Shown piece after piece: positions 1 through 64,000 of a stretch of 64,000 nucleotides of DNA (its first letter is position 1; every line of letters starts with the position of its first letter). The DNA is from Deuterostichococcus epilithicus (lineage: Eukaryota; Chlorophyta; Trebouxiophyceae; Prasiolales; Stichococcaceae). The stretch spans positions 620,001-684,000 of the forward strand of contig JAVTLE010000014.1 in the NCBI GenBank assembly GCA_033439295.1, given 5' to 3'. The translations under genes and the position numbers were made by a program. The notes under the pieces are model-generated. The model was not told where the DNA came from and searched no databases. It saw nothing but the letters and a program-made list of their open reading frames with translations.

Positions 1-3000
1 AGCTGGGGTTGCCGCGTCAGGCGGGGGATGGCGTCGGCGCTGGCCCACGACCTCATTCAAGCCAGAAACATGCTCTGCTGAGTTCCGTAGGCCCACCTGT
101 ATGAGCCACACGACGTTGTCGGAGTACAGGTGGTGCTGGCAGATCCAGGCGGCCAGGATGTCCCACTCCACGCGCTTGCGGCCGTAGATGCTGATGCGCA
201 GCTCCGCGTGCTGGTACTTGCTCGCCTGCGGGCGGGATTAGCTTTCAGTAGCAGTGAACATCTGTCGACTATGCAGCGGCGCGGGCGGCAAACACTGGCG
301 GAGTGGTGTGCAGGGTGTGCAGACCAGCCTGAGAGGGCACACAGAACAGGAGCAGTGCGAGCTTGGCGATTGACAATAGAGGATGGCCAGGCCTGCCGGG
401 TGTGTGCGCCGGCAGGCGGTTGCTGGCGAGACCGCAAAAGTCAGGGGCAATAGAACTGATCTAGGCAAGGCGCACCTCCAGGTCGGCCACCACCTCCTGC
501 GTCAGCTCCGCCAGGAAGCGCCCGTGGATGATGTTATCCTGCGCACGAATGCGATATCAGTGTCCGGTGTGTTGGGGCCTGGCAGCCTCACCAGCACTTT
601 GCATTTATTCATTTCAGCTCTCCCACAGGAACACAGCCCCTGTGACGCCGGCACGCCACCAGCTGCTCTCAGTGCGGAGCGGCTGCGCGTCAAAGAAACT
701 GTGCCTCGGGGCAATCCTCAGGCAAGCTTCACTCACGGCGCGCGGACGCCGCACCTGCTTGATGAAGATCTCGCGCAGGCGAGACTGGCCGCACGGGTTG
801 TACTTGAGGTTGAATTTGTCGAAGCGGTGGAAGATGTTCTTGTCCGCATGCATGTCCAGTGTGTCCACATTCAGGTCGTGCCTGCAGAGAGTTCGAAGCA
901 AAAACGTTCCAGCACATCATCAATCAGCACGGCGGCTTGGAGGACGGAGCACAGAAGTTCAGGTCGCAGCTGGGCGCAGAGGCCGGAGGGGCGCTGCTCG
1001 CGGATGTCCGCCCCGCGCTGCCACGGACACGGCTGGAGCTGGGTCCGTCGACAGCAATGCACGGGGCGCAGTTTGCAAGCATGCCGACGGCCAGGGGGCA
1101 TCGTGTGTGCTGCAAGGCGCACCCAGTCATCTGCAGCGACTCGAAGACCTCTGCCAGCGTGAGGAATTTGCCGTCGCGGAAAATGACCACCTGCACAGGT
1201 GCCCAGTGCCAATCGTTGCGAGCGTTTTAATAGGACTGAAACCATCGAGCTCGCAGCTGCTACTTTATGAAGGAGCACGACCCGCAGCAATGCAGGATGG
1301 ACGCCGACGCCGCCCAAACTCGCTGGTTGGTGGGCGCTGCTTTCGTGGACGAGCAAGGCGACACAGCACTGCGCGATATACAGCGGCAGATGTCAAGACT
1401 GGATGATCACTGCTGCTTGCACACTCTTGAACAAGCAGAGCAACAAAAGCAGCAGTAGGTCACCTGGTCCGGCTCCTTGCGCAGCTTGGACTTGATGAAG
1501 CGCAGCAGGTGCTTCTGGTGCATGCACGCCGAGTGGTGGATGTGCGTGTCCACCTGCACATGGTTGAGAAAGAAACCTGAGAACAGGGGGAGGAGAGACA
1601 GCAGATGCTTAGTGCCGCTGGACCTTGCCATAGTCCAGGGCGCATAGCCAGCGGGCGCTGCAGCGGCGCTGGCTTGCCAGGGAGCGCGGCGCGGCGCCTG
1701 CAGCGCAGTGCAGCGCCAGCCTCCGCCGGCACCTGCGCCGACAGGCATTGACGGCACCCAGAGGGATGCAGTCGGCTGTCTTGACGACCGGAACTGGTCC
1801 ACAATCAGCAAGCAGTCGACCCTATGCCTGTGCCGGGCTTTTCCGCCTTCTGCACCTTGCGGACGTTGTAGAAGTCGCGGTGCGGCGCTGACTTCTGGGC
1901 CAGGAACTCCTTGTCGGCGTTCATCATGACGTGCAGGTTGAACTTCTGCTCCAGCAGCAGCAGGCGGTGGAAGCAGAAGCTGCGCACGGCGCCCATCGAC
2001 TGGATCGCCAGCATGCTGCGGGGCAGCAGAAGCGCAGGCTGTTTGGTGTGCAAGCCGTCTGTGAGAGCGGCCCATAGCTGCAGAGTCGCCTGCCTGTGCA
2101 GCTGCCCCGAGTCGAGCAGGAACAGGCGCCGAGTCTGCAGCGTCTGCACAGAGCACCCTCCAAGCCCTCGGCGATCAGCAACGGCATCATGCAAACCATC
2201 TGTGCCGTTTGACGCTTCAGGGCAGAGTAGCAACGCCACAGCGGCAGCAAGGGCCCCATGCAGTGCGTGCTACTTCCGCGAAACCAGCGCGCAGCAGCCA
2301 CAACAAGTCAGGCGGCATCGCGGAGGCTTGTGCAGCGGGGCTTCATTTTGGATGATTTTACTGCCGCACCGGTGCATGTCCACGAAGAACTCGTAGCTGT
2401 CGCCGGGCGTGTCGGCCACGACCGCCTCGCGGCTGGCGTCGGCCCACACCCGCGTCACGCCGTGCACCATCTCGAAGTCATAGTCCGACGCCTGCAGCGA
2501 GGAAAGGGTTTTTTGGTTTAGGGTTAGGGGAAGCCAGCCGCTGAGTGCCCCGGCGACAGCGCCCCAAGGAGTGGTGCGGGAGCAGCTGAGCGGCGGTGAG
2601 CGCCTGCCAAGCGCCTCATGTCAGACTGCGGAGCGGCCAGGGCGTGCCAGCCCGCCTGCCGCCAGACCGTATCGTCTTGCCATGATGATCATCCGCACAC
2701 CGCCCATGCGACGCGTGTGTGCAGATGTACCGCGGCAGCAGCAATATCCATGACACTTGTATCACAGTCAGCTGTCCAAAGCACGTCTTCATTTGATATT
2801 TCCATCTTGATCTCGATCGTCAGCTGTGCATTCCGGTCAGCTACTGATTGTGACTAAGAAGTGTTACATGCCCTCCGACAGGGTGACGAGTCTCTTGATC
2901 GTGTTCTCGTGCATCTACGTCAGTCAGGCCTCCGTACAGCAGCCTCTGGCAGCGGCAGCGGCAGCGGCAGTGACGCCAGGCAGGGCGGTGACGCAGCGTC

Positions 3001-5881
3001 ACCCAACGGCTGCGTCACCGACCTGCAGCACCGAGCGAGCCTTTCCCACATGGTGTCAGAGGCATCTTCTGCACGACCGGCCGCGCCTGCGTCTCGGGGT
3101 CGGCGGTGTCGAACTCAAAGGGGTCGCGCAAAAACAGCTCGCTGGGGTTGGCCACCTCCTGCGCGTCCGGCTGGTGCACCACGCTGCTCTTGAACAGCCA
3201 CTTGTCCCTGCATGAGCAAAGCAGAGCTTCATCCAGCGCTACGAGTTTCCTGTGCCAGCCCATCAGTATGCTGCTCTTGATCAAAAAGTCACTTGTCCCT
3301 CCCTGCATTAAGAAGCAGAAATTGCATTCATCAGGCTGCTCTTGGACGACCAATCGTCACTGCCAGCGAGGAACGTCAAAAACCCAACATCAGAGTGCGC
3401 CAGCGCAGCGGCGCAGTGGTCCAGAATGAACGCCGCAACGAGCTCCAGTGTGTACTCGTTTGTGTGCTAAGGAAGCGGCAGAGGGTCAGGAAATGGCAGA
3501 CGCTCCGCCGGCCGAAAGCTGCTCCGCGCGTGCTCAGGCCTTGCCGGCCGCGGCACCCACCTCATGTCGTAGCACTCTTTGAGTAGCGCGCACACGTCTT
3601 CCGTCTCCTCGTTCAGCGCCGGCTCAGGGGTGATGACGCGCGTGTACTGCTCGTGCAGCGCCGCGTCCTCCATCATCTGCGGTCGCAAGTTTCGAAGTCA
3701 AAAAGTGCAAACAAACTTGCATGAATGCTGTTGGCAAATTGCGTCGTGAGAAGCAGGGCACAGCGGGTACAGCTGTGGGTGGTGTCTGCCGCACATACAT
3801 GTGCCGTTATGGTGCAGGCAGCGGCGGGAAATGAGCGCCAGATGGCATGATGAGGAGCCACCAAGGAGGACGTGTGCCGGTCGGGCGACAGCGCTCTTTG
3901 CATGACCAGAGGGCTGAGCTATTGAGCCAATGTCGCCTGTGCCTGCGCCGCGGGGTGACTCAATGCACAGGAAGCAGCAGACAGCCCGGCTGTTGTGAGG
4001 CCTCCAGAAGCAGGAAGCAGGAAGCGACGCACTCGGCCCTCTGTGATGAGGTCGGGTGCGGTGGACAGGTGGTGGTTTGGCGCCGGCGCATGCCCCGGGT
4101 GGCTCAGCAGCGTGCCCGGCACCATGTGCCCGGGCGCCGGCCCCGGCGGCGGCCCACCTCGCAGCGATGCTGACGACGCGTGCCGGTCCTGCACTCACGC
4201 ATTCGCGGAATCAACGTCGCTGTGATTGGCCATCACTGTCTCCAGTCGGCGTTCCCATGCGGATGCTTTGGATGCGCGGCTGGAACCTACAGAAATATTT
4301 TTTTAATTTAATTCTCAATAGCCAAGCTTCCTCAAAAAACAAGATCACGAGGCGCACGGGACATGGCACTTTGCGCTGGCTCGAGCTGCGCAAGCAAGCG
4401 CAGACTCACGGCCGCCAATATAAGAACCGATTCGACCTTGAAACTCTTTGGGGAGAGGACACCCACCAGCAGGGGCGTGTCCTGCGTTGCGAGCGCCTCC
4501 TGTGCCGCCACCTGCACGCCGCCGGACCGGTTGGAGGGTCCGCTGTAGTACTTTGGCTGTGGTGCGTTGCGCATCTGCCGCCCCGACTCACCGCCCTGTG
4601 TTGAGGAACCGAGTGTGTGACGCCTCTCAGGATGTGCTGGGCCTAATTGCAGGATCAGCTTGGGACAGCACAGGAGTTCGGAAGGTGTGACGGCGCGTCG
4701 GGGGGTGCAGCATGCGCGAAGCCGTGCAATCCCCAGCAGAAATAGGTGCTCCAGCACGCGACCGCTGAGTCGCCAGGGTCGCATCCGGCACCAGGTGGCT
4801 CCCTTGAGAACACCTGGGCAGAACTTGCGGCACCCCCAGCCTTGAGGGCAGTCACGGGCACGTCTGGCAACATGTCGCCGCTGGGCAGAGCATCCACCTC
4901 CAGGGACGGAGCCGGCGAATCGCGGAAGCGGTCGTCGCGGCCCCAGCTGCGGCCCGATGCGGGAGTCGGCGGCGGCGCCCACTGCGGGCCGCCATCCTGC
5001 AGGGAGTATGACTGCATACTTGTTCCAGGCAGTCTGATGCCCTGGTGTCCATGCTGCAAAGAATGACGACTGATCAGAAGCAAACGGGCCAATCTGGTTA
5101 GCCGCCATGTCCTCACAAATTTCACCAAAGGGACACGGCACCAACAACTGCGAGTACAGGGCGCCTTAACGTCTGCTGCGCAGGTGCTGCTACCCAAAAG
5201 CAGAGGCAACCCGAGTGGCAGCTCAGATAGTTAAGCCACGAGCTCACTGGCGCAAGGCGCACGCGCCGCGACCTTGGCGGGGTGTCCGAAGCGTGCTGCC
5301 CCCCGCCATTTTGCCGCCCTGCCGCCGGCTCGCCGCTGCCACCGCTGTGGACGGCGCCGCTGCCGGCCAGGCCGTTCACACGGCCACGGGCATGACCATT
5401 GCGGCGGGCGGGTCTGTCTGCCGGCAGCGCCGCGTCAGCAGAGGCCGAACCAATCTCCTCTGTGCCGGAATCGCTGCGGTCAGCGTCGGAAGACTGGCTG
5501 CCGATGCTGGCGGCGCGTCGTGCGCGGCCGCTGTGCCGTGTGAATCTGCGGGAACACATGGCAGAGGAGGTAAGGCACGCTGTGATGAAGTTGTGACGCA
5601 ATTGCGACAAGGAAGTAGATGAACACGCCCTGTACGCTGCGCCTGCTGGCTGAACCGATGCTGATATCTATGATATAACACGTCAGGGATTTCTGCGGAG
5701 ATCTGGGTGCAGACGAAAGCATGCATACATACCTGCCGCGATGACTGCGGCGGCCGCGCGGCTCCGAGGCGTCCAGGATGTACAGCGCGGCAGAGTATGT
5801 CGCCGCTGCCGCCACGACGCCGAGCGCTGCGCCGCCCAGAAGCAGTGGCCAGCCGCGCTGGCCGCCTTGCTGGGCTGCCAT
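1..5881 (-). CDS. AMP deaminase, plant type (3' end outside window)
   Basis: Hydrolyses AMP to IMP and ammonia; the N-terminal membrane segment suggests an endomembrane anchor as in plant FAC1 proteins. Fourteen in-frame exons (minus): 5881-5733, 5545-5248, 4996-4814, 4595-4467, 4188-4033, 3676-3561, 3207-about 3087, 2491-2370, 2015-1856, 1553-1464, 1190-1123, 881-755, 538-476, 225-97. The ATG at 5881 opens a hydrophobic stretch ([18 protein letters not shown]), followed by a low-complexity linker. The catalytic domain starts with [19 protein letters not shown] and the metal-binding [16 protein letters not shown], then [12 protein letters not shown], the [17 protein letters not shown] signature, and RISIYGRK...VVWLIQ. 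All junction phases agree. The C-terminal part (TDDP motif, further zinc ligands) would lie left of position 1. The donor at 3087 may be GC; a GT alternative is at 3078. Identity is secure; the first and last exons are less so. Confidence 0.95.
2517..2530 (+). repeat. Interstitial telomere-like motif in AMP deaminase intron
   Basis: TTTAGGG followed by TTAGGGG, the plant/algal telomere motif, lies about 25 bases upstream of the exon beginning at 2491 (minus sense). In the sense strand it reads as a CCCTAA/CCCTAAA telo-box next to the acceptor tract. Confidence 0.7.
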
Positions 5882-6627
5882 GCCGATGTGCCGCCACTCA
5901 GCTGCTGCGGCTGCGATGCTCCCCCGGCAGGCGCCTCAGGCGGCGTCTACGCCGCTGCTGCAGGCCGAGTTTTGCAAGGTGGGAAACAGGCGACCGCGCA
6001 GTGAAACACTAAATGAACTCAGAGCAAAACACTACTACAATGAGGCCGCGGCGGCTCCACAACCGACCGCCAGCAGGGCCGAAGCTGGATTGATGGTCTG
6101 GTGTGTGCAGGCTGGCGCAGCAGAGCTTTTGGCAAAATCTTTTGCAGCAGGAAAGGACCTTCGTGCGCTTTAGCACGTGAGTCAGGCGATGCGTCAGCGC
6201 CACTGCCGATGGCAACCGTGGACGCCAATTTCGCATGCAGCAGCCGCAAAAGGGAAGGCAGCTGACGGCCCTTTTGATGCTTGCATGCAGCAGCCGACAC
6301 GCGAATGAGCCTGCTGAGGCCAGGTCGCAGATGCTGGGCATGCGGGGAGATGCCTTTCGCAGTAGTTGAAGGACCTTTCGCATTTTATTAATAAGGCAAC
6401 GCTGGAGGCCCGAAAATTCATATGATGAGTCATGAGACTCTAAAGGTCCCGCAGTGACTAAGTCAGCAGGAGGTCGGCGCTGATCCCTGCATTGCCATCT
6501 CGATCTGGCTCGCCAGCGGGACCCGCCACCCTGCTGCGAATTTGGTGATCTGTAATGCTGCTGCGCTGAGGCACGGGGGCTCTTGGCGGCTCGGCTGGGC
6601 ACCGATATCGGCGGACAGTCATAGCTG
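5882..6627. other. Divergent promoter interval, AMP deaminase / RRM gene
   Basis: The two flanking genes start at 5881 (-) and 6628 (+), so this about 750-base interval should hold both promoters and 5' UTRs. No convincing TATA box or conserved exon was seen. It contains a palindromic-looking stretch around 6230-6300 where a GCATGCAGCAGCCG motif is repeated. Confidence 0.5.
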
Positions 6628-9600
6628 ATGGCCAACATGGGAGACGGCTTCGTGGCGGACGTGGACAGCTTGCCCGAGTACGGCAGCGTCGCCGCCGGAC
6701 AGTCGGGTGCAGAGGAGGGGCAGCCGCCGCAGCACGGCAACCTGTTCGTTAAGGGGCTGCCGCCAGGCGAGTTTGACTCGGCGCCTTTTAGAAGGTCGAT
6801 AATCATGCATGACCTGCCACTCGCGACAGCAGGCTTGTGATTGAGATTTGTAAACGCTGATTGGGCTTTGGCATATCGCGGCGTGTGCGGCGTTCCGCTG
6901 TGCAACCGCCGTCCTGTCAAATGGACCCCTCTGAGCCACCGAGTACACCTACGCCGGCGCAACGTTCGCGTGCAGCTGGCGGCGGGACATGTTTTGCCCG
7001 ACGTCATGCCATTCGCGCCTTTCTGTTTCTGTCAACGGACGCCATCGGCGAAAGGACAGCGTGTGTGTTGTACCTGTTCAATGTGTGCGGTTCGAAGGAC
7101 CCTTTGCGACAATGCTGCGTTGCGCGTGCGCCGCTGCATACGCCTGTGCAATCCGGGCATCACACTCTGCGTATCTGGGCTGGATCCTTGTGCCCGTCAG
7201 CGCGCGCACTACCCGTTGCATGCATTGGCCAACCTGAGTCATGTTCTGCTGGTACCTTGCTTCCTCTGTTTCTCGGCTTGACAGTCCCAGCGGCGTCCGG
7301 ATCGCGAGTCTGGTGCCAATGAACGCAATGCAGGCGTCATCCGCTTCTACGGCTAACATCCGGGTGGCCGGAAGGCCGGACATGCTAGCTGTGCAGCTTC
7401 GCTCTGGGGGCCAGCACCCAAGCCCCTGCCCGCCTTCTATCGTCCTGAATGCCTGCTGCCTTCCCTACAGACCTGGACGAGTCGGGCCTGACGCTGATGT
7501 TCCAGAACTTTGGCATCGTGGACACCTGCCGCATCATCCGCAACGGGCGCACCATGCTGTCAAAGGGCTATGGCTTCATCAAGTTTGCAGAGCCGGGGCA
7601 GGTGAGCATGTCGTCGGCCGTGATTCTCGCTGTAGTGCTATGACCATCATGGATCAAGGACGTCATCTGCATTTGCATGTGCATGACGCCGCCAGGTAGC
7701 CTGCCAGCTTGCATGTGGGCACTACAGTTCCAGGAGGCTGACGTTCAGGCTGGACTTTTGGCCGCGAATGATACGACGACGGTGTCGTGCGTACCGAGTT
7801 GGCAATCAGACCGTTTCTGCCTTCCTCCCCCCGCAGGCAGCCGCCGCCATCGACGCGGTGAATGGGCAGCAGCTGGGGCCATCAACACTGGAGGTGAAGC
7901 ACGCCGACGCCGATGCCGGTCGTGGCCAGGTAAGCGGCAGCTGGAGGCTTTGCCATGAACACTCAGCCCGGCATCGCCCACTTGGGTCGCTGGGCGTGAT
8001 GCTGATGTGCATCAGGCTGTTGCTGGAATTGTCTGCGCTCAGCATGCAACGCAATAATGCAGCCGGTCCTTTTGTGCTCTGCAGTCCTTTTTGCAGACAT
8101 CGTGTCGTGATCACCCAGCCCATCTACGATCCAGACAGACCGGACGGCCTGGGAATGAGACATAAGTGGATCCACGATCGCTTCTTGAGGCAGCTCGGGA
8201 GGGCGCCCAGCCAAACACAAACAGCAGGAAGAGTTGCTGGTTCTGCGCCTTGCTGACGCGCTGGTGGTGCCTCCCGGGTGCAGGGCCGCACGCCGTCAGA
8301 CAACCTGTATATCAGGGGGCTGCCCGCTTCGTGGACAGACGAGGACCTGGCCAACCTTTTCGCTCCCTATGGCGGCGTCACGGTGAGCTGCGCTGCTGCA
8401 GTGACCCCTGTGCAAGGTGTGACAAGATCGTGACGAAAGGACGACAAAATCGTGGCGCGGGCACAACCAGGCAGCTCAGTCGGGTTGCTGACAGCATCAA
8501 CCGGGGGTTGGCAGCGCGCCGACTAGGAGACACGCCATTGCACTGCCCCGCAAAGGTTCCTCGACCGCGGTCAGAAACAGTAATGTGGTGCCTCTGGGGA
8601 CCTCGGCATGGCAAGTATGCAGTATGCAGGATGCCCACTGCTCCCTTCCACTGCAGGAGTGCCGGATGCTGCACCCGCGGGGGCCATCGACGGGGGACCT
8701 GGCGACGCAAACGGCCGGCGGCCTGGTGCGCCTGAGCAGCGTGGATGCCGCAACGGCAGCCATCGCGGCGCTGCACGAGCGCGCGCCGCTCATTGGGCCC
8801 GGCGGCCCGCCGCTGCTGGTGGGTCGGTCCCCTACACCAGAGGGAAAAAACACGCCTTAGTCTTCAAATAGGTGCCGTCGCCAGGCGGCGCCTCAGCTGG
8901 TTGCTGGCTCCGACAGGCCTGCCTCTAGTGTTGATCGTACATGTGACAGTAGTTGGTAGTGCAGCTATTGCGTTTGGAAAGCCACGCGATGCGCAGGCCC
9001 CAGCACTGTGCTGTTCTGCTACACAACGCGCCACGCGGCTCCTGCCCATTGCAACGCTTGCCTCTTCTTGCCTAAGTACAAGCTCCACCATGGCAGCGGA
9101 ATTCTCTGCGCAGCGAGCCCATCTCTCCCGAGCCAGTGGCTTGTACATTAGCTGTGCATATTCGCGGCGGCAGGGGAGTGATTGCGCCAGCCTGTTCCCA
9201 GCTGCATGGTTTTGCAGCATGTAGCTGCTGCCTTGGCTCATGGATCCCACATTGTGCAGGTGCGCTTTGCGGACACACCAGAGGAGAAGCAGCAGAAGGC
9301 AGCCCGCAAGCAGCGCTTTGCTGGCGACTCCGGCTGGCGCCCAGGTGCCGGCTCTTGACGCCCTTGCATACTCAAACGAACATGCAGCTCCCACAGCACC
9401 TCGCCATGCTTTGCTTCAACCTCCCGGTCGACATGCGACTGAAGCGGCAAAGGCGCGCTGTTGCGGCCCTGGCCGGCCGGCAGCTGCGCTGCAGCAGTGC
9501 TCCCTAAATAAACCCTAAATTCTGACGCCAGCCGCTGCTGCCGCAGGCGGTGCAGCCAGCATGCCGGCGGGGTTCACTGCTTTTGGCGCGGAGTCACCGG

Positions 9601-10516
9601 ATGCTCAACAGGTGCGGCGAGCGGGCGGCAGACGGGCTGCCGTACCCAGCACCCTGATTTGGAGACCATGAGCTGATGTTGTACCTGCTAGAAATCAGTG
9701 CCTTGCACGGTTTGGCCTGTACGAATTTTCCTTCGTGATATGTACCACGCGCCGTGACAAGCTCTACATGCAGCGGTGGGTGGCTGTCCGCGATGGTGAT
9801 GCCGACAGCAATGCGTCCTGGGATGTGCTGAAAGAGCTCCTTTCGTAGGGCTTCCAGCAGCCGAGTGGCGCATTTGGCGCCAGTGTTGCCGGCGGCTACG
9901 GCTACGGGCGGCCAGGGTATGGCTACCCGCCCTACGGCGGCGGCCGTGGCGGCCAGTCTGCCAGCCTCTACATAAAGAACCTGCCCCCGGAGGTGAGCAT
10001 TTGCTGTCTGCACTGGTTGTGCCTCCAGTGGAGCTTGGCTGACCGGCCATGCATGTTCCCTGGCGTGTGCATATGTAGCACTGGTCTGCGCAGGCAGCAT
10101 CAATTTGGTGCTTTTGGTGGCCGCCAGATTCTCATAGGGGTCAGGATATGCGCTTGTGGCAACAGCTGCCTGTTCGCAACACGCTGCTCTCCGACTTTCC
10201 AATGCCCCTGCGGTTCATGCAATCCCAACGCTGAGTGGAAGATGGCTTCCCCCCTTGGCAGGCAGACAAGCTGTTCCTGTACGAGCACTTTGCGCCGCTG
10301 GGCGCGGTATTGTCAGTGCGCATCCTGACGGACGACAGTGGCGCCTGCCGCGGCGTCGGCTTCGTCAACTATGCAGACCCGCGCGCCGCCGCCACCGCAG
10401 CCTCCTCGCTCAACGGCGCGCGCATGGGGGACAAGCCCCTGCACGTGTCCATCCAGCCACTGAAGCAGCGTCCGCTGCGCCCCACGGCGGCGGCGGCCGG
10501 GCCCGGCGCACAGTAG
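6628..10516 (+). CDS. Three-RRM RNA-binding protein (ELAV/CELF-like layout)
   Basis: Predicted 387-aa RNA-binding protein, probably acting in mRNA splicing, stability or translation. Nine exons stay in frame: 6628-6766, 7471-7601, 7837-7929, 8284-8382, 8657-8818, 9260-9344, 9547-9611, 9858-9992, 10262-10516 (TAG stop). RRM1 (about aa 38-115) has RNP2 NLFVKGLP and RNP1 KGYGFIKF. RRM2 (about 128-212) has RNP2 NLYIRGLP, but its RNP1 is degenerate (GGLVRL). RRM3 (about 294-372) has RNP2 SLYIKNLP and RNP1 RGVGFVNY. RRM2 and RRM3 are separated by a charged segment (EEKQQKAARKQRF) and a Gly/Tyr-rich linker (GYGYGRPGYGYPPYGGG). Two RRMs, a linker and a third RRM match the ELAV/CELF plan, but exact orthology cannot be told. 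Intron 1 must use a GC donor (CCAG|GCGAGT) to join RRM1 correctly. Exon 8 may start at 9861 instead. Confidence 0.9.
9502..9520 (+). repeat. Telo-box pair in RRM-gene intron 6
   Basis: CCCTAAA, three bases, then CCCTAAA lies about 27 bases upstream of the exon-7 acceptor at 9546. It is a split copy of the telomere motif, in the same sense as the AMP deaminase example. Confidence 0.65.
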
Positions 10517-13500
10517 CGGCGGTGGCTGGCCTCCCCTCGGCCCGGCCGGCGCCGCTTAGGCGGCCTGGGGGCTGCTGCAGAGGCCCTGAAGCTGACCGGC
10601 GGCGGCGGCTACGGCGACACAGCTCCAGCGGTGCGACAGCAGTTGCAGCCGCCGCACCCGCTGGAGCCATCGCTGCAGCGGCCGAGAGGGGGCTGCGAGC
10701 AGCCTGAGGGGCCGGGGAGGTGGGAATGGGAACATGCGAAATGCAACTTCCACCAAACGGAAGCAGCTAGAGCGCAGCAGCCGGCTGCACAGCGCGCCGC
10801 CAAGGGAAGCCCAGCGAGCCCTTTTCTGAGATCAGAGTCCCTTCAGTCGTCCGGCAGGCACGCCCGAGAGTCCAAAACGCAATGTCTGCGAGAGAGAGCG
10901 CCGCGCCGGCCGCCTAACGTCAAGCCCCATAGAGGCATCGGCGGCGGCGACGCGGCGAATCGCCTCGCACATGCCTCCACCAGCCGCGCCTCCAGTTTTC
11001 TTGCTTACGGTTCCTGCTAGTCGTCCTCAGCCCGCCTATAAACCCCACGCCGCGGCTTTATGCCAAGGCGCTGGCCAAAGCCGTGTTCCGCGGCCCCACA
11101 GACAGCCGTCTGCTCACAACTAGGGGTGCGGTATTCAGATGGTATGAAACAGTGTACGACGCGTTTGAATGCTATACATTGCGCCATATTAAGCTTGTCG
11201 GCTGGGGTTGGGGGGTGGCGTTTTGGGGCGGTTCGAACGGGGGACTTTCTTGCGGGCCGCCACCGCTCAGACGGTCGCCGCGGGCGCAGCAGCAGCAGCA
11301 GCAGCCTTTCTTGCGTTCAGTCGATGGCGCAGCTATTCTTCAGGCTGGGGGGGCGGCCGCACAACCACAGTCGCCATGCAACGCAAGCCTGATGGTCTCG
11401 CGCAGTATGGATGTTTGCTGTCGCAAAAAGTTGGAAGGTGGCAGACGAACAAGCCCAGAGGTTCCCAGGTTCCTGGCGGCAGGGGTTTGCGGTCGAGGGA
11501 TGTCGTGACCGTATAGCGTGTAGGTAGAGGTGTTTGCCTGCGCCTGCACGACGTTGCGTCCTGACATGCCGGCGTATTTTGAGCCGCAGCAGCTCCCACG
11601 TACGTATCCGTACCTATGAGCTTGTTGCACGACGTGACTCGGGGGGGTTCTCTTCCCTTAATTTTGGTGGTGCATTTTCCTGTGCGGTTTGACCCGCGGC
11701 GGTTGTGTCTGATTGTAAGAGGCTTTTGAGCAGGCAACATATTATCGTTGGCGGCCTCTGGAGCATCAGCGAAACAGCAGCTCCAGCCGACGTGCTACTC
11801 GCTGCCCACTCTCACCACAATCTTGCACGCCAAGAGTCAAACCATCCGCTGCAGCACTGATGAAGATTTGAGATTGCATCCCCACCCTTGTCTCCCTCCT
11901 CCATCTGGCCATCCTTCCTGCCACAAACCCAACCAGCACACGGTTGCGACCTGCTACAGACATAGAAACCAGTTCACAAAAGTCGAATGCTTTCATATTT
12001 GCAATGAGCTCTAAGTCTGTGACCGCTATGGGGCTTATGGGACGACTGCGATGATGGCTAATTGCGGGTGCCATGCGTTACTGCACGATCAGGGGCCAGA
12101 TTCATCTCCTTGCTGTCATGCGCTTATGACAACTGCCTTGCGCCATGGCAGGCACTGGGGCGGAGCCTGGGACATTTTGCGCCATGCGCAGCACCGCGGC
12201 CAGCACTACGTAGCTGCGGCCATGACAATGCCACGGGCGGGCGCTCCAACAGGCGCCGCCATGATGGCGGCTGTGCCGCCCAGCCTATGGACGGGTAGCG
12301 ACGCATGTGCGTAAGGCTACATTACTCTGGCCGATTCGCTATTTTGACGATCCTCAAGACAAGCTTGCCTATTAGCTGGCAAGCAGCCTGTCAGTGGTAG
12401 CGATGTGTGCGGTGCGGCAAGGCCGCGCTGTCGAAAGTCTGTATGAGATGGCCCTAATATTTTCATGCCCGCCTTGTGACCGGTGGTGTGCCTCACCTCA
12501 TGTTGGATGGCCGCTGCCGGCAGCAGAAGGTTCGGTGGTGTCTGGCGTAGGGCAGCAGCCACACGTGAAGCACTCTGCCAGCGGCGGCAATGCAGTGTCC
12601 AAGACGACGGCGTGCCGGGGAGCAGGGTGTGAAACCTTCATCAGCAGCAGTGCGTGGTGATGGTTGACGGCCGCAGTGGCGGCACCGTGTGAGCTGTATG
12701 TCATCTGTCAGCAGCCACTTTCAGCAGCTCATCGGTCGTGGCTCTTGGTTGCTCTGAGCTGCATGCTGCTATCGGACATGCCAAGAGGCATGGCACCATG
12801 CAGATCAACGCTGTCATCATTGCACTGGTGGTTGGCCGGTTTGACTAGGAAACATATTGAGCTTTGGCAGCATTGTGAGTCAAGCTGCTGTCAGGCTGCG
12901 AACGGCCGGCCGGAATTCGCTTTGACCCATTAGCCACTGTTGATTTTGGGACCAACTAAAATGTTGTGCGCTGCAGCTGTGGGACTTCATTGCGACTCAG
13001 ATCCGATCGGCAATGAGCGCCAGACGCCCAGCGCCCTACAAGGAGACATTCTGGCCAACAACACACAGCATCTGCTGGAGTGAGATCACCGCAGCAAACC
13101 ACCAAATGAAGGGTCATACGCGCGGTCCACGACCCTCAGATGGGCAGCGGGTGCAGTAAGAAGCTGGGCAGGCCTATCTCCCTCTGCTCTTGCCGCAACT
13201 AGCGCTTGCGTCTGCCATAATAGGCAATTGCAAGACGGATTGCTGCGCAGCCGCCACCGGTAGCCCGCCATCGTGGCGCACAGGACTACGGCTGGCGCCG
13301 TGTTCCGCGCCGCCACCGGTGGGCGGCAAGTGTGGGCCTCAACCGTAATGTAAAGGCGCGGCAGCCAGCACAACATACACTGCTCCGGCGCTGTAATGCA
13401 CGCGCCAGATGCTTCGCCAGCCTGGACGTCGCATCACAACAGCACCAAGTGCGCGCCGCCATAGCCGCAGTGCAGTGGAGCATGGTGACGCGCAACTCGA

Positions 13501-14157
13501 ATTTTGTGGACAAGCATTTAGAGAAGGCATCGGGAATTTGTTGTGCTGCGAACCAAAACCAGGCGGCATTTCCTGGCAGTCGAGCATCACCACGACTAAC
13601 AGGCAGCCGCATGTAGCCATTTGTGTTGTGGAAACCCTTGAAAACATCCAGCTTAAACAATGAGAATAGAGAGCGGCAATATTGATCTAAGGATCTTCGA
13701 AGAGCTCCGGCGCAGATTCCAATGCAAGAGAAAGATTCAGCGCTATGATGCTCGGCTATAAAGTGCACTTGCTTCTCGTGGGCGCAGCACACTATACCAG
13801 GGTCAGGTGGCGGTGGAGTCGCCAACCAATTACACCGCGGTTGCAAATGGAGGTGGCTCACCGCCCAGCCAACAGCCGCCAGCGACGGTTCGATCCGGCC
13901 ACGGCGTGTGCATAGGCGGCTGCAACAGCTGCCTCGGCTACAGCACTATGATATTGCAGCATGCTTGAAGGCACCCAGCAGTGCAGAGTTCTGGCTTCCA
14001 CTACCGCTCGCTTGCAGCCACCAATAACACCAAACTGTACTTTGCCAGGCCTCCTGTCTCTGAAGTCGTGGCACACATCCACGGAAGACTGAAACCCTTC
14101 GCACCACCAAATTGCACGTAAAATAAATATCTGGACGCAGAAAATATGTGGCACACT
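10517..14157. other. Intergenic, no supported gene
   Basis: The first few hundred bases are the 3' UTR of the RRM gene. A short (CAG)n tract lies at about 11288-11306. Open frames here (for example minus 13286-13861) lack motifs, GC-skewed codon use or splice-linked neighbours. Base composition is less GC-rich than in the flanking genes, consistent with old repeat-derived DNA. No homology was recognised by eye. Confidence 0.5.
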
Positions 14158-14158
14158 T

Positions 14159-14248
14159 TCTCCTGGTGGGGCTCGAACCCACGATCTTAGGCTCGCTTCC
14201 ATCTCTTCAACATAAGACCTATGCATTAACCAACTATGCTACAGGAGA
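14159..14248 (-). tRNA. tRNA-Ile (anticodon UAU), intron-containing
   Basis: On the minus strand all arms pair: acceptor TCTCCTG/CAGGAGA (7 bp), D stem GCAT/ATGC with an AGTTGGTTA loop, anticodon stem TAGGT/GCCTA, T stem GTGGG/CCCAC with loop TTCGAGC, discriminator A. The loop reads C-T-TAT-G, so the anticodon is UAU. About 17 bases between positions 37 and 38 are an intron, as expected for eukaryotic tRNA-Ile(UAU). The anticodon arm resembles plant elongator tRNA-Met (TAGGTCTCAT) with one base changed. G37 is unusual where A is expected. A T run follows the 3' end. Confidence 0.75.
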
Positions 14249-15458
14249 CGCCACGGGCCGGATGAAAAGGTGCCATTAATGTATTTTCCCTTGACTATAT
14301 TTGCAGTCACAGCACAGCTGAGTTATCTTTGAACGGCAGCTGCCTTCTATGCGGTGTAAGCGGGTGTGCTATCTATTTCTGACGCCCAGTACGCGAGCAG
14401 GGCCTTCGCTCATGCCCCGGACCAAACACATCCTGTAATCGCCTGAACGCCCCAAGACCGCTACTTTGGGCTTTGTTGTGCCCTAGTGGTTTATTCGCAG
14501 CTCGTTCGTTCGTCGTTGCTCCTTACCTCTTCTACACTTAACGCCCTACTATTTGCTCATGCTTTGCTGAGCCTGGGATGGAATTACTAATGCCGTGCAA
14601 CGCAAGGCAAAAGACCCGCCCCAAAACGCTCCAAAAGCTGACCATAAATACTAGGTGCTCATGCTTCGCTGAGACTGGGATGCAAAGCCGTGAACAACAA
14701 AGAGATGGGACCCGGGGCATCTGATCGGCTTATGCTGCAGCAGCGGCTCCCCGAGCTCCAGGCCAAGTTGACATCGTTCCCCAAGCTCTTGTTCCCAAGC
14801 AGCATGCCGAGCTGGCATCGTTCCCGCCCCGGGAGGTCTTCTACTGGCACCTCGTTCTGAACAGGCTCATGGCAACAGAGCACCGACACCGTAGCCGCAG
14901 CCCAGCAGCGAGCAAGTAATTGAGTTCCGCTCCGCAGCAGCGTGCTCCTGTCCTGCCTCTAGCGCTGGCCGACCCGGCGCATGTTGATGCTTAGCCAACC
15001 ATGGCGTCACATGGCTGCGTCACAGTTGTGCCTCTGCCCTTGCGCTTTGACCCGCGGCGCCCCATGCGCCGGGGGACCGGATGGGCTCCAGCGCCCTGTC
15101 AGCAGGTGCTGCAGCCATGCCAGCGGCGGCAATGCCGTAGCACGGCAGCGGCGCTGCTGCGGTGGCTGCCGCATTGCCTGGCAGCCGTGATCATGCACAA
15201 ACGGCAGGGGCGAAGGGCGGCATTGTGCGACTTGCGTGCCGCCTGCAGCCACTCTACCGCCCAAACCCGTGCCGCCCAAGCTTGGCGAGCTTTGTGCTTG
15301 CGGCGAGCTTTACAACACGAGCCGCATGCACCACGACCGGCAGCGCACCAATGCCGCTCGGTGGTCCTCGCCATTGAGGCCGAGCTGTGGGCCGCAACAG
15401 CTGCCGCAAAAGCAGTGCCACTAGGCCTTGCCATTCCCACAATGGTGACGGGGGCGGC

Positions 15459-15515
<57 letters not shown>

Positions 15516-18500
15516 GCGGCGGCGGCGCCGGCCAAAAGCAGGGGCGATGATTGCTAGCGGTGCACGTCTGGCTCGTGCGCAATCAGCAAGGGGTGGAGCA
15601 AATGGGTTGAGCGCCTGGTGTGCCTAGCAGCCTTGTCTACCATGGATAAGGGGCGCAGGCTGGTGGCGCGCCGCATCCAGGATGAGCAGCATGCAGCGCG
15701 GCCGGGGCCGCAGCTGGAGCGCAGAGTGAAATGGGCAGCCATAGCGCGCTTTTGGAGTGTCCAGTCGGGTTTTGTGTAGGAGGAGCGGCTCCAGAGGGGT
15801 GGTGGGGGACCGCTGCCGACTAGAGGACCTTCGCCGGTTACAGGCGGTGCACGCGCGCCGCTTTGACTATAGGCATGGCTTCTCTTCGATGGTAGGCCTG
15901 CTGCTACATGTCTTGTTCCCGTGGGTGACGCAGCCAAACACCGTGTGGACGCGCTTGCCCTTGTCTGGCGTCTTGCTTGGCTTGGGTCGACACTCAACAA
16001 ATCGCTTGATCCTACCCGCATGTCAAACCATTGGCACGTGGCGACCATGCAACATCGGCACTGTCGAATGGGTGTGAAGTGGAGGTCTTGCTTAAAGCCT
16101 CCTAGCAAGCCGGCGGCGCAGGGCAGAGCTTTGATGTTGCCGATCCCATGTTAGCCTGTGTATGTGACTGATGAATCTCATTGACACTAGCAACACGTTG
16201 CATCACCAGCAGATTGAGGCACGTAGATTGTTGCTGCTCGCATAGGCAGCCCCATTGGCGCATGGCGACGGTGGGGTTACAGTCCCGCCCAAAGCTTTGG
16301 CGCTCCCGGCACTAAAACCTCGTCATGCACTCGAGCCGATAACTTCAAATATTTTGTCGCCTACTGTAGACTGGACATGCGCTCCAGCGCCTCGCATTAG
16401 GCCGTTGCGCCAGATTACTATTGCTCAAGCATTTGCTATGAGTGAACATTCTTCCAATGTACGGGAAATCCGACAGCGCACGAATGGCTAGGGTGAGCTT
16501 GCATAGCTCTAGCCGGTAGCAACCCTTCACAGAGAACAATGCCATGTGGGACAATGATATGTCGCTGTCATGTATTAGCGCCTTGTCAACCTTGGATAGG
16601 TAGTGTGCCGCCAATAAACGAATCAAGGGGGACGCCGTCCTCATATCGCCTCTAGGCCTACATTAGGTGCTAGTTCCCCAAACGAGGGAAGGGGCATGGG
16701 TGACCGAGCAAGATGAGCTATGCATGCCTGGTGCGCTAGTGTTGGCTAATGTAGTAAATGAGCACCGTGGCCATGTCGTTAACGAACCCATGTTGAACGG
16801 CAACCGCTGCCAGCCTCTAGGCTGGAGCCGAGCATCTGAGCAAGGTGTTGCACGTAGTCAGGCAACATATTGATAGGGTTTATGTTTCCAGGCGTATAGG
16901 TCGTGATGAAGTGAGATCTGAGAAATGCCTGTGGTGGCCACGCAAAGCCTTTTAAACATGGGGTCAGTAGAGCCGGCAGCAGCTGGCAGGAACTTTATGC
17001 CGTGTAATATGCCATGGCTCTCGTAGCACCCATCTGGAGCTCAAAATTGTTTGTCTGTACAAGTTGTACAATAAGGCAGATCTCCTTAAAGCCAATACCA
17101 AGTGCAGATGCCTGACTGAATAGAGCCTAGTCCGTCAGCAATAAGCATGCAACAAGACTTATCTAACGAGACTTGTGTTAGGGCACACCAGAAGGTTCTC
17201 AGCCGCACGCTGTGCCGGCCTAGAGGAGGGGCATAGCTGCTGGATAGAGGCGCATTTGCAAGCCGCCTTCGCTGTAGGGTTGGCCCAAGCCAGTCTGAGG
17301 AAGCGTCACCGCATGGCTGATGGCGCTTGCGCCGTGATCCAGGTGGCAAACTCACCGCCCATTGCTTACTACCGCCCACGCGGGTGCGTATGTGCGCCCA
17401 TGTGTGTTTAGCATTAGGCTTGCTAGAGGTAAGGCCTGTCGGCGGGGCAGTTTGCGTTGGAATATGTATGACCGAAATTTTCTACGACAAGCGCAAGTAG
17501 GAGGAGGCCCGCAGGCGAGGCCCACAGGCAAGACCCGCAAGCGAGCGGCGGGCGCCGCCCTTGCGAGGGCCATGCCCATCTGGAGCCAGCGCTTGGAAGA
17601 CGGCTTGCAAAGCAGCATGGCATCAATGCCATGCACATCCTACCCTTGTAGCCGAGCTTTACCGGTTTCCGGCAGCATCCCGGCCTTCACCGCGGTAGGC
17701 AGTGCACCGGCCACTACACCAGTTATTGAAACCATCATGCGCACGTAGCAACCACGCTTATGGCTGCCGCTGCAGTAGTGCTCGCTCTAGTGGCTGGTCT
17801 ACATGACATTATTTGGGGCAAATAATCCGCATCAACGCCCGCTTACAGCACCTCCACCCGATTCGACTTTGCTACCTGCGCAACCCATTAAAGAGCCGCA
17901 CCCTCCTGCGGCTCAAGATATGGCGACTTGAGGCAGGAGACCCCTGGCTTCTTTGTAGGCCGCAGGCGCACCGGTGGCGGCGGGGTGGGTGGCGGCAAGC
18001 GCGACGGTGCCGCCACCACGGCAGCTAAAGGGGCGCCCACGGGGCTGCACCGCTGCGCTTGTCGCACTGCGGAACAGCGGCCACCGTTATCTTGTCGATC
18101 AAGCGGGTGGTGCACCGTTACTCTTTCTGTGCGGCCTCGCAAATTGACAAATCAAACTCCTTGTAGCACTGGCTCTAGTGCTCATGACCTAAAATAGATC
18201 GCAAGGGGATATAATGCCAATGCGACGCGGCACCTCGACATTTAACATTTACGTTTTGTCAGTTGCAGGAGGCGAATTCCGCTGATGGATCCAATGGCTG
18301 CTCATAGCTAGCTGTTGCGGCTTCACTGCCTCACTCAAATCGCCTTCAACAATGACGCCGGCACGCTGCAATGACACTTGAACGGTAAGAGCGATCAGCA
18401 ACAGCCTTAGTTCCAGCAGCCACCTACGAACCGCACCAGTCCACCAGACATGCAGCACATGTGGTGTAGTTTTGAGCTTGTCATCAAAGGAAATGTTCAT

Positions 18501-18850
18501 CTCATAGAAGCTGGCCTCCCTCCAAGACTTGCTTGGCGATGACGAGGGTCAAGCACATACAGATTTATTATGTGCAATTGCAAGCTGCTAGATCACCGTA
18601 CATAAAATTGCAGCTCGAACGTGCACTTGTCACTGCAGAGCTGTCACCAAGCATGCGTCGATGGAGTGCAATGCAATGTGGTGTGCCAGGACCTAGCTAG
18701 AGCAGGTGCGTGCTGTGCAGGACCTGCAGCATCACATTTCACGTGTTCCTGTACCGTTGCAAGTACGATTGCTGAGCTGTGCGTATGAATGCAAAGACAT
18801 ATGGATCGCGTAATCGATCGTCAATATCTTTGCGCAAGAACTCCGGGAGC
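14249..18850. other. Gene-poor repeat-derived stretch
   Basis: No intact gene was supported. A 26-base motif (GCTCATGCT(T/C)TGCTGAG followed by CTGGGATG-like sequence) recurs at about 14556 and 14658. Residual frames (for example WLGSTLNKSLDPTRMSNHW near 16000) look like decayed element protein interrupted by stops; the element type is not recognised. From 16.5 to 18.85 kb nothing else stood out. Confidence 0.45.
15100..15540 (+). repeat. CAC-motif element with (CAG)n tract, copy 1
   Basis: A plus frame reads PPKPVPPKLGELCACGELY, followed downstream by a frame through an A/V-rich segment (VVLAIEAELWAATAAAKAV) and then about 17 CAG units at 15461-15513 and GGC repeats. The same order (PP-rich, LGExCAC, A-rich helix, CAG tract) occurs at 56.58-57.1 kb, so the two are diverged copies of one sequence. 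It could be part of a transposable-element protein or a gene family; no function is assigned. Confidence 0.45.
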
Positions 18851-19234
18851 CAGGGTTGCACCGCACGTCACTTTGCACTGACGTGCGGCCGTGCGCACGC
18901 GTGCGCACCGCGTGCGCACCGCGCACGGCAGGGAACGGCACTTTCGCACGGCTGCTTGTCTTAATCCCCCAGGGGAATGAAAAACAGGCTGCACTGGGCC
19001 ATAACAGGCTGCACAATGCATACAACCTCACTGCACATATATCTTATGCGTTGGGATGATGTATGCAACATGTTAAACGGCGGCGATGTGCAGTTGCGTT
19101 TCATTTGCAACCGCGTTAACATGCCGGCAGCTGATGTCTAGCGGGATCACATCAATGTCTGACAGCGTCTGACAACGTGCGCACGGTAGTGCTCACAGCC
19201 GTGCGGCCGTGCGCACGCGTGCGGTGCAACCCTG
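18851..19234 (+). mobile_element. hAT-type MITE, copy A
   Basis: A 384-bp element bounded by terminal inverted repeats CAGGGTTGCACCGCACG and CGTGCGGTGCAACCCTG. hAT elements typically start CAGGG (as in maize Ac). The interior carries long alternating purine-pyrimidine runs (GTGCGCACGCGTGCGCAC) and no transposase, so it is non-autonomous. Copy B at 22200 is highly similar but inverted. No perfect 8-bp target duplication abuts copy A; GAACTCC on both sides (with 5-6 extra bases on the left) may be a remnant. Confidence 0.8.
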
Positions 19235-19256
19235 GAACTCCCCACAACAAAAAGTG

Positions 19257-19360
19257 GGGGCAATCCGCGAATTGAACGCGGGACCTCTCGCAAATTAGCC
19301 TCACGGCTGAGATTTCTCTAGAGTCCCTAAGCGAGAATCATACCACTAGACCAATTGCCC
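19257..19360 (-). tRNA. tRNA-Pro (anticodon AGG), intron-containing
   Basis: The minus strand gives acceptor GGGCAAT/ATTGCCC with discriminator C, a plant-like D arm (TGGTCTAGTGGTATGATTC), anticodon stem CTCGC/GCGAG, loop TT-AGG-G then an about 31-base intron, T stem CCGCG/CGCGG with loop TTCAATT. A TTTTT Pol III terminator follows at about 19248-19252, embedded in a CCCCAC/GTGGGG hairpin. MITE copy A ends only 22 bases downstream of the gene's 3' end. Confidence 0.85.
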
Positions 19361-19699
19361 ATGACACAAATGCACAAATTTTGGCATTATAAACTCAAAG
19401 AGCCCACTTTTACAACAATTCGCGGAGGCGTTTGCGGCTCTGCTTGTGCGCACGCGCGCTGTCTGTTCCAGCGTGCCTGGTTGGACACGATGGGGACCGC
19501 GAGCTGCCGGATCAGCCTCGCGGCCTATGGGAAATCCATTCTCTGGGCATGCGCCCGGACTAGTTGTAGCCGCCGTGCGATCCTGCCATTCACAGTGAGG
19601 CGGCTTGGCACGGGCGATACTGCCGCCTCCAGCAGAATGTAGCGGCCATATGGAGGGCGTGTCATACCTTCAAGTCCAGCCGGCCGCCATGGCACCCTC

Positions 19700-21720
19700 C
19701 CGGGTGACGGGCCGACTGTAGCGCAGACCCGATATGATGTACGAATTTGTGCAGCTGGACTTTGCTTGCAATAGCGGCAGCGAGCACAAAGGGCTTCAGA
19801 TTGGGGGCATCAAGGTCGACAGGCACTGCGGCCTCCGGCAGCGAGCGTGCCCATCATGGCGGAGGCAGCCACTGAAGTTGCAACTAAGGGCGCCTTTAGC
19901 GGGTGGTTCAATCAGCCCGAATCCGCCCATGTTGCAACGCCCACTACAATGGCATCACTGGCGGTGGCGGCCACATCATCCAACCACATCCTGCCACCAG
20001 ACCCCCTCGCCGCGGCCGCCAGCAGCGTGGGTGCTACCAGCGCCGGCAGCGTGGGTCTACCAAATCACCGACCCTCCCAGCGCGTCAGCCTCCCAACCGG
20101 ACGGCGCTGAGCCGCCTGCACGCCGCGGCTGCCATGTCCACGGCGCAGGTACACATCTCCACCACCGAGAGCCCTGCTTAGCAAGCGCGGTGGCGCGCTG
20201 GGGTTAAAGTGGCTTCCTCATTGCGTGCCGGACCCGTTGCTGGTCGACAGCTCCCGGTATCAGGCGCTGACGCTGGCGGCCCTTGCGCAAAGCGTTACCT
20301 TCAACTGTAGCCCGGCTTCAGGGTCGCCTTGGGCGCCGTCTGCCGTTCCCTGAAAACCAACAAGGCGCAAACCTGCCCTTGCACGCCCTTAGCGTTCGCC
20401 TCGACCGGCATGTTGACCACCTCATCATCGACGGCGAGGTGGGCGATGCCACGACCATTCCTGAAAATCGCAACTCAACGGCCGCAACTCGATGAGGCTC
20501 AAGCTCAGGCGGCTCTGCAATATATGTCAGCCATGCGCCATTGGCTGTACGATGGAGAGCGCCCCAACCCCAGAATCACAATGGGCCTCATCAAGCGGCC
20601 TGAGCAAGTGTGACGCAGCTACCGTCCAAGGTGCCACCCACTGCCTAGTCATGGGGCGGCGCCGGGCATTGACTAGCTTCAGCGCCATGATCTCCGCTGC
20701 TTAGCCCCCGTCATTGATGCCGGCGCCCAGCGGCAAGTTCCTGCCGCCCTTGTTGGCTCGCCGCGCTTCAGCTCCGCACGCCACGCCGTCACGCTAGACT
20801 TTGCCGTCTTCAACGCTGAGGATGTCAACGCTAGCCTGCCTTACGCCATGACAATGAGCAACAGCCTTGGGCGCAACGGCATGCCTTCTGGGCTCCGCCG
20901 ACGGAGCTTGGAGGTCATGTACCTGTTGCTGGCGCGCCCGTTCGCCGCCATCCTGACAGCCGGCCGCTCGCTGCCGCCAGACTTCCATGACGGCACATCA
21001 TCTACCTGCACACAGCCGGAGACCGCACTGATGCCGCCGACTAATACCGTCCGGTCAAGCTGCTCTACACAAATTGCCAAGCCTTCACACGATTGCTGGC
21101 GTAATGCTAGTGCGCCGCGCTCAAACCCGTCATACACCGCTAGCAATCAACATTTCTGCCCGGCTGACACATTATCAGCATTCTCGCAATGCAGATCTTG
21201 CCAGCGCGCTCGGTGCGGAGTGCCGCTCCGCAACGGCGGTTTTGTGCGTCTTCAAGACGGTCTACAACACCGTTGACCGTGACCTCATGTTCTAAGTAGT
21301 GGTTGCCGACCTCCCCGCATGCTGGTTAGGCTGCTGGAGCACACCGCGCCGCCGTGTTAGTGAAAGGCGTGCTCAGCGCTTGGCGCTCCCTCCCAACCGG
21401 CCCATGCTAGGGCTCCCCCAACTCGTCGCCGCTTGACATGTTCATTGGGCAGCCCTTGTCGGCTCCGACGGCTCCGTGCTGGGCCGCGGCCTAGGCATCA
21501 TGGTCGCCGGCACGCACCCCCCTTGCATGGCTCCGATATGCTAACAACTTGAGCGCCTTGCTCTCTGCCAACAACTGTCTGCCGATGCTCATGGCGGTGA
21601 TGCAAACCCTCGGCGCCTCCACCCCGCCAAGACATGGGCCGCATCGGCAACCATATGCACCCGTTTATGCCAGCGACCGGCGCAATGCAGGCGGTAGCCT
21701 AAGCGCAAGTCGCTGTAGCT
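19700..21720 (+). pseudogene. Decayed LINE (non-LTR retrotransposon) reverse transcriptase
   Basis: Non-LTR reverse transcriptase blocks appear in order but in different frames with stops: NSLGRNGMPSGL at about 20860, IIYLHTAGDRTDAAD-stop-YRPVKLLYTN at about 21000, a CVFKTVYNTVDRDLMF block at about 21245-21294 (the FKKAYDTVDR block with the catalytic Asp region altered), and RYANNLSALLSANN at about 21534-21575, where the catalytic YADD box has become YANN. Stops, frameshifts and loss of both catalytic Asp residues show that it is dead. Related LINEs (Zepp) are known from Chlorella/Coccomyxa. Upstream frames from 19.7 kb may be the N-terminal part. Four unresolved bases (N) and a C-rich run lie at 21779-21960. 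Confidence 0.7.
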
Positions 21721-22199
21721 CCGCCTCAACCGTCGTTTGCTCGGGCGACACAATCAGCGGCTACCCCGGCACCTCTCNCCGCNCCAATACATGCCGGCGC
21801 CCTCCCTCCGTCCCCCCTCCCCCCCCCCACCCCCCAATCGTTGCCGCTGCCTTTGCCGGCCGCTGCCATCGTGGCNCCACTACTAGGCTACCACCCGCGC
21901 CGCCATCGCTGCCGCCACCGCCGCCAGCCAGTGCATTCATGGCACCACCTCCGCCACNACCGCCACTGCCGCCACTGCCGCCAGCCCGGGTAGTCGATGC
22001 CGCCACCGCCGTGCAATTGCAACCAGCAATCACCATCGCGAAGTCACTACCGCCATTGCCGCCGCTGTGTAGCAGAATGTTGTCAGAACGCTGTCAGAAA
22101 TCCCACATGTCACAACATGGCATGAGTCATGATTATATACTCCAACTTCACGCCGATCGCCATCAAACACTCTGGACGCCTTTAAGAAATTCTCTAGAT

Positions 22200-22617
22200 C
22201 AGGGTTGAACCGCACGGCGCACACGTGCGAACGCGCATGCGTTCCGCACGCGTGCGCACGGCCACACGGCTGTGAGCACTACCCTGCGCACGTTGTCAGA
22301 CGCTGTCAGACAGTGATGTGATCCAGCTAGACATCAGCTGCCGGCATGTTAACGCGGCTGCAAATGAGACGCAACTGCACATCGCCGCCGTTTAACATGT
22401 TGCATACATCATCCCAACGCATAAGATATATGTGCAGTGAGGTTGTATGCATTGTGCAGCCTGTTATGGCCCAGTGCAGCCTGTTTTTCATTCCCCTGGG
22501 GGATTAAGACAAGCAGCCGTGCGAAAGTGCCGTTCCCTGCCGTGCGCGGTGCGCACGCGGTGCGCACGCGTGCGCACGGCCGCACGTCAGTGCAAAGTGA
22601 CGTGCGATGCAACCCTG
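22200..22617 (-). mobile_element. hAT-type MITE, copy B with 8-bp target duplication
   Basis: A 418-bp element, inverted relative to copy A and nearly identical through its core (shared stretch with AACATGTTGCATACATCATC). Ends CAGGGTTGAACC and GATGCAACCCTG are flanked by the perfect direct repeat CTCTAGAT at 22192-22199 and 22618-22625. An 8-bp duplication with CAGGG termini is diagnostic of hAT transposition. Confidence 0.88.
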
Positions 22618-23039
22618 CTCTAGATGATGTTTGCGATTTGTGAATGTTCTAGAGTTGGGAATAGTGCCTCTCGTAGTCAAGGCTTTAGACTTGGGAACAT
22701 TGCTATGAAAGCAGGGCGCTAGCACATCTGCAGAACAATTCTCGCTTACACTGCAAACTCTCCTCTACAGCTTGTAAGCAATCCTCTCGTTGTTACTCTC
22801 AGAACGCCGCACGTCGGAACTCAGAATTCGGAACTCCCACTACTTCCAGTATCTCCGGAAAGACAGATTGGGGCCACGTCAGCACTGTAGGGCCTCGTTT
22901 TGTCATAGTGGTTTTGGTGCCGTGGATTTGTTCTGTTCGCCCACCTGATCCGTACAATTTTCGCAACTTGCCATGCTAGACCAGCCCTAATACAGCAGCA
23001 ATATACTTTATGGATACAGCACGATTGATTGTCGTTGCA

Positions 23040-24560
23040 CTCTAGGCCGCCATCCACGAGTGCAATGCGGCAGTCGCCCGCGGCGCTGCTGAGCTGAATG
23101 CCATCCGCGCCCAGCTCTCAGAAATTCAGAACGCTGCAGCCGCCGCCGCCACAGCCGCTTTCTATGCTGCCGCCGGTGCACTGCAACATGCAGCACACCA
23201 ACCCTCAGTCAAACCACCAAAGCCGCTCACACCACAGCGCTACGCTGGCGCCACCAAGCATGGCGTTGCATGGTGTAGCAAGCAGAGGAGCTTGCTAGCG
23301 ATTACCTCAGCAATGACCTCACCGAGACCCTGAAGATTGCATCATAAAACCAGGAGCTGCCACAACATAGCACAGTCAGCACGGCGAGCCGGAGAATGGG
23401 CAGCACGGGAGCTGTCCTCTTGCTATCTGTTGGAACATACCCGTCTGATGCATGCTATCGAAATTTATCTGAACGCGCAGTCCTGTATGCTGTCATTTGA
23501 CATAGTAGCTTACCGGCGACTATTTGGGTCTCCGGTAGAACATGTCTCCGTTTTGGGCTACTATAAAGCTGCCATTCTGCTCATTTTCAGCATCACTTCT
23601 TGTTTGCAGTTTGACATTCGACCAGCCTTGTAACGAAATCTAGCAGCTTCAACACCCTAGCGCCGCGTTCCAAGCCCGCCCTGTCTGATACTCTGCAGCC
23701 TAGACAATGTCGCGGACAGAACGCGGCGCACCAACCTCACCTAGACCGGCCACTGAGAGCTTAGGCGATCGGAGTGCGGCTAGGTGTGGCTCCCATCCCA
23801 AATCCCCGGGGTAATATCTCTACGCATTAGCTCTCATCTAAGGCAACGGTTTCACATGGAAACCTGGCCGTTCCAAGTCGAGCACTTCCGCGAGCAGACC
23901 AAAATGTTGCGGCAAGACTGGGTCCGCTATGCCGGATCACTGCTCATAGACACCGTGACCACCTGGTGGCATTTCCGCTGCCAGCGCCGCTGCCCTGACA
24001 ATTCGGCACCTAGCAAGAGTACTCGGCAGAGGCACACCAAACCATGCCATTACGCAGCTACAAGCGCAAGAGCTGGAAGCCGACTGCCATGCCGCCTTTA
24101 GCTCTCGTCCCCCCCTGGTGAAGGACGGCCACCTCTTGCCGCTGTAGCGACGGTTCTTGTCGTGCGGAGGCTGCTGGATGACGTGTGGCGCAAACTCCAG
24201 TCACGAACAACCACATGGAGGTATCCTGGCGCCTCGCCGAGGCTCGCCCTGCACGGGCTGCCGACGGCGGAGCGCCGGCGCACAACCACAGCGTCCCAAC
24301 GGCGAGCGACCAGCGCCGCACCACAACCGCGTGCTGGACGTGGCCGACCCAGTGCACGACAGCTAGCCGCAGCCCCAGCGCCGCTAGCGGTGACGCCGCA
24401 GCATGGCGGCACGGCAGGTGCTCCTGCCTCCACGCCCGGGCCTGCGGCGCCCCTGGCGCCGGGGCTCATATGGGCGCGCCGGCGTCCAACTAGCGAAACC
24501 ATGTTGCACATACCTTCTATGTCGCGCTTCGACAGGGGTTTGTCAAATTACGTGCGAGCT
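23040..24560 (+). pseudogene. Decayed retroelement Gag-like sequence
   Basis: Frames read KPPKPLTPQRYAGATKHGVA near 23210 and WVRYAGSLLIDTVTTWW near 23920, followed by RCQRRCP. The pattern aligned to memory is the Gag capsid motif of LTR retrotransposons (leucine-rich block ending in TWW). Frameshifts interrupt it and no zinc knuckle, protease or polymerase was found. No LTR pair was detected. The family call is an inference from one short motif. Confidence 0.4.
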
Positions 24561-25197
24561 TGCATCACGTGATGAAATCTCCTGATCTTCGTCTCAGCTG
24601 GCAAAATTGCGCTTTTTAGAGCGGCGCCTCAGTTGATTGTACATCTTCACACCTTCCTTGCTGCAACGCACCCAGCAACGCATCTCAGCCTTGCTCATGG
24701 GGGAAACAGCTGCTGATTCAGCTTGGTGTTGAGCAGCACAGCCAACTTGAACCGCGACCTACTTGTCGACGCTTCAACCATTTCAACGTCAGGCGAGACC
24801 TCGACCTCCGCCGTCTCTGTTTGTGAAGTCATCCATGTAGGGCACCGCCCAAGCTCGGATGCGGGACGGTTTTGCAGGGAGCCTCCTCGCCCATCCTTCA
24901 CTCCAGCCGTCGATGCACCTGTTAGCAAAGCCGTGAAACGAAGGCAGTTTCAGACTCTGCTGGACTCCTGCGGCGAGTAGCATTGCGCTGACCTGGTCCA
25001 GCTGCGCTGTGTGGCGACTGCACTCTCTCTTTCGAACGCTATTTTACGTTCGTATCAACAACTTCGGTGTCACGTCGGCATCTGGAAGTCCTCTGCAGGC
25101 GGTCTGCTCATCTCGACCCGATGTTGTCTCTGCGCAGACGTCAAGTGACCTGGGCACGCAGCCGGCCACATCGCCCTAACAAACACCGCAGCCGCGG
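24561..25197. other. Intergenic upstream of the MGSC gene
   Basis: No supported gene. A short open frame on each strand crosses 24695-24980 without recognisable domains. The interval should hold the promoter of the gene starting at 25198; a pyrimidine-rich stretch (CACTCTCTCTTTCG) lies at about 25020. Confidence 0.4.
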
Positions 25198-26681
25198 ATG
25201 GGCAGCTGTCTGTCGTCCCCAGCAGAAGGTGGGCTTGCCATTGCACAGTCAGACACATGTTCTCAGCATTTTCGCCTCAGGACATTGCCTGCTGACTGCA
25301 TGCCTCCCTGTATGTGCCGCAGGTGAGAAGCCGCCAAAGCCCACGGGCAAGGCTTCAAACCGTGCAGATGACTCCGCCAGTGGCCGCGTGGAGGGCACCG
25401 CCGCAAAGCCCGGCCTGCGCGAGGACCTGGATGCAGCGGACAACCCCTCCATGAAGGTGTGTGTGCGCGCACTGAGGGTAGTTTGCGGACGTTGCCGCAT
25501 CCGCCCGCTGCACCAAGTGTCACTCACTGTACTGCAGTGCAAACGCGACTCTGCAATTGGCTGCCGCAGCATGCCAGAGCACCTCTGTTTCATCCCAGCA
25601 GCGCTGTCAATTGCCACGACTGCTGTCTTCAGGCGGAGGCAGGCAGTGTGGTGGCGGCATCGGAGCTGACCAACGGCGGCAGCTCGGAAGCGGGCGGCGC
25701 CCCACCAGCGCCGCCGGCGCGCTCCCCCTCGCAGAGCAGCACCCTCGCGGAGGCGGGCTCGCTCGCCGGCGACGGCGGCAAGGCGCTCCCGCTGCCGCCA
25801 GCTGACCCGGGGCTGCGGACGGGCACGGGCACCAATGCGGGCGCCACCCGGGCGCAGGCGGCGGCCGCCGCAGAGGCGTTGCCGCCGGGCGGCACGAACG
25901 AGGGCAGCGGCTCCGGTTCGGCGCGGCGCAAGGCGTCGGCGCCCATGGCGGTGCCAGGTGTGGGAGACGTCATTTTCTGTGGTGTAGCAAGGCAGGCTAG
26001 CGCACCTCCCTGACCACAAGTTCCAGATTGCAGGACGCACTGCTCACCGCCTGCTTCATGTGCGGTAGTCAACCAGCCTCTATCAACACCAATGGAACTC
26101 ACACGACGTAGCCATGGCAGACGGGCGGCAATCACCGCTGTGTTGCACTGGACAGGCGCCGCAACTAGGGAGGACAGCCCCTCCGGTGGCGCCGGCATGG
26201 GGGAGATCGTGCCGGGGGCGTCGCCAACGGGGCGCAGCGCAAAGGGGGAGCAGGGCGCGAGCAGCATGCCGCTGCTCTCGCGCCTGTCGCTGACGGGTCG
26301 GAAGGAGTCACCTGCAGGTGGCGGCATGGCCGGGTACCTGCGCCGCCACTCCTCCGAGGGCGTCCATGCGGTGCGCTTAAGAGTTGCCTCGCCACAAATC
26401 GGTGCCGCTGCCGCTGCTGCTGCACAGTGCCAGCAGCTGCAGCTTCCTGATTCGACTCCTTCCATGAACTATGTCGGGAAGCCACAAATCTCGGAGTTGC
26501 AGTTTAGGGTTTAGGGTTTAGCCGCGGCCGCCGACCGCAAAGTAGTGTGTGTTTCCAACCAGCACCTGCTCTCCTACGACAGGTCAAGCGGGCCAACCAG
26601 AAGCTGACGCAGAAGGCGCACGGCAAGGACGAGTCCAGCGATCATGCGGTGGCTGCCATCGACCCCAGCATGTACTACTGA
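25198..26681 (+). CDS. Predicted N-myristoylated protein of unknown function
   Basis: Five exons join in frame to 267 aa: 25198-25228, 25323-25456, 25633-25957, 26156-26370, 26583-26681 (TGA). The start MGSCLSSPAEG is a textbook N-myristoylation signal (Gly2, Ser6) with Cys4 available for palmitoylation, so membrane attachment is predicted. The middle is low complexity, rich in Ser, Gly, Ala and Pro. A conserved-looking basic block (LLSRLSLTGRK, then YLRRHSSEGVHA) carries RxxS-type phosphorylation contexts, and the C terminus is VKRANQKLTQKA ending SMYY. No enzymatic domain is recognised. A scaffold or signalling adaptor is possible but not shown. The start is supported by the good fit of the MGSC motif and the exon phase. 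Intron 4 carries a telomere-like repeat. Confidence 0.65.
26503..26521 (+). repeat. Interstitial telomere repeat (2.7 units) in intron 4
   Basis: Two perfect TTTAGGG units plus TTTAG, about 60 bases upstream of the last acceptor of the MGSC gene. This is the longest telomere-like run in the window. Confidence 0.85.
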
Positions 26682-28513
26682 TACGGCCTGGGGGGAAGTA
26701 TGGCCAGCCGATAGCGGGGCAGAATGTCAACCAAGCGATGTGTTTTTGCCGGGGTCTGGGTTTGCAAAGCTCCGATGATGGGGAACTGTGCGCTCATGCA
26801 TCATCCAAATTCAGTTCTGAGGCTGACGATGATGCTAAGATACCTAGCGGTCGAGGGGCTCCGGAAACCTTGCCGTGATGAGTGCCGCAGCACCTGTCCT
26901 CTAGATGGACTTGGCGTGTGCCGGCGTGTGGCTGTTGCAGCAATTGTGACCGGACGGGACGCAAGATATACAAGCGGCACTGAGAAAGGCTCATGGTGAC
27001 AAAGGCACTTTGAGGAGCAGTTTGAAAGGGGCACAAGCGGCAAGGATAAGGTTGCCCTGCTTCTAAATGCATTGTTGGCATCGAAACACATTTGGGACAG
27101 CACAGCGAGCCACGCACGCCTGGGCGGTTGTGGCGTTCGCTCGACGAAGCAGTTGACGACTGCCAGTATCTCCTCGCAGCCGTCCGCCGCCATCCGCGCA
27201 CCACACTTGTACTCTGGTCGGCCCAGCCCCTCAGATCAGGTGCCTTCGCTGATTGTGTGCATGCCTGGCCGGCCACGCTTGAGTGCATTCTTTTTCGTTC
27301 GTCCCCATCACGCCTTGTAAATCTTGTAAAAATTTTGGTAAATAATCAGCCTTTTTGCTTGCTGCCCGCCCTGTAATGCCTGATGCAGGAGGCACTATGA
27401 CTCCTCGTCGACTACAAGTACGGCGACTGGCAGCACGGTCCGGTGCCCCCTAGCCCGCTGGCGGGCACCTGACCGTGGTTGCCTGGTGTGAAACAGGTAA
27501 CCTTGACAACCTCGTCACAACTACCGTGCTACCTGTGTGCTGCTTTCCGGCCTCCGCTCTGGCCAGCCTGCAAATGTTCCAGCAGTATTGCACCCTCGCT
27601 GCCTGGAGGTATGCCTTGACAGTCAATTAAATATACTCTTCAGGGGGCCGTTAGGTGCATAGCACACCGCCTTGATCAACACATTGTGCGATAGCCCTCG
27701 CCTATCGACACTGGTCCCTACAGCCACTGTCTAGCGAACCTGGGATACTTCCTGTCAGCCTGACCCTCGAGCCGGGCGCCTGTTCTGTCGTGTGCATGCT
27801 GCTTGGCCGACCCCGCCTGAGTGCATTCCACCCGCTCGCACTTTGGTTCTCGTTTCCTCAGTTGCGGGGACAGTAGCTGCGCGTGAGAGGCCGGCGGGCT
27901 CCGGCGGGACGGCCATATATGGTGCTAGGGTTTACGCGCTGAGGCACTCATCCCCCATCAAGATCAGGGCGACACTCACAAGAGCTGCAGACGCATGATC
28001 CGCGGCAAATTATCGTCGTGAGCGTCGTGTGCAATTGCCCTTTAAGAGGTGAGGCGCTCTCAACTGTCGCGGCTCAATTCACAATCAGCACCTGATGTAT
28101 TGCGTCCCCAGTATCGCCACCCGGTCGGTCCGGTCTTGGTAGCCCGAAGTCTTGCTCTGCAACGACTTTTCTTACTCTTCACGTCCTGCTGCAGCTCAAG
28201 GATTGTGTTGCGCATCAGCGCGGAGCTGCGAAAGGTCCGACACTTGCCGGAAGCCGGGTGGTCTTCCGGGCAGGCCGCGAAGCTGGCAATTGCCGCGGCC
28301 TCAGCATCAGCGAGGCTTACGGCTCGATCGTCCCACCGGCAGGCCCGGCAAGACGCAGCCGCAGAGACCTGCTGACAGAGAATTGCCACTTGTAGCTCGC
28401 CTGCAGTAGCTTTGTTTTGGCATCAGCTCTGCGGCACCTCTGGGCGCCGGACCTTACTTTTGACGAGTTGCAGTAGTCGCTGATCGCTACACCTGGCCGT
28501 ATCGCCGGGCCCC
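26682..28513. other. Intergenic, no supported gene
   Basis: Includes the 3' UTR of the MGSC gene. A diverged 40-bp sequence (GTGCATGC..TGGCCG...TGAGTGCATTC) occurs twice, at about 27257 and 27794. One AGGGTTTA telo-box-like site lies at about 27928. No exon series was found. Upstream of 28514 the DNA becomes GC-rich again, in keeping with a promoter/5' UTR. Confidence 0.45.
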
Positions 28514-31500
28514 ATGCTAAGGCGACCAGCTGTGCTCAGCCCCGCGGGCGGTCATGCGGCGCTCGTCCCAGCATGTGTCAGCTCCGCCGGCTGCCGGGCA
28601 CGGCTACCGCAGCCGGCGTCACTGGTCTTCCGGCGGCGGGCGCGGCAACACGGCCGCGGCGGCGCCGTGCGAGTGGCGGCGCTGTTTGGCAGCGGGGACA
28701 ACCCTGAGCTACTTGGCGGTGCGGCAACCTATCCGATTCTGTGCCTGGACATCACCTTTGCAGGCTTTTTTTCGTGCTTTGAACGATCAAGACCCTTGCA
28801 AGGGCAAACATGGCAAGGGCAAACGTGCTTTCGCAGGCAGTGCACCTGCTGTATCCTGACCCACTACACTTCTAGACGCTGTCAAAGCAGCCCCCGGCAG
28901 CAGCTTCACATGCGATCTGTGCCTGCCGGCAGGCGTGCTGAAGAACGGGCAGACGTTCTCGCTGGACGGAACCGTGTGGACAGCCTTTGTGGACAAGTCC
29001 ACCAAGGCGCCGTACTACTTCAACAGCAAGACGGGGCTGTCGCAGTGGGAGGACCCGCGCGCGTCCGCCGCGGCGCGTGGCACCCCCGTCAAGGCTGCCA
29101 GCCGACCCAAGGTGCGCAGGTTTTTCGAAGGTCTGGTTGAANGCCCCCCCCGGGGGTTTGCTCGCACTTGGTGGGGCTGACACACATTGCCCGCCTCCTA
29201 CGTGCGGGATCAGCTGGCGCAAGAACGCGAGCCGCCACGCGGGCTCGGCAGCAGCTAGCAGAGCTGATGCGAATGGGCTCTCATCAGCCATGATGGCAAC
29301 CAGCACGCGGGTGCCGCCTGGGCTTTGATCCGCAACCCTGAATGGACGCCCTTTCAAAGGCTAGAAACTTGCCTCGTGTCCTCTGCACAGGCGCAGGTCG
29401 GCGCGGTGGGGCGGCCGCAACCGGCAGTGGCGGTGGCAACGGGCGGTCAGCAACATTGATGCATGTCTCTTCCTGAAGCTCGCCGTGGTTCTCCTCCACA
29501 GGCGCAGGACGGCACGAACCGCGGCCGCAGACGGCGGCGGTGGGTGCTGGCGAACGACCACCCCCACAGGCCATGCTCCATCACCCACCTTCCTGAGAGA
29601 CGGCCCTCGTGACATTCGGCTTGTGTCGCCACAGGCGGGTATTGGCGCGGAGGCGCAGCCGCAGCCGGCGGCGCCGGTGCTGACGGGCGACCAGTACCGC
29701 CTTCTGCTGGGCGCCGGCGGCGTGCTCGCTTTCATGGCGCTGCTGGGCCTCGTCAACATCTTCCGTCGCCCGCGTAACGCGCCCGGTGGGTGCCCCTGCG
29801 TGCGACGGCGCAGTCTCAAGGGGTCAAGAGGGCCGTCGAGGAGGCGTGCGGTTGATGGGGAGGGGCGTCTGAGGATGCGGGAGTGGCAGGGGATGACGCC
29901 GCTGGTGGGAGGCAGCAGGGTTTCTGGTTGTACGGCGTCGGCACTTCGGGAACACAGCCTAGCACCATCGTTGCGCAAGACCAGCGCGTTGCTTGCTGAT
30001 GCTTTGCTGTGGCAATTCCGCCCTACATCCGCCTGTAGTGGATTGACCCTGCTGCATGCTTGATCGAAGATGGTGCCTGGCCACAGCGCTGCAGGCCTGC
30101 TGTTTGTAAAGCGACTCGGATTTGACAGGTCGATCACGTCCTGCGGATGCGCAGAGGACTCCTTCTTCCCGCTGGGCATCTCGGACAGCATGAACGAGGA
30201 GACGGGCGGAGCGCGCGCCGCACAGCAGCTGTCCGGTACCTCTGGCTCGGCTTCACTGGCGTCCAGCTCATACACAGGCGAGACATTTGGCCAGGCTCTG
30301 CCGGAGCAGTTTGGTCCAGAGCGTATTGCTGCAGGTCCTATTTGAGCGAGTCGAAACCTGCCGTTTTGCGGAGGTTGACCCGGCAGGGTGCCATTGCATC
30401 CAAATGCCATCTTGTGTGGACAACCGCACTGGGTCGACTGCTGAATGCGTGCGCCGCCTGCTCGCCACTGGCAGGGCACCAGCCACACGACAGCCTACGC
30501 AGGCGCGTGAATCACAATTGGCTGTTTGACAGCCCTGATGTTGCTGTCAAAGTCAAGCATGATCGTTCGAGATCAGTGCCTTGCCCCTGCAGGCCTGGAG
30601 GAGGAGCTGCCGTACACGGAGGAGTTCTTCCTGCCGGGCAGCGGCGCCTCCCGCGGCCTGACCAGCTCGGACCTGGAGGCCAGCCGCACGCAGACGTGGG
30701 ACGACCCCATTGCCACCGTCTCCATCGACGACGTGGAGAAGCCGGGTGCGTGGCTTGAAGCAGCAAATTTTATGCAAGGTTTCGTAGCGTAGCTGGACGT
30801 TGCTGCTGCCGCACATGGCTCATTTTGTGGCTGTGTCATCAACCTGCAGTGTCTTTTAGACCGTCACGGTGGCTTTCGTTGCCGGGTCCATCTCGCTTGC
30901 AGCGGGCCTGCTCGCTGCCAGAAGGCGCTAACGTTTTCCCGCCAGAGTTGTGTCTGGCAGCCTCGGTGATCCTGTGTAACATGCCTGCCATCTCATCAAA
31001 ATTTGTGTTGTCACAAACTCCAGGCACTGACTCGGAGGAGCTGCCATATACGGAGGAGTTCTTTCTGCCGGGCAGCGGCGCTTCTCGTGGCCTGACGAGC
31101 TCGGACCTGGAGGCCAGCCGCACGCAGACGTGGGACGACGTCATTGCCACCGTATCAATTGACGATGTGGAGAAGCCAGGTACAACTGCGGAGTCTACAA
31201 AACGGATATCTTGATGCAACAGAAGATGTTTAAACAAGTGTTGCTTGCATGCCGACACATGGCATGCAAAATGAGTGCATCGGGAAGGCATCTTCTGCTA
31301 CAAAATATCTGCAAGGTTTTGGCAGGTGAGGTGTCCATCTGCTTGGTAAGGAATTTGACAGCTCCGCTGAGGGGCAGCTTGGCTGCTGAAGGTGACGCAG
31401 AGGTGGCCTGGGGAGCACCCAGTGCACGTCGGGAGGTGCACCTGAGCTGACAGTGTATGTGCAGTGCGCAGAATGGCGCCTAGGCGGTTCATCCCCGGCA

Positions 31501-31837
31501 GATGGCTGCAGCCAGCAGCAGCTTGGGTGTTGCACTGCACGAATCAGGAGATGGCGTTCTCTACGGTCTGACCTCGCACCCGCGCACGCGCGCAGGCCCC
31601 GCCTCAGAGGAGCTGCCATTTACGGAGGAGTTTTTCCTCCCCGGCAGCGGCGCCACGCGCGGCCTGACCAGCCAGGACCTGGAGACGATGCGCACCCAAG
31701 ACTCTGAGGATGAAGAGGATGCATCACCGCCGACGCCGACGCCGACGCGCGACGGCGGCGCTGGCATCTGGGCCAGCCCGCCGCGGCAGCCGCGCTCGCC
31801 GCCAGGCACAGGTGCTGACCGCACGTGGTTCGACTGA
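28514..31837 (+). CDS. Plastid-targeted WW-domain membrane protein with triplicated exon module
   Basis: Nine exons join in frame to 419 aa: 28514-28718, 28933-29111, 29391-29445, 29502-29539, 29635-29785, 30155-30235, 30593-30745, 31024-31179, 31596-31837. The first about 55 aa are Arg/Ala-rich without acids and end in VRVAA before LFGSGD, a typical chloroplast transit peptide. A WW domain (aa about 80-112) shows W84, the YYFN core and W107 with P110. Short A/P-rich repeats follow, then one membrane span (about aa 181-203, GAGGVLAFMALLGLVNIF). The C-terminal half holds three copies of a 50-aa acidic module (EELPYTEEFFLPGSGASRGL...); copies 1 and 2 are nearly identical, copy 3 diverges into an acidic, Thr/Pro-rich tail. 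Each copy is one exon with phase 1 at both ends. WW domains bind proline-rich ligands; the module is not recognised. An N in intron 2 (29142) marks an unresolved base. Confidence 0.8.
30593..31680 (+). repeat. Tandem exon triplication in the WW-protein gene
   Basis: Exons 7 (30593-30745), 8 (31024-31179) and the start of 9 (31596 onward) encode the same module: ELP(Y/F)TEEFFLPGSGA, then RGLTS, then a D-L-E block. Exons 7 and 8 end identically in SIDDVEKPG. All boundaries are phase 1, so copies can be added or skipped without frameshift. Intron sequences between copies are not similar by eye, so the duplication is old in its introns while the exon protein sequence is conserved. Confidence 0.85.
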
Positions 31838-32064
31838 TGCTTGACCGGCTGGTGCAGCCTCAACTCACGGCTGGATGGCGGGCACCCAGCACAGCCGGAG
31901 ACAGCCGTGCGGGCACTTAAGGGATACAAGCAGCAGGCGCCTCACACAGCAACTGCCATCTGCCCGTCCTGCAGCAGCATCACCTGCGAAGGCTACCGCT
32001 GCTGGGCACTGCAGCTTGCGCTGGAACCTCTGGAAGCGCGTGATGGCTCGCAACGCCGGGCCTC

Positions 32065-35000
32065 ATGTTGCTGACCCCTTGCAAAGCCGCATCTGATCGA
32101 CGCGTGTTCGTGCCCTCAGCAATCACAGCGCCAGGCTGGCGCTGCAAGCAACCGCGTGTGACGCTTCCCCGGCCTCCACAAAGCCACCGCTCAGCTCTGC
32201 AGCCAAGACGTGCAAGTGGACATCCATCAGTGCGACTGTCCGTGCGACCGTGCAGAGTCGTCCATCGGCTCGGTGGCCAAGGCGGCGGCAGACGCGACGC
32301 AGGACGTCGAGCGGCTGCGCCAGCGCTTGGACTCCGAGTACGAGGATGCCGTCGCGCCCGCCAAGGTGCGCCTTTGCAACAGGGGCTTGTTGGACTTGAC
32401 ATTCTGAAAGATGCATCAACCAGGGTCGTACGGGCCCATCCTGGCGTTGCGAGGGTAGCTCCAGCGGAGTGTCCGGGCGAGGAGCCCGAGCTTTTGAGAG
32501 GGAATGCAAAGGGGAGGGGCGTGGAAGCTTAGGAGAGATGCTCTTGTGGCATTGCCCAGCAGTTGGCTGCGGCCTCCGAGGTGCCGTGCGGCAGTGTGCG
32601 GTTTGCCCCCGCCTGACTGCCCTGCTGGTCCACAGGAGGCGTCTTCTGATGCCGGCACAAGCCTGGGCTGGGCTGCTGGTGGACAATGTCATAACTGATG
32701 ACGAGGCATACATTCTTGCACAGGTCAACTTTTTGGCCTTTCCTGCTGGAACTTGCTCATCTCGCACTCCGCAGCACCCGCAAAGGGGAGGGGCGACCAC
32801 TGGCTTGGATAGGGAGATGCACCGCGCATGTGCGCCGTCGCAGCGCTAGGGGCGCGAACCAGCATGCGCGGTGCAGCGTGCACGCTGTGCACTTTCTGAC
32901 TGTCATGCCTGCCTTGCTGGCCAGGCATGCAGGCTGGTACCCACAGCTACACCAGCCAGCTGTAGTCGCATGGAAGTCAGCCAGTGACAGCAAGGGACAG
33001 GATTCTGCCGTTGCTGCAGCGCTTGCTCAGCCCTGGTGCTCACCTGCGGTGCAGGAGCAGGCGCAGCAGGCGCCACCCGTTGACGAGACGGACATCAGCT
33101 CGCCGCCGCAGCAGGACGACGACTCGCAGCTCGCTGACGAGGCGAGTGCGGCACCTGTGAGGAGAGAGCGTCGCCCCTTCAATGACAGCGCGCGTCATGG
33201 CTGATTCCATTCAGCAATGGGGCAGAGTTTCAGCATTGCACACCACGTTTGTCTGTGCTCTGCCCAAGCAACTGGTCGTGCCGCAATGAGGCTGAGTGCT
33301 GCTGAACCCTTCGCCTGCTGTGCTCGTGCAGTCGCAGGCATCCGACAGTGACCCCGTGTGGCTCGCTGAGCGCATGATGAAAGAGTACGAAGGTGCACGC
33401 CTGTAGGCCGACACGGATGCTTGTTCTCTGGTCCTATGCATGTGCCATTGCAACTCATCCTGGCGTTTATGCCAGTGGCACACCCGAGCCCTGAATCACA
33501 CGGCTACGTGACGTGCCTAAGCCTACCCATGCTGCCTCTGGCTGCTGCTGATGCTTGACTCGGGCGACATGCGACCAGTGCATGCCTCTGGAGGACCCAG
33601 CCTGAGCTGTGCAACAGCTGAAACCTCGCCTTCCTCCCTGCAGGCGGCACGCGGCGGCGGAAGGCGCAGCCGATGCCGGAGCCTGAGGACTTTGCAGGGG
33701 AGGAGGTCCGACTGGTGTGCGCCGCCCGCTTGTTGCCACACCCCGACAAGGTGATTTGCCGCCCTCAAACCCTAAAAACCTCAGCTGGCCGCCCGCAACG
33801 CGCAAGTGGAACTTGCCTGACGCTCACCTGACCGAGACTTGGCCGCTGTGCAGCACAGAAGTGTTGCCTGCATGCTTTGGCACCCCAGGCAAAGGAAAAG
33901 ATGCCAGCGTTTGACAAGCATTAGAGCTGCAGCGAGGAGGCTGATGTCACTGTGCGGTATCTCTCTTTCTTTGTGCATGCTCCAAGCGGGCTTCCTTCCC
34001 TCACTTCCCACATCACGCCAGCAGAGGCCCCCTGCACACCGCCGCCAGCAAATTGCCGGGAAGCAGGGCGGTGCCGCTATTGAACCCACCTCGTACATGG
34101 GTTACGGCGGCGCCGCCGGCATGCTCATCCGATATGTCACCTGTGGGCAGCGCTTCAAAGTGGTGCACGACTCCACGCAGGTCAGCACGGGTGGCGAGGA
34201 CGCATACTTCATCAGCCGGTCAGGTCGCGGCGCATGCGGGGTTGCCGATGGCGTCGGCTCCTGGGTCATGGACGGCGTCAACCCCGCCGAGTTCCCCAGG
34301 TGCGAGTCCGACAGTAGGGTTTTGTTGCAGTTGGAGAGTTGGAGGCTGTTGATGTTTGACGGCGTCACCCCCGCCGAGTTCCCCAGGTGCGAGTCCCAAC
34401 CGAAGGGTTTTGCTGCAGTTGGAAGATGCTGGTTTTGGTCTGGTGCGATGCAGAGCAGCATAGACAAGGTGAGAGCCTTCCTCGAGCTCGGAGGGCATCC
34501 CATCCAGGCAGAGACGGATGGCTGATGCGCAGGCCTGCACGAAGCAGTCGGACTCAGCCTTTGAGAAAATGTTGAACAAAAGTGGAATCTTCTTCACAAG
34601 CTGTCCGGTAGCAAGCAGAAGTGCTGAACACAAGCGGCACTGGGTGCCAGTCCCACCTCAGCCTGCCGGTGACTGATGTCAGCCGTGCAGTGCCACCTGT
34701 ACAGCCGCCGCAGCGTATGGCTACCTTGCTGCAATCGCATCTGTGTGGATCTCCAGCCATTCATGCTGGACACGCAATGAGGACGCACAGAAGGGAGGCG
34801 CACCCCGCACGTCCCGTCGCCGAGTTTCCGTACCAGGTTGCCAGGTTTTCCGTACCAGATTGCAGGCAGCTGGTGGCCACCCTGGAGGGCGCCGGCGGTT
34901 GGGACGATGCACGACGCAGGTTTACGGCATGCTCGGTGTTTGACAACCCGAGACACTGAGAATTGGAGACCCCAAGTACCATCGTCCCGCAGGCAGCTGG

Positions 35001-37007
35001 TGGCCAGCCTGGAGGGCGCCGTCACGCGTCGCGACTGGGCCAACGACGAGGACGGGCTTCGGGGCGTGCTCGCGGAGGCGCACGTGGCAGCCACCGCCCC
35101 GGGCTCCGCCACCGTCATCCTGGCGGCTGCCGGCGCCGGCGGCATCGTGCACGTCGCCAACCTGGGCGACTGCGGCGTGCGGGTCGTGCGCGACGGCGAG
35201 TGCTCCTTCGCGAGCACGGTGCGAGCCAACTTTTGGTCACCAAAAGCCCTGTCAGTCACCTGAAATTTTCGAATCTGCAAACTGCCTCTCACTTCACACC
35301 TACAACCTGCTGCTCGCCACCAATCTGGGCGATTGCGGCGTGCGCATGGTGCACAATGGCGCGTGCTCCCTCACCAGCACGGTGTGCTTCTACCCGACAA
35401 AAACATGTCGGGACCATTCAAGCTTGCGTGCTGGATATCGTTGTGGGGCGAGGGGTGAGCTCAACAGCAGCACGGTGCACTGCCTCCGTCAGAGGTCCTT
35501 CTTCTTCCCAGACCCTCCGCCTTGCCATCCTCCCCGCAAGCGTGCCGGCAGCCAAAGTGGCTTCACGCACCCAACCCAACCTTGGTCGGGCCTCATGCCC
35601 CCTGTGGAGGTCCTACATCCCCCGAGCCCCTCTGCGCCACTTCATGGCTCAGGCTGCTGCCGAAACCCAATGCACAACGTAAACCTGCTGCTGCACTTGC
35701 CCGCCACGAATGCTGGACGGCGCTCTGCCCGAACTGACAGTTCGTGCTGCCGCCGCGGCGCAGGACATGCTGCACGACTACAACACGCCGTTCCAGCTGG
35801 GCCGCGTGGAGGAGGACGACGAAGATGAGGACGTGGACACCCCCGACGACGCCGAGCTGTATGAGATCGAGGTTTGCAATCCCTCAGTTGAACGTCTGGT
35901 TGGCAGCCCGCAACAGGCCACCCAGCTGACTTGTTTGGTGTGGAGGTCGGCATGTCAACGATCTGCGGATGACCCCAGCGACGCTGAGCAGTATCAAAAC
36001 TGAGGTGCGCACTCTTGACTCGTTTGGGGGGAAGGTAGGCGTGCGAAATGTTGGTGTGGTGTGAGCCTGCTGCTGCCGAGTTGCACGAGAATAAGGTGTG
36101 CCCGCCGGCCGGTGTTGAGCGCCATTTCAGGCGTCAGTGAGATTCGCATGCTGATCGAGGTGCAGCTCAGGGCTGTGCGCAGGCCACGCAGGCTTGACAA
36201 AGCCATTGTGCATTGACCACAGGTGGCACCGGGCGACGTCATGGTGCTGGCATCTGATGGACTGTTCGACAACCTGTTCGACGAGGAGATCGCCAACATC
36301 GTGGATGCGCTCCTGAGGGTGCGCAATTCGATCAAAGGACTGTCTAGGTCGTCGGGTTGACAGGTCGCCTGCAAGACAGCTGCAAACCCAAAACCACGGT
36401 CTTTTATGCCCGGGGAAATGATAACCTGCTCGCATCAAGTTTTGTGTGAAAAGGCTGAGGATCGACCAGTGTGCTCAGAATTTTCACGAGTCAACAGGAC
36501 TTTCGCCAGTAGCACCAGCTGACATGCTGCCTGACGGACCCTGCAGGGGAATCGGGATGAGCGCACGGCGCAGGTGGCCGCCGCGGCGCTGGCGGACGCG
36601 GCCACTGCCAAGGTCCGGGACAAGGACTCACGCACGCCGTGGGTGGCGGCGGCGGCGCGCGCCGGCGAGCTGCCGCCCTGGCAGCGCCTGCGCCCGCGCG
36701 GCGGCAAGGTGGGTGCTGCGGGACAGCGTCAGCGCCACAACACCCCTGGCCATGCTGCTCCGAGCTGGACCTGCGCCGGCAGCGTATGATGCCACTCCAC
36801 CCTTGTGCATGCTGCCCCCTGGCGGCGCCTGCAGGCCTGCGGGGCAGGGCCATCGCTCCCTGTTGTGGCTCGTTTGCCTGAGTCGACAACAATGCAGCCG
36901 CTGCCGGCTCCTCGCCTGTTACCAGTGCACGGCCTCGACGCCCGAACTTGATCCTCACACAGGTGGACGACATCACGGTTATTGTGGCACTGGTCAACAA
37001 GGGGTGA
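32065..37007 (+). CDS. PP2C-type Ser/Thr protein phosphatase (plant PP2C62-like), putative plastid
   Basis: Metal-dependent phosphatase. Supported exons: about 32190-32365, 32636-32678, 32981-33156, 33332-33392, 33644-33750, 34181-34299, 34993-35218, 35764-35871, 36223-36318, 36547-36708, 36963-37007. The catalytic domain runs VCAARLLPHPDK, VSTGGEDAYFIS, GVADGVGSW, ATAPGSATVIL, VHVANLGDCGVRVVRDG, DYNTPFQLG, VMVLASDGLFDNL, VDDITVIVALVNKG-stop. Metal-binding acidic residues (GGED, ADG, SDG, DDI) are all present. The LLPHP(x)K lead-in before TGGEDAYF is what plant PP2C62/PTC7-like enzymes show. The N-terminal about 180 aa are acidic and coiled (ATQDVERLRQRLDSEYED) with Gln/Asp-rich parts. The start is unresolved: an ATG at 32065 gives a transit-like peptide but in another frame from the next exon, so an extra small intron is needed. 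Three internal segments are partly duplicated inside introns. Confidence 0.88.
33767..33776 (+). repeat. Telo-box (AAACCCTAAA) in PP2C intron
   Basis: Perfect AAACCCTAAA 17 bases inside the intron that starts at 33751. Confidence 0.65.
34271..35386 (+). repeat. Partial exon copies inside the PP2C gene
   Basis: Three direct duplications: (1) the exon end GACGGCGTCA...CCCCAG with its donor at 34271-34310 recurs at 34358-34397 (offset 87); (2) the exon start GCAGGCAGCTGGTGGCCA at 34990 has an upstream copy at 34863 (offset about 128); (3) the LGDCGVRVV segment at 35158-35222 recurs at 35321-35386 (offset about 163). The extra copies retain splice-site sequence but do not continue into intact domain sequence. 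Confidence 0.75.
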
Positions 37008-37877
37008 GCAAAGTAAAGGGCGGCAGTGTAGTAGCTGGGCCCGTGGCGGCGGAGCTGCACCTGTGCAAGGAGCAAATGTAGCGTGGAGTAAGCCCCATTA
37101 GGACGGCGCTTCAGGAGCCTTCGAACTGGAGCGTGCCTCTGTTGCAATTCCGGCCTGCCAACACAGCAGTTGTCGCCTGCAACCAGCTGTGCGTGGCGGC
37201 TGCCGGCACAGTGAGCTGTCAGACATGGCCGGCAGGAGCGCAGCAAAGACAGCACGGCATCACTTGAAATTCGTACATTCGAATCCTATGAGACATGCTG
37301 CCATGCACTGATGTATGCCATCTGGAGACGCTGCTCGGTCGGCTGCTGCAATGGGGCTTGGTTGAAATTTTGGTGATTTGGTGTTGGGAGGGGCTCCCCA
37401 GCCGTTGTACACCTGCAGGTTTGTGGCATCAACAATGCAGCCACTGTTGGGTGAGCAGACTTTGCAGCAGAAAATGCAAATCCCTGGCTCAGTAAAGCAT
37501 GAGCAACTGGAACAGTGCCTCTACAATTAGCACACATTGGTGTATGGAAGTCAGAGATGAAAGTGATGAAAGTGTTGCTTTAACGGCCGTAAAACCTACA
37601 CGGCTGCTCATGACTTATGACCGCCAGCGAAACCGCAGCTGCTTGCTGACCTTGCCTCGTCATCATTCGCGGAAGTGATCGCCAAGCCGCGACACACGCT
37701 AACCCTGCTCACTACCAATTCGATAGTCAAAGTCTGAATTGTGCGTCGCTACTACCGCCACTGCTGCTACTACCGCTGCTGCTGCGCGGCTGCTGCGACA
37801 CCAAGAGAGGTGAGGGAGCAGCATCCCGTCGGTGCAGCGAGTCGTACAGCGCTTTCGTTGCACCAGCTGGCCAGCGA
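37008..37877. other. Intergenic between PP2C and the alternative-3'-exon gene
   Basis: Lower GC than the coding parts. Holds the PP2C 3' UTR and presumably the promoter of the next gene. No exon or repeat was recognised. Confidence 0.4.
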
Positions 37878-39510
37878 ATGTCCGAAATGGACTTTGCTCT
37901 TGGAAACCGGTGTCCCACCTGTGCGTGTGCCGACGGTGGCGCCGGCCTGCCGTGAAATGCCAGTTGTTGCCCCCGGTGTGAGCATGCACACGCTGGAGCC
38001 ATGGCCTGGCCGCACTGGGATTGGCGGATAGTGCATCTTGGCTTTCCACGGACTAGAAAAGAGTGCTCTATCGTCGCGTGCTGCGCCTAGCAGCACTGGA
38101 TGGCAGCGTGCTGCGTGGTGCAAACAAAAAACACAGCCTCGAAAGCCGTCTGGGGAATCATGTTGCCCGCCTGCGAGCAGCGTCCGTGCTGCTGCACGCA
38201 CTAAGAGCCATGTGACACTCTGCGTGCGCAGTCTCCTGGCAGACGCGAGCAGGCTGAGCGCTGGCAGCTGCTCAAGACGTGCGCATACTCACCCAGTGCA
38301 CTCACCTCAACGCCTGCTGATGCTCACTCGTGCAAGCTCGTTGCACCGCAGATGGCAAGTACCGGCTACCAAACTGGCGGTCTGCACACCGGCCCAGCCG
38401 TCGCCGGCAGCGGCGGCCACACCGCGGCGCTCCACACTGGCGCCGGCCCGACGGTGAGCGCACCACAATTGTGGTATCGACCTGAGCGATGCGCATAGTC
38501 AGCCGTTCCGTGAAGGCCGGTCTGCCCTGTCGCAGTCGCCCGCCATGAACGTGCAAGGCCCCCCGGCGACGCCGATTGCGCCGGCGGCGCCGCGCTCCGG
38601 CGGCGTGAGCAAAACCTCCTCCGGCGGCTTCGGGATGCTGGCCCTCGGCCTGACCGCGTTCCTGGTGAACCCTGTTCATCATTCCCTGTGTCGCGCTCCA
38701 TCCTTGGCCGAGCCATATGGGAGTCAGGGCCTGGGCTGGTGTGGCTGCTCCAACGGATGGGTGCCATCTGCCGGGCTGCGCGCCCCTCCAAGCTCGTTGC
38801 GCAGGCGGCGTCTCGACCCTGGTTTACACAAGTGCATGCTTGCCGTCGTGCCAGCAGCCGATGCCGCATGCGTTCACATATTGGAGACGAGCCTTGAAAT
38901 GTTCTGTCGCTCCTAAAGCTCCAGTGCTGGGACAATCCGATGATGTTCGCGCGCAAGGGTTCACGCAGCTGACGGAGCTGTGCCGACATTGGCCCCCTGC
39001 AGCTCCTGTGGCAGATCATCCTGCTGGCAGTCGCCGCCCGCGTGCTGCATAGGGTCAACGACCTGTTGGACTTCAACAGAGTCTTCTTCATCGGGAAGTG
39101 ATGCCCCCTGGGGCGGCCCCACATGTGAGTGCTTCCCCGCGGGGTCCGGCCGCAGTCGTCCTTGTGGCGAGCTGTGTCCGTTCGATGGGTGGATTGTCGG
39201 GCCTGTGTGCGGCTGTGCAGAGCAGGCAACGGTGCCAACATGTTCAGGCGCAGTGTCAGCTGGCAGACGGCTGACCGTGCTCGGCGTTGTGGCCTGATTG
39301 TGTCTTCGTGGCAGTGCCGCAGGTGGCAACCAGCTCTGGATCTGCGCAGGACGACTAGCGCACGCGCACTATTAGTCACTGTGCTTCCCCTGGCTGCAGG
39401 TGTTCGTGCAGATCATCTTGCAGATCATCCGCATGGCCGTCACCGGCAACATGCTGCGCCGCGTGAACAACTTCTCGAGCTTCAAGTTCATCTTCGTTGG
39501 GTGGTCGTGA
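37878..39510 (+). CDS. Small putative membrane protein with two alternative last exons
   Basis: Confident exons: 38352-38453 (Gly/His-rich, GLHTGPAVAGSGG) and 38536-38664 (Pro/Ala-rich, ending SGGFGMLALGLTAFL). The frame then continues in phase 0 into either of two terminal exons: 39003-39101 (QIILLAVAARVLHRVND, ending FIGK-stop) or 39400-39510 (QIILQIIRMAVTGNMLRRV, ending FVGWS-stop). The two are recognisably similar (QII, AV, L-RVN, FxxxF-FxG), so the last exon has been duplicated. Both give a hydrophobic C-terminal segment, suggesting a tail-anchored or single-span protein. The 5' end is unresolved: MSEMDFALGNR with a donor at 37909 is a candidate first exon, but its phase (2) does not join directly to 38352. 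No family is recognised. Confidence 0.55.
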
Positions 39511-40215
39511 AATGAGTACAGAGAAGTAAAGCGCTGCTGGCCGATTGCTGGCAGCGCGCAATCCGGCATGCAATGCCCACCAACGCCTCGATGCATCATC
39601 AGCTTCGTTGATGTTTCATGCCAGCGCTAGACGCGCTGCAGGCTGCACGGGTATGACTGGAACCACTCGTGTGAACACTGCTGACTGCCTGCGTTTTGCC
39701 GCAGACTGCTGTCTAGAGTGTGCATCCAAGGTATTGGATTTTATATTTGCACTGTTCTCCACTGTGATATCCCAGTTTCGGGCTCTCCTCTTCCGCGTAC
39801 CTGTACTTCTAGATACGCCACTCGCAAGTCTGCAAGGCAGCGCATTCCTTGCAAGGTGGACAACGGCACATATGGTCCAAGCGTCGCCAGATTCACGGCC
39901 CTCAGTTCAGAGACTCTGGAAAACAGCTCGTGCAAGATAGGGCAGAAAACCCGTGTTCAACAATCATGACGCAGCAGGCACAAGCATAGGGACGGCACGG
40001 CAGCAATGCAGCCGGTCCTCCAAGGCGCAGGCCTGTCTAGCTGCGGGCTCGGCAGCCTTGCGCGACCGAGTGTCTGGATTGTGCCAGCCGGCAGGCGGCC
40101 GACGGCAACAGCGTGCAATACTGCTGCCGCTGCCAGGCTTGCCGAATGGGTACCTATGCTTAAGCAAGCATGCAGGTGGCAGCACGACTCTGCAGGGTGT
40201 CTCTGTTCTCGACGC
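39511..40215. other. Convergent intergenic interval
   Basis: Between the alternative-3'-exon gene (+) and eIF1A (-), so it should contain both 3' UTRs. A few T/A-rich patches (GGATTTTATATTTGC at about 39735) stand out against the GC-rich background. No coding exon was supported. Confidence 0.45.
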
Positions 40216-41778
40216 TCAGATCTCCGACACATCCTCGAAGTCGAAGTACTCGTCCCTGTCCTCGTCCTCGCCAAAGGCGTCTGTCTCATTGACGCGAACT
40301 GCAACGCGCGAAGTCAAAGAAGTCATTTGTGTCGGAGCAAGTAGTGTGAGTCGCCACGAACACAGAGCCGGCAGAGCAGCACCGTGGCCGGGTACGGTTC
40401 TGCTTCTTGACCATTGCGATGGGAGCAACGCTCATTACATACACACTGCTGCAGCACTGGAAGGCACAGCACGCCAGAGGTGAGGTGCATTCGACCAGCG
40501 CAAAGCACAGAAAAGGGGGGTGATGCGTACTGTTGTCAGGCAGCTCGCCGTATGCCTTCAGGCTACGCGCCTCGTCCGCCATGTACCTGTTGTGAGAGGA
40601 GCGCGCCGCTTCACGCGGTACTCGATGGCAAAGCCGGGCCAAACACGCTGAATGTGCTGCGGACTGGGAACTGCGGTGTTTTGAGAATGGCAGCAGCAGC
40701 GTAGGAAAGAGAGCGCGCAGCAGTCGGGAAATTGGTGCAAAAAGGAGAGCACACTTTAGGATGACATCTGCCTTTTCGTCCTGGTAATCACGGAGTCCCA
40801 CCAGGATGATGTCACCCTGCCGGCATGGGAGCTGGCTTCAGGCACCGGCTCGATCGGAGGACTGGGTCAGGTGTGACACATGACCGGAGGGAACAAACCA
40901 CCGCCATCGTATGCGACCCAGGCACAGTGCCAGCGGGTGTTCATGATGGCGCAAAAGGATGCATTGTGTCCAGCAGAAAACAAGTGGTGCACCAGAGGAC
41001 GAGACGCACCATGTTCACCCAGACCTTCTTCCGCATCTTGCCGCGGATGTGACACAACCGCTTGATGCCGTCTATGCACTGCGCCTCCAGCCGCCCGTTG
41101 CCCAGCATGCGCAGAACCTGTGCATACTCTGCAGATTTAAAAGGGACAGACTTCAGCCCAGGCACACAGTCCGTCTGCTTGAACTTCATGTCGACCCCAG
41201 GCACCCGCAGCTGCGGAGCCAGCTGGCATGTGTGCAGGTTGTGCCTGTCTGCACACGGACCAGCACGCCCGCATGGGCTGGAAAATGCTTCCCCTGCAGA
41301 AAGCCCTCCCAACTGGCCGCAGTCAGGTGCGGGGTCAAGTGTGCGCATTGACATGCAGTCGCCAGCACCACAGCTGGGTGCTGCTGCCGCAGCAATGCGC
41401 ACCCTGTCCATCCTCCTTAAAGATGAGCTCGCGCTTCTCCTCTGACTCGTTCTTTCCCCTGCGCCTGTTCTTTCCTCCCTTTCCTACAAGATGCGAGACG
41501 GTGACACGTTGCACGGCGCAAGCTGTAAGCCTCTGGAACAGCTGGAAGCTGGGAGACAATCAGGCAAATGGGTGAGCATGGCAAACATGCGCGACACCGT
41601 CCAGATTGCACAGTGCTGATTGTGGTGGCACTTTCAAGGCGGCCTGCAAGGCAGGCGCCGGAGGATGCACGCCACGGCGCTGCAGACTGCCGTGCAGCCT
41701 TGGTGCCTGCTTAGCTGCCCGACAGGCGCAGCACGTCCCGGAAGATGCTGCAGACGCCTCACCCTTATTCTTCGGCAT
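40216..41778 (-). CDS. Translation initiation factor eIF1A
   Basis: Promotes ternary-complex recruitment and scanning on the 40S subunit. Six exons (minus) give exactly 138 aa: 41778-41763, 41483-41403, 41128-41010, 40816-40755, 40586-40531, 40298-40216. N-terminal basic tail [19 protein letters not shown], then [11 protein letters not shown], the OB fold [54 protein letters not shown], the helical [16 protein letters not shown] and the acidic tail [12 protein letters not shown]. Length and every block match the eukaryotic family (about 143-145 aa). The tail [10 protein letters not shown] is closer to the metazoan form (INETDTFG) than to the land-plant one I recall. It shares a 600-base divergent interval with the peptidase gene at 42377. 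Confidence 0.97.
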
Positions 41779-42376
41779 AGCGGATAATTGTCAGCGCTGG
41801 TAGTGAGCCGCGTCCGTGTGTGAGTTCGGTTTCAAGCTGCTGCAGCAATCAGTACGCCTGGTCCTCGGCTGTGCGGCAGCTGCTACGGCGGCACGACTTA
41901 CAGCAGGTTCCGGTTCGGCTGGACTGTGCGCTAGCAAGATGCCGATGCACGTTGCGAAGCTGCCCGCTCTGCTATGTTGTTCGCAACGCTGCTCCTCTGG
42001 CTCCATCTTGCAAGACCGAGTCCCAGCAGAAATCAAGGACGAGAGTCGCAGGCGAGTTGTGGGACTCAGTGGGACTCGCAGATGGTCAGACCAGTTCCTC
42101 CGAGCTCTCGACAATTCGACATGCAGCTTAGATTTCTCCGATGGCAGATCAGTGACAATCACTCCGTGAGGTTGATCCACAGCTCAATCATGTTTTTATG
42201 CTTGATTGCTGCTGTTGATGGTCGCCGAGACCGACACCGCAAATTTTCTTCTGAATGCATATTGGCGTGAGCGCCTGGCCGAAATCTTGCGACAGCAATT
42301 CAGACGCTGCCACTTTGGCAAGTCTTACATGTACGCATCTTGTGACTGAGTTCTGTACTCATTGGACCGAACCGCA
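41779..42376. promoter_or_regulatory. Divergent (bidirectional) promoter interval, eIF1A / oligopeptidase
   Basis: The start codons of two divergent housekeeping genes are 598 bases apart. The interval shows no TATA box, which is common for such algal promoters. It also carries TTGCGACAGC and CTTGCAAGACC motifs of unknown role. Promoter function is inferred from position only. Confidence 0.5.
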
Positions 42377-45300
42377 ATGCTGCTGACCCGGCTGAGCACC
42401 ATCGCCAGATGCTCGGTCACGGTAAATGCGCGGCTACTGCAGCTGTTGCCTGCACCAGCATGCGTCAGCCTCAAGGACCACTGCTGCTCCTTGAATTTCT
42501 CGGTGGCACCAGCGCCTCGATCTGCTCGCGGAAGCTGTGTGTCGCCGTTGCTACGACGGCAGCGCAGCAGCGACAGCAGTGATGCAGCCAGCTACAGCGC
42601 GCCGCTCCAGCCGGAGGACCGCCATGCGCATGGGACGACCTGGAGCGACCCCTATGGGTGAGCCCGCAATTCGCTGGTCGCGATGACCTCGGTCTGAGCA
42701 GCTAGACTCTGGCCATTTCTTCAACGCCCCAGTGTCACCGAACCTTGTTTCCTTGATGATCAAGGCCTCGATGATAAGACGTGATAAAGCAGGATTATCA
42801 GGTGACGTTCTCGCACCGCAGCTGGATGGAGCGGGGCGGATCGAATTTCGAGGCCCACATGGCAGCGGAGGCGCGGCGGGCGAAGGCGGCATTGGCGCAG
42901 CTGGAGCCTCTGCGGCAGGCGCTGCTCGCGGAAATGCTTGCCAGCCTGCCGACACAGCAGGTCAGTAGGTTGTTCGTTTCAGCCGAGCTGCTGGCAGATG
43001 AGGCGTCTGCTGTTTTAACGCATGGCGCTGTGCGTTAGAGACCAGCCTTAGGTTGGAGGACATGGGAGTCGCGCAGCAGTCCAATGTGCTGACCACCGTC
43101 ATGGAGGACATGGGTGTCGCGCAGCAGTCCAATGTGCTGACGACCGTCATGGCAAGCAAGCGTTTTGCAGGAGCATATTGCTTCTCTTCTGCGGCGCTGT
43201 ATCTCATCGCCAGCACCAGGGGGGAGTCGGATCCATGTGCAGCATCAGCGCACCCTGCCAAAGCCTCTTCCGTCGAGCTCTGTAAACATGAACATACATG
43301 CAGATCGTGCCGCCTGAGCGACTCGGCGGCTACGAGTACTGGACGGAGCGCACAGCGGAAAATCCTAAGCCAGTGCTGCTGCGGCGACGGCTGCCGGACG
43401 GCCAGCCGACCATGCTGCTGGATGCAAACGAGGATGCGGCGTTCGATGACGGCGACCTCGGCATGGTAAATGGTTCTTTCAGTCGTCTTGTCGGGGAGTT
43501 GTCTGCCTTCAGCCTGACGGCGGCAGCAGCAGCGGAAGGCAGGCCTGCCGCATGGCCTGGTTTGGTTGGGCCTGCAGCTCCTCCTGTGTCGCGCAGCTCC
43601 TCCTTGCAAGCCGGTGGCAGCGGGTAGAGGGTGGGAAACGTGAGCGGCGGCGCTTCCTCGGTGGTTCAGCAACCGCATCTTGGCAGTGCTGCGGTGTTTC
43701 GCCGCCGTCACAACAAGGCATTGAGGCACCGGCAAGACGGCAGGACATGTGGCGCAGATCAAGCTGTCGCCCAGTGGCAGGCGCATCGCGTTCACGGTGT
43801 GCACCGACGCCGGCGCCGAGGCGCATCGCGGCCATGTGCGGGAGCTGCCAATCGGCTGCGCGCTGGTCTGGGACCTGGCGGACATCGATGGCCTGGCGGC
43901 CCTGGAGTGGCTGGGCGAGGACGCCGTGCTGTTCACGGTGTCAGACGCGGCTGGGCGGCCCCACAAGGTGCAACAACACTGCCCGATATCGTCCTCTGTT
44001 GCTTGGTTTCGAAGGGGGTACTCGTGTCGCAACCCGTGCCTCGTGTCACACTCCACCAGCGCAGCCGCCAGCCAGGCCTACCTCGCTGCCTGCCTTGGTC
44101 TTTGCTCGGTCTTGTGAGAACCAGGAAGCAGGCTGTGGCTCGCCGGCGACGCTGCTGCCAGCAGCTGTGCTCATCTGCAGGTGCTGCGGCGCAAGCTGTC
44201 GGGCGCGGGCAGTGGCCGGGATGAGGTGGTGCTGGAGGAGGCCGATCCTTCCCGCTTCCTGCACCTGGGCCGCACCAAGGACGGCGCCTTTGTCACCCTC
44301 AACAGCAACTCGAAGACCTCCTCCGAGGTGCATCAAGGGGTCTTCTCCTGGCCGCTGTCGCTGCCAACTGGTCCTAGGGGTCGGGTACCTGACCCTTGCA
44401 ATGCACCAGTTGGCTGCTGCGTGGGGTTGGGAGTCTGGTCGCAGCTGCGACAGCTTTGGAGGGTCCCGCTGCGGCGGCAGAGCATGCGATCGCCTGGCTG
44501 CACGCCTGGCACCGTGCCTTTTAGCAGGGCAGCACACCATGCAGCTGGCTCCTTTGTAGGGCCGCGCCCGGCTCAGCGTGCTCCACAAGCTTGATCACTC
44601 GACATCCTAGAGCAGCAGTAGGCATCGGACGTCTTCAGGTTGCGGCTGCAGGTGCACGTGATGGACCCCAGCGACCCCTTCGCCGCGCCAGTGTGCGTGG
44701 CGCCTCGCCGCGAGGGCCTCGAATACTTTGTGGAGCACTGCTCGGGGCTGTCTGAACACGCCGCGGCGGCAGCGGGCGGCACGACGGCAGCGGGAGCAGC
44801 GACAGCGCCAGCGGGCGGCGCCGTCGGCAGCAACGGTGCAGGCGGCGGCAGCGGCACCAGGGACGGCATGAATGGCAGCAGCAGCAGCGGCACCCCGCGA
44901 CTCGTGCTGCTGACCAACAGCGGCAGCCAGGACAGGGAGATGCGGCTGGTGACAGCTGCGCCTGGGGAGCCAGAAAGGTATGTGTGTGAAATTTGCCATC
45001 TGCTGTTCGTTGCAGCACCTCTGAGTTCAAGGGCCATTCCGTGCAGAGCTGCACCGACACGCCCGGGGCGGAACAGAGTGTCAGTAGTGGTGCAGCATCA
45101 ACTTCCGCTCACCTTTCGCACTGTCGTCTCCAATGCTGCATGTCGCGACGGCGCTCTGCTGTGCCAGCAGTTGAGCTCAGACTGCCGGACGTCATACTGC
45201 CCCCTCTTGATCTGCTTGTGCTGCAGGTCCTGGCAGGTGCTGCACCAGCCGGCGGCGGGCGTGGCCATCAGCGATGTCGACATGTTTGCGGACGCCTGCG

Positions 45301-48300
45301 TGCTGTATGAGCGGCGAGATGGGCGTGCAGCTGTGTCTGTGCTTCATTTCGGCGCGTCAGGTGAATGCCTGCTTTAGATCACATTCCGTCCAATTGCTGT
45401 CGTGGCCATGTGCTTCTTGACTGCGTTTTGTCATCTACTCGAGCCACTTGTTAGGATCTGACCATGAGCAGGTGGACTCAGCATCACAGGCTGCCTGCTC
45501 ATCCGCCAGAGCGTCACAGCCCTGACACTGCCATGAATTTGGCAGCCAGTGACATGAACTGCTCCTGCCGTCACTAAACACACAGAGTCGACCCCCCTTG
45601 CACGGCAGTGCAGTTTCCAAGATGCACGATACTGAATGAACCTCCCGGTGGCTGGCCGCAGGTGCTGCCGCAGTCGCAGCGGAGGGTGAGGAGTCAGACA
45701 CAGACGATGAGTTATCAATGCATGCCGCCGCCCCGGACGACGAGTCTTTTCTGCCGCTGTCCGGCCCAGACGGCTTCATGTGCGAGCCGGCCGGCGGCGA
45801 CGCGATCGGCAGCGGCGGCCTGACGCGGGTGCAGCTGCCGGCGTGGGCCACTAGCGTGCAGCCAGGCCTGAACGCGGACCCGGCAGCGTCGCGGCTGCGG
45901 CTGCGGCTCAGCTCGCCCGCCGACCCTGAGCACCTCGTGGACTGCAGGTGGGGAGGAGCACGAACGACTCCGGTGCCCTAGGGACACAGCAAACCACATG
46001 TTGCTTGTGGATCACATGCGAGCGGCACCATGCATTCTCGTCACTCGCCGAGACCCAAGCGGCATCCCAACTTCTTGCAGTCTGACGCCAGCGTGGGTGA
46101 GCTGTTGCACAGGAATGGGTTTGCCACCTGCTAGTTGCGCGCCTCGCTTTGGACGGTGCCATTTGAGGAGACAATCTTGTTCTCACTTGCTGCATGGTTG
46201 CTCGCAGCCTGGACGGCGGCTTTGGAGAGCTGGTACACAGGGACGAACTGCCGCCCGACAGCCCGCACGACCCTGCAGAGTACACCACCCGGCGGCTGCA
46301 GGCCGTCTCCTCTGATGGCACCCAGGCGAGCTGACGACTCATGGAGTGCTGCCATTGTCGTGAGGACAGCTGTCAGCATTGGCCAGCACGTTCGTCAAGT
46401 ACGTGGAGCGCACCTCAGATCGCAACATGTCACAGTGCTCAGACTCGAAAGGGGCTGGGTGGTCTCCCAGTCTTCCTTTGGGTGGATGCAGCTGCCTGTC
46501 TGCCCAGCGGCATCGCGACGCTAGCAACCTCCATGCCAAAGTGCACCTGCAACAACTGAGGTACCTGATGCCGCAGCCAATTCGTTATTGCAACCCCCGT
46601 GCAGGCGGCAGTGGTGCACAGGGGCGATGTCGTGGCGGGCGGCTCGATGCTGATGCTGCTTGCTGCCTGCGGCATGTCATCGTCATTGCCAAGGCCACAG
46701 ATGCTGCTGCCATGCCGCAGGTGTAGAGGCGAAGCTGTCAACCAGAATGGCTTGGCGTTGGCGTCGCTGTCGCCTACGGAGCCTCTTCGTGCTTGCCAGT
46801 TACCATGCTCAACACCTCCTTCACCAACTCCGCGAACACTACTGCCCCCTGCCGCAGGTCCCGCTCACGATTGTGCATAAGGACGCCGTTGCGGCAGACG
46901 GCTCGGCGCCAGTGCTGCTGGTCGCCTACGGGTCTTATGGTGAGTGCTTGGATCCGGACTTCGATCCGGCACGGCTGCCGCTGCTGGCGCGCGGCTGGGT
47001 GCTGGCCTTTGCCCATGTGCGCGGCGGCGGCGAGCACGGCCGCAGGTGGGTGATGCAGTCGCGAGGCTCCCTTGCAGCGCCGGTCTGACAATCAATGACT
47101 GTGCATTCCGCTGCCTTGAGCACTTGGCTGGATGGTTGCATCACCGCACCTATGCACAATTCAGGGTTGGGCCGGCGGCGGTGAGCTGCAAGCCATGTCG
47201 TCACGAACATTCCTGTAGCTGGCCATCCGACGAGCGGCTGGCCCCGCCTCAGGCAGTGTGTGCTGCAAATGTCTACATCAGCACAAAGACAGCAGGTGAA
47301 ACTGGCCCACAACCGCGTCTGCTGTGAGAGCAGGTGGCACGACGCCGGCCGTGGGTTGCTCAAGCACAAGTCTGTCGATGACCTGGAAGCCTGCCTGGAC
47401 CACCTGCTGGCAGAAGGTGGGTTTGTACTGCTTCAAGGGCCGGTTGTCACAGTTCAGGAATTCCAGGATGCGACCGCAGTCGCACAATCAGGCATTAACG
47501 CACCGCTTTCGCATCAAGAGTTACTGCGGCATGTTGGGTGTGAATGGCGAATGCCGTCGTCAGGCGCTCGGAAGTCCTGACCGGGTGTGACCTTTTCGAT
47601 CGCCGCAGCCTCTCATGTGTCATGCTACAGGCTTCAGCAGCGCCGGCCGCGTGGCTGTCGAGGGCACCAGCGCCGGCGGCCTGCTGGCAGCGGCCCTCGT
47701 GAACAGGCATGCCGCGCCTCGTCCAACGTCAAACCCTGCATGTGTTCAACTCCAGAATGTGGGCGACAGCACTGGAAAGACGCGCTGCATACCCTCCGCT
47801 GCCAGCTCGTGTGAGTCTGTGCTGCACCGCACCCGCCGACTGCGTGGGCAGCCTACTGGATTGCGAGCACAGACAATACACCCTGACATCTCGACACGCA
47901 CCAGCTTTCAAATGCTTGTTGATGAATACCGCGCAGGCGGGGGGGCGACCTGGGGGCGGCGCTGCTGAGGGCGCCGTTCGTGGACCTGCTGTCGACGGCC
48001 CTGAACCCACAGGCGCCGCTGGTGGCGCACGAGGCCTCCGAGTGGGGCGACGCCGCTGGCAATGCCGCCGCTTTTGAGGCGGTGCGCACCTCGAGCAGGA
48101 AATCCAAGCCTCTGAATGCTGGTTCTGGTCCTGTTGAGAGCGGCACTCCACCCGCGCGCAGGCGAGAAGGCCTATGCGGCTGCACCGCTAAGGCCTGTAT
48201 GACTACATTGCTAAGGCCTGTGCGCACGTCAGCTGGACACGTCTTGCGTCCAGACTGGGCCTGTGCCATGAGCATGCTTGATAATGCTCTCTGAGAAGCC

Positions 48301-48671
48301 CAAAATTAGATGCGACCATAGACAGTTTCTCTGGCAGGCCCCAACCAGACGTGGCATCGCCTGTGCAGATGGCGGCAATCTGTCCGTACCACAGACTGCA
48401 GCATTCACCACCGCAGCAGCCGCCAGTGTTGGTCAGCGTCGCCGCCGACGACGGCCGGGTGCCGGCATGGGGGCCCGCCAAGTGGGTGGCAGCACTGGCG
48501 GCGGCACGTCAGCGACAGGCAGCGGGCACGGCGGCACGAGACGCTCGACCAGCGCCGGCGCCGGCGCTGCTGATGTCAAGGCGCTCCGGCGGGCACTTCG
48601 GGGATGAGACCAAACACTTTGCGGAGCGGGCGGCAGAGTATGCATTCCTGGTGTCGGCGTGCAAGGGTTGA
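42377..48671 (+). CDS. Oligopeptidase B-like serine peptidase (S9A family)
   Basis: Cleaves short peptides, typically after basic residues. Fifteen exons sum to exactly 818 aa: 42377-42421, 42563-42657, 42822-42960, 43304-43465, 43758-43967, 44181-44327, 44652-44977, 45227-45360, 45662-45947, 46208-46325, 46858-47045, 47334-47416, 47631-47706, 47937-48081, 48369-48671. The N-terminal block HAHGTTWSDPYGWM and the beta-propeller (KLSPSGRRIAF, ALEWLGEDAVLFTVSD, PRLVLLTNSGSQDREMRLV) are typical. The hydrolase domain shows LLVAYGSYGECLDPDFDP, LAFAHVRGGGEHGRRWHDAG, nucleophile GTSAGGLL (Ser about 658), PFVDLL and EWGD, Asp in ADDGRVP (about 746) and His in SGGHFG (about 794). Two Ala/Gly/Ser-rich or acidic insertions occur in the propeller. 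Introns 10 and 13 have GC donors. The short first exon (MLLTRLSTIARCSVT) could be part of a targeting peptide. Confidence 0.93.
43053..43148 (+). repeat. 48-bp tandem duplication in oligopeptidase intron 3
   Basis: Two units differing at only a few bases, starting GGAGGACATGGG at 43055 and 43103. The unit is a multiple of three and open in one frame, but it lies between exons 3 and 4 and encodes nothing related to the family. Confidence 0.85.
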
Positions 48672-49831
48672 GGTGGCGCCATAGTGCTACTGTTGCTAGG
48701 CACTGGTGAGACTGAGCTGTGCACGAGCGTGTCATGTGCTTGCGCATCAGAAGAGCGATTCATTCGCCAACATAATCAAACCTTTCCCGCATCACAAAAC
48801 TATCACACACACCAACGACCTGTGCCATCTGTTCTCATCCCGCAACTTGCTGCCGGAAATTGGCTTCTTTAGCCTGCGCCCAGTGCTTCTCCATGGCAAA
48901 CCCATCTGCGTCTTCTCTCTTCTTGCTGCTGGACCCAAGTGTGCCTCCTGCCGCTGTATGCAGACAGTCGATGGCCTCTGGCCACTCGTTGACGAGGCTT
49001 TAGACTGACAGACGAGTGATGCAGCACTGCAACGCAAAGACGGCGGCAGAAACCGCTTCACTGACACCTCGTCAGCGATGCTATGCTAGGGAGGCCGGCG
49101 CCAGGCCGTCACTCCCTGCCAGACGTCCATGCTACGGCAGCCGCGACACACAATTTTCACCATCATGTGCGCAAGAGCCCTGAGCATGCCGATGCTGTCT
49201 GGCAGCTTGGCGAAGTTGCACTACACACGGTGCCAGGCGCCACGGCTTCGGCAGGGCCTCGCTCATGGAAGCTGGAAGCACCCAGCACCTGTCTGTTCCG
49301 GCAGCCCTGGCGTCCGCTTGCTCAGCACCTTCTTGACATCGCCTACCGCCTTGCAGTGGAAGGCAGATTCACCTGCAGGGCGAAGGCGACAAGGTAGCAG
49401 AACCACAGCCTTGTCAGTATCCGTAGCTACAAGCAATAGCTGAGTCAGTGGGTCGTCTTTGGCGCCTGCACTGCCTCCCCTCGACTCCCCTGGCAGCGCT
49501 GGCGGTTATGGGCCATGTTGCCGCAATTGCGATAAAGCTTCAGGATAGAGAGAAGCATCCCATCAAGAGCTGCTTGGCCACTCTAGCAACCCTGGCACAG
49601 GTTGCATGCGGGTTTGACCAAGGTATAACCACAGATCCTGTGCAAGGTGTGCATGAGGCGGCTGGCACACTCAACAGACCAAAGTCCATTCCGGGACTGA
49701 AGCTTCATACGCAAAGAACCGCGACGAAAGAGGCAGGTGAATGCTCATCGCATCCTGTTGTTCTCGAATCCTGAACCCAGGGCGGCAGCCGTGTCAGGTC
49801 CTGGGCTGTCCTGGACTTCTGGTGGCGGGCC
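48672..49831. other. Unresolved interval with a weak minus-strand leucine-rich-repeat trace
   Basis: Begins with the oligopeptidase 3' UTR. On the minus strand, 49219-49161 reads FAKLPDSIGMLRALAHM, which fits a leucine-rich-repeat consensus (LPxxIGxLxxL). No neighbouring repeats could be joined with confidence. It may be a 3' exon of the minus-strand block series at 51.1-53.5 kb or an isolated fragment. Confidence 0.3.
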
Positions 49832-50202
49832 ATGCCGCCGCCTGAATCACACCTCTTGCCCACCGGGTCGCAGGACTCAATCGTCATCTACCTAGTCTTC
49901 TGCTTGGAGGCCGACATCCCGGCCGCTGCCGGGCTCATCACCGACCTCATGTTCCGGGACGGGAGCAATGATGACATCATGCGGCCGCTGGCCGGGCTGC
50001 AGGCGGCAGCATGATGGCATCGTCGTCCCCGTCGCGAAGCAACGTGTCCGCAATGAGCCTGGCGGCGGCCGCCTCCGTGCCGAGGACGAGGTGATAAATA
50101 ACTATCGAGTCTAGCGACCGGAGGCAGAACATGTAATTCAGGCGCGGCATGCACCCCGCATCTGACAAGCCATGGTGCCGCAACACATTTTGCGCGACCA
50201 CA
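49832..50202. repeat. Inverted duplication (tail-to-tail), about 150-bp arms
   Basis: Plus strand 49880-50014 encodes DSIVIYLVFCLEAD, then AAGLITDLMFRDGSNDDIM. Minus strand 50115-49977 encodes DSIVIYHLVLGTEA, then AARLIADTLLRDGDDDAIM. The arms meet in a near-palindromic centre at about 49975-50017 (CATCATGC...GCATGATG). The minus copy continues upstream into VVAQNVLRHHGLSDAG and looks the more gene-like. The protein family is not recognised. Confidence 0.65.
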
Positions 50203-50822
50203 GCGGTGGAGGAACTGCTTGATTTCGCTCATAGCAATGCCGGTACGGACACCGAACCACCGGCAGCAGCCCCGCCTTCGCCGGCAAGGCAGGAGGTGCA
50301 CACCCACTCAGCAGGAACGACAAGACACCACGCTGATGCAGCATGAGGCAATCTGGACGGCAAATGTCAGCGTGCCGCTCACCAGCCAGGCGAACTGCAG
50401 GCGAAGCGCCCAGCCCCGCGGCAGCCACACAGTTGCCTGCAGGACAGCAGTGGTGAGGTTCTTCAAAGCGCCCAGCGCTGTCATGCGCCAGCAAACCGCC
50501 TTATGCCGTCCGTCGGTCCTTGCGCATCAACAGGGTTGAAAATCATTGGGACACTTCGTCTCTGCTGACTGCTCAGCAAAGGGAACCGTAAATGTGCAAC
50601 ATGCAACTTTTCGATTGCTGAGGGCTGCATGAGCGGCTCGGACCGCTGTTCAGGAGGCGGGAGGAGGAGGAGGACAGGTACTGTTGCAATGTGGACGAAC
50701 GATGCGAGGCCGTCGATGATCCGACGGCTAATTTGCTGGCTTCCTTGCATTATGGACATCCGAAAGCGTCCCAGGCTGGCGCGCAGTCAAGGCTTTTGCT
50801 GGTCGACGACTGAGGAACAGGC

Positions 50823-50942
50823 GTGCAGGCAAGCACGGTCTTGGCGGAATATGTGGCGTTGCATATCTCGTACGCCTTCAGAGAGCAGCAGCGACGGCAA
50901 GAAGGGCGGTGTTACTCATGTCCAATATTGGACGGCTCTGCA
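50823..50942 (+). other. Isolated exon-like block
   Basis: Preceded by an acceptor-like GCGTGCAG and followed by GTGAGC, this block encodes TVLAEYVALHISYAFREQQ and about 20 more residues with protein-like composition. No adjoining exon in phase was found on this strand, and the neighbouring evidence mostly favours the minus strand. It may be an exon of an unrecognised gene or chance. Confidence 0.25.
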
Positions 50943-51099
50943 CAAGGTGAGCTCTTGCAGGCCGTGCTGCACTGCTGCTCGATCAGGACGCTGATGAGCA
51001 GCTGCCCGTGCTGCTTTTGACTGCACATGGAACACCTTGCAACTCAACCCACTGCTATTGGCGGGGCTGGCCACACTGCATATTCGCAGCAGGCCTCAC

Positions 51100-52075
51100 C
51101 TTGCAGAAGACTCGCGATGAGGGAGATTGAGGACAGGGCAGGGGCCAAGGGGGCCGGGGAAGAGGCCTTGCTGCACGTCTCCACTTGTTTCTTCGATGCT
51201 CATCATGCAGTCAGCCAGGGCGGCGATTTCCGGGGCCAGGCTGGGCAGCTGCTCGGTGATGGAGTCGCCCCCAGGCCGCCGGCGCAATTGCAGCGTGCCG
51301 GCACGCCGTGCTTGACTCCACCCGGCCACCGCGCCGCCGCCTCCAGCAGCACGCGCACCGCCTGCACTTGCCAGATAGGCTAAAGTCAGCCACTACAAGG
51401 ACACTCGCCCGAACCCTGAGCGGATCCCCCTGCAGCCCAGCCCCTCGCCGCCCAGGCGCACCCTGCCGGTGCTGGCTGTCGAAAGCACAGGGCCAAGACC
51501 TGTCGTGCCGGCAGGCACGAGCTGCTTGGCGCCTGGCTTGCTGTGCATGCGCAGGTGCACCATGCAGCCTTTCGCCGACCGCGAAACACCTGCTTTAAAC
51601 CAGGTGTTCACAGCCTGCAGGTGGAGACAAGAGCAAGCAGAGCTGCTCACCGCACGCGCGGTCGAGGTCATGCGACCGACCAACAGCGCCGAGGCGGGCA
51701 GCGGCTGCAGCTGCGGGTTGGCGGCGTGCGGCCAGCTGTATTGCTGCTAGATGCCGGCCACCAGCGCGTCGCTGATGAGCAGGTTGAAGGCGAGGTGGGC
51801 GTGCAGCCCCGTCAGGAAGTCCTACAGCTGCGGCGTCTTGTCCGTCTTGGCGCTCGCCTGCAGCTCCGCGCCGCCGGTGGCCGACAGCGCCGCCACCGCC
51901 GCCGCCCGCACCCCCGCTGCGTCGCCAGCGCCCGTGGGCTCAGTGCGGCGGAAGGTCTCCGGCGAGGTGGCGAGCAGTGGTAGCAGCACGGAGACTTGCA
52001 CCACCGCGTTGCACCCTGCAGCGGACGACGAGATGCAACAGCCTCAGAGCTCAGAGGCGTCCCGCCCGCCACAGC
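51100..52075 (-). pseudogene. Minus-strand exon-like blocks of an unidentified, probably helical-repeat protein
   Basis: Reading right to left: about 52030-51830 encodes NAVVQVSVLLPLLATSPETF and GVRAAAVAALSATGGAELQA; about 51825-51650 encodes DFLTGLHAHLAFNLLISDAL and QQYSWPHAANPQLQPLPAS, ending at a good GTGAGC donor; about 51370-51310 encodes VRVLLEAAARWPGG; about 51290-51170 encodes SITEQLPSLAPEIAALADC. Composition is protein-like and suggests alpha-helical repeats. Two in-frame TAG codons (before DFLTG and before QQYSW) interrupt the second block. Since other genes here use TAG as stop, the simplest reading is decay, although unseen splicing could avoid them. It may belong with the exons at 52.6-53.5 kb. 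Confidence 0.4.
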
Positions 52076-52228
52076 GTGCGGCACCTTGCCATGGATGAGG
52101 CAGACCCCTGGTCGAATGAGACTCCTGAGGCCTGTGCGAGCGGAATCCTACCTTCGGTGCCTTCATTTCCTGCCGGCGACTGCGAGATGACCACCTCCAT
52201 CCGATGAAACCCTGCACCGTTGCTGCAG

Positions 52229-52488
52229 ATGCGGGAGCGGAGCACAGGCATGCGGGCGGCGGTGGGCGTGCTGCTGGACGGCACCGGCCTGCGCGGCCGC
52301 GAGGACGGCGGCCGCACGGTGGCGCCGACCAACCTGGCGCGGCTAGCCTTCAGCTTGGGGTACAACGTGAAGATCAAGCTGTTGGGTGAGAGCGACCCAA
52401 TGTGGCGGGTGGACCTGCCGGCTGGGCACTTTGCAAGCAAGGCGCTCCCGCACTCGGCGGACGTCAATTGCAAGGTCTCCGGCGACTA
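52229..52488 (+). CDS. Single exon-like copy, arm 1 of fold-back duplication
   Basis: After GTTGCTGCAG the frame reads MRERSTGMRAAVGVLLDGTG, LRGREDGGRTVAPTNLARL, YNVKIKLLGESDPMW, HFASKALPHSADV and ends at TAG 52486-52488; an AAGGTCTCC donor-like site at about 52471 is an alternative end. It is intact over its whole length and about 75% similar to the inverted copy at 52580-52866. Its function is unknown. No upstream plus-strand exon could be attached, so it may be a one-exon inverted duplicate. Confidence 0.4.
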
Positions 52489-52510
52489 GAGGGCTGCGCC
52501 TGTAGGGTGC

Positions 52511-52534
52511 ACTGCTGCTGCTGCTGCTGCTGCT
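52511..52534 (+). repeat. (CTG)7 at the fold-back axis
   Basis: A short CTG run lies in the about 90-bp spacer between the inverted arms. Confidence 0.8.
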
Positions 52535-52564
52535 CAGAGGCGCTCACCTGATAGCGCCGCCGTT

Positions 52565-52866
52565 CAGCTGCTGGCGACCTTGGCGACGTCTGCTGAGTGT
52601 GCCAGCGCCTTACTTGTGAAGTGCTCGACCGGCAGAGCCGGCCGCCCCAGCAGGTCGCTCTCCCCCAGCAGCTTGAGCTTCAAGTTGAACCCCAGGCTGG
52701 ACACCAGCCGCGCCAGGTTGGCCGGCGCCACCGTGCGGCCGCCGTCCTCGCGGCCGCGCAAGCCGGCGCCGTCCAGCAGCCGCCGTCCTCGCGGCCGCGC
52801 AAGCCGGCGCCGTCCAGCAGCGCGCCCACCGCCGCCCGCATGCCCGTGGTCCGCTCCCGCAGCTGC
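52565..52866 (-). pseudogene. Inverted copy, arm 2, frameshifted by a 41-bp tandem duplication
   Basis: On the minus strand, after GTTGCTGCAG, it reads LRERTTGMRAAVGALLDGAG, LRGREDGG, then a second copy of 41 bases (units 52821-52781 and 52780-52740) shifts the frame. The original frame resumes as RTVAPANLARLVSSLGF, KLKLLGESDLLGRP, HFTSKALAHSADVAK. Since 41 is not a multiple of three, the exon is broken unless splicing removes it. The upstream intron end is also shared with arm 1, so the duplicated segment is larger than the exon. Confidence 0.6.
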
Positions 52867-53292
52867 AGCAACGGTGCAGGTTTTTGCATCAAAGGTGGCC
52901 ATCTGGCAGTCGTCGGCACGAAAAGTAAAAAAAACTTGTCAGTCGGTTCCCGCCCGCAGGACACAAAGAGGGCGCTCGTCTGCAGCCCGCCGAGCAGGCT
53001 GAGCAAGCGCTGCATTGGGGGCCTGCTCGGCCTCCTTCCGAGGAGGAGTCGGCCGCCTGCACGTTGGCAGGCCATGCAGGTGAGAGAGCTGGCGGCCGGC
53101 CCATGGCATTAGCCGCCACGTGCGATGTTGTTGCCCAGGTTTCTCCGGTGCCTGCGACACGGGCTGCACCTTCCGAGAGCGCCTGGGAGCGGGCGTCGCC
53201 CCGCCGCATGCCGCGGCACCGGTGCCCGGCTGCTCTGCAGGACACGCCTGGAACTCCAAGCTGTCTGGTCTGAGCGCAATCCGAGCACTCAC

Positions 53293-53536
53293 CTCGAGCA
53301 CAGCCCGCAACACAGGGTGCTTGGCAAAGGCGCGCAGGTTCAGCAGCCACGTGGCCGGCGCCGCCATCACATACGGCGCGATGTGCAGGTACGGCCGCTG
53401 CGGCAGCACCCGCATCAGCTCCTGCAGCAGCACCCGCTTCCGCGCCAGGAGCTGCATGTGCTGCGGCACCGTGATGACGCCGTCCTCCACCTCCAGCAGC
53501 GACCGCCACTCCGGCTCCAGCGCCGGCAGGTGCCCT
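53293..53536 (-). CDS. Exon of an unidentified minus-strand gene
   Basis: A 244-base block with acceptor CATTGCAG and donor GAG|GTGAGT, open throughout: HLPALEPEWRSLLEVEDG, VITVPQHMQLLARKRVLL, LMRVLPQRPYLHIAPYV, WLLNLRAFAKHPVLRAVLE. Composition is strongly protein-like, with amphipathic helices. It lies upstream, in the same orientation, of the frameshifted exon at 52.6-52.9 kb and may belong to that gene. The family is not recognised. The 5' exons (53.6-54.1 kb) could not be defined. Confidence 0.5.
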
Positions 53537-54239
53537 CTGCAATGCATAGCCCACCTTGCAGGAGGGGGCGGCGCGTGGGCCGAAGCGGACAGTCATGGGA
53601 ACACTGCACAGCTGGAAAGTTTTCATATTGTCAGTCGGCAGCAGAGCCGCGCCGCGCGGCTCCTTCACCGGCACCACGGCACAGCTGCACGAGAGTACAG
53701 CCTCCTTCGACTCGGTGCAGTGGTGGCTCAGGTTCGACTCACAGGAGGCACGCATTCACGAGATCTGCAGCCCCCGAAGCCTGCCAGAGCCAGCGCTCTC
53801 GTGTGGACGACGCCTGCGACCGAACAAGCTCGTGTTCCAGGCTCCGCGAACCCAGCAGCGGCGGCCGCAGCGGCAGCGGCAATGTCAGCAGCAGCATCGG
53901 CTGCGGCAGGTGCAGCGCAGCCTGGCAGCTGTGACAGCAGTGGCAACCTGACAGCAGCGCAGCGGCTGAAGAAAGCTTCTTCCTCTGACGGAAAGTGCAT
54001 ACTCGGCAGCGCTCTCACTATCATGAACACCAAGCACTAAATGACGTCCGCAGCTCCTCGGCGTGCGGCATGTTGCTGCTGCAGCCGTCAGGGCGCGCCG
54101 CCCGCCGCTGCACATGTCCACACGAGCGAGGTGCACGAGCTCTGACGAATGCGCGCTCCCGCGTTGACCGTGAAGGCGCTAATGGGGCTGGCGTTGTGGG
54201 CACTGAGCGTTCACTCCTGCCCACGCAACGGCCCGCCGC

Positions 54240-54391
54240 CGCAGCCGCCGCCGCGCTCTTCGTGCTCAGCGGCTCGGACGTGGTGTCTGAGTTTCCCGTG
54301 CCGGAGGGCGGAGGCGGCATCTTCGACGGCCCGGGAGGAGGCGGACGCTCAGCGCAGGCTGCGCAGTCGCCCGCCGGCGGACGCAACAACA
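54240..54391 (+). CDS. Possible exon of an unknown plus-strand gene
   Basis: The frame LFVLSGSDVVSEFPVPEGGG, IFDGPGGGGRSAQAAQ ends in NNAG-type donor AACAACAG|GTGGGC. Acid and hydrophobic residues are placed as in real protein and a Gly-rich segment follows. An upstream ATG frame at 54149 (MRAPALTVKALMGLALWAL) looks like a signal peptide but is in another frame. The following GC-rich DNA to 54.9 kb is too low in complexity to model. Weak call. Confidence 0.3.
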
Positions 54392-54903
54392 GGTGGGCAC
54401 TCCGTTGCTGCGGGGTTGGTCCGCGGCTGGGAGTGCGCATGGACCGTTGGAAAGCTGCGCAGCCTCGGTGGTCAGGAAGCGAAGGGGGTGGCTAGGTGGA
54501 GTTCCGATGTATGCGCCACAGCAAGGGCGGGCTCGGCCATCTAATCAGCGGCAGCCGCTTTCGGTGAAATTTCAGTGGCAGCGGGAGCTGCGGCCGCGTA
54601 CAGCGCCGCTGTCTGCGGCCCACCGGCGACGAGCGGCGGCGGCGGCATTGGCAGCGGAGCCCTGAGGAAGGCACGGCGAGCCGTTGCCGGGCGCCCCGTG
54701 ACGCCATGGCTGGCACTCTGTGTCAGCGCTCACAGCCTCTGCGACCGCCTGCCACTGCCGCTGCTGCCACGTCGCCTCGCGCCGTCAGCAGGGCGGTCGT
54801 CTGCTGCTGCTGCTGCTGCTGCACCACGTTCTGCTCTTGCAGCACCTGTTCCGCCAGGGGTAGCGGCCTGAGCTGCAGCAGCCCCTGCATGGCAAACGCC
54901 TAA

Positions 54904-55410
54904 GCTGCTTGCTTGTGAGTTGATCGGCGAGTGAACGAGTGACTTTGTCAGTCTACAAACGTAGGTAGGTAAGTTCAGCATACTTGATACAAATGGTCGT
55001 GAGTCGAGATCTAGCAAAAGTTTGAGCCGGATGCGGCAAAAGGAAATACTTGATGTTGCTACAAGACCTGATCTGATTGGAAATCCCATAACAATGACCC
55101 TTCGGTTTGTCAAGGGACCGGTGGCCGGTGTTCATAAGGGACACGTGTGGTCCGCGTCGAAGCCACGGGAGCTGCAGAGTCGAACAACATTGCTCCAAGG
55201 CCGTGCTTTCAAGTTCTCAGTAAGAGTGTAAGCATTACGTGACGTCGAGCAAAGGCCATGTGGAGTGGTTCACGACAACGTTCGACTTGCAGAGTAGCAG
55301 CCGGCGACACACGAATCACGACCGCCAAGTCGCCACACCTGGTTGCGGTGCCCTCTACTTCCAAATGGAGGGTCACATGAGGTAAAACAGACCCAGCAGC
55401 AGCAAAAACA
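54904..55410. other. AT-richer spacer left of the tRNA-derived array
   Basis: No gene supported. GAGCCGGATGCGGCAAAAGG at about 55025 resembles the core of the downstream satellite unit (GCCGGATGCGG plus an A run), perhaps a stray copy. Confidence 0.4.
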
Positions 55411-55411
55411 C

Positions 55412-56347
55412 ACCAAGCCGGATGCGGGGCTCGAGAGCTGCCGCCGCCGCCGGCAGGCGGGGGTGGGATGAGCCCTAAGCCACCGAGCAGCGGCAAAAGC
55501 ACACCAAGCCGTTTGCGGGGCTCGAAAGCTGCCGCCGCCGCCAGCAGGCGGGGGTGGGATGAGCCCCAAGCCACCGAGCAGCGGCAAAAACACACCAAGC
55601 CGGATGCGGGGCTCGAAAGCTGCCGCCGCCGCCGCCGCCAGGCGGGGGTAGGATGAGCCCCAAAACGTCGAGCAGCGGCAAAAACACACCAAGCCGGATG
55701 CGGGGCTCGAAAGCTGCCGCCGCCGCCGCCGGCGGGCGGGAGTGGGATGAGCCCCAAAACGTCGAGCAGCGGCAAAAGCACATCAAGCCGTTTGCGGGGC
55801 TCGAAAGCTGCCGCCGCCGCCAGCAGGCGGGGGTGGGATGAGCCCCAAGCCACCGAGCAGCGGCAAAAACACACCAAGCCGGATGCGGGGCTCGAAAGCT
55901 GCCGTCGCCGCCGCCGCCAGGCGGGGGTGGGATGAGCCCCAAAACGTCGAGCAGCGGAAACAACACACCAAGCCGGATGCGGGGCTCGAAAGCTGCCGCC
56001 GCTGCCGCCGGCGAGCGGGAGTGGGATGAGCCCCAAAACGTCGAGCAGCGGCAAAAACACACCAAGCCGGATGCGGGGCTCGAAAGCTGCCGCCGCCGCC
56101 GCCGGCGGGCGGGGGTGGGATGACCCCCAAAACGTCGAGCAGCGGCAAAAACACACCAAGCCGGATGCGGGGCTCGAAAGCTGCCGCCGCCGCCGCCGGC
56201 GGGCGGGGGTGGGATGACCCCCAAAACGTCGAGCAGCGGCAAAAACACACCAAGCCGGATGCGGGGCTCGAAAGCTGCCGCCGCCGCCGCCAGCAGGCGG
56301 CGGTGGGATGAGCCCTAAGCCACCGAGCAGCGGCAAAAACATACCAA
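55412..56347. repeat. Tandem satellite (10 units of 91/94 bp) carrying the 3' end of the tRNA-Lys gene
   Basis: The core GCCGGATGCGGGGCTCGA (or the variant GCCGTTTGCGGGGCTCGA) starts at 55417, 55508, 55599, 55693, 55787, 55878, 55972, 56066, 56160 and 56254, and finally at 56348, where it is the real tRNA-Lys 3' end. Each unit also has the CAAAAACACACCAA flank, whose A run is the Pol III terminator of the tRNA (minus sense), a CAGCGGC motif and a variable (GCC)n/GGCGGG part that accounts for the 91 versus 94 lengths. Units 2 and 5 share the GTTTGC variant, so blocks were copied together. Similarity to the tRNA stops just inside the T arm, where GGGTTCGA becomes GCTTTCGA. Confidence 0.95.
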
Positions 56348-56419
56348 GCCGGATGCGGGGCTCGAACCCGCGACCACCAGATTAAGAGTCTGACGCTCTG
56401 CCAACTGAGCTAACCCGGC
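56348..56419 (-). tRNA. tRNA-Lys (anticodon CUU)
   Basis: The minus strand folds canonically: acceptor GCCGGGT/ATCCGGC (one G-T pair), D arm GCTC/GAGC, anticodon stem TCAGA/TCTGG with loop CTCTTAA, T stem GCGGG/CCCGC with loop TTCGAGC. Boxes A and B are intact. A TTTTT terminator lies 8-12 bases downstream. No intron. The discriminator position reads T in place of the usual G; this base also starts the repeated flank of the satellite. Confidence 0.95.
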
Positions 56420-56905
56420 GGTTGTGCACCGTCCCTGCTGTGCGCGGGGGGCTGTTCAGTCATGTTCGAGGCAGGTCCCGAGGCGTGTCTCGGGGCTTCC
56501 TTGGTGGCCGCCGAGCCGGGTTCAGCTGCTATGACCTGTAAGCCGTTTGCAGTTCAAATAATCCACGGGAAGAGTTTGACACCTGCGCTGGTGCCGCCGG
56601 CGGCCGCCCCACCGCCCGACCCAGGCCCGCCCGAGCTCGGCGAGGTGTGTGCCTGCGCCGAGTTTGAGGACGCCAGGCCGCCTGCACCACCGTTGGCAGT
56701 ATGTGCACCATAGCCCGCGCCGTGGTCTCCGCCATCAAGGCAGAGTTTGTGGGCGGCCGCGACAGCTGCCGCCGCAAGAGCGGCGCCGCCAGCCGCCGCA
56801 GTTCGCACAGAAGGGGTGGCAGACCAGCAGCAACGGCAGCAGCAGCAGCAGGCGCCGGCGGCGCAGCAGCAGCAGCAATAGCAGCAGATGCAGTAGCAGC
56901 AGCAG

Positions 56906-56958
<53 letters not shown>

Positions 56959-58702
56959 CCAACGACAGCAGGCACCTGAGCAGTGGCAGCGGCAGTGGCA
57001 GCGGCGGCGGCAGCGGCAGTGGCAGCGGCGGCGGCAGCGGCAGCGGCGGCGGCAGCGGCAGCGGCGGCGGCAGCGGCAGCGGCGGCGGCCGCAGCAGGGG
57101 CGGCACCTGCTTGCGGTGGACGTCCCCCATTGGGTGTGGCCCTGGGGCCGTCTACCCCCGATCCCAGACTCAAGGAGCCACACACCCTCGCCGCGCGGGC
57201 GGGCTACGCCCACTCTGGCCCGGCCCGCCGCTCGCCTTGCGGCAGCAGCAAGTGTTCGCTGCCATGGGTGTCCTGCTGCCCTGCCCAGCACCGCTCTTGA
57301 GGCCAGGGCTGGGAGCCTGGGATGTTTGCCGTGGAATTCCGATCAAAGGCGCACAGCCGGGCTGCGCCCCAAGCGCCGGCCCGGCCCGGCCCGGTCGAGC
57401 ACTCGCCTTCAGGCAGCGGCAAAGCTCGCTGCCGTGGACGTCCCGCCGCACCGCTGCCCTTGATGCCAGAATCGGTCATGTTGGTTATGGTGGGCAATCT
57501 GCACACGACACCAAGCCCTTGCGCTTACAGCGACCCAGCTTGGACCCTCAGCCTTCGAGCTCGATGTTGCCGCAGCGTTTCCATCACTTGCCGCTGCGCC
57601 TTTGCGATGCCAGCTGCTTTGCTACCACTCCCAATTGCTCATGCTGCGTTGAGTATTGGGATGTGTTTGTCGCCGACGCAAGCGGGAGCCTGCTGGCGCC
57701 CCGACTGTAGCAGCGATCTCAATGTCCTCATGCGTCTGGGGGGCCCCATTGGGGACCACTCGGGCCAGGAGCTGCACACCCCATGCGTGGCAGGGAGGCA
57801 GTAGCCCACTCCTGCAGGTGGCTTCGCAGTGCCCAGCCTGGTGTGCTGCGTGTATGGCAGCTGCTTCAGAATCCAGATGCCACAGGCACCCCGGAGCAGG
57901 GTTGTTGTGAGCCTGCATCATCTGACGGTGCAAGCGGACCTCTTCACCTGTGGCGTCCGTCTTGAGCACATTGCGAGACCAGGTTTCACCTGCTGTCGCC
58001 ATGGGTGGGTGCTCTGTCTACGCACGGCCCAACTCTGCAAATTGGGGCGAGAACCTTTCCTAGATCTCAGATGCCGTGAACGTTGACAACCCTGATCGAG
58101 TGCTGCTAGTGTTGGACCATGATCATTGCCGTCTGCCCAACGTGGTGAGCGTGTGGCACATGATATGATGCTGGAACATGGCGGTGTGCAAAGCCCAAGC
58201 TCTTGCGAAGCGGCGGCGGTGACGCACTGAAAAGCATGGATCTTGAGCCAGCGTGAGTTCGAAGCTGACGCCGTTTCGATCGGTGTTGACGCCGAGTACT
58301 GGTGTTGATGTTGAGGCGCCATGTCCACTGCCGTAACGAGCGCAGCCTGCAGTGCAAGCGAGTGCCGAGACGGCAGCTGCGCGCCCTCAACTTAATAAGT
58401 TCACATGTGACTTGCTTGTTAGCAATGTCTGTACATGAAAGCCACCAAATGCCCAGGCTGCACTCGGCGTCAAGCCCAGCTGCCGGCCAGCGCGCATCCC
58501 GTTCCGACACCGCGGACGACGTGCAAACGGCGCCAAACTCTCAGATTCCACCTGTTCTTATGGAGTCACGGAGTCAGTGTTGTACCCAACTGAGCATATC
58601 TTCCACACTCCAAGTTTGGCTCTGCGCAGGTTGATCTTGGATGAAACCCCAGGCACGTTTGCGGCCTGCAGGCTGTGAAAGCGTGCTGACTGACCGAACA
58701 GT
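56420..58702. other. Low-complexity and unresolved sequence; second CAC-motif/CAG element
   Basis: 56580-57110 is the second copy of the 15.1-kb element: PPDPGPPELGEVCACAEF, an A/R-rich part, then imperfect CAG tracts (56820-56962) and GGCAGC/GGCGGC arrays (56980-57095). 57190-57300 and 57380-57470 hold a diverged direct repeat (GCTCGCTGCCRTGG-like). The remainder to 58.7 kb has only motif-free frames (for example minus 57622-58002). Long open frames in the CAG/GGC part arise from repeat composition. Confidence 0.45.
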
Positions 58703-61286
58703 ATGATCGCCGCGAGGAGCCAAACACAGGAAACAGGCACCTGGAGTTCTGCCGTTCACCGACGCGCTCGGTTGAACACCTTCGCTGTGCTGGCGCTGGC
58801 GCTCCTGCCCGGTGCGGAGGGTGCTGGCGGCTGTTGCTCTGGCAGCATTGGCGCAAAGACCGCTGCCACAACAAATCCGCACCATACAGCGCTGTGTTCC
58901 GCCTCCTCACAGCCGGTCCCATCACACCGCGCCTAGAGTGCGGTCTGCACACAGACGCTGAGGCACAGCCACATGGCAACCCTACCACCCGCAGGCACGC
59001 ACCGTGAAGGTGCCCTCCTGATCGCGTGCAGGGGCGTACGCGCCTCCACTGGCGCCATATGCAGAGGCGCACCTGCCGCTTCCGGAGCAGCCGCCCATCG
59101 AGTTGCCGTCCGGGGCGCTGCAGGTACGGCTGAAGCCGCCAGATGTGCGTTCTTGCAACACCGTGCACGAACGGGCTCGCAGGGGATCGGAGGTGGCCGC
59201 CGGCAAGGTACACCACTGCCAGCCTCCTCCGTGCTGGACACTGCCCTGCCTCACACCAGTTCACGCCTCACACCAGGCCAGACGAAGCTCCTTGCAACCT
59301 GCGTGCACCTTGCTGCTCGCAACGCAGGGCGAAATCCCCATCGGCTACGTCAACGCGCCGGGCCGCACCGGTATGTACTACCTGCCGGCGGGATACAGGA
59401 ACGAGGCGCTGCCGATGATGGTGCTGCTGCACGGGAGCGGCATGAACGGCCTGAACATGGTCAATGCGTTTGGCCTGCTGGCGGACGAACACAAGTGCGA
59501 GCTTCGAGAACCCTGTTGCGCCTGGGCATGCACCCATCCCGGCGGCGCGGCCACGCTGTTGAGCCAGCGCCCCACCGGACGGCGCGTCGTGGGCGCTTGG
59601 GGAAGATGCGCCGTTCTGCAAGCCATTGTCCTCAAGTGTAGACCACCGCGTCCGCCACCCTCGCACGCCGCAGATGGTTGAACCTGTGGCACAGGTTCAT
59701 CATCGCGGCGCCGGACTCGCACGCAGAGCGCTACTGGTTCGCGCCCAATGCCAGCGACCCCTTCACCTCGGACTGGTGCGGCGGCAAGGAGCAGACCCGT
59801 TGCTTTGTTCGCCGTTCGCCGCGAACCCGCTCCCGTGCTCTGCGCCTGAGAGGAGACGACAATGCAGGCACCTTGGTGAAGCAGCACTGTTCAACGCCAT
59901 TCTCGCTGCACATGCTGCACTAGAAGACGCGGATCCGCCCCCGCGCAGGTACCATATACAAGCATGCTATCGGTGGGTGCGCCGCCGGCCGGGCGTGGTC
60001 CTCGACTCCCAGCGCCTGGCATATGCAGGTGCAGCCCCGCTACAGTACTGGCCTGGTTCTCGGTGCCGATACGCTGTGACCAGCCCGCTGCAGCGGCCGC
60101 GCATGCCGCGGCCGGTGCCGCAGCTGCTGCCGTACGCTTCAGTCCCCCGCGCAGAGCGCGTGGTCGGGTCGGACTGGTGGCGAAGCTGCACCACGCTGCA
60201 GCCCGCTGCTGCTTGGATGCTGTGCACGGTGGCTGACCATGCGGCGGGGGTGGCTGCGGTCCTTCGGCATCGCCGAAATCTTCCCAAAGCTGCTGCCCTC
60301 CGACGAGCCTGGATCTTGCGGATCATGTTACAAGAACACCACTTGTCGCGCAGGCTTCAGCCGTGGGGGCTACTCGGCAGCGGCGCTGGCATCGCGCTCT
60401 GGCGCGGCGACGCATGCGCTGGTCTTTCACTCTGCCATCCTGGCCGAGATGGTGTGTGCTAACGTTGAACTGCTGATAGAGGTCTCAGGGCAGTCTGTGG
60501 CTCCTTTTGTCCATCGGGTTGTGGGGCCTGGAGCCAGTATCTTGTCCCGGAGCAGCATGCTATGCCTGTCCCAGGGGCTGGCGCTTCAGCAGGTGCATGG
60601 GCAAGGATGCATGGCCGGATGCCGCTGCAGTCCATGCTGCTGCGACAACATTGCCCGCTGTCCTGTCGAGCACACAAGCCGAGCGCCCTTTCGAGATCAA
60701 TTTGCACTGTCATCCTCCAATTTTCGCTGCAGATGGGCCGGCGCACTGTTCCCATCTGGGTCAGCTCCGGGTTTGAGGACGGCCTGTTCAAGCCGTCGCG
60801 CCTGCAGCCGCGCATCGACCTGTTTCGCAGCCTTGCACCGCAGTTCAACGTCACGCTGAAGGTGCTGGCCCTCGGCAGGCCCTCGGCATGGCCCTGGCCT
60901 ACTTTGACTTCGTGCATGTTCACGCGCAGCTTGCCGGCAGCCACACATCCAAGCAGTCGGTTGCCCGATGCTGCCGTCCACGCATTGTGAAGTTGGTCAA
61001 GCAGCGCATGGATAAAGGCAATTTGTGCTGCACACAGTTCTTCGAAGGCGGCCACGGGCTGAGCGACCCCGCAGAGCGCTCCGGCCTGGTGGAATGGTGG
61101 TACGGCACACCGCCGGCGGCGGCGGCACAGTCAGGGTTTCGGGATGTGGCGTCCGAGCCTTTTCCAGCGAACCAGACGGTACTTGGCAGCGGCGCCGGCG
61201 CCGGGGCTGCTGCCACGGCACAAAACAGCCCGCCCAGTGGCGTCAACATATCCGTCGGCGGCACCTCGTCGCTGATCGTCACGTGA
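58703..61286 (+). CDS. Secreted or membrane-anchored alpha/beta hydrolase (PHB-depolymerase/LpqC-type esterase)
   Basis: Exons: 58703-58820, 59032-59123, 59328-59494, 59695-about 59800, about 59876-60028, 60354-60451, 60733-60861, 61038-61286 (TGA). A hydrophobic segment (FAVLALALLPGAEGAY) after about 27 residues suggests a signal peptide or type II anchor. The oxyanion region LPMMVLLHGSGMNGL, FIIAAPDSHAERYWF, the nucleophile elbow LAYAGFSRGGYSAAAL (Ser in GFSRGG), the acid region WVSSGFEDGLF and the catalytic-His block FFEGGHGLSDP follow in the right order. These match the secreted polyhydroxybutyrate-depolymerase/feruloyl-esterase-like family (DLH-type). The C-terminal 50 aa after the His are Ala/Gly-rich and may be a surface tail. 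The exon 4/5 junction is poorly defined and needs a weak acceptor, so that part could be mis-modelled. Substrate unknown. Confidence 0.75.
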
Positions 61287-61919
61287 TTGTGGAGGTGACC
61301 CTCATGCGCGGTGCGCGTCCTAGGAGGGGGCAAGCTGATTGGCAACAGGATTTGTCACGGTCCTTCGTGACGTTGAGCGCCAGCCATCAAGTGCTGACGT
61401 AGGCTGCGCGTTGGATGGTCGGTGGGAAAGCAAACAGGCTCGCACCGCGCATGGTGACCCTGAGCAGCTTGGCACTCCAGATGGGCATCTGAAGGGATCA
61501 GGCAGTGAAGTTCGATGAAGTCAGTGAAGTACGATGAACTTGAAGGAACAGAGACGCAGCTAAAGGCTTGCCAAAGGCCAGCATTGATACACATTATGTG
61601 CCTGCCTTGGGCTATCACACATGGCTTTCGAAAACAGAGCGTGTTGCAGTCTGATGAAAGTGCTTGGTTCAACAGTTGTTTGGAATGTTCAGGAGAGTGT
61701 TCCAGGCGGCCAATCCACGTGCGCATTGGTGTACACTATGTCCATACATTGGGCAAAAAACGTGCTAGTTGTGTCTAGAACGTCAGCCCATCTCTTCCCC
61801 TGAGTCGGTTTCTCCTAGATACACTGAGCACCGAGGCAAGTCGCTGCAAGTGCTGAAAATGTCGTGCGCCGCATGTGCTGTGCACTGGCCAGAGCCTGTG
61901 TTGCACTCCCAAGACGCCC
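61287..61919. other. Convergent intergenic interval
   Basis: Lies between the hydrolase stop and the FMT stop and should hold both 3' UTRs. AAGTTCGATGAAGTCAGTGA at about 61507 is followed by a near-copy (GTGAAGTACGATGAACTTGA), a minor direct repeat. No gene seen. Confidence 0.5.
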
Positions 61920-64000
61920 TCAAGCCGGGGATGCAAAGATCCTGCGACCCTTGACGAAGCCATTTGCGAAGTCTGTGACGCTCATCGCCTTCTTGCCCGC
62001 TGGCTGCAGCTTCAGCACCTGTGCCACAGCATGACGTGGTTTTCAAACCGAGGGTCCCTTTAGGGTGTGGAGGCTGCATCTCGGAACAACTCGACATTCA
62101 AGCCCTAAAGTTGTCCTTTGCATCAGAGGTAATCGCAGACGCCTATCAGCCCTCAGCTCGCAGCCCTGCCCGTCACATCCAAGGCGCTACAAAGCACGTT
62201 TTTGGATCAATTGCAAGAGGGCGTCAGTAGCAAAGGCCGCCACCTTCAGCACGGATCTGTCAGCGCAGGGGATGTGCAGCGCGCCGTCTGCAATGGGGAC
62301 CTCGCCGCTGCCGCCGTCGCCGTTGTGCTCGCCATCCGTCACGCGCGTCTCTACGACCTGAAGACAGACGAACGCTTCAGGTGTGGACCGGCAGATCTGC
62401 ACCTTGGGACTGCAACAAGGGAAGCCAGGTGCTTGTGTCCGTCTCAGACGACTGCAACAGAGCAGTCGAAGCCGACTCTGCTGCGCAGCACATGTCCAAG
62501 CTCCGGCCTGACGGGGCTATGGCGGCTTTGGGCGCCGGTAACAGCAAACACAATATTCATCCCGTGAGCATAACATTCTCCCCACCACTGAGCGCACCTT
62601 CAGCTCCATGGCAGTCCGCGACCCATCCTCCTCTGCGCAGCACCAGCACAGCGCACGGCTCAATCGCGGTGGCGGAGTCTTCTGAACTGTCTTCAAGATG
62701 GTGCTGGTGCCACTTCAGATGATGCAGCGCCCAGTAGGAGGGGTAGGCCGTTGCATCGTGCTGCTGTCGGTTCCCAGGCAGCGGCCGCAGCAAATGCTGT
62801 GGGCAGCAGTCCGGGTCTGTGAAAGTACGAGCCCGAAGGCCCTCCGACCCAGGCCTCGTGGCGACAGCCAGTGGTGACGACCAAAGGCTCACTGCTAGGG
62901 CGGGAGCGTGGCACTCGGTCGCAAAGCAGCACCTTCTAGCCACAGCGTCGTCGAAGTGGTGGGCCACCCCGCAAAGGCGCGCACTTTGTTGTGCTGCTGC
63001 TGCGCCGGCAGCGAGAAGTCGAGAGCCCCCTCCTCCTTGCTCATCTGCGCGACGAACAGACGCAAATGTGCATGTTTGAGGCTGCTCATCGAGTCCAGCG
63101 TGCAAGACTTCACCAGGATGCGCCAGGGATTCGTCCTCCGACGCCGGTAGGTGCACAACGATCATACCGACCAAGCTCAATATGGTACAGCACATGGCTG
63201 TGGTGTGGACTCAGAGCGACAACAGCACGCAGCGCACAGCACAGGCCACCATGTTTGTGCGCACTCTACAAAGACTGCCGCGCCTTTGGCGCGTGCGTGA
63301 TGGCCGACTCGTCCTGCGGCTGCGCTGTGTCGGCGGCCTCGCCGCTCCACACCGCCGGCAGCCGCTCGATCAGCAGCCTGCACAGGCAGCCAGCCTCTGG
63401 TCTCTGTCCCTGGGCAGTCAAACTCAAAACGACCCTGCACAGCTGATGCAGTGCTTGGTCTCTACTTGTGAAGTGGGCGAGTGCAAGGCACTGCATCGAG
63501 GCATTCGCCCCTCTGACGGCGGCACGCGCACGCGCACGCGCCAAGCTCGCATCGTCGCAGTGTGTGCTCGTGGACGAGGCCTGATCGACTCTGTCTGACA
63601 TGGCACCGCAGCGCATAAGGTCGATGATGAAATGTACCGGCACCTGGCGCCGCGAGCGAACAAGTCCTGAAGCAGCTCTGGCGCCTGGACGTTTGGGTCC
63701 ACGGCAACACACTCTGCCGCCAGCACCGACCCGGCGTCCATTGCACGCACAGTGAATGCGACGCTGACGCCCGTCTCCTCGTCCCCGGCCTATGTTTTCA
63801 AAAGTAGTTGCAGGTCGTCTGCAGTCAGGGTTTCGTATGCCGGGTCGTTGTTCAGCATCGGTCCTGCCGAGCAAAGTCAAGGCAGTTGCATGCTGGCAGA
63901 GCATCAGCCGGTTTGTCGCGCATCCTAGGTCTAAATGGCTGCGGCACGCTACCATGCACTGGCGCCGACGCATGCGCTCTCTCAGCCAGAATCGGAAGTC
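61920..64000 (-). CDS. Methionyl-tRNA formyltransferase, organellar (5' end outside window)
   Basis: Formylates Met-tRNAfMet using 10-formyl-THF for chloroplast and/or mitochondrial initiation. Six in-frame exons (minus): 63789-63644, 63377-63284, 63044-62933, 62632-62598, 62357-62244, 62018-61920, about 200 aa in all. The catalytic-domain end GDEETGVSVAFTVRAMDAGS, then VQAPELLQDLFARGARLL and LPAVWSGEAADTAQPQDES, leads into ITHAPK|MSKEEGALDFSL and NKVRAFAGWP (tRNA-binding linker). The C-terminal OB domain contains TAMELKVVETRV, GALHIPCADRSVLK and LQPAGKKAMSVTDFANGF, ending ASPA-stop. All phases match. The intron after HAPK needs a GC donor (AAAG|GCGCGG). The N-terminal half with the HPSLLP/formyl-THF site lies right of position 64000 or in 63790-64000, where no exon could be confirmed. 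Confidence 0.93.
62059..62110 (+). repeat. Pair of opposed telo-boxes in the FMT intron
   Basis: TTTAGGG at 62059-62065 and CCCTAAA at 62104-62110, in opposite orientation, inside the last FMT intron (62019-62243). Confidence 0.6.

Follow-up and report, generated by a model that had tools for sequence, protein, structure and literature searches.

Copies of tRNA 3´ ends recur downstream of tRNA genes of five families in the nuclear genome of a green alga

Introduction

In Escherichia coli K-12, the tRNA gene tyrV is followed by a 178-bp repeat present in 3.1 copies. The last 19 nt of tRNA-Tyr, from A58 on, occur three times downstream of tyrV and once more in the tyrT-tyrV spacer, and the units overlap the annotated noncoding RNA rttR and a small protein gene (also tpr; RtT RNA). 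RtT RNA is reported to be set free from tyrT-operon transcripts (PMC4986893). Among eukaryotes, Entamoeba has repeats beside its tRNA genes that have been attributed to slippage, probably helped by Pol III fork barriers (PMC2652664). We found no description of tRNA-end repeats in nuclear genomes in the titles or abstracts among the matches listed from the open-licence literature.

Here we describe a stretch of 64,000 nt from the green alga Deuterostichococcus epilithicus (the window), in which a tRNA-Lys(CUU) gene is followed by a tandem array built from its own 3´ end. The algal units have the layout of the tyrT repeats, in that each carries a tRNA 3´ end from the T-loop on and lies downstream of the gene on the same strand. 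A preliminary description of this DNA, whose author was not aware of any published system built on just such a unit, had overlooked these E. coli repeats. Within the window, the units were not recognized as members of the RtT RNA family in Rfam; the tRNA alone reaches the gathering score there.

Materials and Methods

The window is part of contig C12 of a 46.8-Mb genome in 21 contigs. Contigs C20 and C21, which are AT-rich and hold many tRNA genes, were treated as organelle contigs. An AtpE encoded on C21 shares 90% identity with its counterpart in Prasiolopsis wulf-kochii and 84% with that in Edaphochlorella mirabilis, the top matches among those listed under a species name, which points to a probable trebouxiophyte close to the Prasiola clade. 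The survey compared the 3´-terminal 18 nt of each of 30 nuclear tRNA genes with the gene's own flanks, 1500 bp on each side, at a cut-off of 14/18; for three of the 30 genes, the flank extends just 870-903 bp downstream and less than 32 bp upstream. The set comprises 25 nuclear predictions (63 of 687 candidates were scored), two intron-bearing genes of the window, and three genes found by pattern. It was picked independently of the arrays and is an incomplete sample of the nuclear tRNA genes. Tandem arrays with a period of at least 25 were counted with TRF in 83.7 kb of tRNA flank.

Some gene calls deserve comment. With introns allowed, ARAGORN places a tRNA-Pro(AGG) with a 32-nt intron at 19256-19360 (-) of the window, a gene that is not listed at the Rfam gathering score. 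A tRNA-Ile(UAU) with a 17-nt intron and no 3´-end copies lies at 14158-14248 (-). At L082:871-990 (-), ARAGORN calls a tRNA-Phe(AAA) with a 39-nt intron, yet the box A is of the Leu/Ser type, and the gene was labelled Leu in the survey.

Results

TRF resolved the array in the window as a 94-bp unit with 91% matches, and also as a 279-bp period (94+94+91); as the tRNA gene is placed by ARAGORN and Rfam, array and gene overlap by 20 nt (Table 1). The three programs thus bear out the initial observation of ten 91/94-bp units that adjoin, and are in register with, a tRNA-Lys(CUU) gene. Ten copies of the last 18 nt of the gene, each matching at 14/18 or better, were found within 1500 bp downstream, with zero matches upstream and zero on the other strand, and neither the first 18 nt of the gene nor a mid-gene 18-mer had any match downstream. 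Read along the tRNA strand, a unit runs from position 54 or 55 in the T-loop through the 3´ strands of T-stem and acceptor and a trailer with a T-run into a GC-rich spacer. The units lack box A and the anticodon arm as well as the T-stem 5´ strand; for box A and the anticodon, this had been noted before. The preliminary description also had every unit keep the acceptor 3´ strand, the T-run, and most of the T arm. The first two hold, with at least four Ts within 27 nt of 10 of the 11 3´ ends (the gene's own counted) and a T-run down to 3 in one unit; of the T arm, however, just the T-loop and the T-stem 3´ strand remain in the copies, which lack the box B letters G52 and G53. A long imperfect CAG repeat lies 0.4 kb from the gene, at 56825-57097 (+) of the window.

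Table 1. Coordinates of the tRNA-Lys(CUU) gene, its array, and its 5´ flank in the window
Feature	Position	Strand	Basis
tRNA-Lys(CUU) gene whose 3´ end is copied	56347..56419	-	ARAGORN; Rfam RF00005, 67.1 bits
Array of tandem 91/94-bp units (10.4 copies, the 3´ end of the gene itself among them)	55395..56366	-	TRF; starts -19 from tRNA 3´ end
T5 run behind the gene (likely Pol III terminator), recurs in units	56335..56339	-	sequence
Copy 1 of tRNA 3´ end (18 nt, positions 56-73)	56253..56270	-	18-nt comparison
Copy 2 of tRNA-Lys 3´ end	56159..56176	-	18-nt comparison
Copy 3 of tRNA-Lys 3´ end	56065..56082	-	18-nt comparison
Copy 4 of tRNA-Lys 3´ end	55971..55988	-	18-nt comparison
Copy 5 of tRNA-Lys 3´ end	55877..55894	-	18-nt comparison
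Copy 6 of tRNA-Lys 3´ end; two substitutions, identical to those of copy 9	55786..55803	-	18-nt comparison
Copy 7 of tRNA-Lys 3´ end	55692..55709	-	18-nt comparison
Copy 8 of tRNA-Lys 3´ end	55598..55615	-	18-nt comparison
Copy 9 of tRNA-Lys 3´ end; two substitutions shared with copy 6	55507..55524	-	18-nt comparison
Copy 10 of tRNA-Lys 3´ end; distal end of the array	55416..55433	-	18-nt comparison
5´ flank, 82 bp, common to three tRNA-Lys loci, sharp outer border	56420..56501	-	alignment

Two more tRNA-Lys(CUU) genes bear the same array, one on C7 (91 bp, 8.8 copies) and one on C18 (90 bp, 1.9 copies). Across the three loci, the shared 5´ flank aligns with three variable columns and stops at a sharp outer border, a pattern that suggests joint dispersal of gene and array. 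A 21-nt motif of the Lys unit, with up to two mismatches allowed, has 24 matches in the 46.8-Mb genome, 23 of which are at the three tRNA-Lys loci, and the 24th, in decayed form, sits on C16 in 3 kb of sequence where no tRNA gene is predicted. Two decayed tRNA-Lys 3´-end copies about 64 bp apart at this C16 site (L051:1437-1521; C16:636464) are perhaps the remnant of an orphan array. SINEs have a head of box A plus box B and dispersed copies; since box A is absent from the units and all but one of the 24 motif copies lie at tRNA-Lys loci, the arrays do not fit this class. Unit 2 of the C18 locus (L005:3593-3694) contains an additional GC-rich stretch that, by eye, resembles an inverted-repeat insertion.

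The preliminary description had proposed a genome search for other tRNA genes with 3´-end arrays, and the survey of 30 nuclear genes brought such copies to light beyond Lys. Seven of the 30 loci have same-strand downstream copies of their own 3´ ends at 14/18 or better, namely the three Lys loci (10, 8, and 2 copies), Trp (12, including two in a decayed repeat next to the array), Arg-UCG (1), Gly-GCC on C16 (2), and Ala-CGC on C19 (3); Ala-AGC on C4 has two copies at 13/18, under the cut-off. Because the three Lys loci are paralogs, the independent families number five, and 3´-end copying recurs in Lys, Trp, Arg, Gly, and Ala within one genome. The spacers differ between these families and are about 20-170 nt long.

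The polarity is strict in the controls. No gene had copies of its 3´ end in antisense downstream (0/30) or on either strand upstream (0/27 genes with 1500 bp upstream), and neither 5´ ends nor mid-gene sequences had copies downstream (0/30 each). When flanks were compared with the 3´ ends of other isotypes, 8 of 822 tRNA-flank pairs gave 20 matches, 16 of them tRNA-Asp ends downstream of the Lys genes on C7 and C12. Among 29 tRNA genes from the organelle contigs, none has 3´-end copies, so the hairpin of the T-arm alone is not sufficient. A 49-bp repeat, present three times on an organelle contig (L013:1576-1720), begins just behind tRNA-Asp and excludes the 3´ end.

The copies begin within a narrow part of the tRNA. 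Relative to the tRNA 3´ end, TRF starts the arrays at -19 (Lys C12), -18 (Lys C7), -19 (Lys C18), -17 (Trp), -19 (Arg), and +24 (Gly C16). Six of the 12 arrays called in the 83.7 kb of flank begin within -20 to +60 of a 3´ end, and none of the 12 ends at a tRNA 5´ end. TRF called no array at any Ala locus, where the copies are irregular, and a 52-bp repeat (2.5 copies) at +163 of Gly C1 starts outside the T-loop. Direct mapping gave as leftmost matching tRNA position 54-55 for Lys C12 and C18, 55 for Lys C7 (57 in one copy), 56 for Trp, 54 for Arg, 58 and 60 for Gly, and 60-61 for Ala; three decayed distal matches have left edges at 58, 59, and 61, and no mapped copy reaches 5´ of position 54. 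Because this mapping anchored the copies on positions 61-73, the method itself helps to set the right limit at 61, and the left limit of 54 is the one boundary that it does not impose; the TRF starts are independent of the anchor. An edge in the T-loop, a pattern noted post hoc, appears to recur in all five independent families.

Left edges around position 58, in copies that include the trailer and T-run, recall the arrest of reverse transcription at m1A58, and the units could have been templated by RNA if cDNA of tRNA precursors were used in local repair. The edges are spread over 54-61, however, and the Arg unit continues for some 160 bp beyond its T-run. The edge is also the same in E. coli, whose tRNAs are not known to carry m1A58. 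We consider RNA templating extremely unlikely.

The junctions speak to where the spacers come from. Two array-free paralogs of Ala C19, Ala C14 and Ala C12, place the entire expansion at position 60/61 in the alignment, and the Ala C19 junctions consist of GGCGGCCTTCCCGCG, which matches the unexpanded flank, followed by tRNA. At Arg, the two units have one differing site outside the junction, and the distal unit continues into unique flank (GACAGCCGCTTCGCCGCC). The Arg junction passes from GACAGCC into GGCGAAGCGGC, which repeats flank sequence in inverted orientation, and from there into TTCGATCC of the T-loop; the insert is thus an 11-nt inverted copy of flank sequence beside TTCG, which the T-loop shares. 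Of 20,000 shuffles of the insert, 27 had such an inverted match to the 80-nt flank, in a test made after the match had been seen. The Trp junction holds a 7-nt insert for which no source was located, and the distal Trp flank forms a perfect 9-bp hairpin (-14.5 kcal/mol, DNA fold) with the right end of the unit in its loop. The Lys junctions share, by eye, at most 1-3 nt. Template switching, or end-joining with templated insertion, leaves marks like those of the Arg and Trp junctions.

The unexpanded Ala flank has some likeness to the T-arm, which may reflect a decayed older copy, but this likeness is within chance (152/300 shuffles for C14 and 128/300 for C12). Arg is therefore the one locus at which shared sequence is well supported, and we do not claim homology as the cause at Ala. 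In array-free genes, the resemblance between the 3´ flank and the gene's own tRNA end was within chance except for Phe (10/300 shuffles), which we took as noise, one among many tests.

At both Arg and Ala, the spacer is the native flank of the gene and not an element, and no inserted element is needed there. This bears on the idea that the arrays were left behind by a mobile or integrative element which, in the manner of bacterial tyrosine-recombinase elements, inserts into tRNA genes at the T-loop and rebuilds their 3´ ends. Such integration leaves 3´-end copies bounded in the T-loop, and the last good copy of Lys C18, which stops at the tRNA 3´ end without a trailer, would fit it. The family-specific spacers do not, nor does an Arg spacer that runs as native flank into unique DNA, nor do Ala paralogs that are unexpanded and hold the same flank with no element. 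At Arg and Ala, we did not find an element lying between attachment repeats and absent from an empty site, and an integrative origin is very improbable. Of the origins offered in the preliminary description, growth from the tRNA 3´ end and its flank through local duplication or exchange agrees with these results; a by-product of a mobile element does not, given the native-flank spacers and the unexpanded Ala paralogs.

The internal structure of the arrays suggests how they were amplified. Units 2 and 3 of Lys C12 are identical, the two main trailer types of the Trp array are interspersed, and unit identity is almost flat with distance along the array, which lends no weight to exchange between neighbors. 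Together with the 94+94+91 period, these features fit exchange along the array better than neighbor slippage alone. Beyond the Trp array lies a 74-bp repeat (2.3 copies) that holds two poorer tRNA-end copies and is presumably older than the main array.

Diversity in copies, trailers, and spacers, respectively, is 0.043, 0.075, and 0.099 in Lys C12; 0.053, 0.034, and 0.032 in Lys C7; and 0.043, 0.153, and 0.008 in Trp. Lys C7 and Trp thus vary more in their copies than in their spacers, and Lys C12 varies less, which points to no consistent constraint on the tRNA-derived part. A GTTTTGGGGC stretch of the Lys and Trp units was considered as a shared spacer motif and dropped, as by eye it was not seen in the Arg, Gly, and Ala sequences.

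The preliminary description had further suggested that the array might act as a row of partial box B sites, in the form of TFIIIC-only loci, an insulator, or a replication fork barrier. Parts of box B are indeed kept, 7-9 of 11 letters in Lys, 8 in Trp, 10 in Arg, 8 and 6 in Gly, and 4-5 in Ala, but G53 or T54/T55 is changed in the copies. The full consensus GGTTCRANYCC, which fits 25 of the 30 tRNA genes themselves, has no match on the tRNA strand in the up- and downstream flanks of the 30 genes, so that the intact box B of a TFIIIC-only (ETC) locus is missing from these flanks. With no complete box B, and with copies not consistently more conserved than spacers, the TFIIIC and insulator roles are without support; even with 10 of 11 letters kept at Arg, we give the suggestion hardly any credence.

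The units could instead function through RNA, either as read-through small RNAs, like the RtT RNA of E. coli, or as back-up Pol III terminators. Runs of at least four Ts lie behind 9/9 3´ ends at Lys C7, 2/3 at Lys C18, and 11/11 at Trp, as they do behind 10/11 at Lys C12, and the E. coli units contain the annotated rttR. Back-up poly(T) is reported for 39-45% of flowering-plant tRNA genes (PMC11700998). Pairing between spacer and 3´-end copy was matched by few or no shuffles in Lys C7 (1/300 as strong) and E. coli (0/300). It was within chance in Lys C12 (32/300), Trp (159/300), Arg (212/300), Gly (294/300), and Ala (270/300), and an RNA structure common to all units was rejected, since pairing exceeds shuffles in just two of the seven cases. 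Against a function of this kind also stand the greater variability of copies than of spacers in two of three arrays and the 23 of 30 tRNA loci without copies at the cut-off. We regard it as unlikely, and the arrays are probably without function.

Discussion

We think it fairly probable that the arrays are minisatellites of tRNA ends, produced by a duplication during replication or repair with one breakpoint in the T-arm, amplified by unequal exchange, and probably functionless. A replication or repair accident would create a tandem duplication with its left breakpoint in the T-arm of the tRNA (T-loop, about 54-61) and its right breakpoint in the 3´ flank, sometimes where there is a hairpin or a short stretch of shared sequence. 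The gene would be left intact and would gain a second 3´ end with trailer and T-run, and unequal exchange or slippage would then multiply the unit. The left breakpoint might be placed by a stalled fork that meets the Pol III gene head-on, or by the T-arm's own hairpin. The copy pattern itself is solid, in its anatomy, its polarity, its recurrence in five families, the native-flank spacers at Arg and Ala, and the unexpanded Ala paralogs, whereas fork stalling or collision as its cause, template switching, exchange, and the lack of function are what we infer. E. coli has neither TFIIIC nor a box B promoter, and thus neither can be the general cause of an edge in the T-loop.

Put more broadly, the T-arm of tRNA genes might be a recurrent, intrinsic duplication breakpoint in bacteria and eukaryotes, with active tRNA genes repeatedly spawning satellites of their own 3´ ends and the breakpoint falling where a head-on fork meets the gene. 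We offer this generalization tentatively and hold it to be rather unlikely. If fork collision at tRNA genes is the cause, the arrays would be a natural sequence record of collision sites. More immediately, what began as one odd array is now a pattern that several tRNA families share within one genome, its fixed polarity and edge matching the bacterial case. The surprise lies in how the T-loop edge recurs. Repeats of tRNA 3´ ends need not signal integration sites or TFIIIC elements.

Each of the known systems resembles the algal arrays in part. ETC sites have box B-related sequence without box A, as do the algal units, but box B is incomplete in every algal copy examined. In Entamoeba, repeats likewise lie beside nuclear tRNA genes; there, however, whole tRNA genes are found within the arrays, the short repeats are AT-rich intergenic sequence, and tRNA 3´ ends in the units are not mentioned in the part of the report used here (PMC2652664). 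The E. coli tyrT/tyrV locus has tandem units directly behind a tRNA gene, on the same strand, each with a 3´ end from the T-loop. It differs from the alga in being a bacterial operon with no box B or Pol III and with one tRNA species, whereas in the alga several tRNA families are hit, with differing spacers. Judged by this comparison, the algal arrays appear to represent the architecture of the E. coli tyrT repeats in a nuclear genome and across several tRNA families.
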